In this document: positions 1 to 64,000 of the stretch, in pieces
How positions within the stretch are numbered: position 1 is the stretch's first letter
Layout: each line of letters starts with the position of its first letter
Source of the DNA: Artocarpus heterophyllus
Taxonomy: Eukaryota; Streptophyta; Magnoliopsida; Rosales; Moraceae
DNA: 64,000 nucleotides
NCBI GenBank assembly: GCA_025403435.1
Contig: CM046335.1
Coordinates: 3,997,101 to 4,061,100, forward strand
Direction of reading: 5' to 3'
Notes under the pieces: generated by a model
What the model saw: only the letters and a program-made list of their open reading frames with translations
Database searches by the model: none
What the model was told of the DNA's origin: nothing
Translations under genes and position numbers: made by a program

Positions 1-840
1 TAAGAGTAGAGGATAGGGAATTTTAGTGAGTTAGTAATTTATGCCACTAGAAATCAGCTTAGCAGGAATCTCATCTACAGTACGAATAGTTTTAAATAAA
101 ATATGTTACCTGTTTTTATAAAATCATAAATACATGTTTATGTTTATGCGATGCATGTCATATTGCATAAATGTTAATAAGTTAGGTGAAACTTAAAAAA
201 ATTAAGTTGAGTGTCATACTAGCCTCTTGACCTACGAGGAGGCTTATGTTCAGTAAAGATAATTTAGATCACGGATTGTTGAGGACCTTGCAAATCCTAA
301 CTTCCTAATGATCACACACAATTAGCACAAATACTTGAGCCCATAAGTTTCATAAGATATGTTTATAAACAAGCATAACTGGCTCATGCATGTATTATTA
401 TGTATATTTTCAAATGTTTTGTAAGTTATAGTTCTTACTTGCTGACCGAAAGCTCATCCAAGTATGTTTATGTTGTAGGTAAATAACTTATTTTGGCAAG
501 ATTTGATGGATGATGGAACATCGACAGATGATTGTGGAGATGGGAAATGGATACTGCGCATATTTCATCCCGCACTTAGTTTTGTTAATTTAGACTTTTT
601 AATTAAGTACATTTGATACTGTTTAAACTATGTATGTATATTTTAAAGACCAAGGTTGTACTACATAGCGTTAGTCCACATAACTACAAGAACTATTATG
701 TTAATACTTATGTTATAATTTTTATTGCAACATAGTAAAATGATTTAAGTAAAGTTAATCGGTATTCTGCAAATTTAAGTAATCATAATAAAAGTATGTT
801 TAAGTAGTTAAGGAATGACCACGTAGGTAAGGTCGTTACA
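1..840 (+). repeat. 3' part of a Ty3/gypsy-type LTR (left end outside window)
   Basis: The block ends in GGTCGTTACA at 831-840, the TG...CA style end of large plant gypsy LTRs. It contains, near 436-456, a CTTACTTGCTGACCGAAAGC stretch that matches in kind the TTACTAAGCAAAAGCTCA stretch on the minus strand of the complete solo LTR at 2842-6912 and the ACTGAGCCTTCCGCTCACG stretch of the LTR at about 9830-11690. No primer binding site follows position 840, so this is a solo LTR or the 3' LTR of an element lying to the left. There is no coding sequence in it. Orientation is inferred from the end motif. Confidence 0.6.
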
Positions 841-1408
841 AAAACTATCAGTTCAAAAACACACTAATTTGAACCGAGTATTGAAATGAGACATTGATGA
901 TGTTAAGCACCATTCACTAATAAAAAATATGTCATGTAGTGTGGGACTCACAAATAGGACCCATTTTTTTATCAATAATAGTACTTAGCATCGATGGTGT
1001 CCTTAAGCATTTTTTAATTCAAACTTGCATGTTTTGTGGGTTTTTAAGATTTTTCAGCTTATAATTCAAATTAGTTTTTGTAGGTCGATTTCAAATCTAA
1101 CCTACATATATAAAAAAATCAAAATAATAAGAAATAATTGGAGTAAGCTTGAGATTTGGTTGGGTGAATTAGACTTTATAAAGAATTAAAACTAACAACT
1201 CACTCTCTTCATCTATTCGTGGTATAAAATCTAAAATATACCTACAAAATAAAAATAAACTACAGTTCAGATACCATATTCTTCTTTTGTAAGTTCCAAA
1301 CTATTCTCATCCTCTTTAAGAGAGATAGATGGATAGGAAGAAAAAGGCAATATAACAGTTTAAATGTGTAAATTTAGACTTTCAAATATGACTCATCATT
1401 CTAAGATA

Positions 1409-1439
<31 letters not shown>

Positions 1440-2484
1440 TTAATATATCGGTTTTATATTTAAAATAGAAAATTAGGTTGAATATTATTTATTTCCTCAC
1501 TTCGATCCATACTATTTTTCTTAACCAAAAAGACCAAAAAACATTAAATGATACATATTTACCTAACGCTAACTCAAAATATTTAGGAACAATAGTGTTT
1601 TTATATTCATTAAAAATCATGTATTCGAAATATTTTCATAAAAATGGTAAAATTGAAAAAAAAAATACCACAAAAAAGGTGATTCTCAAATTGTCCCTAT
1701 TATAATAACTTATTTGGGTGGGCTAGGTTACACGAATTCACATAAATATATGTATATATATATATATATATATATGGGTCAAGTGGCCAAATAAAGCCCA
1801 TATTTTGTGTTTGATGTTGACCTACCCAATTATAACAAGGTAGGTCGATTGATCGAATGTCAAATTTTCTCAACAATCTCTAATTTTTTCATTGTTGGAA
1901 ATAAATGGCAATTTTACATAAATAGGAAATAGATGGGGAGGAGTATAGCCTTTCCCACCCATTCATTCGTTTACTTGCAAAATTTTAAATAATAATTAAG
2001 GGATCCTCATGATATCCCCCACTAATCCAGTCGTTTCTCTAGAGGAGGCAGTTAATCCCCCACACACGATCACCTATTCGTAACAACCGGATGAAGTAAT
2101 AGGGAAAGATTTCGTTCTTTCTATCAATTGGAGGCTCTTAGCAACAGACTCAATTCAATTGAGTATGTAAGGACTACCAATTTCAGCATATCCCTCCTTT
2201 TGTGATTAAGCCTGCAGACAATTTTTAGACGTAATTAATTATGGCAGGAAAGGGATGGTATAGAAAAGCCAATTACTTTTCTTTTGGTGCTATGAGCAAT
2301 AAAAAGGCATATCGTACATTCATTGTTCATTGGCTCTCTCTCCGCGATTCGGGGTGATGAACCAAAATAATTAAAGCCAAACTACTATACTTGATAAATA
2401 TGTCTTGGCGATTACTCCATAGATTTATGTGTCCAATAAACATGTTTACTTTACATAGATGGAAAGAAAAAAAAAAAAAAAGAG
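841..2484. other. Gene-free AT-rich intergenic stretch
   Basis: No reading frame here resembles a known protein. AT dinucleotide runs lie at about 1418-1438 and 1750-1774. I see no promoter, RNA gene or element boundary that I can defend. Confidence 0.6.
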
Positions 2485-2618
2485 ACAAATAAGGGTAGCT
2501 TAGTTGGTTGTAAGTCCCTCCACCCAACCATAAATTAAGGGTTTGAGTTACGCTTAGCTCTACTCAAAAGTAGGTGGCATTCTCCCTCTCCTCAAATCAA
2601 AAAAAAAGAAAAAGGAAA
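2485..2618 (+). mobile_element. tRNA-derived SINE, copy 1
   Basis: The copy begins ACAAATAAGGGTAGCTTAG. It contains a tRNA box A-like TAGCTTAGTTGG (about 2498-2509) and a box B-like GGTTTGAGTTACG (about 2540-2552), about 30 bp apart as in the internal RNA polymerase III promoter of tRNA-derived SINEs. It ends in an A-rich tail. A second copy at 27043-27171 aligns with it over more than 100 bp. The target duplication of this copy is unclear because both flanks are A-rich. Confidence 0.6.
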
Positions 2619-2841
2619 AGAGTATTCCCTTTTTAATTTATTCATGTCTTCAGTGCATCTCAAATTATATAGTAAATTGATAAAGAAAGAAAGAAAGAAA
2701 GAAAGAATGAATGAATGAATGAAAGAAAAATTGTTGTTTCAACTGTCCTTTTAGCATTGTTTATCTATTAATTAAAATATATGTTAAATTTACTTATATA
2801 TAAGTAATTAAGTTTAGTATCCCAATGCCTAATTCTAAATT
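2619..2841. repeat. AAAG/AATG microsatellite and spacer
   Basis: Between the SINE tail and the solo LTR lies a tetranucleotide microsatellite, GAAA repeats passing into GAAT repeats, at about 2681-2728. Nothing else is recognisable. Confidence 0.7.
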
Positions 2842-5800
2842 TGTGACGACCCGCCTTTTTGGACAGTCACTTAACTTTTTTAAACATTGTTTCGTAAACA
2901 TTAATCTTACTATTTAGTAAGAAAAATACTGAATAAAATTTTTTTCTTTAAACAAACATACTTAGAAACCGTTGCGACCTCTGTTGCCATTCAAGTTGAG
3001 ACATTGTTCAACACTTGACTTTAAAATCATTTTAAATCATTTCTTAAAACTTATTAAGAAACATTTACTAAAACTTAACTTTATACGTAAATAAAACATT
3101 TTGTAAATATATCATAAAACTGTGAAAATATATCTTAAAACTGTGATTTTCTTAAAACTTTAGAAACACTATACTAAATAGTGGAAAACCTTTTCTTTGT
3201 GTAGCGAAAGCAAACTGTAGTGGTATCCATACCTAAATTCTCGCATCTGTCATTCGTAGCACCCAGCTCTTCAAACGGGTCCTTCTGGTCACCTATAAAA
3301 CTATCTATAGCATGAAGAAACCTTTTATGAGCTTTTGCTTAGTAAGTTCAAACATAAACTCACAAATCAGTTAAAACATGCTTTAAAAACTTTTCTCACA
3401 AAAACCTTTCTCTTAAAACGTTTAAAAATGTTTATCATAAAACATTTCTGAAACGTTTTACATAAACATTTTTTGCAAAACATTTCTTGAACGTTTTTCT
3501 TAAAATGTCCTTCATAAGCCTTTTCTTGAAAACATAAAAGTGTTTTTCATAAGCATTTAATGTAAAACATCTCTCAAAATGTCTTTCATAATATAACATA
3601 TAAATATTTCATAAAAAGAAATTCAAGCAAAATCAAAATGCATGATTCCATTTATGCTCAATTATAAACTTTCATTTGTGAGTGTCTTATGAACGTTCTT
3701 TTCTTACTTTAACTTTCTACCTTTATTCTTTAACTTTCCTTATCTTACTTTAACTTTCTATCTTTGTTCCTTATCTTTCCTTATCTTACTTTAACTTTCC
3801 TTATTTTACTCTAGTGTTGTACCAACATCATTAATCATGAGATCATAAACATGATGCTTCCTTTGCGGAAGACTTGAGACCATCAAACATTGAGGTCATG
3901 TACCTCACATCTAGGAGGTCAAACTTTAACTTTACTTTCATTACCTCACAACAAGGAGGTTGGTACTACACTTTCTTTTTATCTTTACGTTACCTTCTTA
4001 TTAACTTTAGTGAGCATAACAAATGCTATCACATTATATGCGAACACCTTTGCAAATCATATCTTATACTTTATAACCTATTGCATAACAAATGCTACAT
4101 AAAACGCAAACACATTTTGCAAATCATAACTTGCATTCAGAAACTTATTGCATAATAAATGCACTTACTGCATAACAAATGCATCATAAAACCTATAACT
4201 TAAATTATAAAACATTGTACATTATCATAATGCAAAACATACTTTAAATACTTTGAAAATCATAACTTGAACTTTTAAAAACATTATGCATATCAATATA
4301 CAAATAGACTTTAAATATAACAGTTACAAATTCATTATAAATCTTGCTTTGCATTATGTTTTATGAATTCATTATAAATTCATTACAAATTCATTATTAT
4401 ACAAATAATTGCATATTCATTTATAAGCGTATACATAAATATTTAAAAATCATTTACCTCATGTTGTAGGTGAGGTTTGAAACTTACCTGGACTTAACTC
4501 TAACGTTCTCTTTTTCGTTCCTATCTCGTTCCTTTTCCTTCCATTAGTTGGCTTCTGTGTCCTGATCATATGACAGCCGTCTCATTAACTAACTTTCTTT
4601 TTATCAAACCACTCGATTGATAATAAAACGTAAACATTAAACATTCATTCTCTTTTTTTCATAATTTGGTATACTGTCAGTTTACCCTTTTCCTTTCCTT
4701 AATTTTGTAACCTGCCAGGTTATCTTTCTTTCTACTTAGCTCGGCAACCCATCAGGTTACCTCCTTATTGACTTGACTTTGTAACCTACCAGTTACCTTT
4801 GTTCTTAAGTGTCATTTAGTTAAACTTCTCATTTCACTGGCGGTTTCGTTACTTAACGTATTACAGAATATTTTTCATCTAAGAACGTTATGCTAAATTG
4901 GAGTATTCGACTATGTTCTAGCCGTTTTCTTAAAAATAACGATTTTACCTCTAATGGGTTTTTCGTCCATTTTGTAACTCTATAAAACCCATTGCTTAAC
5001 TTGGTGAACAATGTGGTGTTTTTAATAAAAATGGGTTAGGATATAAACTACTCATTGATAAAAAATATTTCAAAAATTATTTTGTCAAAACATCAACAAA
5101 TAATTTCAATCCAAAATATGTATGTACATATTGTAATCAAGATGAACATACATCATTTTATTGTCCTCTATTTTTATAAAATAACCATTTTGCCCCTAAC
5201 GTTTTTCTTTCATTCTTTTCTTTGACTAAACTTTAAATTATTTAGAACTTAGCATCCTTAATCACTCACTGCCTACAGCAGTGTAAGAATTATACAATTC
5301 TTGGTGAAAAACCCATTTTTTACACGATTTTACGGTTTTGGCGTAAAATACAAAAATATTTACATTTTTGCCTCCGAAACCGAAAATGATCATTTTATAC
5401 CAAAACGGTAAGTTTCTCATAAGGAATAAAACTTACAAAAGCACCATGGTCGAATTCTAAACATTTCATAGCGTTTTTATTTCTTAAAATTTTGTGCCCA
5501 AAATTTTGTAAAATTCATAACTTATCAACCGGACAGAATTTTAAGAAACTGTGCATGTTATCCTAACAGTTTCAATACGTTCTACAACTTTTATGTTTTA
5601 ACTTTCTTAAAATTCTATCTTTTAGAGGAACTTTTTGGCTGATTTTCCAATCTGCCGAGAATTGTTTTTCTTTGCAATTTAGTCCTTTTTTAAATTTCAT
5701 CAAAACCATTACTTTCTTCTTTCCATCATCATCACCATCAACATAAAACATAAAATAACCATGCCATAGTGCCCATATTACATGCCATGGCTTAAACATT

Positions 5801-6912
5801 TCATCAAACACTTAATATGCATTAAAAACATAAACATTTTCAAGTATGAAGTTTAGAATTTTACCAAAACTTCATCAAGCCTTTTGATCCTCCTTTGAAA
5901 TGCTTGAAAACCTTCTCAACACCCTTGACAACATTCACAACAATCCCCATAAAAATCTCAACCAAATCATGAATAAAAACCCTTAAACATAATAGGTAAA
6001 ACTTCAATTTTTACCTTAAAACTCTTAAATCTCCTTCCATACCCTTGACTTTGCTTCAAAACATAATTTTGGAGATTTGTGCTTTAAAAATTAAGGAGAG
6101 TGTGCTCATGAGGGGGTCGGTTTTGGTAGAGAGAAATAGGGAAAAAAATGGGGCATTTTTCTTTTCTTTCTTTCTTTCCTTCCTTTCTTTCCTTTCTTTC
6201 TTGCCTTGCACGGTGGAGTCCATATTTGATCCCTTCTATATCATATATTAATTCAACTTTTTCTTTTCTTTTTCTTTTTTTTTTTTTATAAAAAGGTGAT
6301 GAGTCATCACCTTGGTAATCAATTAGATTACTTTAGGTGGCCAAATGTGATTGGGCCACATTAGTGTATGTGGTGGCCCAATCAAAACTTTCAAGGTGTC
6401 TTACTAATTTTTTACGCAGTCTAAGTTTATATTAATAGTATATTTCCTATACTATCGGTATTTTTTTTCCATATAGTTCATGAAATCCCATAACCTCCAA
6501 TACTTATCCACATCCATTACATAATGTAGTTCCAATATTATCTCACTTTGTACTATCTAAATTTATACTGATAATATTTTTCTTATACTGTCGGTATGTT
6601 CTCCATACTGCTACAGTATTCCTTATTCATCCATATTCTCCAAACAGTATTATTTTTATACTGCTTTAACTAAACAGTTTAATTTTTATACTGCATGACA
6701 TTAAATAGTCCAATTCCTACACTGCATTACTCTTACAGTATAATTTTCATACTGCATAACTTTATCAGTGTACTTTCTTACACTGCATTATTCTAAGACC
6801 GTATAATTTCTTGTATTATTATGCAGTATTTTTCTCCTTAAATTTTATTTTTGTCTTATATAATTCTTAACTTATTACATTTTTAATGTCTTAAAAATGC
6901 TTGAGTGTTACA
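2842..6912 (-). mobile_element. Complete 4.07-kb solo LTR of a Ty3/gypsy element, with target-site duplication
   Basis: On the minus strand the block starts TGTAACACTCAAGC (at 6912) and ends GGCGGGTCGTCACA (at 2842), the TG...CA ends of plant chromovirus-type LTRs. The 5 bp on either side are identical, AAATT at 2837-2841 and AAATT at 6913-6917, which is the duplication left by integrase. There is no internal domain, so the element has been reduced to one LTR by recombination between its two LTRs. At 4071 bp it is at the long end for plant LTRs. It holds several families of short palindromic repeats and a recognisable promoter. Reading frames inside it are not genes. Confidence 0.85.
6284..6383 (-). 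promoter_or_regulatory. LTR promoter: TATA box with adjoining palindromes
   Basis: Reading the minus strand, a TATAAAA box lies at 6290-6284. Directly upstream is a perfect 21-bp palindrome at 6293-6313, with arms AAGGTGATGA and TCATCACCTT around one base. It contains TGAGTCA (6300-6306), the core bound by GCN4-type bZIP factors. Further upstream, GATTGGGCCAC (6349-6359) and GTGGCCCAATC (6373-6383) form an inverted repeat. The position, about 600 bp inside the LTR 5' end, fits a U3 promoter. Function is inferred. Confidence 0.5.
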
Positions 6913-6917
6913 AAATT

Positions 6918-9829
6918 AGTAAATTTAAGAAAGGACAATAGAATTAATTGTTTCCGATTCTACATCCTAAAAGATAACTAAAACCTACAAAAGAAATAAT
7001 GATCCGGCTCTTATCATTTTCCCTTTTCAAAATTGTAATTAAATTTTTCATTACATTCGGTGAATTTTGATGATAATTATCTATAAATATTTACGAACCT
7101 GAAATTTGGTTCCATTGTGTTGGTAATAACTTATACATTAAAAAATGACTTATGGCTAAAGTAAGAAAAAGAAGAAATTTGTATCGTACACAAAGAGCAT
7201 ATATGTTTATTCAACATAGGGATCACTAATTCTACATATTCGTCTAGGAATTCTTAAATCATGATTTCTTGCCGACATTTACAGAATAAGTACTTTTCAT
7301 TGAAATTTGTATATATTTGCCTGTTAAATTTCAATATTGACGTGGGCCTCATTATTTCTGATGGGACGAAAAACAAATGGAATTTCCCTTTGGGTAATTT
7401 ATCGGGCATTAGCTTAAGCGCAGTTGCTAATGAGAAGATAGAACTACTTTCTATTGGTCAATAAACACACACACATATAAATATATATATATATACACAC
7501 ACACACACATATATATATATATCGTTTATATATGAAAAAAAATGTAATAAATTTTGTACACGGGTGAATCTTTTGTCAATCGAGGCCGGTGGCCAGTGTG
7601 ACGTTAATCTGAACCTCCAAAGGATAAAATGTCCAATAAGCGGATTCACACCTCCAATGCTCAAGTCAAAATATTGAACTCAAAAGAAAGCAAGTTTAGA
7701 GAAAGTTAGAGTATAGGTACATGTAATGATTATTTGTACTTTCATTTCGTATAAATTTATAATTTTATCCGCTTTAAGCCTAAGTTCATATGGTTTTGTT
7801 TTTTCTGTTTCATCCTAAAAAATCCTTTATTTTGGCCGCTTTTGTTTTTCAAGGGATTGATGGCTGTCACAATTAACCTATACTTTGAGGCCCAACGTTC
7901 TTGTTGCCTAAACTTCTAACTAGATCAACGACGTATATGTCTAATTGGTATTATACTATCTATTTTGGGTCTAAGTCTATACAATTTTGCTATTAGGTTT
8001 CACCTCAAAAAGACTCGTATGGTTTAGAGACGATGTCTTCTGCTTATAAACAATCACTTATGAACTCCCCCATAGGATGTATATAGACTGCATAACTTAC
8101 TTTTATCGTGGCCAATGAGAGAGATATGAGTGTTTAGCATAGTGATAATATGATAATAATCATTATAATGTTATCAATCCAATGCAAATATCGTATTTTG
8201 GGTTAAACCAAGTGTAAGAAATGATGAAGTGAGTCAAACCGAAAGGGCTTCACTCAATAGGATGGACCAAACTCAGATACAGCACTTATTTTGCTCATAT
8301 AGACGGAGCAAGCATGTCCATTGAGTACTCAAATTAAAGGCTTATTTTTGACTAGTCTGTCCGTTTGATGGCTATGTGAGAGCCTTCAGTTGGAAGATGA
8401 AAATCATCACCCAACAAATTTATTCGACATAAAATTTTTTGCTGATCAACTTAATTTTTTTTGGGGATAAGTTGATGAACTTGATAGATTTTTTTTTTTT
8501 TTATCAACTTGATATAGTTAAATGTTGAAATTCATGCAGTAATTCCTTTATATGGTCTTTTTAATCTCTCTAGTGTCTTTTCCTTTCCTCATCTTCACTT
8601 ACTTTTTGTTATTTTTTTTGAGTTTGTGCGAAAACTTCAAATCCCCTATTTTACTGTTAGAAATTTAGCTTTCCTTTTAGTTTGAAATCACATACATTTT
8701 TCAACGAAGCCGGCAGAAATAATAAATTACTCGGAGACTTCATTTATTCTGACAGCAATATTTATTTTCTCCCTTTGTTCTCCACGTATCTTACTTTACG
8801 CTCTTAATTTGACTTTTATTTTTGCTTTCCAAAGATTAAAAAAAAATATTGAATTAATATACGTTAAACCACTATATAATAGGATGTTTCCCAGGTACAA
8901 TCGTGAGTTTACCTTACTTGTTTTGAAAGCCATGGTAATTATCAAAAGAAAAAGAAGAAGAAGAAGAAATAAAGGCCAAGGCTCAACATTATATTTGGGA
9001 TAAGACTAAAAAAAAAGTTTTTATTATCTTCATACGTTGTATTTTAAGAAAATATTATACTGGTATCCTGTTATTGAAAAAATATCAAAATGGTACCATA
9101 AGTCTGTATTTTATGATGTGAAATTTCCAACCCACCATTTAATTAATGAACCTCAATTTATTTTGTGGAAGCTATAAAAGAATATAAATATAAATAATGC
9201 CAAAAAATGAATTAAGTCTTCGTATATGTTTTTTTTAAGGTTTTTTTTAATCTTTTATTTTGATTTTCTATTCTAATTTTATCAAATATTTAATTTGAAA
9301 TTCATTAATAAAAGGGTAAAAAAGAAATTCCAAATTAAAAAACACAAACTCAAGATACTAAAACATTATGTTTAAAAACTACCGTCGTAATATTTTTCTA
9401 ACAGCATGATACTAATTTATGTTTTTTAAAAACATAAGATACCTAAATTATAATATCCTCGAAAAAATTACGTAATTAATGTCCCTATATATCTCAACTT
9501 TTTGATAAGGAATATTCGGAGCATCAAAGAGCAAGGAAAAGGGTGAGATTCCATTGTGCAAACAAACATTACTCATGTAATTATCACTTAACTAAATTCT
9601 ATCAAGTTTTAATATTTACTTGGAATGCTTCTGTTGGTTTATCTGGTGTCCTTAACCGATAATACTTTGCAATAAACATTATATTAATTAGTTTGATCCG
9701 TACATTAAAGCACATGCTCAATCTCTTATACTAGCCGATGATCATGATTGATGGGTCATCGATTAGTAGCTATATTCAATTTGTTTTTTCCTTTTCCTGG
9801 TTTCGCTACTCCAATATTACCGAGAAACG
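6918..9829. other. Gene-free AT-rich intergenic stretch
   Basis: No coding signal was found. An AC/AT dinucleotide microsatellite lies at about 7465-7523. The rest is AT-rich sequence with short poly-A and poly-T runs and no element boundary that I can support. Confidence 0.55.
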
Positions 9830-11690
9830 AGGAAAATAATTAATGTAATTTTTTATGTTAATTTTTAGTTATTTAAGATTTTATTGTATTTGTCGTATTT
9901 AAAATTTAATTTTTAGTATTAAAATATCAAATGACATTTTACCTTACATTTTTTATCATATTTACGAAAATATCATTGGGTCTTTATTTTCTTTTTTTTT
10001 TTCCCTTTCTTTTTTCATTTTCACGCTTCCTCTCTCTCTTTCTTTCCTTCACGCACAACCATCTCTCTCTCTTTCTTTCTCTCAACAAAATTTTGATTTC
10101 AAGCTTCATTCTCATAGATTTGAGCAAGGATTGAAGTTCAATCATCAAGTTTTTCATCCAAAAACACCATTAAAGTTTAGCTTTCTCTTTTTCTTAAAAT
10201 TTCAAAGTTTTATGTTTAATTTTTCAAATTTTCTTTGAATGTTGAATTCGAACTTTCTTGAGCTCAGATAATGTTCAATTCAAGTTGCAGAAACTATTTT
10301 ATAGTGAATCTAAACTTAATTTGAGCTAGAATCGACTTAACCAAGTTTTTACATTTTTCTTTGATTTTCAAATCAAAGCTGAAATTAAGTTTAAATTTAG
10401 GGAAAATGGTTTAAACTTATTCTACTAGGATTTCCTATGCTTTCTATGTGATTTTTATGCTATGGGATTAAGAAAACAGGTTTTAAAATTTAATTTTGAG
10501 TTTGGGGACATCGAAACTCGAAGTCTCAGGTCCCCAGATTTTGCTAGTTCGGCAAGCCAAACTTGATCTTCGGCAGGCCAGATTCATAGGTTCGGCAGGC
10601 CAGATTTATCAGGTCGGTAGGCCGAACCTGGGAAAAGTTCGGTAGGCCGGTCTGGATGTTCGGAAGGCCGAACTGTGCAATTCGACAGACCGACTGTGGA
10701 CTTAAAAATTTGTGTTTTTACTTCGGTTTTCAATGTTTAATGATTCCAAAATGTTTCAAAAAGGATTATGATTTTAGGTTATGATTATTTTGAGTCAAAA
10801 AGGCACATTGATAATTAAACTGACATAATGATATTTGTTAAATGTGATTTCTAATTTTAAATGCAGTTTTCAAGGTTTTGAACGTATATGGAGCATACGT
10901 TGGATTTTATTTGGAGCTTACGTTATTGGATTTCAAATGAGATAGGATATACATATATTTGTATCCCTTTCTTTGGCAGCCCTTTTTAAACTATTTGGAC
11001 CAAATGCTTGACCTTTTGAATGATTGATTAAAATAATGTCTTTGATTTCAAAGAACTGTATTTTTGATATTTCTTTCAGATTTTCAAAACCTGTACGGTA
11101 ATGTTTTATCAAGATTTATTCAAGTAAGTATTTATCAATCTTTATGAATAATTTTTGAAACTTCTTGTAGTAAATATGATTTATGAATGATATTTTAAGA
11201 TAACTTGTTTTTAACTAATTATCCTACTGAGCCTTCCGCTCACGTTTTCCTGTTTTTAAAATCCCCCTTCTAGGTTTGGAAAAGAATGATGGACCCAGAA
11301 TCGAAACCTGGCTCTATGAGTAGATATGGTATTTTCTTTAGAACTGTGGTATGATGTGTGTATTGTACGACTTGTCCCGGTGTTGATGTGATTTTCATAT
11401 CTGTTAATTGTATATTTTTAATTTATCTTAAAGACGATGATTTTTAGTATTTTTATATTATTATCCTAGATATTGTATTTTATTTACCAGCTCACTTTTG
11501 TTGTAAGCATCCACGTCATTGTAAATGAGAATAAGATCTCGGCCCCACCTTCGTGGCATTCACATGACGGTGACCGCCGATGATAATATTTGTTTACTTC
11601 CTATATATATTTATTTACTATTTTTTTATTTACCTCGTTTATTTTATCTTATTTATTTAAAACTCCCAAACCGTTTTATTGGGCGTCACA
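9830..11690 (+). repeat. Gypsy-type LTR relic containing a GTTCGG...CCGAAC repeat array
   Basis: The right end, ACCGTTTTATTGGGCGTCACA at 11670-11690, is a typical plant gypsy LTR terminus. The ACTGAGCCTTCCGCTCACG stretch near 11226 is shared in kind with the other large LTRs here. The left end is uncertain: no target duplication matching GAATC (11691-11695) was found, so 9830 is only approximate. No primer binding site follows, so it is probably a solo LTR. A degenerate tandem array at 10541-10690 lies inside it. Confidence 0.5.
10541..10690 (+). repeat. Degenerate tandem array of near-palindromic TTCGGCAGGCCGAA units
   Basis: About seven copies of a TTCGG(C/T)AGGCC(G/A)(A/G)A-like unit follow one another at irregular spacing of roughly 20-25 bp. 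Several units read the same on both strands (GTTCGG, four bases, CCGAAC), so the array could form a series of hairpins. It is clearly more GC-rich than its surroundings. Confidence 0.7.
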
Positions 11691-11932
11691 GAATCCAAGA
11701 CGTAATCCTACACAAAGTGGCATAAGTACATAGAATTGAACTATATATAATCAAATTTGTATATAGAATATATTCACAAATACATGTCATGTTTTAGCTT
11801 TTCTAGGAAAGTTGTAGTGCGATCACTTTGTATATGGAATCTTATATAGGAACCTTATTTAAAAAAAGAAAAAAGAAAAATAGAGTTACGGGATTTAAAC
11901 TCAAGACTTCAACTTTGAATGGGTGTGGACTT
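11691..11932. other. Spacer
   Basis: Short AT-rich spacer between the LTR relic and the MITE. No feature seen. Confidence 0.5.
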
Positions 11933-12055
11933 AGAGCCCGTTTATTTCATGATTTGAATCATGGTTCGGATCATTTTGCTACAGTATTTTCTCTCATAAA
12001 AATTTAAATCTTCATTTAAATACTATGTTCAAATACTCGAACCAAACGGGCTCTA
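11933..12055. mobile_element. Small MITE with AGAGCCCGTTT terminal inverted repeats
   Basis: The left end AGAGCCCGTTT (from 11933) is mirrored by AAACGGGCTCT ending at about 12054. Inside, the repeats continue imperfectly (TTGAATCATGGTTCGGATC against TTCAAATACTCGAACC). The length of about 122 bp with no coding capacity is typical of a MITE. Class assignment (hAT or Harbinger) is open because no clean target duplication was seen. Confidence 0.7.
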
Positions 12056-12213
12056 TCACTCGTCTCAAGTGACTAATGTTCGCATATTGATCACATCAAC
12101 ATATTGCATTGGACAGCGTATATTTATTATAAATTAATATAGCAGTTATAATTTCTCGCTTCTTCCTTAAAAAAAAAAAAACAAAGGTAAAATCACTTGA
12201 AAATAATACAATG

Positions 12214-12658
12214 TGATGGTTATATTATTTTGCATGTTATATGTCCCATGTGATGTGTTAGAATATAGTGATTTGAATTTAGTTTGACCCGATCCGAAAA
12301 GTTTACAGTGTAGCAATTGCGGTGAAAGAATAAATGTAGGATTTTTCATGAGATCTGTGGTGGTAGAGGGATTGGACCTTTGTATTTGGGCCGTTTAGTT
12401 TATGTTTTAGACCCATAGGGTTTTGTTTATGCTTATGTATATAATATATTGCGTTAGGGTTTCATTATTATCGTTTTAGCTTCCCTAATCGCCTCTATCT
12501 TATAAGCTTTTTCGAGTTTAGTTATTTTCTTTTCTTCTACCTGTAGTTTTTTCTCATCTTGGATTTCTACGTAAGTTTTTATGTGTTTTTGTTCTTTGTT
12601 TCTAGTGCATTATTTTCGTAACATGATGGTTATATTATTTTTGCATGTTATAGGTCCC
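12214..12658 (+). repeat. About 35-bp direct repeat flanking the copia solo LTR
   Basis: The segment 12214-12247 (starts TGATGGTTATATTATTTTGC) recurs at 12624-12658 with one added T and one substitution. Because the right copy starts exactly at the LTR's 5-bp target duplication, the simplest reading is a 37-bp tandem duplication that already existed and was split at its junction by the insertion. Confidence 0.7.
12256..12623 (+). mobile_element. 368-bp copia-like solo LTR with perfect target duplication
   Basis: The block starts TGTTAGAATATAG and ends TTTCGTAACA, with TGATG on both sides (12251-12255 and 12624-12628). A TATATAAT box at 12438-12445 lies in the position expected for an LTR promoter, followed by a pyrimidine-rich R/U5-like part. 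There is no internal domain. Size and ends fit Ty1/copia. Confidence 0.75.
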
Positions 12659-15579
12659 TTTCGGGATTTTGGCTTATGCAAGAACATGGTAAATTCCATT
12701 GGCTAACCAAAAGGCTAAAACGCGTAGAATTAAGACTAGCTAGAGATTACTGGTTTCAGAAATTGCTTGCATTGCTGAAAGTTCTCTTGTATTTTTAATT
12801 ATGTAAGCACAACCTCCACGCTTCAGCATTGCATTCCTTATATAGAGAGTAATAGCTCCCTCCAATTAGCACTAAGAGTCGTGTTTTTGCAAAAACGACA
12901 AAGCACAAGTTGCCACAGCATGACATGGAAAACAGCAATAAAAAGGACCTTGTCTTGTTGCGTCCCTTTCAGCTCTGAATTTCTAAGCCCGAAATGGATT
13001 TACACACGAGACAAAGTACTGTACCTTGGACGGCTCAACTACTCTTGATAGTTAAATAATTGTCGTTGATACGGTAATACCGTGTTTAACTAATCAATGT
13101 ATCGCCATAGCTAGTTCATAAAAGTATCCATATTACATGTCTAGTTGTTTTCTGATTGTTTACTGGAAACTCTTATAAAAGGAGATGTATTTTTGTTCTA
13201 TCAATAAAGACCGTTGATTTAATCGTTAAATTAACTTGTTCAATAATTTGAACTGTGAGTGCCCATTTTATAAATTTGCAGTGCATGTAATGAAGAATTG
13301 TCTCTAGTCATATATCATATCACTATCTTTTTAGGGTCCTTATTATTGTATTGGATGAATCAGACCACTTATTTTGAACCATTTATAAACTTGATTCCTT
13401 AGTCTTTAAAAATCTTTGACATTGCAATTAATTGATAATAAGTATCAATATTCAGGGATGGAATTGCCCTAAGATTGCATAAATGCACCTAAAAGTTTTC
13501 GTTTAGAAAGTAGATCGGACCCGACCTTTTTAGTTTTTGCATTTGACTTTAGGTTATTAATTGGACTGCAATTGCTTGGTGTTGTTAATTTAAGTTCTCG
13601 AATACTAAAAGTAAAGGTAAAGGGTCTAATTTGCAAACGATGAAAATTTCAAAGCGGAAAATGGGAACAATTCTCCTACAAAATCAATTCGAGATAAAAA
13701 TTAACTTGCAAGTACCTGATGGAATGTGTAACTAAATAAGATTCAGTTTCCTTATTAATTATGTGGGGAATGCAAAAAGTCTCACACCCACTAAGACTGG
13801 GGTTAGATCATCCGTTTATAAGGACTTGGACTACTCTTATCAAATAGGTGGACCTTTTGAGATGAAAACTCGTATCCTTACAAGTAGTATTAGAGCAAGC
13901 CCCCAAAGGAACCAAGTATGGATCCATAAACAGTTGGCGAAATTAAATATGTGAATTTGATGGGGCCCCCTTGTTGATTGCAGAGGATAGAAATTCCATG
14001 GAAAAGCTCACGAGATAGTAAAGATCCATAACAATACGGTGTCCCAACCTAGTAGATTATCTAGATGGAGTGTGATTTACTTGGAAAAGAGGGTCAGGTG
14101 AACCTCATAGGGATTTGGTCATCACACATCAGCTCAGAATGAGGTTCATCATGAGTTTATAAATATTTGGTCTACTTCTCTTAAATAAGTTTACTTTTGA
14201 AATGAACTCATGTCCTTACAAATTCATTGCAAAATATTCTTTCTAGTATGCATGTGGGTCAAACTATTTATGCCAGCAAATACGTTTACAATAGAGTTTT
14301 TCCTTCGGGTGAAAATATAATTCTTCATTTATTATCAATTTGCTTTTTGAAATATGCTTAAATGGTAATTTTTGTGTTTAGAGTGCTTACTATACGATAC
14401 ACGAAATCCATGTTCAATCAACTTGAAGTTGAACACCCTACAATTCGGTATCTTAATCTCCATTTTCGCTGGATGGATGAAGAGTAGAAATGATTTATTA
14501 GAGAGAGTACGATGATGAAAAGATAAAAGATGAACATGATTGTAGTAATTAATTTTTCATGTCGTTTGGTAAGAGAATGAGAGAGTTAAAATAAATTATA
14601 AAAGGTAGTTTTTTTTTTCTTTCCTAATTACTATATTGTTTTTTTTAATTACTATTTGTTAATTGTTGGTGTTTTTTTTGGAAGGGCAAAGTCATATTTT
14701 TAAACTTGAACGTGATTAATTTCTTGAATCCTTGCATTGATAAAGGAACTCAATTTGATGGGTCCGAAGGAAAACTCTCTCCTTCCACCTCTCCCCTTTC
14801 TCATGCACGTCACACAAGCTCGTTTAAAGACAAATTCCATATGTCGATCGACAAGGCACCTCAGAATTACGTGTAAAAAGAAATTTTTCTCCAAAGTTTA
14901 ACAACACACGTCGGTCATTCCATAATACTAAAGTGGGGACACTTTCTAGCCAAAAACTGTGTTTTTTTTTTTTTTACCCCCCTTGGTAATTAAAAGATCA
15001 CATATACAAACATGCTTAAGTTAATTAAGCCCCAACTAGTAAACAAAAAAAAAAGAACATGAAGGAACGGAATTCTAGAATTATTAACAATATGCATGCA
15101 CTTCCAAACAATGGTGTTACACCTTTGGCGGCCAATGGTACTACAAGCAGAGACTAGCAGTAGCAGGTAGCTAGCCTGCAAATTGTTTGATCATTATTAT
15201 GGCAAATAATACATGCAGCGAATGAGATGACAGCCCCTGATGCCCTTGAAATGGTGGACACTGCAAGGAAACAATACTCATCGCCCTTGGCCTTTGGCGA
15301 TTAAATTTAACACATTTTTTTAAATTAAATTTTCTTCTCTTTTTTGTGTGGATCACATATATATAGGTAGTCTAACAAGACAAATTGTCCCTCCCTCCTT
15401 AGTCCGGACGCTATTCAGTATACCTGACCCTTACCGACATGCTCTTCCAATACTTGCCTTGTACCGTGTTCAATACATCTACGCTGATCTCTTCCAGTTT
15501 TTTTTTTCTTTTTTGAATAATAATACTTCCGGGTTAAGTACTATATATAAGAAAAAATGGCTTGAACTGTAAAATATAG

Positions 15580-15760
15580 TAGTATATAGACTTTATACTA
15601 TTCCAATTAAAGTTAAAATTTGAAACTATTAGTTAGAACCAGCTTCTTAAGCAGCATATAATATAGGTTTAGTCTTGACAAATTAGTTAAAATTTAAAAT
15701 TTTAACTTGTTATAGTGTAAACTCTCATATGTTACGGTAAAAAATAAAAAGTTACTTTTC
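15580..15760. repeat. Dispersed AT-rich repeat family, member 1
   Basis: The member contains TTAGTTAGAACCAGCTTCTT and CATATGTTACGGTAAAAAAT. Matching words recur at about 16560-16690, 21810-21900, 34070-34220, 44650-44800 and 51490-51560, on either strand. Members are 60-180 bp and non-coding, probably a decayed MITE family. Boundaries are approximate. Confidence 0.5.
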
Positions 15761-16559
15761 AACTTTGTTTTCGATCACTCTCGTCATACATCATATGTTG
15801 AATAACACTTCCACGTTAAATACTAGGGGGAAACCTAGAAATGTAACTCAAACTTATGTTTTAGACGACCCACTTGTAAATGGGCCGAATCCAGCCGCAA
15901 CTTCTTCAGTAGTTGTTTTGTTTTTCCAACAACCGTCAATTGTATGAAAGATAATATTTGATAAATAAAATTTTTAAGGCTTCCCCTTTAAATTTTTAAT
16001 AATTCTTGGACGGGGTGTGATATATTTGATAAGAAAGAATATTCCCCCTTGTCGCGGTCTAAATATGCGTGATTGTCGTTTGATACTGATTTTGTTTTGT
16101 TTTTCCTTTGTATAAAAAAATAAATTCTTCTACTTTGTTGGCTACAGGTTTAGTCTACTTGGTTTTGGGATTTGCCGAAATAAATTTTTCTACTTTTGTG
16201 GGCTACAAGGTACAAATTGATCCATTTGTTCTTAGGATTGTTTTCCTTTTAAAATTATGAATTTGAAGGGGAAAAAAAAAAGTTACCGCAGCAGTTATAA
16301 TTTATGCAACCGTAATTTATTTAATTTATAAGAAATATGTTTTCGAAGAAAATAAGGGGTTAAGATACTCAAAAATTAGAAAATAAAGATAAAAAATTTG
16401 TTTAAAACACGTTTCTCTTCATGTATGGTTTTTTTTTGAAGAATATATTTTTATGTCCCGAATACACGCACACGCGCCACCATTTCCATCAAAGGTTGTT
16501 GGCTTGCAGCATTTATACTACGCACTTGTTCTAATTTATTCATGTTCTTTCACTAGTGG

Positions 16560-16690
16560 TGGAACCGTTAGACTATAATATATAAGAGTTTTATACTATA
16601 GTAATTTTTTTTACTGTAGCATATGAGCTCTTTACACTGTTCATAACTGCGATTGTGGTTTATACCATCCTTAGTCAAACAACCTCTAAA
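16560..16690. repeat. Dispersed AT-rich repeat family, member 2
   Basis: The segment carries TATAAGAGTTTTATACTATAG and TTTTACTGTAGCATATGAGC, which match the reverse complement of member 1 and the copy near 44700. No coding content. Confidence 0.45.
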
Positions 16691-17027
16691 GTAATTATTT
16701 TTTAATGCTAAATAATTATGTCATTTTAATTGTCCCCTTACAAAATACATTTTATCTTGAATTGTTCTTATTTAACAAGATTCCAATCTTCAACGTTTGG
16801 CCAAAATTAAAAGCAAAAATGGTAAAAAAACGGATATAAGACACAACGTTGAAAAAAAAAAAAAAGAAGTACCACTATTGGTATCTCATAATCACATACT
16901 AATAATGTCTTTTTGTTTTGATAAGAACAAATCAGAAAAAGGAAAAAAAAACCTTGTATAGTAAAAGAGGATTTTTTTTCCTCCTTTTTAATTTCATTAA
17001 TCTTTTTGGAATGAAGAGATAAGATGG

Positions 17028-17278
17028 TATAAATAATATTAAAGGTAGTAAAATTAGAGAGAGTTAAAAAAAAAAAAAAGAGGAAAAGGACAGGACTGCC
17101 CTCAATTCCATAGTTTTGGTGTTATGGATGATCCCATGCACCTATTAGCGGGAATCTCTTGGGAATTCATTTCTGTCCTCTTGCTTCCCTCTCTTCTCTA
17201 TTAAATCCTTTTGCCCGTTGGCTTTCCTTCCTCTCTTTCTCATTAACAAGACACAAAAAACACACACAAAACACTACT
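17028..17278 (+). promoter_or_regulatory. Putative CPS core promoter and 5' leader
   Basis: A TATAAATAAT box at 17028-17037 lies about 250 bp before the chosen CPS start codon. That would give a 5' leader of roughly 220 bp, containing a GA run and a pyrimidine-rich stretch. The box matches the consensus, but no transcript evidence is available, and other AT-rich words nearby could serve. Confidence 0.3.
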
Positions 17279-19867
17279 ATGTCTTCTCATTCTTCCGTCA
17301 CCCACCTCTTCCACCTCTCTCTCTCTCATCCCAAACTAGCACTACTTCCCTCTTCTTCTTCTTCTTCTTCTTCTTCTTCTGCTTCTTCTTCTTTTCCCAA
17401 TAAAACTAATAACAACAATATCATTAATATTCTTCATCAACCAAATAAACTTCTCACAGGTATGTGATATCTCCTTTATCGTTACAAAGTTTTGAAATTT
17501 GGTCCTCATCATCACCATCACCATCACCATCATCATGTCCTTCTCTTTTCTCTCTCTCTTTCTTTCTTTTTCTTTTTCCGTTTTTTCCCTCTTGAATTTA
17601 TGGAACATGCATGCCTTCTTTTTGTTATGACGAAGTAAGTATACACATGGGCAGAAAGTCCCAACTCTTTCATTTTTTCTTTATTTTTCTTTTCCTTTTC
17701 AAAGTGGTAATATCTGTAACCAAAATCGTTGTTTGTACTTTTGTTTTTCTCGTACGTCTAATGATCTTCATGTGGGTATTTCTTTCATGTCAAGAACTAG
17801 TCCTATTTTCCGTTATTAATGTTTATTTCCCTGTAACCGGAGAACTTAATTTTCAAGGATTGCCATTTTTCGTGTGTCTGAGAAGTTTGTATTTATTGTT
17901 TATTTATTTATTATTATTTTTGTGTGTGAGAGAGTATAAGAAGTCCTTTTTCCCAGATCTCTCGTCATGATCACAAAGGCTACAGATTAAGGTTATATAT
18001 GTAAATGCAAGATTTTCGAAACTTTCTGACCTTGAGTCTGGCGTTTTCTGGGTTCATGACACACTTCAGTAGAGACTCACATATATGCCTGTTTTTCATT
18101 TTTGTAACGCTTATTCTTTTTCCTTTTAATGCTCGGATTTGTCCTCTTGCATATAACAGCACATAATTACCTTTTCCTTTTCATTCTCCTTTTCTTGACG
18201 GAGATTTTTTTAAACAAACCTTTTTCCGGTCCCTTGAAAGGATCTACTTAAATTGGGTAAAGTATTCAATTGACCGTGCAGCTTCCTATCTATTTCACTG
18301 TCAACTAACTAGATTTTGTATTGCGCTATATGTTGTCCCTACAATATATAGGAGATTCTTTTTCACAATTTTCTTTTCTTTTTTTTTTAAAAAAAAAAAA
18401 GAGGAAAAAACTTGGGAGTAATATAATTTATATGAGGAAAGAGACTGATTGTTTATTACTATAAACTACTCATGATGCAGTGTCGTTTCGTGTAGGACTT
18501 TGGGTGTTGGGGGCTAAAGACAAACGAGTTTGCTTTGATCGTGATGTTCGATCAAAATGCAGCGCTATATCAAAGCCTCGCACTCACGGTAAGCCTATAT
18601 ATTTTATTCTGCTTAACTTTTAGTATATAACTAATTTATGGGATTTATTTGTTTTTCATTTATTGTGCTGTAAAGAAACTGCCAAAAAAACAAACATTTA
18701 TACTTTTTTATGTACACGATCTAATATAAAGTGATTTATCCTCTTATATAATCAGAATTCACTGAAGCGTTTCAAAGTGGTCTGCCAGTGATAGAGTGGC
18801 ATGGGATTGTGGAGGATGACATAGAAGGGGAAGCTGCTAAGGTGGTTTGTGAAGAAATCAACTTTTTTATCTTATTTTACTTTTATTTTTTCTTTTTGGC
18901 TTTTTTTTTTTTTCCATTAGAACTTTATATAGTACTATATGTACATATATGTAGCCTTCATCTAAATATATATCAGATTTTAGAGAGTTTGAAATATATT
19001 TGTATGGCTAATTTTCCTGATGGGATGACGATACAAAATGCTTTATCCAGAGAAAAAAGTTGTCAAAAGCCAATGAGATTGAGGAACGTGTCGAGTCAAT
19101 CAAGTCCATGTTGGGGTCAATGAGTGATGGAGAGATAAGCATTTCTGCCTATGACACAGCATGGGTTGCTCTTGTTGAGGATGTTCACTATGGAAGTGGC
19201 TTCCCTCAATTCCCTTCCAGCCTCCGTTGGATAGCCAACAATCAGCTTCCCGATGGCTCGTGGGGCGACCGTGAAATTTTCTCTGCCCACGATCGCCTCC
19301 TCAACACCTTGGCCTGCGTTATCGCCTTAAAATCGTGGAATATTCACCCCAACAAATGCGAAAAAGGTCTAATAATTGAATCACACACATATAAATCAAT
19401 TAGAAAAATTGTCACGCTTTTAGTAATATACATTATCCAATGCTCAAAAACGTGAATTGTTAGTCTATAAAAAAATAGAGCCTTTTTTTTTCAACTCTTA
19501 CTAATTTTAAAACAAATATGGTAGCAGGAATGGCTTTTTTCAAGGAGAATATAAGCAAGCTTGAGAATGAAAACCCCGAGCACATGCCTATAGGTTTCGA
19601 AGTTGCTTTCCCTTCTCTGCTTGAAAAGGCTCGAAATTTAAACCTTGAAGTGCCTGACGATTCTCTTGCCCTTCAAGAGATTTATGCCAGGAGAGATCTC
19701 AAGCTCACAAGGTGCACAATATTTCCCCCTCCCAAAACCTCTACTCATAATTATGATGTTTTCTGCTTTTTGCCACTATATTTTATAAAAAGGATACATA
19801 AAACGCATGTTAAAGTAACTTTATCATGTCTACTTGCTTTCTAGTTATATATATTGTATGTACATAC

Positions 19868-19905
<38 letters not shown>

Positions 19906-22900
19906 CTTTCTTTCTACGTGTGAGTATATAATTAGTTTGCGCATGTGTGTGTGGGGATAGGATACCGAGGGACATAATGCACACGATGCCCACGACACTA
20001 CTTCATAGCTTGGAAGGAATGCCAGCAGCAGGTCTGGAGTGGGAAAAGCTTCTAAAATTGCAGTCCCAAGATGGGTCATTTTTGTTCTCCCCATCCTCCA
20101 CTGCCTTCGCACTCATGGGGACCAAAGACGGCAAGTGCTTGAAATATCTATCAAAAGCGGTCCACAGGTTCAATGGGGGAGGTATATTACTAACTACTTA
20201 TTAAAGTGCCTTAACTTTTTTCCCCTTTTACCTTTTTCAAAACCTATATACATCTCTCTCTTATTTCATATTCATTGTAACTAATTATAAAAGGGGAGTT
20301 ACTTTTCCAAATGTGATATTGGTCATGATTTGTGATATTAATCATTCTGGCATATATTTACCCACACCCATCTTTAATTATTGTTTTCCTGATCAGTCCC
20401 GAATGTCTACCCGGTTGACTTGTTCGAGCATCTTTGGGTTGCGGATCGGTTGCAGCGACTAGGAATATCTAGATTTTTTGAGGCAGAGATTAAGGAATGT
20501 GTCCATTATGTACACAGGTACACACACATATATATATGTGCATACATGATTTTAATCATACCATATATACTTATGAAATATAAATGCTATAAAAGTACAC
20601 ACACAATTCACATTTGTTAAAAACAAAAATATACAGATATCTGACGAATATGATATATATATTATTTTAGATATTGGACAGAAAAGGGAATTTGCTGGGC
20701 AAGAAATTCAGAGGTTGAAGACATTGATGACACCGCCATGGGATTTAGGCTATTAAGAATGCATGGTCACAAGGTTTCTGCTGGTAATTATAATTAACAC
20801 TAATATTGATTATTGAAGCTTCACATGATTTGCCCATTTCGTAATGGTATTGTTTTAACCCGTACTGCATCACATGTAGATGTGTTTCAATACTTTAAGA
20901 AAGGTGACGAGTTCTTCTGCTTTGCGGGGCAGTCAACGCAAGCAGTGACTGGAATATATAACCTGCACAGAGCTTCTCAGTTTTTATTCCCTGGAGAGAA
21001 GATTCTTGAGGATGCCAAGGACTTTTCATCCAGATTCCTCAGGCAAAAACAGGCCTCTAATCAGTTGCTCGATAAATGGATCATAACCAAGGACTTGCCT
21101 GGCGAGGTACGTACTTATATACGTATACATATATATATGTTAATATCTATATATATATAATATATCTAATTTAGTTCTGTTTTGTTCGGTGTTCTCTTTC
21201 GTCTTGTGTTTTGGTTGGTCCTATACTTTTTAAGTCCTTGTGAATCTGTATAAGAAAAAAGACAGTAAAAGTCCGAGAGAGAGAAAGTCAGCACCTTTTT
21301 ACAAGAGAGAAAAAAAATCAGAGAATAATAATTTTGGCTAAATTAATATCCATCCTTCGAGAGATTATCGTTTTCTGATAGTCAAAGAAGTTTTGTTGTT
21401 GTTACTATTGTTTTTAGTATTTTATTTCTTTTTCTCCTCGAAAGAAGGAGAAAGTTGTGCTGCTTCTTTTGGGGCCATAATCGAGGGTCCTGGTCTTCTC
21501 TCGGGTGGCTCTCTCAAAGAATCCCCCAATTTCTACTCCATTTTTATCATTTTTGTCCAATCAACTTTTGGTTGACGAGCAAATTTTTTATTGAAAAATA
21601 CTCTTTTGGGTGGCCATCTTTCCAGCGACAAAATCAAAATTATTGGTTACGTGTGATGTGAGAGAGCATGCTGTTTAAAATCTTTTGCACTAGTGTAGTG
21701 TCGACGAAGTTCTTTGGCAGTCACAAAATGTTTTTTTTTTTATTATTAAAACACAAATGAATATTCTCCCTCTAAAATATATATAAAACAAAAAATTAAA
21801 ACGATTTTATTTTAACATGTAAAAGTTTTATATTGTAATATATTTTTATTTTATATTATAATGTATAAGAGTTTTACGTTATAGTTTTCTAATTATATAT
21901 AGTTAGAATAAAATTCTCAAACACACCCTGTGTTGATGATCAATCAAATTTTGTATAAAACACTTACAACGATTCGCTCTGCTATGCATGAGGCTCATTT
22001 TTATAGCATGGTAGTATAAGGACAACATCAACGATCTAGCGAGTTTTTATTTATTTATTAACTAGGAAAAATCTAGAGGGTTACAGGTATTGATCATACA
22101 AGTGATCTAGAAGGTCTATATTTCTAGAAAAAGTTACCTACCCCAAATTTATCTAGAGAAAATTTTATGAAGTAAAAATACTCCAAAACACTCATGATGC
22201 CAGCAGGCAGCCATGCTGACAATGATCGTGTAAAAATTTATGATTGTGCTTTTAATCTTTCAATTATATATATATATATATATATATAGAACATTGTATA
22301 TAAATAAATCCTGAAACAAGAAGGTCAATGATCGCATAGGTGTGTTACTCGCTGGATGTTCCGTGGTATGCGAGCTTACCTCGAGTGGAGACCAGATTCT
22401 ATATTGAACAGTATGGTGGCCGCAATGATGTTTGGATTGGCAAGACACTATACAGGTTTCTTTTCTTTTGTCTTTTTTTGTTTTTTTTTTTTTTCACCAA
22501 CCTTTTTCTTTTTAAACTATTAATTAATGAGCCTTTTCATAAATGTTGTCTCCTGTTATTTCTTATCATTATGCCCTCAAAGTTATGTGCCCCAGTTGAG
22601 GTCCTAATTTTATTTTCCTCTTTTAACCTCAGGATGTCGTACGTCAATAACAACGAATATTTGGAGCTGGCTAAGCTAGACTACAACAATTGCCAAGCAT
22701 TGCATTCGATTGAGTGGCACAACATGCAAAGGTACCTATGAACTAGAAATGTAAATAGGTTGGACCAGTCAGGCTTATCTCATTTAAATTATGTCTAAAC
22801 ATGTTTAATGTTGTGCTTGGACTTACCTATTTATTTATCATGGCGTGAGCGTTAAGCTTAGCCTATAGCCCATTTATTGATAGGCCGTGCCTATAATGTG

Positions 22901-24549
22901 CTTGGGCTATATCCGTACCCATATCAGTATTTATGCTTTTTGTTGTACTTTTTGCTTTTAATGTATCTTTCTCCTGCCTAATGTTAAATTTACAAATAAA
23001 ATAAAATAAAATGAAAAAAACTAAATCGTAACAAAAGAAAGCACTGCATTATTGATAAAAAAAAGCTTTTTCTGAGGACAACAATATTGTAGATTCTTGT
23101 ATGATGTAGTTTTTATTATTCGGTTTTTCATATAAATCAAAACGAGTAAGTATATATTAGCAATGAATAGTTTACCAACGACAAATAATCTATTTAATCA
23201 TTTTTCTTTTTTAATCGAATCTATTAGAAATTTAAATTTTTTTATGAAAAAAATATTTATAAAAATATAATATATATTAGTAAAATTAGTTTTAAATTAC
23301 ATGTTTCAATTGTACTTATAATTGGGCCCAATCATACTTTTAACGTACTCGTGCTGGGCTCTTACTGTGCTATGCCCTTAACGTGCTTTGTGCTCAAAAG
23401 CCGAAGCCTAGCTCATTAAATAAGCGGGATTGACTAGGCCTATTTAATAATTGTATCATGCTGTGTCTGCGCCTTTTTTAACATGTTGTGCTCGTACCGG
23501 CCCCCTAAGCCCGGTCTGTTTTGACATCTCTAGTGCGAGCACATTCTTTTTTTTTTTAAATAATAAAAGGTTCCAAAAAAGGACCAACATTAACATATTT
23601 ATGAGCATTAAAAACTAATAAAATGCTCATTAAAGACTTATTGTCGGGCCCTACTTTTTGACAAGAATCGCATTACTCTAGTCATAAATATTAAATACGC
23701 ACATGCATGAAAATATTGCAGGTGGTACACAGACTGTAGACTCCAAGAATATGGGTTGAGCAGAAAAAGCCTTTTAATGGCTTATTTTCTTGCCGCAGCC
23801 AATATTTTTGAACCAGAGAGAGCTGATGAGAGACTTGCTTGGGCTAAGACCGCAGCCTTGATCCAGACCATCACTTCCTATTTCGACGAGGAACAAACTT
23901 CTTATGAACTTCGGAAAGCTTTTGTCTATGCTTTCAAGAGAAATTCTAATGTGAATGTGCCCGATTATTTGATTACTCCAAGGTAGATATTTATACTACT
24001 AAGCTATATATCATTCATTTTATCTTCTAATTAACTTTAACTATCCAGCTAAGTAGTTTTCCCTTGTTGAAATGAATTAATTTCATAAATGGTATAACTT
24101 GCTTTTATTCCAAGGAACATGAATTTCAGAAATAGGCAAGGCAACCATTGCTTTTTATTTTCTTTTTTTTTTTTGGGTTTCCTCTTTTACGGAAGAGAGA
24201 AGATTCCAAACGACTTCTTCTTTCTTTTTTGCTTTCCACATATGTTTCATTTTTTTTTATGCCGTACGCATGACAGCTTCTTTTCATCGTTCGCAACAGT
24301 TAACGTTTGTTGCTTTCTTTTTCTAATGCCGTACACATCACCTTCATTTCATAACTAAGTGGTTCAGTTCTTTTCTTTTGCTTCCGTATATTTGGATACA
24401 CGTGTCTCGTACAGAATATTAAAAGAATATAAAATATAATCGTTGGCCCCACTTCTATATAATCAATTTAAACTTTTCTCCTTAAGCTTTTAACTTTAAT
24501 TAGCTGCTTCCAAAACATCATTTATAATATATATTATATGGGTTCATTC

Positions 24550-24581
<32 letters not shown>

Positions 24582-25852
24582 GCACACATATATATGCAGG
24601 CGAACGAATATAAGCAAAACAGGGCATGGACTACTAAGGAGCTTGCTTGCCACCCTGAGCCACCTCTCTTTGGACACAATGATAGTGCATGGTCGGGACA
24701 TTAGCCATCATCTACGACAAGCGGTGAGTTATCATAGTTGTATCTCAATTAGTAGTTAATTATTTCTATTTTCAATCAATTGTGTATATCTTTCATGTCA
24801 ATAACCCACCAACGATACATGACGACATATAATTGGTGGAAATACAGGCAATTATTGTTGATAATGACACTTTGTGTCTTTACAAAACGAAAAGAAGAAG
24901 GTGCCTTTTTTTTTAATTTTGGAAAAACTAGACGTCACCCCTCAAATGAAACTCAAATAATGTGCTTTTCACATTTAGTATCCCATTACATAATTTCTAT
25001 TTTTTTTTTTTTATCTTTAACAATAATTGAAATGTTCACCATAGGGTGCCATTATTTATTTCACGGGACCATTAACCGCAATTACACAATTTAGCTCGCA
25101 TGAGCTTAAAAATATATTCAAAGTTAATTCTTCAAATGGTAATTACATCTATTTGTAGATCAATGACCATACTATAGAAGTCTCCAATAATAATAAATAC
25201 CAACACTTTGCTTCTTTTATTTTTTAATAAAAATGATGTAAATGTACGTCGGATGTATGAATAATAGAGTAAATTTGATAGTGGGAAAGGTCGCTGCTGA
25301 TGTGGCAAGATGGAGATAGACCCCACCATGGAGAAGCAGAATTGTTGATCCATACAATAAATATTATCTCGGCCCGTAGGCCTATAGACAGCCTATTGTC
25401 AAATCCTGAATACAAGAGACTCCTTAACATCACCAGCAGGGTTTGCACCAGAATTCGTCACCACCAAAAAGACAAGCACAAGGTTAGCAGGAATAACCAC
25501 AATTATTCTGATCAACAAGAAATCTTGGTCAAAATACAAAACCCACAATTTTTTTAATATTTTTCTTTTGACATTTTGTTTGTACCCCCTTGTTTTTTTT
25601 ACCACAAATTCTCAGGCACACCAAAATGGAAGCTGCAACAAAAAAAGCACCATGACAACCACCCCAGAAATAGAAGCGGACATGCAAGAGCTTGTACAAT
25701 TGGTGCTCCAAAATTCCTCGTTAGACGGGATCAACGCAGATATCAAGCAGATATTTCTCATGGTGGCCAAGACTTTCTATTATGCAAACTACTGTGATAT
25801 TGGGACCATCAATTTCCACATTGGCAAAGTACTCTTTGAGACAGTGGTTTGA
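17279..25852 (+). CDS. CPS: ent-copalyl diphosphate synthase (class II diterpene cyclase), 15 exons
   Basis: Plastid enzyme that cyclises geranylgeranyl diphosphate to ent-copalyl diphosphate, the first committed step of gibberellin synthesis. Exons: 17279-17459, 18496-18588, 18756-18841, 19051-19366, 19528-19711, 19961-20181, 20397-20517, 20671-20783, 20880-21106, 22340-22455, 22633-22731, 23722-23982, 24600-24723, 25282-25482, 25616-25852. All junctions are GT-AG, and the 2580 nt give 859 aa with no stop. Visible: a Ser-rich N-terminus fitting a transit peptide, SAYDTAW (152-158), the catalytic DIDD (418-421) and QSTQAVTG. His302 of LHS and Asn363 of PNV are the residue pair tied to ent product outcome. 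His372 in LFEH sits 46 residues before DIDD, the spacing of the His linked to Mg2+ inhibition in gibberellin-type enzymes. No class I DDxxD is seen, so it is monofunctional. Exon 2 could also start at 18481 (+5 aa) and exon 4 at 19060 (-3 aa), both in frame. Confidence 0.95.
17350..17393 (+). repeat. (TTC)n microsatellite coding for the poly-Ser run of CPS
   Basis: A TCT/TTC trinucleotide run in exon 1 of CPS encodes about ten consecutive serines in the presumed transit peptide, followed by Ala and more Ser. Such a run is prone to length change without breaking the frame. Confidence 0.85.
19868..19901. repeat. AT microsatellite in CPS intron 5
   Basis: A pure AT dinucleotide run lies in the intron between the fifth and sixth CPS exons. 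Similar AT runs occur in CPS introns at about 22264-22288 and 24551-24577. Confidence 0.85.
21810..21900. repeat. Dispersed AT-rich repeat family, member in CPS intron 9
   Basis: The segment contains AACATGTAAAAGTTTTATAT and GTATAAGAGTTTTACGTTAT, matching the repeat words at about 15580, 34100 and 44700. It sits in the 1.2-kb intron between CPS exons 9 and 10. No coding content. Confidence 0.4.
22742..23536. mobile_element. Probable non-autonomous hAT-like element in CPS intron 11
   Basis: The left end ACTAGAAATGTAAATAGG and the reverse complement of the right end, ACTAGAGATGTCAAAACAG, form an imperfect inverted repeat. The interior is rich in GGGC/GCCC words near the ends (GCCCGGTCTG, GGTTGGACC), common in non-coding plant hAT derivatives. 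The element fills most of the 990-bp intron between exons 11 and 12. No clear 8-bp target duplication was found, so the class is an inference. Confidence 0.4.
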
Positions 25853-26187
25853 TATTTGTGTCACACCCTTCACCACATTCTTCTTTGTACATATATTTGT
25901 CAAATCCAGTCCAAAGTTACAGCAATAAGATATAATATTTTAGAAGCATTACATATTATTATTCTACAGCAGCAATATATATACCTCAAAATGTACAAAA
26001 GTACAATAAATATAACCACAGAAAGAGAACTGAAGCATAGAACATAAAAGCTGACGGTCCAAATAGTAAATAACTGAACCCTGACGAGAAATTATGAGGG
26101 AATTATTCTTCTATTGTTAGAAAATGAGGACATCCCTTGTTAAAGTCAATGACATTTCTTTGTTGACAAGGTTTAAAATAAAGAAAT
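25853..26187. other. CPS 3' flank
   Basis: Likely the 3' untranslated region and a short spacer. An AATAAA-like word (ACAATAAATATAACC) lies near 26004. Positions 26183-26187 (GAAAT) are the left target duplication of the next element. Confidence 0.4.
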
Positions 26188-26796
26188 TGTTGGGGAATTA
26201 AGCACCTCTTAATTCTAAAGATCGCAAGAATGAATAATTGTAGAAAAGAAATTAGAGAAAAGAAGAAAAGAGAAACACCAAATTTTTATACAGGTTCATC
26301 TAAATTCGAGACTACGTCCTATTTCTACCGCTGCAGATTCCACTATGATGAAGGAGATTATAGATTACAAGAAAAATTTATCACACACTCTCAAATAGTG
26401 TTTCCCAAATCTCTCTTCTACCTAGCACTCTCTGTAGGAATTTTTCCTCTCAACGATGGAGCTCTCAAAATATGTCTCACACAAAATAATGCCACTCACA
26501 CATCCAACCCTAGCCACTTTATGTCTATTTATACCCAAAGAAGAAAAAAAATAACAACTAATGAGAAACCCTAGTAGTTTTCGTTTTTGGGCCTTCAGAA
26601 CACAACTTGTACACAGAAAAATAGCAAAAAAAAACAGACTCTGAATGCCACGGCACTCAAAACCGATGTTGTGGTGCTGGTTAGAATTTCAGGCGGGTGC
26701 CGCGGCGCTCATTTTGGGTGCTATGGCGTCCGGTACTGTCCCTTCTTTTTTTTTTCTTTCTTTGGAAGGTTGATTGATAGGCTCCATTATTCAACA
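26188..26796 (-). mobile_element. 609-bp copia-like solo LTR with perfect target duplication, just past CPS
   Basis: The ends TGTTGGGGAATTAAGC and CTCCATTATTCAACA form a short inverted repeat, and GAAAT flanks both sides (26183-26187 and 26797-26801). On the minus strand a TATAAATA box lies at 26533-26526, so the LTR promoter would fire leftwards, towards the 3' end of CPS. The part right of the TATA box contains a GC-richer segment (GCCGCGGCGCTC near 26699). No internal domain remains. Reading frames inside are not genes. Confidence 0.8.
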
Positions 26797-27042
26797 GAAA
26801 TAATAAAGAGTCAGAAGATAAGTCAAGAAAAGTCCCCACGACCCACACAGTCAAATAGTTCAACAACGATCCCAAAAATTTACATGAAAATTGTACTAGA
26901 TTTAGTCAAATTTCTGATACACCCTTTCCCTTGCAATACTAAAAAAGAAGAATGAATAAGCCAAAAAGTTAGCAAATAGATAGTCCAGCAAGATATGGAA
27001 CAAGAACTAAAAAGTCGTTTCCATCAAAAAATAAGAAAAAAG

Positions 27043-27171
27043 ACAAATGAGGGCAGCCTAATTGGTTGTAAATCCCTCCACCTCAATCATAGGTTGAGGA
27101 TTCAAGTCACGCTAAACCCCACTCAATAGTGGTGGTATTATCCCCTCCCCTTTATAAAAAAAAATAATAAG
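27043..27171 (+). mobile_element. tRNA-derived SINE, copy 2
   Basis: The copy begins ACAAATGAGGGCAGCCTAA, with box A-like TAATTGG and box B-like GGATTCAAGTCAC (about 27098-27110), and ends in an A-rich tail. The flanks share AATAAGAAAAAAGA (27028-27042 and 27172-27185), a target duplication of about 14 bp as expected from LINE-driven insertion. It aligns along its length with the copy at 2485-2618. Confidence 0.7.
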
Positions 27172-27185
27172 AATAAGAAAAAAGA

Positions 27186-30100
27186 ACCACAAAATCATTT
27201 GCTGTGACAAGGAAACGGCCAATCGGGCACACGTAGCAAAATGCTTGCCATCACTTTTAAAATGTCCAATCTGAGTGAATGAGAATCAGATAAGGAGGGG
27301 TTTACACAAATTTAGTTGGTTGCTCATATTTATGGTTAACCACACAAGTTGTTGTTTGTCACCTGGATGTGGACCTTGATCTTTTTCTCCTTCAAACCTT
27401 TTTTGGTGTGTAATGGGTTATCTCCTAAACGCGTGTATATCTATACATATATATATTTACACACATATATATATTCATGTATATAAGGAGTTAACAATGG
27501 CAGACAGTGTCGCACACGAACCACGTGACAGAGTTTGGTATTTTTTGTCTACGACATCAAGTGGGGGTTCACCGTATCCCACGTCTTAAGATTTGGTGTC
27601 CCATTTATAGAAAAACAAGAGAGAGAAGAAAACATTTGAGTACGGATCACCTTCTTCTCACGACGTTGTGCATCAACAAAACTGGTCGTATATATTATGT
27701 ACTACTTTGATCATAAATATCACCTGATCACCCATGATGCTTTTCCGCCATTATAGGCGATATACATACAAAATCATATATGCCAAGCAATAATGTGCTT
27801 TGTAAACGCACATGAACTAAACGACAAAAACTGGCCACAAGCACGAACATGCAAGGTTGCTATTATAACATGCCTTGCAGCTTCGATAATTCCTCTCCAT
27901 TTGTCTGTTTATATGCAGGTTGTATAATCAGCAGTAGCTTGGCATAATTCTTTCAAGGAAAGTGTAAATATATATATATATATATTATATTTGAAAAATG
28001 ACAGCACTTTGGCATACGACTATGTGAGCTAGCTCAAACAACACAACATTCACAATAACAACTCATATAACAACATAATATAACAATATAGAATATACCT
28101 AACTCTACCGCAAGATGTAGAGTGATAGAGAAAATCCCCAACCCAAGTTCAATAAAAAAAAAAAAACAACTAAGTAAAAAAAAAAGAAATTAGCAAAAAA
28201 AATCATTTGAAAAAATAGAAGCATTAAAAAAAACTAGGTTAAAAAAAGTACGCAATATTTTGATGTTTCGACCAATCAAATGTGTGCAGAAACTATAAAA
28301 GTCGCACATTATGTAAGCACATAAAAATATTCAGTTCAGTGATGATTACTAAAAGTGATATTTTGCATTAATTTTTAGGTTTTTAAGGTGGCTCTCTACA
28401 GCAAATAAATCCCCTTCCCAATTGCATTTCTAACCATAGAGAGAGAGAGAGAGAGAGAGAACGACAAGAAAATCAGAAAGATACAAAATTACCAGATTCT
28501 GTCGTTTGATCGTGTGGGACACATTAAAAAAATGTCGACCACTTTAAAATAGATAGGTGATAAGGAAAGAAACTGCAGAAGTTACAACACTTCCATTTCT
28601 CTGGAAAAAGGAAAACAATCAAAAAAAGAGAAGAAAAAAAAGTGAGAAAAGTTTATTCAGAAAGAAGTAAAGAAAAAACAGAAACAAAAAGGAACAAGAA
28701 ATAGGTGACCCAGTGGACGGGTCCAATGTGTAATAGTAGCAGTCCCAGGATAACCTGAATATCATTCACTGGGAATGGAAAACTCGTCTAAGTAGTGAAG
28801 CAAGTTCACATTTTGCAAGCGCATATTGGGTCCCACATGGAAAAATTAGGTCCCAAAGAATCCCAGTTGAGACCCCACCAAAGGGGTCCCACTCCAACTC
28901 CAAAGCAAGGTGAATTAAGAAGGATGGGACAGAAAGAAAGATTTTTTAAAAAAGCATCTAATATTCCAACAGTATTATATACATGGTTAGACATCATTGA
29001 CCTCCTCATGGTTTAGGTTTAGCCCCTGTAGTTCGACATGATTAGACATTAGCCAGGGAATGTTAAAAAGCAAAAGATAAAAAATGGATGGTTTTATTTA
29101 CCCAAAAAAAACAAAAGGATGGTTTTGGAGGTGGCGACGTGATCTGGTGGCCCAATATCATCCATCAGCCATTTTTGACAGAAAGGATCAATCTTTCTTA
29201 TTTAAAAAACAAAAGTTAAGAGGGAGAAAGAGAAAGAGAAAGAGAAAGAAAGAGAGAGACGAGAGTTCTCAGGTGTCGGCACAAAAGAGCCGAAGGGGAA
29301 GGACTGGTGGGCTTGGAGGGTAATCCAAAACAGCCAGGCACCTTACAATCTCGATGTTTATGTTTTTGGGTTTCGATTTTAGAATACGAAGGATGATGGT
29401 GCCACGTGAGCTACCCTTTCCTTACCTCATTCCTTGTCCTCCAACCGGCCTACATCTTGCTGGGTCCGGTCCCACCCCTAATGGGTGGGCCCCCACTAAT
29501 TCAGAGGTCAATTCCTCAACTCAATGCTATTAAAACATTATACTATTATTACCAAGGGCTAGGGGAAAAAGGCTTCGTATTTGGATCAAACTCTTCTTTC
29601 TCTCTCTCTCTTTCTATTTTCTTTTCTTTACGATGTTTCCCCTTGGACTTCTATGTGTTTATGTACCCTTTGCTTTGCACCTTGCAGATTCGAGACGACG
29701 ACCAAAGAAGAACAACCTCGGTTACGACTTTTAATGCTCAAGAGCAAGTCAATTATGAAATCAAAATACTATTTTTACCAAGGAAAAAAAAAGGGATTTC
29801 CAACATTAGCATAGCATGGATGTGATCAAACTGCAAAAAGAAAGGGTTATCGAGACAATTGGCCCAATTACGTTTCTTGAATTAAAATATGACTCTAATT
29901 TGTAAAAATTTTACAAATGTCTCGTAATGATATCATTAAAATTATTTATATGTATTATATAGTACAATATGTAATATCATTAAGATAATTACTATATCAT
30001 ACGAATATTTTTAAAATATTTTAAATATTATGTTAGATTTTAATTTTATAACAATAATTTGAACACGTATTGTAATTTTTTCAAATGGGAAAGGTAAAGG

Positions 30101-30925
30101 TTGAACTGGGCCTGCCTAAACCCATTATCAAATGCTGGCTGCCCAACCCATTATCAAGTTCTGCTTTATTGGGCTGGGCTGCATTAGCACTATCCTTAGT
30201 TACCCCACTTGCGAACCTTTTTTGCACGTCCAAATTAACGAGGCTTTGGTTCTGCAAGGCCCAAACTACATGAATTTGTGATATTGTTGTCGTCTTTTTT
30301 TTTTTTTTTTTTGGGGTGGGGAACGTGGTTAGATTATTCAAATTTATGACCTCAATATCGGAGTTATACATTTTGAATTGTTCTAGCATCATATTTCCTA
30401 TAACGATTCAAAATTTATTTCTCATATCACAGAAATTATCATACATTGTGTTAAAAAAAATAATAAACTAGTGGAGTTGGATGTAAAAGGTTAAGTAGGC
30501 AACTACATACAGTCCAACACTCCATTCCTACGAAACTACAAGTCTACAAGCACATATGAATTCAAAATACCAACAAAAGATTAGTCTGATTAAAATTAAA
30601 AAAAAGGGCCGTTTGTGATTACTCGTTAATATGAATAAGTTTCCAAAAAGAGTAAATCTGCAAATTCTACGGACAACACAAAGCAACAACTTTCATGACA
30701 AACAAAGAAAACAAAAAAGAGAGATTGGAAAGGATACAGAATTACTAACTATAAATCTATTAAAAAGCGCAGCTCGCCAATTCCAGTTTTCGCATTGGAC
30801 ATGTGCGTATTAATAAACAAGCACACAACAAAGACTAACATCTCAACAAGAAAATCATGAAAGCGAGTACATATCTAAACCCTATCATCAAACTTAAGTT
30901 GGCAGAAATTCCACAGAAAACAGAA
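27186..30925. other. Gene-free intergenic stretch between CPS and NAA20
   Basis: No gene is supported. A GA run lies at about 28439-28460, AT runs near 27440-27475 and 27968-27986, and purine-rich AGAGAA repeats at about 29222-29260. An open stretch at 29406-29825 has no recognisable domain. The segment 30100-30260 is GGGCTGGGC-rich and resembles transposon debris. The part next to 30925 should include the NAA20 3' untranslated region. Confidence 0.5.
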
Positions 30926-33529
30926 TCAATCATACTCTAATTCGTCAGGAGTAACCGGCCGTTTGAGAGGGATGATGGACTTCTTTTCCACGTCACGAGA
31001 TAATGCTTTCCTCATATCTGAGAACAGACCCAAATGTGATAAGAACGTTAAAAGCAATAACAATTGAACAGATGCTTTGAGACGAGGGAACTCACCTAAC
31101 CCATCTTCCTCCCCTGAATAATAACGTAGCACCCTTCTATAGATCACGTACCCAAGCTGAGGAAAATAAAGGGTAAAGACTAGAGTAAGCATCAAAGAAT
31201 CCAATTCAGTAAACAAAAAAACAAAAGCGGATTGTGCGTTCGTGCGAGTGATTCGGGAATTGGGGGTTATTTAAAAATAAATAAATAAATAAACTTGTAA
31301 CAGTTGCATATGCCTAGTTCAGACTTTTTTGTATAGAATCTGTAAGTTGAAATCCATATATTGGTAACATATGAACCTAAGATTTGTCCTTTCTTTTACT
31401 AGGAGGCCTGAGGTTCTTCAGAACAGAAAAAATAAGGTCAGATAACATCAGTCAAAGTTATATGCATGAAAAGGGATCTGATCAAAGAAATAGAAGCATA
31501 CAAGATTACTAATCCCAGCAGCAAAGATGGTTTTTTCTTTTCTTTTCTTTTCTTTTTCTTTTTATTGAATGTTTCATTTTTCACAGTCCATGCAATATAG
31601 CCCTTTGTCCCCTTCCAATGATTTGAGAACAAGGTTGAAGCTTAAACTGTCGATGTGCAAACGTAGCATAGAATTTTCTTTTCTCAAGGTATAAATTCTA
31701 ATAGGAAAGGACAGGTACAGGTCCAAAGATAAGCTAAATTGATTAAAAAACCAAAGGACTTCAACAGTAAGATATTATCCAGTGCTCAAGCAGAATCTCT
31801 GAAACTCAAATATTAATGGGAGAAAGTAGCATAGCTTATCTGTGTTGAAACTGACGGGAACTATACCTTTTCGTACATCTTTATGGCTGGTGTATTTGAT
31901 GCTCGAACAAAAAGATCTACAAAGTAAGCTTTATCACTGCCAAAAGAAACTCATGAATGAAGCTTAAAGAGACAACTGAAATACTGGAGCATTATATGAT
32001 TTACTAGCCGCTCAAATCATTTCAAGAGCCATTACTCTTCAAATAGATGGATACATCTAAAGCATAGGCTACAGGAATCTCAACATAAGAAAGTCAAAGC
32101 ATAATCCCAAATCAGAATCCAAGAACCATTAGAACTGAATGCTATTGGAAATCATGATAAAGGTGTTTGCAAACAAAATAATAAATCACCCTAGTCTTGA
32201 CGCATCTAATGGAGATCATAAGATCTCAAATTTGATTCATAAACTTAAGGAATATGTGTTTCAATATGCAGATCATGCAAGTTCAAATTTCATATATTTA
32301 CCAAAAAGTAGCTGCAGGAGTAGATGAGAAGAAAATAACATGCAATAACTTTGAAAAGACACATGCTTTTAGACAAATTATAAATATTTTTTAAAGATCC
32401 ACATAAGCAAGTGTTCATTAAATATGCCCTCCTTACATCTTATCACTAATGTCTTCAAGCAGGTTCATAAGTTTCTTGGCTAATTGTTGCCTGCGGTACT
32501 CTGGAGCAACAGTCACCGCCGTTACATGGCCATGCCAAGACTCGCCTTGCCCTTCAACTTTTCCCATAACTGCAATTGTAGAACAACCAGGCAGAGTTTT
32601 AATCATTGCATAAGTACACTACTGAAAACAACCCACAACAACCAAACTGAAAAGTAGAACAAAGCCAACACCCAGAGGCCAAGCATTACGTCAAACACCC
32701 CTCCATGTTCCCCATAAAACCCAAATATCACCAAAATAAGCAAACAGCATCTGATAAACACAAGCACCCATTTATAATCTAAGAAATCTCAATCATTCTT
32801 TGGAACGCTTAGATCACCCAAAAAAAAAAAAAAATTCAATGCCCATTTAATAATCACTAGCTCCAAAACACTTCTGTAATTTATTCATCCATGTATCCTT
32901 TCTGTACTATATGCAATAAATTTATAAACACTTTTATATTTCCCAATTGAACAATGACCCATTTTACAATTAAAAATGTCCAATCTCCATCCACTTTCTA
33001 CTTTAACAACAGAAACCTCTAAGACCAAAATGTTCCTTCTAACCCTTCACCCCCATTTCAATCTGCCAGTCAATCTGGAAGCTTCTTAGCACGCCATTTA
33101 AAAGAAGACGGAGAAATACATGATTCCAAAACTGATATCAGAAATGAAGAATTATTTATCGTAATAAAGTTAAAAGAGTAGTATTTAAGGGTTTAAATAT
33201 TGAAGAAAGAGAGAGAAAAGAGCTTACTATAACCCATGATTCGGTTTCCAGGGCCTTCTGCGACGTGAAAATAATCGGGCCATCTTGCCAAATAGGGCAT
33301 GTAGAAGGACATGTTGAACTGAAATTCACAGATTTTTCATAATTTTTCACAAACAAACGTAGGTGATTCTTCCCAATGAGGGGCTTTTTTTTCAAGAGAA
33401 AAAAAAAAAAAAAGAGTGGAAAATGAGATAGACGAGATAAAGAAATCTTACCGTTTCAGTGAGATGGTCAAGATTGACAGACGCGAAACGAAGAAGATCG
33501 TTACAGCAAAACCTGCGAATCGTCGTCAT
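30926..33529 (-). CDS. NAA20: N-alpha-acetyltransferase 20, NatB catalytic subunit
   Basis: GNAT-family enzyme that acetylates the N-terminus of nascent proteins starting Met-Asp/Glu/Asn/Gln, in a ribosome-bound complex with NAA25. Exons on the minus strand: 33529-33452, 33318-33228, 32569-32437, 31936-31867, 31156-31096, 31017-30926. All junctions are GT-AG and the 525 nt give 174 aa, the usual length of plant NAA20. The N-terminus MTTIRRFCCNDLLRFA, the APEYRRQQLAKKLM acetyl-CoA loop (R-x-x-Q/G-x-A type), the VDLFVRASNTPAIKMYEKLG segment and the C-terminus ending DELEYD are all family hallmarks. No frameshift or missing part was seen. The start codon lies 1085 bp from that of PRP18 on the other strand. 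Confidence 0.95.
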
Positions 33530-34614
33530 CTCTCTCTCTCGCTCGTTACGAAGTCGAGTCGTTTTATGTGAGTTCGATTTTTTCCTTGTACATAAACGAC
33601 ATGTCGTTTAATTATCCTCTTGTTTTTTTTGGGGTCGTATAGTACTGCTCCAATTGTTTTACTCTCTGACGCAACAAATTGACTAGAGTTTGAATGTCGT
33701 TTTTGGCTAATTTAGCGCATAGCATTAGGTTTTTTTACTGTGTTGATATACGTATATAGACGCACATATAAAATGAGTATTTCATAAATAACAAAAACTA
33801 ATATTATTATAATAATTATTACGTAATTTTAAAAAAGATAATTATAACAATTATTATATAATTAGGTTATTTCTAAAATATTATAAAAAATATATTATGT
33901 TTCAATCTCAATCTTCAAAGCGTAGTTTTTTTTTTCTCAAAAGTAAATAGCCTTCTATCATTTGTCTAATTTTAGCATTTAAAATTGTCTAATGAATTAA
34001 ATTTACATGATTTGAATAATTTAAGATGTCTTTTAACTAACATATTTTTATATTTTATAAGGTATTTAATAAAGTTAGTTAGAATCAACTTTTTAGTTAA
34101 AAAATAGTACAAAACTTTTATATGTTACAATAAAAAACAAAAATTGTTACAATATAAAATTTTTATATATTATAATATTTTAAACTAAAAGTTAATTTTA
34201 ACTATACTTACTAAATAACTTTTTGTATTTGAATTCATTAATGACTACACAAAATGCAATTGAATAAATACCAAAAAAAAAGTCCTTATCGCGGATATTG
34301 GTTGTCGTTCAAAACAATTGGGTCGGTTAAGTAGAATGGGTTACGTCGGGTTGGGTTATTCTCAAACTGGACCACTCATATATAATAAATTACTATCACG
34401 CTTGAAGTAAATACCAAGAGCTTATTTTACATATTATATCGTTTTATATTATATTATATTATATTATAAATAAAATAATAATAATATAATATAATGTACC
34501 AATCATGCTTAAAATTTTCAGTTATCGTCGTCCTCTCGTAAATCTTCCCCTAATTGGAAATCAAGACCGTTAACATTTAACAATTCCAAACCCTATATTC
34601 CAGAGAAGCCATAG
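33530..34614. promoter_or_regulatory. Divergent intergenic region between NAA20 and PRP18
   Basis: This 1.1-kb interval must hold the promoters and leaders of both genes. The NAA20 side carries a CT-rich leader (33529-33545). In the middle lies a copy of the dispersed AT-rich repeat (about 34070-34220, with TTAGTTAGAATCAACTTTTT). ATATT repeats occur at 34440-34495. No conserved TATA box could be assigned with confidence to either gene. Confidence 0.45.
34070..34220. repeat. Dispersed AT-rich repeat family, member between NAA20 and PRP18
   Basis: The member contains TTAGTTAGAATCAACTTTTT and TATATGTTACAATAAAAAAC, closely matching the copies near 15630-15760 and, inverted, near 44700. It lies inside the presumed shared promoter region of the two genes. 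Confidence 0.5.
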
Positions 34615-37600
34615 ATGGACCTCCTTAAGCAAGAGCTTCTCAAGAAGCGCCAAAGCTTGGCCGAAGACACCGGCGGCAAGCGGTTCTTCAAGCGCTCCGA
34701 GATCGAGCAGAAGAAAATCCAGAAGCTTCGCGAGGAAGAGAAGCGCGAGTTGGAGGCCAAATCCAAGCGCCAATCCACCCCCTCCTCTGGCGCCAAGGCC
34801 TCAACGGCCAAATCAAACGCCTCCTCCTCCTCCTCCGCCGCCGCAGCCGCCGCCACCACGACCTCTTCGGCTGCAACCACATCCAAATCCTTAACGGACG
34901 AGCAGAACATTGACAACCTCGTTTTGTCCAAGCAAGAAGTAATTCGCCGCCTCCGGCTTCTGAAGCAACCAATTACTCTCTTTGGCGAAGACGATGAGTC
35001 TCGTCTCGACCGGTTGAAGTACGTGTTGAAAGCCGGGATGTTCGAGGTCGATAGCGACATGACCGAGGGACAAACGAACGATTTCCTGAGGGATATCGCG
35101 GAGCTAAGGAAGAGGCAGAAGTCTGGGATTTTGAGTGAGAGGAAGCGGCAGAAGACGGATGTCGATGGCGTGGCGGAGGATGGAGAAGGAGGCGTCGCGG
35201 AAGAGGAGTTGAGCGCCGACGGGGGATCCAGCGGGGTTGACGCCGACAAGGATTTGAAGCGGATGAAGGCGAATTTTGAGGAGCTCTGCGAGGAAGATAA
35301 AATTTTGGTGTTTTTCAAGAGGCTGTTGAATGAGTGGAACCAGGAATTGAATGAGATGCAAGAGGCAGAGAAACGGACTGCTAAAGGGAAGTCCATGGTG
35401 GCCACGTTCAAGCAGTGCGCGCGGTATTTGAATCCGCTCTTCAAGTTCTGCAGGAAGAAGGTAAAATTTCTGTTTTGATGCTTATAAGTCGTACATGCTT
35501 CTTCTGAATAACGTTTTCCTTATCCAGAACTTGCTAAATAATCATTCCTCTATTCTTCTATATTAATGAAGTTCTCGAAACTCAGTACGTATAAGCTCTG
35601 GTAAACGTATTCCAGTGTGTCCGTGTTGTATATTGACCTTGTCACTGGCCTTTCTGTGATTGAAAAAAGCTCGTTTTATATTATAATGGTCTAGAACTAT
35701 TGAGGGTCGATAGAATGTCTTGAAAATTAGGTTATGTTGGTTTTGGGATACAATGTAGCCAATGTTAGGTGAATACTGAATTGGGAAAGAATTTCAATTT
35801 CAAAGTCAGCCCGTTTACTGGTGGTCGTTTTTAATCTCCACTGACATCTTTTAGCTTAGGTTGATTCTTGGAAGCTACAAAAAATCAATCTGTTTTCACA
35901 TGTTATTCGTAATTGAACAACCTAGAACTACGTGGACCATGGGGTATAGAATGTGTTATTAAGAGCATAAGGTACTATAAAAATCTTTAGCTGTTTGGCA
36001 CTTTCCATAATTACAACATTTTCCTTTGTGTTGTGTCTAAAATCTCCAAACTGGTTAATAGTCGTGTAGTAGTTTATGTTTTTGGTTTCACTTGTATATG
36101 ACCCTGCAAAATGTTGTCGGTTTAGATTTTGGAAATTCAAGGACACCACTGGAAGTGTGGTTGAATATGTGGATTATGCTCGAGATTTAGACAGTCCTTG
36201 ATAGGGAGGTTGGGGAGGTTTTTTTGTTTTGGGGGTGGGGAGTGGGGGTTCAATCACACTTAATTTTAATTTTTATTTATAGAACAAAAGATGTATATCA
36301 TGTACTAATTCTTAGTTTTATTATTATTTTTCAAGAAAAAGGTCCTTGACATGGTATATTTTTACTTTTTGTGGATTTACTATTATTCGTAAGGCAACAC
36401 TATAATAAATTGTTGCCTTATCAACCATTGAAGTAGAGTACATTGCGGTAATGGGAGTGTTCTTTCATTACCAAGGTGGAGATTTGTTATGTGGCTATAA
36501 TAAAGCCACATGCGTACTTTAAAAACAAGTTACGTTTGTAGCAAGTAAAAGAAGTCACTTTGTGGCTTTTAGGCCATCAACTAAATAAAGGCCACTTTGA
36601 CCTTTTGGATTCCTTCAAAGACTGGCTATTGATATGGAGATACTAAATGGATAATATAGACTAAACACAGAAAAGACCTAGAGATTTAACATAGTTTAGC
36701 TATTAGCCTATTTACATGGTTAAAAGTCATGAAAAAATTTCTACTATGTAAAAGTTGAATTATGCAAAGAGTTAGTGGCTTACAATTCCTCACACAAAAT
36801 CCACATGCAGCAAAGAGCATTTTTAGCTGAATTCGCTTTACATCCAAACTCCCTACTTATAAACCAAAACTCAGAGTGTATAACTCAATTGGTTGTCCTT
36901 CCAAAGCTGAAGTGTAAAGCTATTTATAGTATAAGGCGATGGCCTTTAAACGGATCCAAAAGGACAAGTTGTCTTTATTTAGTCTATGAGCCAAAAGCCA
37001 CAAAAAATGCCTTCTTTTATTTGCCAAAAATGTGGCTTCTCTTGAGAGCTACACAAGTGACCTTCATAAAAGGCACACGACACATATTCATCTTGGCAAT
37101 AAGGAGCACTCTCACAGTTCTTCTCCTGCTGCTCTCTCATTATGCTCGCTGGGCCTATATGTTTTGTACTTTAATAAGCTCAGAGAACGATGAACATGCT
37201 TATTGGAACTGGTTTGTTGACCAGGTTGGTTGGTTTATCCATTGTGGCAATCTTCTTAAGTTTGATAACACTGTGTTATCACATCCATGATAAAGTGCAT
37301 CCTGACATCAATGTGTTTGGTAATGATCCTTTCATGATACATTTGATTCTAGGTCAAATGGATGGCACTTTGGTTGTTAGTATAGATTGTCATTTCTGTT
37401 TATGGTAACCCCACCTCTTGAACTGAAGCCCAAATATCTTCTTTCACCGATTTGGTTGTTCCAATGTGCTATATCTTGCAACAATCGATTGCAGTGATGC
37501 CTTCTAATTAATAATGCATTCACAAAGAGTGAAAACATATCTTGTCAATGACCTTCTCTTGTCTAAATCTCCAACATAATTCAAATCCACACATCCAAAA

Positions 37601-39070
37601 ACTCTCTCTAGATTTCATATGTACTTGCTAACTTCACTAACTTGTGCAATATCTAGCCTAGTGCAAATCTTGGCATACATGATGCTACCAACTGCATAAG
37701 CTTAGGGAATGCATGACATCTGCTCAATCTCCACCTCAGTCTATATGGACAAGGTTGTTAAGAGATTGAAATGAGTTGGCAATAGAGTACTTACAAGTTT
37801 TGAATATTCTATTCTAAAGCGCTCCAACACCTTCTTTATGTATTGGTTTTGTGATAGAAGTAATGTGTCCACTTTTTTATCTCTGTAATCTTCATCCTGA
37901 GACTTTTTTTACAACTCCTAAATCTTTCATTTCAATCTCTCTACTCAACTGAGTTTTTAAGCTATTGATCTGAAACATGTTCTTACATGCAAATGCAATC
38001 AAAATGTCATCAACATAGAGGAGTAAATAAATAAATGACTCATCTATGACTTTTTTGTAATACGCACAAGTAACTCCCAAATTAGTCATTTCCAAGCATA
38101 AAGGTGTCAAACCGCTTGTACTACTGTTAGAAGACTCTACAAAGTTTTTTTTTTTTTTTTTGACGCATTGAAGATCTAATGTGCTGTTTGTTTCAGCAGT
38201 TCAGAGAGTTTGAAATTACTTTAGGGTTTGTAAACATTTTTGTATACAAAAGGCTCAAATCCACTTCCAAAACGTTTTCAGATTTTTGAGGTAAAAAGCT
38301 CGCCAAACTCAAAATTAACCTCCCTTAATTTCAAGTTTTTGAGCTCATTTTTCTCTTATATCCAAACATAATTTCAAATTTTACTCTCTTTTCAAACTCA
38401 AAATCAATTATATATCCAAACATCTATTTCGAATTCCAATTTAAACCAAAATTTTTTAACTTTTCATCTCAAACTCACAAGTTCAAACTACCATATTCCG
38501 AATAACTTAAACAAACAGATAGGAAATCTTTTAGGATGGAGCTGAGTTCAGTTTGGTCTCTATTAAGCTTAAAATCAAAACATTTGCAGCCTTAATTTTC
38601 CTGCATTTATACGGAGGAGATAATTTACCTATGGTATATTCCTTCTGTAGGTTCTTCCAGATGATATCCGTCAAGCATTGCTTGTAGTCGTGGAATGCTG
38701 CATGAAGCGAGACTACCTAGCTGCAATGGACCAATACATTAAGCTGGCCATTGGAAATGCACCCTGGCCAATTGGTGTTACTATGGTTGGTATCCATGAA
38801 CGTTCAGCTCGTGAGAAAATCTACACCAACAGTGTTGCCCATATTATGAATGACGAGACAACTCGCAAATACTTGCAATCTATTAAGAGGTTGATGACCT
38901 TTTGCCAACGACGCTACCCAACACTTCCATCGAAAGCAGTTGAATTCAACAGCCTTGCAAATGGCAGTGACCTACAGTCTCTTCTGGCAGAAGAGAGGGT
39001 TTCTGGGGGAAACAGTAGTCAAGCCGGAGAGGAAAGGCTTCGAATAACACCTGCTCCAACAGACGGCTAA
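34615..39070 (+). CDS. PRP18: Pre-mRNA-splicing factor 18 (PRP18)
   Basis: Nuclear splicing factor for the second transesterification step, acting with SLU7 and the U5 snRNP. Exon 1 is 34615-35460 and exon 2 is 38651-39070, joined across a GT-AG intron of 3190 bp in frame, giving 421 aa, close to the usual plant length. Visible: the N-terminal MDLLKQELLKKRQ and a charged coiled region to about residue 55; a low-complexity Ser/Ala/Thr stretch (about 65-90); the SFM/PRP4-like motif around LSKQEVIRRLRLLKQPITLF (104-123); and the C-terminal Prp18 domain, whose conserved core GNAPWPIGVTMVGIHERSA lies in exon 2. The tail after about residue 390 is variable. The long intron carries copia debris. The minus-strand open frames over exon 1 are shadows of its high GC content. 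Confidence 0.95.
36410..37270 (+). mobile_element. Truncated copia 3' end: RNase H remnant, polypurine tract and LTR (in PRP18 intron)
   Basis: At 36410-36455 a plus-strand frame reads VALSTIEVEYIAVMG, the conserved RNase H segment of Ty1/copia polymerases. It is soon followed by AAGGTGGAGATT, a copia-type polypurine tract, and by TGTTATGTGGC (36485), which looks like an LTR start. An LTR end candidate, TTTGATAACA at 37270, mirrors the start over six bases and gives an LTR of about 786 bp. Roughly 200 bp of RNase H are missing. The open frame 36775-37290 lies in the LTR and is not a gene. Boundaries are tentative. Confidence 0.5.
37440..38110 (-). pseudogene. Copia reverse transcriptase/RNase H fragment (in PRP18 intron, opposite strand)
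   Basis: On the minus strand 38110-37892 encodes a frame with FIYLLLYVDDILIAF, the YVDD active-site box of Ty1/copia reverse transcriptase, followed by the EMKDLG segment. Downstream, interrupted frames to about 37440 carry decayed RNase H-linker words (for example ASTYEI). Several stops break it. It lies opposite in orientation to the copia end at 36410-37270, so the two come from different insertions or a rearranged one. Confidence 0.65.
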
Positions 39071-39719
39071 CCCTGTATTTGGTCATCTTTATATGGATAT
39101 TTTCCGAATTTTCTTGATGCTGAAAATGATCATGATTTGTATGGATATTGCACCCGGATTTGTTTGCGGTGAGACGGAGTGTTATGGCAAAAGAATGCAA
39201 TTGCGTGCCATGGAACTACCCACGTGTTTGATCCAAAATTTTTTCAGAAGATGGATTATCCGTTTGCTTCTCAGACGCTTGTAATTATACAACTGCATTT
39301 TTGTTTCAAATTAAGGTAGCAGCCTTTTGCTAAATCTCTAATCTGATACATTAATTGCATATGATTCTGATAAAGATGTCATCTGCTTTTTTCTCGTCTT
39401 AAATTGTTTGGATGAGAGCAGTTTTTCATGCAGTGTAATGTATAGTTCTCGCGCTCCTCGGGTGTGGTTAAACAAATTAATATGTTACACACTTATTTTG
39501 TATTTTAGTTTTATTTGAAGAAATATACTATTTGGGTTTCAGATAGTGCTAATTCTACACTTACTCTATTACAAAGTATAAAGTTTAAATCTCAAATTTC
39601 AAGTTCAAGAAGGAAAAAAGTATCATTCTTATTCGATGTTATCAGATATATACGAGAATTTGAGCATTAATTGGGTCATTTAAATGTCCTGGTATATAAA
39701 ACTAAAATACAGGAACACT

Positions 39720-39960
39720 AGCACAAATTTGCCGCCTGCCGTATCATCCAAAAGGATGTAGAAACAGGAAGGGATCGAAACAGGCTGTGTTTTCTTCTCC
39801 AAGCATGTGATCTTTGATGAATTATCATTTTCGTTTGCTACTATCCAGTCTCCAAGTTCTACTAATGGCACTTCTTATGATGATATGATTTTCATACCTG
39901 TGGTGCATACTGAGGAGCGTGTCACCCCTGTGACAACATATTACTGTTACAACGTTCAAA
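39720..39960 (+). pseudogene. Copia integrase C-terminal fragment after PRP18
   Basis: A plus-strand frame reads GCVFFSKHVIFDELSFSFA at about 39783-39839, matching the segment that follows the integrase core in Ty1/copia polyproteins (the conserved VIFDE box). The frame then runs on as unrelated sequence to 39996. It lies between the PRP18 stop and the stop of the minus-strand plastid-protein gene, possibly in the 3' untranslated region of the latter. No other part of that element was found. Confidence 0.5.
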
Positions 39961-40116
39961 GTTATCCTCTACCACCCTGGTCTAACAAGAACTGCTAGTT
40001 ATATTCTAGTCAAGAAATGTTGTCATTTTTCATTTGAAATCAGCCCCTCAATCGTGACAATGAAGTTGTACAAAGGCAGAAAGAATCTGCTACCACGTCT
40101 AATTTTTTAATCAATT

Positions 40117-41242
40117 TCATTGGCTCTTAGGCAAGCCAAACGTGTCTTCAACCCCATTTGTCACCCTCCTCCTCCGTTCGGCGATCATGTCTTCATATGC
40201 CTAACAGACAATCGAGATCCCATTGAAATATACTGAACGATACCGTATCGGGGATGAAATCCCCTGCAAAGTTCAAACTTGCAAATTTGAGCAAAACAAA
40301 AAGAAGGAAGATGAGAAGATGGTCAATGGACACACCTTAGGATAGGAGTACAGAAATATGTACCACCATGCGCATATCAGTAATGAAATGACGCTTGTGA
40401 CTAATACAGAGTGCAAAATCAACCAGCTGAAGGCGATTGCGGAGACCCCGGTCAATGTAATTGTCCATGGTTGACACCTATATTACAAACAAGGCAGCGG
40501 AAAGATATTGTTAACCAGACAACTCAAACAACTCGGGTGCTAAAATAGTAAATCATGAAATTGGGTGCTTTATTCTCTCGCTCAAGAAGTGATTAGAGTG
40601 TCTTAAGTCATTTTTTTTAAGTGGAAACATAAGAAAGGGAATCTTGTACTTAGATTTGATTTGATGTGGCAGAAACAATCAATGGAACTGGATAACATAG
40701 TATATGTGGATGAAATTTTAACCAACTAGTACTAGAAAAAAACCTGAAAACAACTTCCAGTATAGCATATCAAGCAATAACAAGCAGAAAAACAAAATGA
40801 AGACGAGAAAAGAGTGAAAAATCTATATAAAACTTTAAAAACCAGCATCACTAACGGAACTAGATTTCTAAATTGTAAAATTAAGGAATATACATGCTTG
40901 AAAAAACATTCTAGTAAATCACAAAAGAATACAGAAGAGAGAGAGAGAAGCTTACCAGAATGGTTTAGTGTCCCACACAGAATCGTATTCAAGAGAAAGG
41001 TAGTTGAGATAGCCATCCATATCATCAACGACCTCATTTTCATCCAAGAACTGGGACCCATTTGAGTCGCTAAACACCACAATTTTGCCACCAAATCCGT
41101 TGGATTTCAGGATAGAAGATGTGATATACGACGAGAAAACGGGATTGATAACTTGGGTTTGACGTTGCGGAGAGGAAAGAGGAGGTTGCAGTCGAAGCAC
41201 TGGAACAGAGAGGGAAAGAGGGAAGAGAGCAGCTGTTGCCAT
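40117..41242 (-). CDS. Small predicted plastid membrane protein (DUF6737-like), 3 exons
   Basis: Function unknown. Exons on the minus strand are 41242-40956, 40477-40336 and 40200-40117, with GT-AG junctions, giving 513 nt and 170 aa. The first 50 or so residues (MATAALFPLSLSVPVLRLQ and on) are Ser/Pro/Leu-rich and fit a chloroplast transit peptide. The mature part has an acidic segment, then YDSVWDTKPFWCQPWTITLT, a hydrophobic stretch (about 110-140, SWLILHSVLVTSVISLLICA) fitting one or two membrane segments, WWYIFLYSYPKAY, and a basic tail ending GLPKSQ. The W-x-x-KP(F/W)WCQPW core resembles a family that I recall from cyanobacteria and plants, annotated as DUF6737. That name is from memory. 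The gene converges with PRP18. Confidence 0.75.
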
Positions 41243-42666
41243 TTTTGTCCCTTGTACACGCTAAAATATCTCTTCACATCCCTCACCTTCGCTTTTAAGA
41301 GCTTTTTGTTTTGTTTTAATGCTTTATTTATCTATTTGTTACTTAAAAAAAGGGTGTTCCCAAGAGGTGATTATAAAGGGATGACAATTTAATTCTGGAT
41401 TTATTAAGGACAATAAACGACAGGGATGAGGAAAAGACGATAAACCAAAAAGGCCTGATAAAAAAGGTCATATAAAAGAAAAAAAAAATCAAAGGTAATA
41501 TATATAAAATAATGAACAAGCACACAAAAAATAATGAATCAACAAAAAATATATGAGGCCAAATAAGTAACAGAAATTACAAAATAAAAAACGACCTAAA
41601 TATTAAAAAATATCACAGCTGAAATGTAAAAACGACACAAATATAAAGACGACAAGAAATGAGGAAACGCGGAATAAAAGACCGACCAAAAAATATAACC
41701 GATATAAAACAGAACGACAGAGTGTGAAAACAACAACGCCATTCAAAAGCGACAATAAACAACAGCAAAGTATAAATTTTTAATACCTAAATAAAAACAC
41801 ATTAAAATATAAATTTTTAATAAACGCCATAAAAAAAGTGTTAGAGAGATATCTCTCTCTCTCTAACATATTTGAGATCAAAAGATCACATTAAAATAAA
41901 TAAAAACACATTTTTTTAACACCTTTTGTCTCAGCACGAAATGTTGTGACGCTTAAATTGAGACCACGACACTCAAGATGAACAATTAGCACGGAAAAAG
42001 GCAGTGCACCTCAACGCTGGGTGGTGGCGCTTGGGCCCCAGGCTACCCAGACGTTAGCGCCGTGGCAACCATAGGACAACGCACTATTTGTTATTCACGG
42101 CAGTAGAAAGCTAGTGCCACAGCACTCTCCCAAGCTGATATATAATCATTTTTTGTATCTTTTGAGTTATTTTGAACCGGTATATTTATTGGTTGTATAC
42201 TTTTACATAAATCTGGACATCTATTAACAATAAACACATCCATTGTAATAGATATATTGATATATGAATAGACACCTTTACTAATTAAGAGATATTTTTA
42301 TGTTCCAAGAGGTACTTTTGTGTAAAGGTTATATTAATTGATTCAGTTGTGTTCACTCATTAAATGACACCCCTATCTTTTTATAAACTCTAGAATTATT
42401 ATACAATTTATATCTTGTTCTAAAACATTATATTGTTGCTAAATATAATGTTCAAGTGTTTATTGTATCTTGGAAATAATTTACCACAAAACTCTTTAAC
42501 AAACTTGAATAAATGAGGACAAATAAAACCTTTAAAGAAAATATTTTATACGCGCCTCAAACATATTCCATTTCCAAAAATTCTTAGCCTCTTTTCTCTC
42601 TACTCTCTCAAAACACACCAACAATCTTAAAGATTTTATTTTATTACGATAGAGGCCGAAAAGAAC
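41243..42666. other. Spacer with possible LTR debris
   Basis: No host gene. A perfect inverted repeat lies at 41839-41867 (arms TGTTAGAGAGA and TCTCTCTAACA). The segment 41935-42140 is GC-richer and has words similar in style to the solo LTR at 26188-26796 (for example GCGCCGTGGCAACC). It may be the remains of the 5' LTR of the copia fragment that follows, but no LTR end or primer binding site could be placed. Confidence 0.4.
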
Positions 42667-44380
42667 ATGGTATCCTTCCTTAACCCAAATAGCCAACTTG
42701 ATCATTTTGATGGCACCAACTTCACTCGCTAGAAGGAGAAGTTGTTCTTCTCACTCACGGTGCTCAACAGCACTTATATGCTTGATCCAAAGACAGAGCC
42801 ACTCCCGAAGCTAAAGGAGAAGGATACCGATGCTATCAAAGTAGCTAGAAAGAAAAGAGAATATGATGAAGTCATGTGCCGAGGTCACATTCTCAATACC
42901 TTCTCCGATTGTCTTATGATCTCCACCACAACATGGAACCCCCGATGGGAGATATGGAACACTCATAAATACAAATATAAAATCGATAAGGAAAGGCACA
43001 AATAAATTCCTTACTCTTAAATTTCTAGAATTTTCTATGCTTAACTTCAAGTCCGTTCTAGACCAAATATATGAATTGCAAGTCATTGTTACAAAACTCA
43101 AAGAATTGAAAGTTGAGATTTCCGAATCATTTCTAGTGGAAGCTATTATTACTAAATTACCCCAATCTTAAAATGGTTATAGAAAGAAACTCCTCTATAG
43201 AAATGATGAAATAACTCTAAAGAAGTTGCAAAAGCACTTGAGGATCAAAGAGGAGACCAAGTCTCGTGGTCCCAAGGGAAAACTTTTGGATTTTTCTAAA
43301 GTTAATGTGGCTGAAACTAGTAAGTTTCAAACAAACTTCAAGAATAACAATGACAAAAAAAGCAAAAGATCCAGTAATGACTCTTAAAAGTTAACTGGAA
43401 ATTGTTTCTTCTATAGGAAAAAGGCCCATCGTCAAAGTGATACGGGTACAAAAGCAAAAGGAAGAAGTGAACTCCTACAAAGCCAATATTGTTGAAGAGA
43501 AATATGAAGAGATTTGTTACGGTCTCAAAGATGCAAATTGACATGATTACTAAAACCAACATGGCTGCAACAAAGTCCTGCAATTGGTGGCTCGATTTCA
43601 GTGCCACCATTCATGTTTACAGTGATAAGAGAATGTTCTTATCATATGCCATAAAGAAAGAAGGACAAAAGGTTCTTATGGAGAATTGTGACGCAGCGAT
43701 GGTTGTTGGGGAAGGAGTAGTAGAGGTCAACTTTATTTCGGGAAAAAAGTAACCTTAAACAATGTCTTCCATGTTTCAAATATTAGGAAAAATCTTGTAT
43801 ATACTAGTCTTACATGTAAGAATGATCTAAAAGATTGTACTCGAGGGCAATACATGTATTGTATCTAAGAATGGGTTGTTTGTAGGAAAAGGATATTCTT
43901 GTGATGGCATGTATAAGCTTAGCATTAATAATAATAAAGTTATGATTTCTGCTTATATGGTTAATTCTTTTGATATTTGGCATATACGTTTAGCACACTT
44001 AAACTTTATATCTTTGTAATACATGTCTAAACATGGTTTGATAAGTCGTAAAAATGAAAAATATGATAAGTGTGAGATCTGAATATTTACAAAAAATGAC
44101 AAAGAAACCCTTTCTTAAAGCCAAAAAAAATACTCAAATACTGGATTTGATTCTTACTGATATTTGTGAGTATAATAGAATTTGAACAAGAGAGGAAGAA
44201 GATACTTTATCACTTTCATTAATGATTATTCTAGATACACATATGTACTTAATTAGAACAAAAGATGAAGCCTTAGATAAGTTCAAACTTTTCAATAGTA
44301 AAATTTAGAACCAAAAAGATAAGAAAATCAAAATGGTTCGAAGTGATAGAGGTGGTGAATACTTTTATAATGAGGGTTTC
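42667..44380 (+). pseudogene. Decayed Ty1/copia gag-pol fragment
   Basis: From ATG at 42667 a gag-like frame runs past LDHFDGTNF and then a stop replacing the Trp of the conserved segment. Further open pieces are 42742-43005 and 43489-43752. The second carries WWLDFSATIHV, the protease site in which the catalytic D-S/T-G has become D-F-S, so it is dead. A last piece at about 44334-44380 reads [11 protein letters not shown], part of the integrase core, and the homology stops there. Reverse transcriptase and RNase H are missing. Confidence 0.7.
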
Positions 44381-44649
44381 GTTATTCGAGAATTTCACAC
44401 ACGAGACGGCGCTTGTGGCCCCGTAGGATCTTCAACTATCGGTAAGGCTTGTACGGTGGCGCTTTTTGCCTGCTGCTCGCCATTTTTTTTTTAATTATTC
44501 CCTTCTCTCTCGTTGGAGGAGGTTTAATAAAAATGAATGGATTTTGTATTTTGACTCCCAAGTCTTTTTTATTGTTTTTTTTTTAATTTAAATTGGTTGA
44601 AATTATAATTGAAGCGAGGAAAATTTGAGAAACTCTAAAATTATTAGGG

Positions 44650-44800
44650 TGTGTGGCATGGTGGTTAAAACCATTTGTATATTGTAACATGTGAGAGTTT
44701 TACACTGTAACAACTTTTTTCTTTTTTACCGTAGCATGTAAGAGCCTTATACTGTTTATAACTAAAAAGTTGGTTAGAACCAACTCTGCTAGCATTTTCC
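44650..44800. repeat. Dispersed AT-rich repeat family, member near 44700
   Basis: The member contains ATTGTAACATGTGAGAGTTT, TTTTTTACCGTAGCATGTAA and the palindrome AGTTGGTTAGAACCAACT. It matches the member at 15580-15760 in inverse orientation and is the best preserved copy. Confidence 0.5.
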
Positions 44801-45050
44801 TTTTAATTATCAAAGGCATTTTCCTTTCTCCTTGCTAATGTTTAACTGAAAGCGTTTTGTCTTTCAAAAAAATAATAATAATTTGTAGCATTTTTTAGAA
44901 ATCATTTAAGTGGCGATTTCATTTGGGGAAAAAAAAAATTTATAGTTTACCTTTGGTAAACGAAGAGGAATTCAAAAAAAAAAAAAAAAAGGAAAGAAAG
45001 AGAACATATAGCCTCTTCTTCCCCATCGATTCTACAACGATAACAAATAA

Positions 45051-45124
45051 AGGAAGCGATACTATACTTTCATTCTTTTTACACATTAGGAAGCGATACT
45101 ATACTTTCATTCTTTTTACACATT
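45051..45124 (+). repeat. Exact 37-bp tandem duplication
   Basis: The unit starting AGGAAGCGATACTATACTTT occurs twice with no difference, at 45051-45087 and 45088-45124. It is non-coding. Confidence 0.9.
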
Positions 45125-45295
45125 CATCAGCAACTATTTTGGGAACAAATTATAGACCCCTACAGCAAGGTATCAATAATCTTTCTCACCCAGGCGTAAT
45201 TTTCAACGAGATTTTATCAATTATAGAAAAAAAAAACATGAAATACTTGAATATTGGCAAAAGCTAAGCGATCAATTTGCAGGCGCTCTTTTCAA

Positions 45296-45859
45296 GTAAG
45301 GGTGTTCAACAATTGGTTTTTAGTTGGTCGGTTTTGAAAAATACAAACCAAAAACGGATCATTTATAAGAGAGATTAGGTAGGTTTTTGAAAGTCTGTCT
45401 GTAGGCGGTCAATTTAAAAAAGCCATGATCAGTCAGATTGCATATAGTAACCCAATGGTAACCTGATTACATTTTTTTGTACAAATATAACATATTAGAA
45501 ATGGCTTAAAAAATAATATTTTGAGCATAATAATATACTAGGTAAATAATAAAAACCAAGAAAATTCATAATCTAATTATAAAGTCCAAATCTTGAAGTT
45601 TAAACACGAAAAAAAGTTTAATATACGGCATATTATTATAGTTAAAAAAAGGTTGGTCGGTCAATCAATATTTAACCGACGTGAAAAATCATTTTCGAAC
45701 TGAACCGTTCAATTTAAGACAGTCGATTTTCTGACTAAATCAGTCGGTTTTGCTACTGTGACAGACTTTCTTGGTTTTTTTGGGTCGATTTGACAGTTAG
45801 TTTTAATAGGTTGACGGTTAGTTTCAGTAGTAGTAAGTTTGTTTTTAACACCCCTACTG
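45296..45859. mobile_element. Probable non-autonomous hAT-like element
   Basis: The left end AGTAAGGGTGTTCAACAAT and the reverse complement of the right end, AGTAGGGGTGTTAAAAACA, form an imperfect terminal inverted repeat of the (T/C)AGGGGTGTT type common in plant hAT elements. The interior (about 560 bp) is non-coding and has inner GGTCGGTC repeats. No 8-bp target duplication was found, so the call is tentative. Confidence 0.45.
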
Positions 45860-46779
45860 ACAACAGGCTTTATTGTACTTCAGTAGTTGCTGCAAATTTG
45901 GTGCACCAATTCCAACCAACACCAACGAAAAGAAATGAAATGGTGAAACGCGCACTGCATGATAAACTAGGATTTAAAAGTCGCTGGTAAATGGTTATGC
46001 TCTTTTTAGCCTTTTCTCTCTCCTTTATTAGAAGAAAAAGATTTGGTAACCCCTACAAGTGCAGCATATTTCACCAATCGCCAGTTTCTAAGCGACTAAG
46101 CTTGAGCCCAAACGGGCAGAAAAAAAAAAAAAAAAGTTCACAAAAGGTTTCTCATGCAAATTAAAAGAAACGGAGATGAAAAGATAACCATAAACCTCTT
46201 GATTAAAAGGTATGTAGAGGCGAAGAAAAGGATTAGACAGGCCCTTATAAGTGGTTATAAAAGACATGTTGGTAAAACAGGGAAAGGACTACTCCAGAGC
46301 TCCATAACCAAGTTGAATATACTTCTACGGCTTCAGATATCACCCAGCTGCAAAAAAGTCATAACAAGGATGATAGAATATGGCGTGCTTTGCCAGGAGT
46401 CGATTTGTCAACTGCACACGCCGTAGAGTTGAGTTCCATAAAAACCCGCCTCAGTTCGGTAGAGCACTCTGTCAATACGTGCAGAGTTATAAGTACCATA
46501 ACCTCCTTGTAGAGAGCACGTACATCATTCCAAATACTCCAATATCCTCTTTGAATATATGAACGATTCATGAACTGCAGACACCTTCAAGGAATGCCTT
46601 TTAGTAAATCAATAAGAAACATAGCAATCTACCTAACATCTTTCTCCTCCGCGCACATGCGAGAAATACAGACCGAGTTTTAAAGCTTAAATACTCGGAA
46701 CAAGGAGAGAGGGAGTGAGAGAGTACCCAATCCATCTGATCACCACAAATTTTAGTCCTTGCCATACTAGGATCGTATC
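45860..46779. other. Spacer and likely 3' untranslated region of the F-box gene
   Basis: No gene is supported. The part next to 46779 is probably the 3' untranslated region of the minus-strand F-box gene. Short open frames here have no recognisable domain. Confidence 0.5.
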
Positions 46780-49700
46780 TCATACAGCAACAAAGTCCAC
46801 CTCATCTGAGCTTTCCTCATATAATACAAACCCTGCATCTCGACCATCCTCATTGCCACTACCATGGTCACTATTGTAACTGCTCTCCGAGAAACTCATA
46901 AACATTGAACCATCTGATGTATGACTGCTCATTTGGGATGGCAGACTGACATCACTATTTATCTCACTGTCAAACATCTGATCAATTTCGATGTAACTGC
47001 AAAAATCCAGATTCCCGTATGATACTGGTAAATTAATCTCCAAATGCCAATAGATTTTGTAAACAAAATTTTAAGAGAAAATTAGAATTTCTAATGATAT
47101 CAACCAGAAATAACTGAAGAATAAACCAACCTTCCTTCTGATGGAAATTCGGCCAGCAAACAAATGTCAGGCCTTTCTTCCAATAACTGCTTGATAGGTA
47201 TTGCACTGCATAATGGAAAATTTCTAGATTGTAAGAATAATAGCAAAAGATAAAACCTCACCAGAAGGACGCAGATTTAAGAAATTCTCAAATAGCACAT
47301 CAAATGCCTAAGCAGTCTTCCAAATCCAACAAAGAGGATGGACGATCAATAAAGCAAGGCAGAAACCATTACCTGGAATTATAGCATCTGTCATACCAGT
47401 CATTCTCAGAAGCTAAACCTTCCCTATTAGATATGTCCTGCTCCAACAGCAATCGAAAGTAGAAAATTAGATACAAAATCAAGCACCTAGATGCAAGTTA
47501 TTAAAAACACAGAAATAAATAGTAAACAAACATTAACTTGCAACTTTATGCAGGTCTATGCACAAAGATTGCAGTCAATTCCAATCCACTTACCAGGTGT
47601 TTAAGGAATTTGAAATCCCCCGAAGTAATTGCTGTCAAGAGCCGAGCAACTTCCACCTGTAAATAAAGAAATAGAGTTATCGCTAGAGGGGCGGAGAAAA
47701 AGGAGAGGAAAACTTTTGAGTCCTCACCTCTTTGAGATGCATGCAATCCCGTAAAATTAAGACTTCCAGCAAATTACCCCCCATGCTGTTTCCAAGATTC
47801 CTAAGAAGAAAAAACTCTTGCTCGACTTATGATGTAGATCATCGATAAATAATCTTGAAATAGCAAACTGTTGGTTGGCTTTTGATGAAGTCTAATCCAT
47901 AATCCACAGAAAAATAATAATGATGATAATAAAAACTCACCTTATAAATGTTCCAGAGATAGAATAGGATGTCGAAAAATCAAAGTACTTTAGTTTTCTA
48001 AATCCCTGCACAAGCACCCACATAGATTACGATTTTTGCACTTTTTGCACTTACATCCCATGTTATAGAAAGGGATCAACAGATACAGTTACAGAGTAAG
48101 ACGGAATGTAATTCTCCAAACAACAAGTCAAGACAGCTCAAAGCATTACCTTGAAGTGGAATTCATAATCCATTGGATTCCAGTTAGATATTTATATATA
48201 TGTCTGTGTATGTGTGTGTGTGTGTGTGTGTTTGTGTTTGTGTGTGTATCTTAAACCAAAAAAAAATAAAAATAAAAATAAAAATAAAAAACCAACAACA
48301 ACGACCTAAGCACAACAGAAGAAAGAATGTTAAACAACCAAATTTCTTAAATCCAAATGAAATTATGACAGAGTAACGAGACAAAAGTCACAAGACCTGT
48401 TGTCATTTGTGATGTTAGAAGTTAAATTTGACATATTACCTATGCCATAGATTCATATATCACATTAGAACATCTCTCAGACAGACGCGGACACAAAGAA
48501 AGAAAAAGAGATCCAGATTCCAGAAAAGTATGATAAAGTAGAATAACCATCAAGAATGCATGAACCTTGGGCATATGAATTCTTGAAATTGCAAGACATA
48601 CCTTAACAAGTATGCGAAGTTTATAATCATGCAGCTTAAACCCTCTAAGAGCCAATGAAGTTAGGTTAGGACAATTAGTTACTAGATCAAGGCAGGTTTG
48701 TGATTTCAAACTGTCATCTCTACCTGTGATGCAAGAAACACATAAATAAGAATAAATTTTGGGGCCATAATCAGGGTGCCAGTAAAAAGCATGCTGTACC
48801 TGTTTTTGAAGATTCAAAGAACAAACGCTCTATCAAGTGACAGTTTGCAGTCACAGATACCAATGTTTGCCTCAACTCAACGTGTCTAGCCATTAGAAAG
48901 AAAGTTGTCAGTGCAAAATTAACTGGCCATGTACCTATTATCCGTGGAATATTTAAAACAATAACATATCTACAGGCAATGTACTCTCGTGCCACTAAAA
49001 AGATTACAGGAATTATTATATATTGGATTTGAAAAGCAATAAATCAAGGCATTTGTGATTAAAGGAGGCAGTGATTGAAATAAACCATATTCTTCTCAGA
49101 AACTTGAAATTAAAAAAATAACAAAAAAAAAAATTTTAAAAAGGAGGCAAAACAACCAAAAAAACTTACAAACCAACAATTTCCAGATCAAGGAGATGTG
49201 GACAAGCTGATAATGCCCCACAAAGTGACGAGTTATCCATTCTTTCAATATTGTAAAGGTGCAACCTTCTCAAAAGAGCCCTTAAAATGAAATAAAAAAA
49301 TATATTAACAGACAAGTATGACGGTAACAAAACAAATTCATTAATATTGTAAACTCAATTATACCCGGGTGCGCCATTGTCTCCGAGTAAAGAGCTCAAA
49401 CAGGATCTTGTGAGAATAGATGACTCTTTCCCTTGTCTGGATCTCTTATCATTCCATGAGAAGTTTGATACCTCTACAGCATTTCTGATTGTATAAACTA
49501 ACGGCTGACAAGGTCCAAGTGATGTGTGTGAGCCTTGAACTACACCAAGCTTAAGAGACCTGCATAATCAATTAAGAAATACACAGAACAAAGCAAAAAC
49601 ATATTACAGAGTGCAACAGAATCTTAATGCATAATCAAACTAATTTCCCAGTGAGAAATAGACATCACTTGCCAATAAACTGCCAGAATAGGAAAATATT

Positions 49701-51166
49701 CTTAGGTTCTTTAAGAAGCCAGAAAAAAAAAAAAAAAGGTACAAGAATGATTCATGAAAGCACAAATTCTAGTCCAGCAACCCATTGAGGTTCCCATGGA
49801 CAAATACAACCAAATGCATTCGTCAAGATTAAATATTTTTCAGGCACAAAGTTCTTACTGAAGGGCTCTCCCTGCCCGATGGATCATCGTGGATACAACA
49901 GCATTATTAACTTTCGGGAGATCTGTTGTCAAATCAATGTTGGAATAGCACGAGGGATCCATGGCACACTTTTTAAACATGGAACAAGTAGCCGCTGCAT
50001 AACATAGGCTTTGTGTATCGAGCATTGAAAAGACCTGCAGTCACCGGACAACATCGAGTAGTGAGATACTTTACTTCTTTCCGCAATGCTCACGTGTAAA
50101 GTAGTAGACTATTGATTCTAAAGGTTTGGAACACTAAAAATAATTGACATAAAAGTGTTCTTAGAAAGGAGAGATGGTTGGCATCTCCCCTGACAGGAAA
50201 GGGAACAGCTTTCGGGCTTCCATGTCAGCACACCCAGTTCTTGCATAAGTATTACCCAAATAATTCAAGCTAAATTTGCAATAATCCATATACCATAGTA
50301 CAGAAATAGAAAGCCTTGCTCCGTAGCTGATGTCTTGCATACAATATATTACAGACATTTCTCCAATTTTCCCAACTCATATTTTCACATTACTACATGA
50401 TTTAATGCACTAATATAGTACGAGGTACTACATAAGCTCGTGTCAGTATCCAAAAGATAACAAACAAACATAGCGCCAATGTTATAAATAAGCTAGAAAC
50501 AAGTAAACTACCACCATTTCCCTACATTCCCGAACGCTAGATGAAAAGTATGAGCATCAAGCACAATCAAGCCCAGTATTTTATTATTATTATTTTTTTT
50601 TGTGGGGGGTGGGGGTGGGGGAATGCAGCAAACAGGATCTTATTTTCAAAGGAACATGAAAAACCACCAAAAAGCAGTAACATTCTCATACAAATCCAAT
50701 CAATCAACAGCAAAATTGACATACATAAAGCAAATCTTCCAAAACGAACAATTGAATAAATCAAGATTTCATTTTCCCCAAATCTAACTTTCCAAAAAAG
50801 AAATAAATCAGAAACGAAACGTACTTTGATGGTGAGGTCAGGAGGGAGAACCCAGGCGAGGGCGTTGTGCTTGGAGGCGCGTCTCCTGGCGGAGCGCTTG
50901 CCAGCCTCGAGGAGGACGGAGCCCAATTTGAGGGCGCGATCGATAAGGAGGATCTGATCGGAGTCGGAGGCGGCTCTGGAGTCGAGAAGGCGCTCGAAGG
51001 AGAGGTCGATGGAGAGAGAGGAGGAATCGGAATCGGAATCGGAGTGGCGAAGAAGAGAGTCGAGAAGGTGGTCGATGTCGGAGTGGTTGGGATTAGGGAT
51101 TCTAGAGTTTTGTGAAGGACAAGGTCGCTTCGCCATGGACGACGGGCTGTGGAGGAGAGCATCCAT
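46780..51166 (-). CDS. SKIP17: F-box/LRR protein, SKIP17-like, 12 exons
   Basis: Predicted substrate receptor of an SCF (SKP1-cullin-F-box) ubiquitin ligase; the substrate is unknown. Exons on the minus strand: 51166-50825, 50034-49859, 49559-49365, 49280-49170, 48885-48800, 48723-48602, 48005-47941, 47800-47728, 47656-47594, 47437-47373, 47205-47131, 46996-46780. All junctions are GT-AG, and the 1590 nt give 529 aa with no stop. The N-terminus holds an acidic Ser/Asp-rich stretch and a basic KRSARRRASKHN segment; the F-box begins at LAWVLPPDLTIKVFSMLD (about 104-121) and runs to about 150; then come LRR-like segments (LRRLHLYNIERM, LTSLALRGFKLHDY, LEVLILRDC, FKFLKHLDIS). The C-terminus is Ser/Asp/Glu-rich. 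A second in-frame ATG lies 10 codons in (51136). The name SKIP17 rests on recalled similarity. Confidence 0.85.
48204..48250. repeat. TG microsatellite in an F-box gene intron
   Basis: A TG dinucleotide run, partly interrupted by TTTG, lies in the intron between exons 6 and 7 of the minus-strand F-box gene, next to an AAAAAT-type run (48258-48291). Confidence 0.8.
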
Positions 51167-52068
51167 AGCTAGCAGAGGGGCCGTAGGAGAGTGGATTACC
51201 AATTATTAATCGCTTACCACCACCATACACATTACGCAGAGACACACACAGATAGTTTTCTCTTTTGGAGTTTACATACGGACGAGGCATTTTACGCCAC
51301 GTGTCTTTGTACTTGTGAGTTCACGTGGCTTTATGAATTAGGCCAATTATTCTTCTCCTCACATCAACTCACAGTATTTTTTTTTTTGGAAAAGAAAAAC
51401 AAATATTTTTTTTTGGAGGACATATTCGGTTTTTTCTTTTTCCTCCGCTAGGCTTACTGCGTAGGAAAAATTTGAACCCAAAAACTATATAATATAAAAA
51501 CTATACACGGTATATTATTTTATATTGTAATATGTACAAGTTTTACACATATTTTACAAGAAAAAAGGAAATTATTGCAAGAGGGATTTATTATTTTTTA
51601 ATGAAAGGGAGGGATTTGTTTATACAAACATTTATTGCATGCTTTTGGAGGTTGGATCCAATTAAAATCACAAAATATGTATCACTTTCAAAATTTATCT
51701 TTTTTAATGCTTGTTTTGAACATTCTAGATACACACACAGTCTTACAGTATGTAACCACATTGCTTTTGGAACTAATTCAGCACAACTAATATCAATTCT
51801 CCTACAATCTGTCTTTTCTCGAGAAAATTGAGCATCACCCTATGAGTCATCAACATCAAATCTTGTCATTTTCTCCATTTTTATTCAACGGTAAAAAGTA
51901 TTTTATAAACAGTTATTATTGTGATTGCCACAAGTAGCCTATAATACTTGATATAATTAATGGAATAGCCTGTGGTAATATTTGTTAATATATGTTTTTG
52001 AACTTCTTTTTGAGCAAAATGACAACATTTGTCTTATTGAGTTCAGTTACTATATCAAACACCACGCA
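51167..52068. other. F-box gene upstream region and spacer
   Basis: The first 100 bp or so upstream of the start should hold the leader. No TATA box was assigned. A short copy of the dispersed AT-rich repeat (TATTGTAATATGTACAAGTT) lies at about 51490-51560. No gene is present, and the boundary with the copia LTR is not sharp. Confidence 0.45.
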
Positions 52069-52566
52069 TGGTTACTATTACTGGACAAGATTCAACAACA
52101 CAAGGATGAAAGATTCCTTGTTGAGTTTGGTTTTTAAGTTTCTGTTTTCCGTGTAAAACATAAACGATTCTAACATGCCAAAACAACAAGCATATCAAAA
52201 TCAAACGGAAGCGTGAAACAACGTGTATACCTCCTGTCATTGCCTCTGTTCTGTGCAGTCCAACGGTGTCCTGCTTTTAGCGTGACTGTTGCTCCTTGGG
52301 ATGCTTCCAAGTTCTCACAAAAACTCAACTGATGGTGTTGGATTCTTAAGAGAGTTTTTTGAACTTGAAGACCCAATATTCTGTTCAATGCACGAACAAA
52401 AGAAATTTCTGTATAGCCATTGCTTCCATCAAGCAATCTTTATACTGCTTCAGAAAATTCAGTTACCAAACTGGTTTTAATGGACATAAATATGAGGCCA
52501 ATAATGCAACAAATTAAATTGGTTTCAATTCTTTTTCTTTGAAACCGTAGAAAAGAAACTGTTACA
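52069..52566 (-). repeat. 3' LTR of the minus-strand copia element (about 500 bp)
   Basis: On the minus strand the polypurine tract AAGTGGGAGA (52577-52568) is followed at 52566 by TGTAACAGTTTC, an LTR start. A TATAAAG box lies near 52445. The LTR end is placed at 52069 (AGTAACCA on the minus strand) because it roughly mirrors the start. The partner LTR is outside the window, so this end could be off by tens of bases. Confidence 0.6.
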
Positions 52567-52873
52567 TTCTCCCACTTGGTCTCCATATTTATCCTTATAT
52601 TCATTAAACCTAAACTTTCAAGAAACAAATACATGAATCATGGCGATAATTTCTCTGAATTGTGAGTATTATCTTCCATGTATTACAATGTATTATTTCT
52701 CAGACTTTATTCCTTATATGGTAACTTAACTTTATGAATAAACCCAATGTTTATTCTTGGTCCTACTAAATGTGAATTTTTCTCTAATAACTTTATACGC
52801 AAAACAAATATGAGAAAACATCACAACTGAATAAGAGTTTCATTAAGACTGTAAATTGTATGTACAAACAAAT

Positions 52874-55800
52874 TTACATTATGGAACCAAGTCCCATCTG
52901 TACAACATGATCCTTAAATGACTTCGGTGGCATTCCTTTTGTCAGAGGATCTGCGATCATCAATTCAGTGCTTATATGCTCAATGACCACTTTATTTTCC
53001 TTAATCCGTTCCCTTATGGCTAAGTACTTAATGTCGATATGTTTACTTCGACTGCCACTCTTATTATTCTTAGCCATAAAGACAGCAGCTGAATTGTCGT
53101 AATATATCCTTAATGACCTAGACACAAAATCTACAATTCTACGGCCTGTCATGAAACCCTTCAACCATACATCATGCGAAGTAGCCTCAAAACAAGAAAC
53201 GAACTCTGCCTCCATTGTAGAAGTAGCAACCAACGTTTGCTTTCCACTCCTCCAAGATACAGCTCCTCCGGCTAGCATGAAAATATAACCTGAAGTTGAT
53301 TTTCTCGAATCAACACAGCCAGCAAAGTCTGAATCGGAGTAGCCAATCACCTCTAGAATGTCAGTTCGTCTATACATAAGCATGTAATCCTTTGTACCTT
53401 GAAGGTACCTCATCACCTTCTTTGCAGCCCTCCAGTGGTCAATGCTTGGGTTACTTTGATATCTTCCCAATATTCCCACAGCAAATGCAATGTCAGGTCT
53501 TGTGCAGACCTGAACATACATAAGGCTTCCAACAGCTGAAGCATAAGGAATGTTGCTCATTTGAACTTTCTCGAAATCACTCCTTGGACATTGATTCAAA
53601 CTAAACTTATCAGCCTTCACAATGGGTGCTACACTTGGTGGACAATCTTTCATCCGAAATCTATCTAAGACTTTATTGATATAGGTTTCCTGCGATAGTC
53701 CCAAAATGCATCGAGATCTATCCCTATGGATCTTTATGCCAATGACATAAGATGCCTCACCTATATCCTTCATATCAAAGTTCTTAGAAAGAAATTGTTT
53801 CACCTCATATAGAAACCCCTTGTCATTGGTTGCAAGAAGGATATCATCCACATATAAAACAAGGAAACAAATCTTGCTCCCACTGACCTTCTGGTATATA
53901 CATTGATCCATGATGTTCTTTTCAAAACCAAATGAAGTGATAACATCGTGGAATTTCAAATACCATTGATGGGAAGCCTGTTTCGAACCATATATGGATT
54001 TCTTGAGTTTGCACACCAATTGCTCACCATCACTAGAGGAGAATCCTTCATGTTGTTTCATATAAACCTCTTCCTCTAGATCACCATTGAGGAATGCCGT
54101 TTTCACATCCATCTGATGTAACTCAAAATCAAATGAGCTACTAATGCCATGATCACACGAAGGGAGTCCTTTTTAGATACAGGAGAAAAAGTCTCAGTGT
54201 AATCTATACCCTCCCTTTGAGTGAATCCTTTAGCAACGAGTATTGCCTTATGTCTCTCAATGTTGCCTAATGAGTCTTTCTTTGTCTTGAAGACCCATTT
54301 GCATCCAATGGCTTTTACACAGTTAGGCAACTTGACAAGATCCCAAACTCCATTAGATAACATAGAGTTCATCTCATCTTTCATGGCATCATACCACAAG
54401 TTAGATTCCTTACAACTCATGGCTTGTGAAAACATTTCTGGATCATTTTCGACTCCTATGTTGTAGTCAGACTCCTGTAAATACACAATATAGTCACTAG
54501 GAATAGTTGATCGTCGTACTCTAGTAGATCTTCTTAATGCTGGTTTAACATTCTCTTAAAGAGTATGTTGATCAACTGGCTGTTCAACAAGTTCTTGTAT
54601 CTGTTGTTCAGCTGGATCTACTGCTTCTTGATTAGCAATCTGTGGAACTTGAATGACTGGCTGTTGTTCAACACGCGTTTGAACTGTAGGCGTGTCGTGT
54701 ATAACAATCACTCTATCGTATGAAGTGGAAGCTTGAGCATCTGTATGATCTTTCTCCGGAACGGTGTTCCAGGATCTATCGCTCCCACTGATCAAGTCAT
54801 TCTCAAGAAATTTGGCATTTCTTGATTCTACAAACCTAGTAGTATGTGATGGACAATAAAATCTGTATCCCTTAGACCGTTCAGCATATCCAACGAAATA
54901 CCCACTTATGGTCCTTGGGTCTAGCTTCTTTTCTTGTGGATTATAGACTCTTACTTCAAATGGGCATCCTCAAACGCGTATATGTCGCAAACTCGGTTTC
55001 CAACCTTTCCATAACTCGAACGGTGTCTTTGAGACAGCCTTAGTTGGAACTCGGTTTAATATATACACAGTTGTCTTGAGAGCTTCAGTCCACAAAGACC
55101 TAGGAAGCTTGGAGCAGCTAAGCATGCTCCGCACCATATCCAACAATGTTTGGTTTCTTCTTTCTGCCACACCATTTTGATCTGGAGAACCGGGCATAGT
55201 GTGCTGGGCAACTATCCCATGTTCTTGAAGAAACTTCACAAATAGATCAGGCGCTTGTCTATCTTCGGTGTATCTACCATAGTATTCACCACCTCTATCA
55301 GATCTCACTATCTTTATTTGCTTACCACATTGTTTCTCTACTTCTGCCTTAAACACCTTAAAGGCATCTATAGCTTCATTTTTGTTATGAAGCAAGTAGA
55401 GATACATATATCGTGAGTAATCATCAATAAAAGTAATGAAATACTTTTGACCATACGCGTCTATGTCTGGACTACAAATATCTGTATGTATGATCTCTAA
55501 TATGTCTGAACTCCTCTTGGCACCTTTCTTTGACATATTGGTCTGCTTTCCCTTTATGCAGTCCACACAAGTGTCAAAGTCAGTAAAATCTAGAGTACTA
55601 AGTACTCCATCATTCACTAATCTCTTTATTCTCTCAATAGAGATATGACCCAATCTACGGTGCCACAACATAGAGGAATCTTCATTCATAACACATCTCT
55701 TAATGCCAGCATTATCATGAACATGCATAGAAGTATAAGAAGCTTTATCTTGTAAATTAATTTTGAAAAGACCATTTGACAATATACAATTTCTAATAAG

Positions 55801-56441
55801 TTCAGATCTATAAAACAAACTAAATATAGTATCCAAAAAATTAAAGGAAAATTCCAACGGTACAAGCCTTGAAATTGAAATTAAATTCCTAGAAAAACTA
55901 GGAATATAAAATGTCTTTTCTAACTTTAAAACATAACCACTAGATAAAACTAAATTGCATGTTCCGACAGCCTCAACACGTGAGCGCATCTTGTTGCCTG
56001 AATAGATGCACTGCTAACTTCTCATTGGCTTCCTTAGGCCTTGCAATCCCTTTTTTGTCAAGCCATTTCTGATATTTAGGACAATCCTTCTTTATGTACC
56101 CCTTCTTTTTGCAAAAGAAGCACCTGGATTCATTCTTGATATTAGCTTGAGCAGGCAGTTTGCCTTTTCCCTTATTCTTGGCTTGGCCCTTGTTCTTCCT
56201 TTGAGTTGCCAGATGCACACTCTTTCCCGCTTCCATAATAAGCCTTCCTTCCTCCTGAACACACATGGTCATCAATTCATTGATGAACCACTTATCCTTA
56301 TGTGTGTTGTAGGATATCTTGAAAGGTCCATATTGATGTGGAAGAGTGTTGAGGATGTAGTGCACAATGAAGATTTTAGACATCTCAACCTCAAGTGTCT
56401 TCAGCTGAGCCGCTATATCCCTCATTTGCATGATGTGCTCA
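52874..56441 (-). pseudogene. Ty1/copia gag-pol, protease deleted and otherwise broken, cut by a later insertion
   Basis: Order on the minus strand: partial gag (56441-55973) with a CCHC-type knuckle, CFFCKKKGYIKKDC, whose His is Tyr; then, without the protease, the GAG-pre-integrase HRRLGH...CVDC zinc site and integrase core (55989-54970, with [16 protein letters not shown] and [13 protein letters not shown]); integrase C-terminus (to 54556); reverse transcriptase (54486-54103, continuing from 54112 in another frame) with LYVDDILLA; and RNase H (STMEAEFVSC) to 52874. Breaks: a Trp-to-stop change at 54972-54970, a stop at about 54558-54556, a one-base deletion near 54120, and loss of the protease between gag and position 55989. 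The N-terminal part of gag lies beyond the inserted element, outside the window. It cannot be autonomous. Confidence 0.9.
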
Positions 56442-58420
56442 TGTGACACCCGTTATTCTCCTAACGGGTATTGAGGTAATTAAATTAATTTTTAATGTAT
56501 AAAAAAAAATTGCTTCATTTAAATTTATTTTATAATATTTATTTTTATCTATTTTTAAGTTTTCTAAAATTCTCCTATATTTATTTAGTATGATTACTAA
56601 AAAGCCTTAGAACTTCTAATAAATCTCAAAAATGTCATATTGGCATTATGTGTGTTAAAGTCTTTAGATGAGACATAAGGATATCTTTTCCAACTACTCT
56701 TGACCCTCATTTTCTTTATTTCCTCCGTGACATGCTTCAACATGTCTCCTCTATAATTGTTTCCATCACTTCTCTTCAAAGACTTCATCTTTTCTTCCTT
56801 TCTCTTCCACGGTTCCCACACTCTTCTTCTCATTTCTTTGCTGAAGCAAAATACTTAGAGAACTTCTTCAAGGCAGCCATAAAAATCAGCCACCATCACC
56901 TCCATTTGAGCAAGAATTTCAGTCATACCGAAGTAAAGGAACCTGTTTTGAAGCCATTTCAAGCTTCCAACTAACCATAATCCGAGGTTAGAATCTTATG
57001 AACAAATTTAGTCTTTCATTTATAAATTTTCTTTTATACTAAAGGATTATTCAAATTTGCGTTCTTAAACCTAAGTATATGTTTGTTGCTATTTTGGAGC
57101 ATATGTATGAAGTCTAAGTGTATATGCCCTAGACAGAAAATTTATATTGTTAAACTTTATAATACCTCTATGGGCAGTGGTTATTTCTTGAAATTCTAAG
57201 ATAGGTTTACACATGATTTATTTATGAATGTAGTTGTATGTTGTGCTTTAGTTTTAATTGTCCTTATGCACGCCTTAGGATCAAGGGAGTATGGAGCTAA
57301 CGTTAATTGATTCCAGGATTAAGAGACTGTTGATAAGCTTAAAAGGTAGGGATTCTATTACTCATCTTTTGTGAGGTTTTTATAGAATTAAAATTGATTG
57401 TTTTGCCGCAATATATATATATATCTATGTTGAACTGATATTATATGATTATCACATATGAAACTATGACATGGACTCGTCTTGTATTGTACGGCGAGGA
57501 ACATAATGAATTGACACATGTTATAAATTGAGAAGCATGGTTAGGAAAACTAACTCTATTGATAATGATTCAATATAGAGAAATTGTGAGACATGAAGAG
57601 GGCGACGGTTACGTCCTTGGGCATGAATACCCTAAAAGGTAAAATAGGGGGAAGGCGATGACGCTTCCTTGGGTTGAAAGTCCCAGAACACACTGTACAG
57701 GAATCGATTTGGTGAGGACTCGGGGCTTGATGTCCCCTCACCGGAACACCCTTGGAATGTTTATAGGGTGATCAAGTGCGCCCATTTGGGTTTCGATGAG
57801 TTGAGTGATACTCAATTTAACATGGATACCTAGGAACAATGATGATTGGTAATATTTGTATAAATGTGTAATTATGACACTTGGTAATGATTAACTACGG
57901 TATCCATAAGATGTGATCATAATAAACCTCATAATCTGGAATATGATGTAACTTACTAACCATGCAGTTTTTAATGTGGTAATGATAAAAACCTAAAGGT
58001 GAGTAATGGCTTTCTCTACTGAGCATAGTATTGCTCATACCCTTATGTTTATATCTTTTCAGGACTCACTAAGTGTGAGGTGGCTACGAGAAATATAGTT
58101 GAGGAAGCGATGTAACTATATTACATTGGGACTGCTCAATTGTAAAGAATGTTCTTCATGATAATGTAAGCATCAATTGTTACTTTCTGTGACTGTAATT
58201 ATAATGTGTTGAGGGTTAAAATGATGATGACAACAGTTTATATTATTAAATTTAAGGTGCTACATTAAAACTGTGGTTTATTTATCGTTTATATTTTTAT
58301 TTTTGAGTTGAGAGTTTTCATTTAAGTCCCGGGCAAATTTTATTTTTAAGGTTTTACTTTTATTATTTATTTTTATTTTATCTCATTAAAAACTGTTAAC
58401 CCCCATATAGGGGCGTTACA
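56442..58420 (+). repeat. 5' LTR of the LOG-carrying element (1979 bp)
   Basis: Starts TGTGACACCCGTTATTCTCC and ends ATATAGGGGCGTTACA. It contains the ACTGAGCATAGTATTGCTCAT stretch (58019-58039) also found, in varied form, in the other large LTRs of the window. Over its first 1322 bases I saw no difference from the 3' copy at 62679-64000. Reading frames inside (for example 56597-56833 and 56732-56974) appear in both LTRs and are not genes. Confidence 0.95.
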
Positions 58421-58427
58421 GAATTTT

Positions 58428-58445
58428 TGGTATCAGAGCCTAGGT
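58428..58445 (+). other. Primer binding site for initiator tRNA-Met
   Basis: TGGTATCAGAGCCTAGGTT starts 7 bp after the LTR end. It is complementary to the 3' end of plant initiator tRNA-Met, the usual primer of Ty3/gypsy and many copia elements. It shows where reverse transcription starts and fixes the 5' LTR boundary. Confidence 0.9.
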
Positions 58446-59907
58446 TCGGTTAACCTAGGGAGTGTAGCACCACTTTAAAAAAATATATTTTTGAGATGGT
58501 TTTGAAGCTGAATTTTCATTGTCATCATCAAAATGAACCTTCACATTGATTTATACAGTCTAGAAGGATGTAACATGGAAAGGCCATAGAATGAAAATAT
58601 CAATAGTTATATGAGTACAATAATTATATAGAAGGAAAGTATTAATAGTTATAAGGGAATGATAATTATATGGAATGAGTTTATAAGTAGCATGCTTATG
58701 AGAGATTCGTATAATATTTGGATCTATAAGCATATCTAATTCGTATAAACGATGAGAAATTCGTATAGATACGAGGATTTAAAAGCCTTTTGTCTCGTGA
58801 AAAACAATAAGAAATATAAGGCTTGATTTATTGATTTTAAAGTTTGACATAGATATGCCAAATTTTTCGTAATTGATTCAAACCTAAGTAATGATTATGT
58901 GTGGATTCGATGGAGCACATAAGTGTCAATGTCTTTTCTTAAAAGTTCTATATATTTGAGGAATATGATATAAGTTGGGAATCATGGTATTGAATCTTGA
59001 GAGAGATAAATGTCAGACTTTTGGTCTGTTGAGACTGTGTAAAGTCTAGAATGCATGAATCTCAAAATTGGAATATTTTGTTACGTACATTGTATTTAAG
59101 TGTATCAGTGAATCTTTTGGTTACCTAAGATTTTGTTATATGAGGAAATTATATATTGTATGAGTAGAATTGTGGGGATTGTAGATGTTCTTAAGTAGTA
59201 ACATCAAGTGTCTTTGTTCGTTGATATGGTCTACGTTGAAAGACGTAAATCGTATTGATTTCAAGGTTAGTCGCATTCTAAACCCTTGGTAGTAATGATG
59301 ATGAATCCATTGATAGATGTTGAGTATTAGGAATAACATATGGGTGTATGCATTGTTCAATAAGGTTTTGATTAAAACAAAATTATTTGAGTTGCTGGAA
59401 GATTATGTTGTTATGAAATGATTTTAAATATCATTCAGGAAGATCCTTGTTGTCGTTAAATTAGATTTGTTGTTCATAGTTAACTTTATCTATAGTGGGC
59501 TTTAAATTGGGTTTAAGATTTATACAAATTGGTTTTCAATTTTATGTTTGTTATTTAACTCGTTCTAAATGTGTTAAGGCCCGAAACAACCTGACCATTT
59601 TCAACTAAGAACATTTGGGCCTAGTTTAAATCCTAAATCAGTTTGATTCATACTGTCTCTCCCACGTGGTCTCTATACGTGTCATATACAGTGGTTTAAT
59701 TAATGTTTACAAATACGTTTACTGTGCATAGGAGCTTATTTCTCCGAGTTCACTTTTTCTCTCTTAATTTGTTATTTTCTCTAAATCGCAAATCCTCTTC
59801 TTTTTCATTAAAAATTCTTCTTTTCCTCCAAAAGAAGAAGGAATTCTAGGATTCTGCAATTTACTATCTTAATTTTTCCTTTCTATTTACTCTTCTTTCA
59901 TCTCATC
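58446..59907 (+). other. Internal leader of the LOG-carrying element
   Basis: No coding homology; gag is absent. The last 200 bp (about 59700-59907) are pyrimidine-rich with CTCTTCTTTC-type runs, like a plant 5' leader, and run straight into the start of the first reading frame. They may have been captured with it. Confidence 0.6.
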
Positions 59908-60429
59908 ATGGACCCAAAGTACCAACATCTGAGAAAGTATTTCCCATCACTCTCCCAAAAGATTCTCAGAAAGAAATACAAGGCTAGAATTACTCGGTTG
60001 TGGATTCTTATGCATTTTGGCATCCCTTGTGATGTGAGAATGTTGATAGAGGGGAAAATCCGTCCGAGTGACTTTAGTCAAGATGTCGGTTTACCAGGAA
60101 CGGGTACCAGTCGTAGTGCAATGAAAAGAAGAGCTCGTGCTATCGTGGTCACTTGTAACAAATGTAGAAGACAAAATTGTAACGGTAAATGTACTTCACC
60201 TGGTTATATGTCTACGAATAGAGAGGATAAAATAAGGTTTTGTAGGGATGGACTTTCAAAGGAGAACTTGGATAGCATCCATCCTCCTCTCCACGGTCAC
60301 CCTAGTGGATATGTTCAAGGAGCTATTTTTAAACTCTGGCCTAAATTTTATACAGAAAGACAACGCCTCAGGAATATGGTATTTCTAGATCCTGTTTGCC
60401 AAGCCATAAGAAAACTGGATGGGGAATAA
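59908..60429 (+). CDS. Basic cysteine-cluster protein resembling carlavirus nucleic-acid-binding protein
   Basis: An intact 173-aa frame from ATG to TAA, inside an LTR element. The N-terminal third is basic. GIPCDVRM (38-45) and a GTGTSRSA segment (64-71) lead into the arginine-rich KRRAR (73-77). This is followed by a Cys cluster, C83-x2-C86-x4-C91-x3-C95, and PGY (98-100). The same order (a GIP-DV-like helix, a Gly/Thr/Ser turn, an RRA-type basic patch, a Cys cluster, then Pro-Gly) is what I know from the small nucleic-acid-binding, silencing-suppressor proteins of carlaviruses (Betaflexiviridae, Pfam Carla_C4). The C-terminal 70 residues (IHPPLHGHPSGYVQG and on) are not recognised. The link is by eye. 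Alternatives are an unrelated zinc-binding host protein or a retroelement-specific protein. If of viral origin, it is a captured gene; no other viral gene is present. Confidence 0.6.
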   Translation: MDPKYQHLRKYFPSLSQKILRKKYKARITRLWILMHFGIPCDVRMLIEGKIRPSDFSQDVGLPGTGTSRSAMKRRARAIVVTCNKCRRQNCNGKCTSPGYMSTNREDKIRFCRDGLSKENLDSIHPPLHGHPSGYVQGAIFKLWPKFYTERQRLRNMVFLDPVCQAIRKLDGE

Positions 60430-61072
60430 GTCATCTCTCTATAAAGGTTATTTAGTCTTTACTTATTTGAAGCAGTTTTAGCTGATGTTCAACAGTTTGT
60501 GTTTTTCTTTTACTCAGAATATTTGCTTTTGTGTTTGAAATAATTGTGATTATTAGATTGATACAGTAAGTGTTAATATCTTATTTAATTTATGATTTTC
60601 TTAAATATATATATAATAAAATATATTATCTTATCAGACACGTTACATACGGTACAGTAATATGTTTGAATTTTGAAAAGCTTATCCAGATATTTCAAGA
60701 TTTGTGTCTCAAATTTCAAAAGTTCTACAGTATTTGTCGTTTATATTAAATTTCTAGACTTGGTGTATATTTGTCAAAAAGTCTACAGTTGTGTCATGAG
60801 GGTCTTCTGTCGAATTGTTCTCAATTGTCAAAAGTTATACAATTAGAGTCTAATCTTTTTCAAAAAGTGAATCGGATTTTCTGTAAACTATCAATCACCT
60901 TATCTTACTTTCTTATCCGCACAAGATTTTGTTTAAATCTTTGGATTACCTTTTCATTACCTACTCGTCTATCTCTTTAGCCCTTTTTGTATATTTCTCA
61001 TCTTTAAAAACTCATGTAGAACCCGAAGTCTAAGTGGAGCAGACATTAAGCAACCACTTCTATAAACCAAAT
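60430..61072 (+). other. Spacer between the two captured frames
   Basis: AT-rich, with no coding homology. It may hold the terminator of the first unit and the promoter or leader of the second. The in-frame TAA at 61031-61033 fixes the earliest possible LOG start, and the first ATG after it is at 61073. Confidence 0.55.
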
Positions 61073-61723
61073 ATGTCTACCTCCCAGTCCACGAAGAAAA
61101 TAAAGAATGTCTGTGTCTTTTGTGGTTCCAGCCTTGGAAAAGATAAAGCTTATTTAGAAGCTGCAAATCACTTAGGGCAAGTCCTAGCACGCAAGAAGAT
61201 TAACATAATCTATGGGGGTGGTAGTATAAAAATGATGGTAAATATGGCACTAGCAGCTAGGTCTAGTGACGCTACTGATGTAAGAATTTGGCCTCATATT
61301 CCAGTTGAAGGAAACCTTTGTAAGGAAGCCATAGGTAAGGGAGAAGGAGTCAGGAGTATCCCTAAAAATTTTAAAGACATAATCTATAATTCTGATGCTT
61401 TTATAGCATTACCTGGTGGTCTAGGTACTCTTGAGGAAATATTTATAGTTGCTTGTGGGCAATTGTTGGGCTTTTATTCCAAACCTTTGGGACTGCTGAA
61501 CGTAAAGGGTTTTTATGACGGTCTTTTGAAATTTCTAGATTACGCTGTGGAAGAAAACATCACTACAGAATCGGAGAGACAAATTTTTGTCACTGCTTCA
61601 ACAGCTGAGGAATTGATAGATAAAATGCAAATCATACATCCAGAATCCGACACTGCAACATCCAAGCTTGAATGGGAAAGGGAAAGCCGGGAGCGGCCAA
61701 TTGATTTGAATCTCCATCTGTAA
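61073..61723 (+). CDS. LOG-like: Intronless LOG-like cytokinin riboside 5'-monophosphate phosphoribohydrolase inside an LTR element
   Basis: The family cleaves cytokinin nucleotides to active free bases in the cytosol. The frame is 216 aa, close to plant LOG length. Conserved: VCVFCGSSLGKDKAYLEAA (13-31), INIIYGGGS (43-51), SDAFIALPGGLGTLEEIF (107-124) with the full PGGxGTxxE box (114-122), KPLGLLNVKGFYDGLLKFLD (137-156), VEENITTESERQIFVTAS (159-176) and KLEWE (198-202). Changed: after GGGS the usual G-L-M-G turn reads KMMV (53-56), and the QRKAEM segment just before SDAF, whose Arg-Lys lies at the active site in LOG enzymes, reads KNFKDI (98-103). Plant LOG genes normally have several introns and this has none, which fits capture from a spliced RNA. 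A GTG at 61034 would add 13 residues but is not a plausible plant start. Activity is uncertain. Confidence 0.93.
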   Translation: MSTSQSTKKIKNVCVFCGSSLGKDKAYLEAANHLGQVLARKKINIIYGGGSIKMMVNMALAARSSDATDVRIWPHIPVEGNLCKEAIGKGEGVRSIPKNFKDIIYNSDAFIALPGGLGTLEEIFIVACGQLLGFYSKPLGLLNVKGFYDGLLKFLDYAVEENITTESERQIFVTASTAEELIDKMQIIHPESDTATSKLEWERESRERPIDLNLHL

Positions 61724-62664
61724 TCTTTTTGTTTTATCTTTGGCATGTAGGCATGTGTGTCCGTATTTCGTGTGTTACGAATAACCGTTTGCCTTGTATT
61801 ATGTGTTTCTTGTGGTACGTTGTTGTTCAATCTTTTAGATTCATTGAGCCTAATGCCGGGATGGCTGGATACGGAGTACTTGATGCTCTCGAAACGCATC
61901 CTTCTTAAGGTCCGATCTTTTGTTTATCGATGTTTTTGTATCCTCTAAGCATGCATGATATGGATAGCTGGTATACGGAGTGCCTTGTACTCTCGAAACG
62001 TATCCGTATCATGTTTGTAATGTGTAATATTCTGTTAATATTATGTGGAAGTACCAGAGTCAGTTATGGGGATATTCCATATGAAATATGAGTATATTAT
62101 TTGGGTTGAATGTTTGTGTCATGAGGATAGCTGTTTAATGAAAAATATGTCGGGTATGTTTGCAACTCTAAGATTCCGTTTAATATCTCTATGAGTAAGT
62201 TTAATGTATAGTTTTGAATAAAAGTGTTTGTGATATATGTTTTATGATTATGTTTTAGTTTATTAGTTGAGGTATGAAATCAAATATATTTGACTTTTCT
62301 TTACTCAAAAAGGAAAAGGAACCTAAAGATGAAGTATATAAAATTTCTCTAGCAATCTCCTTAAATGTGATTGTAAATCACAGTCCATGGACAATGAAGG
62401 ACTGGAATCATGATATGGTCAATATGTATGCCTGATCAGATTCTTAGACTATTATACGGTGTTACAAGTTAAAACTTGTCAGAAATACTCTTATTGAGGG
62501 ATTTAGGAGTAAGATTTATTATGCAAGTAAATAAGTGGAAATACGATAACTTAAATTTGGAGGACAAACAACATTAACGGTTTAGACTCAGAATTGGAAT
62601 CATAGTGGAATCATAATTTTTACTAGTATTGCTAGAATTGAAATTTCGAGGACGAAATTTCTTT
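61724..62664 (+). other. 3' internal region of the LOG-carrying element
   Basis: Non-coding. Two related segments, near 61867-61900 and 61972-62010, share ATACGGAGT...CTCTCGAAACG(C/T)ATCC; in the second the outer bases (ATACGGAGT and CGTATCCGTAT) can pair, so a hairpin is possible. The region runs into AAATTTCGAGGACGAAATTT (62641-62660), a conserved sequence before the polypurine tract in many plant gypsy elements. Confidence 0.6.
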
Positions 62665-62678
62665 AAGGGGGGTAGAGC
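62665..62678 (+). other. Polypurine tract of the LOG-carrying element
   Basis: AAGGGGGGTAGAGC lies directly before the 3' LTR start and primes plus-strand synthesis. Together with the preceding TTCGAGGACGAAATTTC it is a mark of plant Ty3/gypsy elements, which supports the class assignment despite the missing pol gene. Confidence 0.85.
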
Positions 62679-64000
62679 TGTGACACCCGTTATTCTCCTA
62701 ACGGGTATTGAGGTAATTAAATTAATTTTTAATGTATAAAAAAAAATTGCTTCATTTAAATTTATTTTATAATATTTATTTTTATCTATTTTTAAGTTTT
62801 CTAAAATTCTCCTATATTTATTTAGTATGATTACTAAAAAGCCTTAGAACTTCTAATAAATCTCAAAAATGTCATATTGGCATTATGTGTGTTAAAGTCT
62901 TTAGATGAGACATAAGGATATCTTTTCCAACTACTCTTGACCCTCATTTTCTTTATTTCCTCCGTGACATGCTTCAACATGTCTCCTCTATAATTGTTTC
63001 CATCACTTCTCTTCAAAGACTTCATCTTTTCTTCCTTTCTCTTCCACGGTTCCCACACTCTTCTTCTCATTTCTTTGCTGAAGCAAAATACTTAGAGAAC
63101 TTCTTCAAGGCAGCCATAAAAATCAGCCACCATCACCTCCATTTGAGCAAGAATTTCAGTCATACCGAAGTAAAGGAACCTGTTTTGAAGCCATTTCAAG
63201 CTTCCAACTAACCATAATCCGAGGTTAGAATCTTATGAACAAATTTAGTCTTTCATTTATAAATTTTCTTTTATACTAAAGGATTATTCAAATTTGCGTT
63301 CTTAAACCTAAGTATATGTTTGTTGCTATTTTGGAGCATATGTATGAAGTCTAAGTGTATATGCCCTAGACAGAAAATTTATATTGTTAAACTTTATAAT
63401 ACCTCTATGGGCAGTGGTTATTTCTTGAAATTCTAAGATAGGTTTACACATGATTTATTTATGAATGTAGTTGTATGTTGTGCTTTAGTTTTAATTGTCC
63501 TTATGCACGCCTTAGGATCAAGGGAGTATGGAGCTAACGTTAATTGATTCCAGGATTAAGAGACTGTTGATAAGCTTAAAAGGTAGGGATTCTATTACTC
63601 ATCTTTTGTGAGGTTTTTATAGAATTAAAATTGATTGTTTTGCCGCAATATATATATATATCTATGTTGAACTGATATTATATGATTATCACATATGAAA
63701 CTATGACATGGACTCGTCTTGTATTGTACGGCGAGGAACATAATGAATTGACACATGTTATAAATTGAGAAGCATGGTTAGGAAAACTAACTCTATTGAT
63801 AATGATTCAATATAGAGAAATTGTGAGACATGAAGAGGGCGACGGTTACGTCCTTGGGCATGAATACCCTAAAAGGTAAAATAGGGGGAAGGCGATGACG
63901 CTTCCTTGGGTTGAAAGTCCCAGAACACACTGTACAGGAATCGATTTGGTGAGGACTCGGGGCTTGATGTCCCCTCACCGGAACACCCTTGGAATGTTTA
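62679..64000 (+). repeat. 3' LTR of the LOG-carrying element (cut by window end)
   Basis: Direct repeat of 56442-57763 at a constant offset of 6237 with no indel. The remaining 657 bp of the LTR and the right target duplication lie outside the window. Confidence 0.95.

Follow-up and report, generated by a model that had tools for sequence, protein, structure and literature searches.

Structure of the element

The window, by which we mean the whole stretch of 64,000 nucleotides of Artocarpus heterophyllus DNA that was analysed, contains near its right end a complete LTR retrotransposon of 8,216 bp. The element occupies 56442-64657, so that its last 657 bp lie beyond the window end, in flank taken from the host assembly (locus L036). 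It sits within a minus-strand Copia element, whose gag it interrupts. Its two LTRs of 1,979 bp each show 0 mismatches when the full pair is compared with the flank included, and the portions that lie within the window match at 1322 of 1322 positions. The hallmarks of an LTR retrotransposon are present: TG...CA ends, identical or near-identical LTRs and a 5-bp target site duplication (TSD) in all four complete copies found, and, in the window copy, a primer binding site (PBS) after the 5′ LTR and a polypurine tract (PPT) ahead of the 3′ LTR. We take the PBS to be of the initiator-Met tRNA type, and the element, having no pol, is presumed to be of gypsy type on the strength of this PBS and the 5-bp TSD.

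Features of the element (positions in the window)
Feature	Position	Strand	Remarks
TSD, left copy	56437..56441	.	GCTCA, 5 bp (L036); right copy past the window, after 64657
5′ LTR	56442..58420	+	1,979 bp, TGTGACACCC...GCGTTACA; same sequence as 3′ LTR
PBS	58428..58439	+	TGGTATCAGAGC; read directly from sequence
ORF1	59908..60429	+	CRP, basic Cys-cluster protein, 173 aa, related to viral nucleic-acid-binding proteins
ORF2	61073..61723	+	LOG-fold protein, 216 aa, intronless
ORF2, altered active-site segment	61358..61381	+	residues 96-103, IPKNFKDI; canonical plant LOGs have MHQRKAEM in the alignment; Asn99 stands where the catalytic Arg would be
ORF2, C-terminal tail	61703..61720	+	DLNLHL, LxLxL
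PPT	62665..62677	+	AAGGGGGGTAGAG; read directly from sequence
3′ LTR	62679..64000	+	ends at window edge; runs on to 64657 in host assembly

ORF1 and ORF2 are both intact. The program-made list of open reading frames of at least 80 aa contains no gag or pol frame in the interior; besides ORF1 and ORF2 it gives only a 119-aa minus-strand frame (61540-61899) that overlaps the end of ORF2. Lacking its own gag and pol, the element is non-autonomous. An earlier note, made from the letters alone, had described LTRs, a PBS, a PPT and two complete intronless frames without gag or pol, a description that stands given the mismatch-free LTRs, the TSD GCTCA and the list of frames.

Copies of the element and of its gene pair

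Other contigs hold three further complete copies, and each of these has a TSD and a pair of LTRs of its own: L037 (3/2362 LTR mismatches, TSD GTTTT), L038 (0/2390, GTGAT) and L039 (2/2349 with 2 gap columns, TTTAT). They rule out the possibility, raised in the earlier note as fatal to the element, that the LTR repeat at 62679 is an assembly duplication. In a genome search, 150 of 150 scored places among the matches listed were full length, that is, at least 150; further searches scored 40 of 40 and 150 of 150 places among the matches listed. The interior is therefore multi-copy rather than single-copy. The LOG frame was open in 32 of 35 copies, and both frames were open in most young copies.

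Each of the 79 loci examined for the second gene carried both CRP and LOG (35/35 fetched by CRP, 44/44 fetched by LOG). The pair also recurs in L043, an element unrelated to that of the window and with another PBS, TGGCGCCGTT, in which a Retrotrans_gag domain (4.4e-9) and an aspartyl protease (2.1e-6) are followed by CRP and then LOG; no reverse transcriptase was seen in L043, and no LTR or non-coding similarity between it and the window element could be aligned. Because the interior is multi-copy, the pair is present at every examined locus and the same pair appears in L043, we consider the two genes to be co-inherited cargo, and chance capture in a single copy, which the earlier note had kept in view, is ruled out. 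Among 24 loci fetched by a LOG match and read, 17 had a whole LOG frame and only 10 a whole CRP frame. In other species, a CRP (P0149) and a LOG (P0065) have entries whose longest contig is 8,723 bases in either case; this agreement hints that the two genes share one contig, though it could be fortuitous.

The LOG-fold protein lacks the catalytic arginine

ORF2 matched Pfam Lysine_decarbox at 9e-22 and Arabidopsis 2a33 at 2.1e-43 by sequence, and the predicted fold matched 2a33 at 1.8e-16 with Foldseek, confirming it as a LOG homologue. The Glu of the LOG motif and the sequence PGGLGTLEE (PGGxGTxxE) are intact, so that some nucleotide binding may remain. The claim that ORF2 of this copy is a hormone-activating enzyme was not supported. 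At the position of Arg99 of CgLOG, all 59 copies of the expanding window lineage have Asn, whereas the Arg was kept in 20 of 20 copies of other retroelement LOG lineages. In addition, the window protein has other residues in place of the prenyl-site Met, His, Lys and Trp. In excerpts of the CgLOG study, Arg99 is given as a catalytic residue and alanine at crucial residues almost abolished activity (PMC4979012). Judged by these residues, ORF2 of the window copy is probably not a cytokinin enzyme.

Of the 59 window-lineage copies, 58 retain the C-terminal LxLxL, as do 87 of 120 among the relatives listed. We take this tail to be an EAR-type motif, conserved as such in the window lineage; it is not strict in the L043 group, where 10 of 11 tails end in DLSL and one is frame-shifted. 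Among seven copies of the L041 type, three end in LNLSM and two in LNLSL, and two were unreadable. The tail of ORF2 could recruit a host gene repressor, namely a co-repressor of the TOPLESS type.

The cysteine-rich protein belongs to a virus-like family

ORF1 has a basic run followed by a Cys cluster. Its own match to Carla_C4 in Pfam (E = 0.12, 12.8 bits) lies below the curated cut-off of 20.9 bits, and its viral resemblance is solid only through its relatives, at the level of the family: 48 of 51 aligned members matched Carla_C4 and 45 of 51 Viral_NABP (E ≤ 0.1). By these profile matches CRP is a member of a large plant family resembling viral nucleic-acid-binding proteins, a likeness that the earlier note had pointed out for ORF1, and it likely binds nucleic acid. 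The predicted structure of ORF1 was poor (pLDDT 66), and its sole PDB sequence match, a dehydrogenase (E 0.048), was taken as chance.

Three scans of viral contigs returned no relative. A scan of genome contigs with the CRP alignment returned one locus, L040. L040 is titled as a Nomurabacteria MAG, and we read it as plant DNA binned by mistake. Here a Gypsy integrase (rve 2.3e-16) is followed by a CRP that exceeds the cut-off for Viral_NABP (3.3e-8; 34.2 bits against 23) and falls just below that for Carla_C4 (19.8 against 20.9). For L040 and L043, not for the window element, we use the name Athila, presumably justified by PBS, gag and PPT.

Origin and possible role of the gene pair

We tentatively favour, at a little under even confidence, the reading that this is a high-copy LTR element without gag-pol, moved in trans, whose two-gene cassette encodes a virus-like zinc-cluster CRP and an Arg-less, EAR-tailed co-repressor adaptor with the LOG fold instead of a cytokinin enzyme. 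Since L040 has CRP beside integrase, we infer that CRP was the earlier of the two genes and stood behind pol in Gypsy elements of Athila type. The LOG gene would then have been added behind CRP, as in L043, and the cassette would later have been taken up by an element with different LTRs, one that had lost gag-pol and went on to expand. The window element would be mobilised by the proteins of another element, CRP would serve in RNA binding or silencing suppression, and the tail of ORF2 would recruit TOPLESS-type co-repressors. A broader version is possible but on the doubtful side: that a mobile host-manipulation cassette, comprising a virus-related zinc protein and an EAR-tailed repressor adaptor derived from a hormone enzyme, has moved from one LTR element lineage to another, unrelated one, and that its catalytically dead form rode one of this genome's large element bursts.

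It may instead be that the expansion had nothing to do with the cargo and that both ORFs are slowly decaying accessory genes of older autonomous elements, which we judge rather unlikely. The comparison of dN/dS across copies that the earlier note had proposed bears on this. In samples that had not been chosen by the gene under test, omega was 0.685 for LOG (35 copies fetched by CRP, p = 0.16) and 0.753 for CRP in copies fetched by LOG (p = 0.056), values that would suit passive decay, as would the lost catalytic Arg and the broken CRP in 14 of the 24 loci fetched by LOG. Against it, the frames remain open in most young copies (LOG in 32 of 35), and the window-L041 pair gave N 9 and S 16 for CRP (P = 2e-4). 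Copies of the L041 type (6 of 7 fetched) gave omegas of 0.53 for LOG (p = 0.0003) and 0.51 for CRP (p = 0.0006), and in a neutral simulation ORF2 stayed stop-free at 48% identity in only 1 of 300 runs, making long-term open frames improbable under neutrality. The window-L042 comparison gave P = 0.073 (CRP) and 0.055 (LOG), and LOG in copies without the Arg gave an omega of 0.64 (p = 0.0013, n = 25) that is subject to sampling bias. The ORF1 counts in L009-L035 (omega 0.027; N 3, S 25) were left out as evidence of selection because these copies had been chosen by ORF1 protein similarity. The evidence for selection is modest, and sampling bias affects part of it.

Another model, which we consider unlikely, is that CRP, perhaps together with a dimeric scaffold formed by the LOG fold, binds the RNA of the element and helps it exploit the particles of another element, leaving the host unaffected. 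The basic run and Cys cluster of CRP would fit this, given that the element has no gag, as would the place of CRP after the integrase in L040, and a chaperone role has been suggested for env-like products of plant elements in excerpts of PMC7264820. However, in L043 CRP coexists with a gag domain that itself weakly matches zinc knuckles, which argues that CRP does not simply replace gag. Nor do we know of any packaging role for an LxLxL tail. That ORF2 still activates cytokinins, with the element gaining from more dividing cells, is very improbable despite the retained LOG fold and PGGLGTLEE, given the invariant Asn of the window lineage, the replaced prenyl-site residues and the effect of alanine in CgLOG (PMC4979012); it may hold for the other retroelement LOG lineages, which keep the Arg.

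Returning to the favoured reading of a co-repressor adaptor paired with a virus-like CRP, a gene pair rather than a single captured gene is common to diverged element families, and in the expanding lineage the LOG catalytic residue was lost while the putative repressor-recruiting tail was kept. The accessory genes with which retroviruses manage their host may have counterparts in plant retrotransposons, and the CRP and LOG pair makes this directly testable. The results also caution that, among the intronless 'LOG' genes of plant genomes, many may belong to transposons and encode no cytokinin enzyme.

Comparison with known systems

The supposition that no such family had been described holds in part. 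We found no report of the CRP and LOG pair in the literature searched, and Steinbauerova et al. 2011 may describe one. A LOG (YgdH) domain, however, is in print for Gypsy elements of Citrus sinensis, C. clementina and Populus trichocarpa (Alvarado-Marchena et al. 2022, PMC9289625, which credits Steinbauerova et al. 2011). Like the window element, these carry a LOG-type domain as an extra gene of a plant LTR element; they were found through a reverse-transcriptase marker and hence have pol, unlike the window element, and excerpts of that paper report no CRP partner, gag-pol-less derivative, catalytic loss or LxLxL tail. An AlkB m6A demethylase carried by Gypsy elements of Phalaenopsis is described in the same excerpts (PMC9289625). 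Here too an enzyme domain of host type has become fixed in a single lineage of plant Gypsy elements and has been proposed to counteract control by the host, but the AlkB gene is the single extra gene of a 25-kb element and its enzyme is active in vitro. Extra ORFs that lie between pol and the 3′ LTR are also known from plant LTR elements, the env-like genes of Athila being one example (PMC7264820). These ORFs occupy the same place as CRP behind integrase in L040, whereas excerpts of that source mention neither a viral nucleic-acid-binding protein nor a LOG protein, and the window element is without any pol.

Carlavirus CRPs, of which that of PVM is a silencing suppressor according to excerpts of PMC10219291, share with the retroelement family a Cys cluster after a basic run and the family-level matches to Carla_C4 and Viral_NABP. 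The retroelement proteins differ in being about 180 aa long and conserved beyond the Cys cluster, with ORF1 itself under the Pfam cut-off.

Non-autonomous LTR elements of the LARD type have LTRs, a PBS and a PPT around a long interior without gag-pol, as does the window element. The interior of a LARD is generally non-coding, whereas that of the window element holds two intact genes.

Structure of the window element

The LTRs, primer binding site (PBS) and polypurine tract (PPT) that the earlier note had described for its LTR retroelement at 56442-64000 are all present in the sequence; the note's claim that gag-pol is absent and that there are two intronless ORFs is likewise borne out. The LTR stretches within the window are identical at 1322/1322 positions. 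In the host assembly (985 Mb) the window maps to contig C9, and once the right flank (locus L036) is added the element is complete at 8,216 bp, with two identical 1,979-bp LTRs and GCTCA flanking it on both sides. The insertion site is the gag of an opposite-strand Copia element.

In three other complete copies (L037-L039) the LTRs measure 2.35-2.39 kb, and relative to these the window LTR is a variant without ~0.4 kb of mid-LTR.

Features of the window and same-strand copy pairs in genome G000
Feature	Location	Strand	Description
PRP18-like frame	34615-35478	+	287 aa; presumed resemblance to splicing factor PRP18, by eye
Copia element	52874-56436	-	gag (split by LTR element), gag-pre-integrase, integrase, further pol frames
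Window LTR	56442-58420		1,979-bp variant
ORF1	59908-60429	+	CRP, 173 aa, Cys-rich
ORF2	61073-61723	+	LOG-fold protein, 216 aa (LOG segment)
Copy pair	C26:2082707/2089335
Copy pair	C1:11396525/11403139
Copy pair	C22:23827114/23833351
Copy pair	C12:5310768/5316972
Copy pair	C12:16953274/16959645

Copy number and recent activity

Searching the host genome with ORF1 DNA gave at least 40 full-length places (40/40 scored, 99-100% identity, drawn from 1,578 first-look candidates), and the ORF1 protein gave at least 150 (150/150 scored full length at 98-100% with zero internal stops, drawn from 5,822 candidates). A second CRP query (P0139) also found at least 150 places, mostly with the window family's 205-aa frame, and by eye only about a dozen overlapped the ORF1-protein places; the copy numbers from the ORF1 and P0139 queries are lower bounds. 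Three further complete copies each have their own target site duplication, and their LTR pairs differ at 3/2362, 0/2390 and 2/2349 positions, near-identity that indicates recent activity.

Same-strand copy pairs were observed 6.2-6.6 kb apart, approximately one LTR plus one interior, a spacing that would be expected of tandem elements with a common LTR.

CRP and LOG are paired in unrelated elements

All 35 loci fetched via ORF1 contained a LOG ORF (32 intact, two with a stop [L012, L035] and one frameshifted [L029]). A Populus LOG query (P0020) located at least 150 places in the host genome, and in 150/150 scored places a single match ran without a break across most of the query, indicating that these LOG places are intronless. 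They fall into several groups, and 44 of the 150 were fetched to cover the groups. CRP was found upstream of LOG in 44/44, such that both genes were present in 79/79 loci examined. Frame by frame, the first 24 of these 44 loci held a whole LOG frame in 17 cases and a whole CRP frame in 10, a count for which fetching by LOG match is biased toward whole LOGs.

Alignment of the window element with L043, a representative of another lineage, was confined to the two ORFs (66-70% DNA identity; protein identity 54% for CRP and 51% for LOG), with no LTR or non-coding similarity between them. L043 encodes a Retrotrans_gag domain (4.4e-9), an aspartyl protease (2.1e-6), CRP and LOG in that order; its PBS reads TGGCGCCGTT, and LOG is followed by a purine tract. 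Neither RT nor integrase was seen within the 10-kb stretch fetched, which holds its LTRs only partly. By its PBS, gag and PPT type L043 is a putative Athila-like element. CRP and LOG are a two-gene accessory cassette common to unrelated LTR elements. The earlier note's observation of an LTR element with LOG and virus-like Cys-rich cargo is confirmed, and its interpretation held in part only.

On the separate contig L040 the order is Gypsy integrase (rve 2.3e-16), CRP (Viral_NABP 3.3e-8) and a purine tract, with no LOG among the ORFs listed. This contig (DAIEQH010000041.1) is filed under a Candidatus Nomurabacteria MAG, yet its Gypsy integrase is of plant type and CRP lies on it too, for which reason it looks like misbinned plant DNA.

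In the simplest history, CRP would have been positioned behind pol in Athila-type elements, followed by LOG joining behind CRP, and the cassette would later have been taken up by a gag-pol-less element with a different PBS.

Selection and recombination

Pairwise N/S tests were scored against the non-coding mutation spectrum. Comparing the window copy with L041, a copy of another lineage, gave N 9 and S 16 for CRP (P = 2e-4) and N 85.5 and S 48.5 for LOG (P = 0.065); comparison with L042 gave P = 0.073 (CRP) and 0.055 (LOG). Codon models were run on a set of 25, made up of the window copy and 24 older members of its lineage picked by LOG similarity. This set returned omega 0.64 for LOG (p = 0.0013), a value that the picking biases toward constraint, and 0.753 for CRP (p = 0.056). 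The 35 CRP-picked copies gave 0.685 for LOG (p = 0.16). Six of the seven L041-type copies (without L062) gave omega 0.53 for LOG (p = 0.0003) and 0.51 for CRP (p = 0.0006). Under neutral simulation, stop-free runs arose in 1/300 cases for ORF2 at 48% identity and in 8/300 for ORF1 at 60%. Thus, constraint on the ORFs can be seen on long time scales, and in the young family it is no more than modest.

Divergence between L041 and the window copy is 4-9% upstream of LOG, peaks at 16-29% in the LOG segment and falls to about 12% downstream, a pattern suggestive of recombination around LOG. Relative to L041 and L044 the segment is much more diverged (13-29%) than its 5′ neighbourhood (4-12%), suggesting that the LOG module was exchanged between element lineages.

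The LOG-fold protein

The predicted ORF2 model (pLDDT 74, with low values over residues 74-83, 89-95 and the tail) adopts the LOG fold, matching 2a33 in Foldseek at 1.8e-16, and PGGLGTLEE is retained. For CgLOG, catalysis has been proposed to depend on Arg99 and Glu122, the prenyl site is assigned Met96, His97, Lys100 and Trp129, and alanine at crucial residues almost abolished activity (PMC4979012). In an alignment with canonical plant LOGs, the Arg position of ORF2 is occupied by Asn, and those of Met, His, Lys and Trp by Ile, Pro, Phe and Gly. The catalytic Arg is absent from 59/59 genome copies of the window lineage (L001-L035, L042, L058, L063-L084) and present in 20/20 of other lineages, with L062, frame-shifted at the site, read in register; it is kept in 112 of the 120 relatives listed of 5,291. 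On a tree of 41 of these 120, the branch leading to ORF2 is very long (1.32) and of unsettled placement, and canonical plant LOGs cluster separately on a long stem. Judging from these sequences, the LOG-fold protein of the expanding lineage has probably ceased to act as a cytokinin enzyme.

The LxLxL pattern corresponds to the EAR motif, a recruiter of TOPLESS. Such a tail is found in 58/59 window-lineage copies (the exception, L081, ends in M) and in 87 of the 120 listed relatives. Tails of the L043 group are not strict LxLxL (10/11 end in DLSL), nor are those of 3/7 L041-type copies (LNLSM); 2/7 L041-type copies have LNLSL.

Among protein matches P0019-P0129, an LxLxL tail is common to many proteins annotated as 'LOG/LOGL10' in Populus and other plants, and the Lys adjoining the catalytic Arg is kept in 16 of the 120 listed matches, most being without it. 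Some of these annotated proteins may be transposon genes rather than hormone genes.

The CRP and comparison with known systems

ORF1 alone matched Carla_C4 at E 0.12, under the family cut-off. A profile search found 855 relatives at E <= 0.1, and named hosts among the 120 listed include Populus, Xanthoceras, Acer, Rhamnella, Orobanche and Hibiscus. When the window ORF was aligned with 50 of 125 listed CRP proteins, 48/51 matched Carla_C4 and 45/51 Viral_NABP at E <= 0.1, and Cys 83, 86, 91 and 95 with their preceding basic residues were invariant or nearly so.

Our searches of an open-access library turned up no description of a CRP partner, of a cassette of two genes, of loss of the Arg or of the LxLxL tail. 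LOG/YgdH domains were reported in 2022 (PMC9289625) in Citrus and Populus Gypsy elements, with credit to a 2011 paper. By analogy, the silencing suppressor activity of a carlavirus CRP (PVM; PMC10219291) offers a lead for the function of the retroelement CRP.
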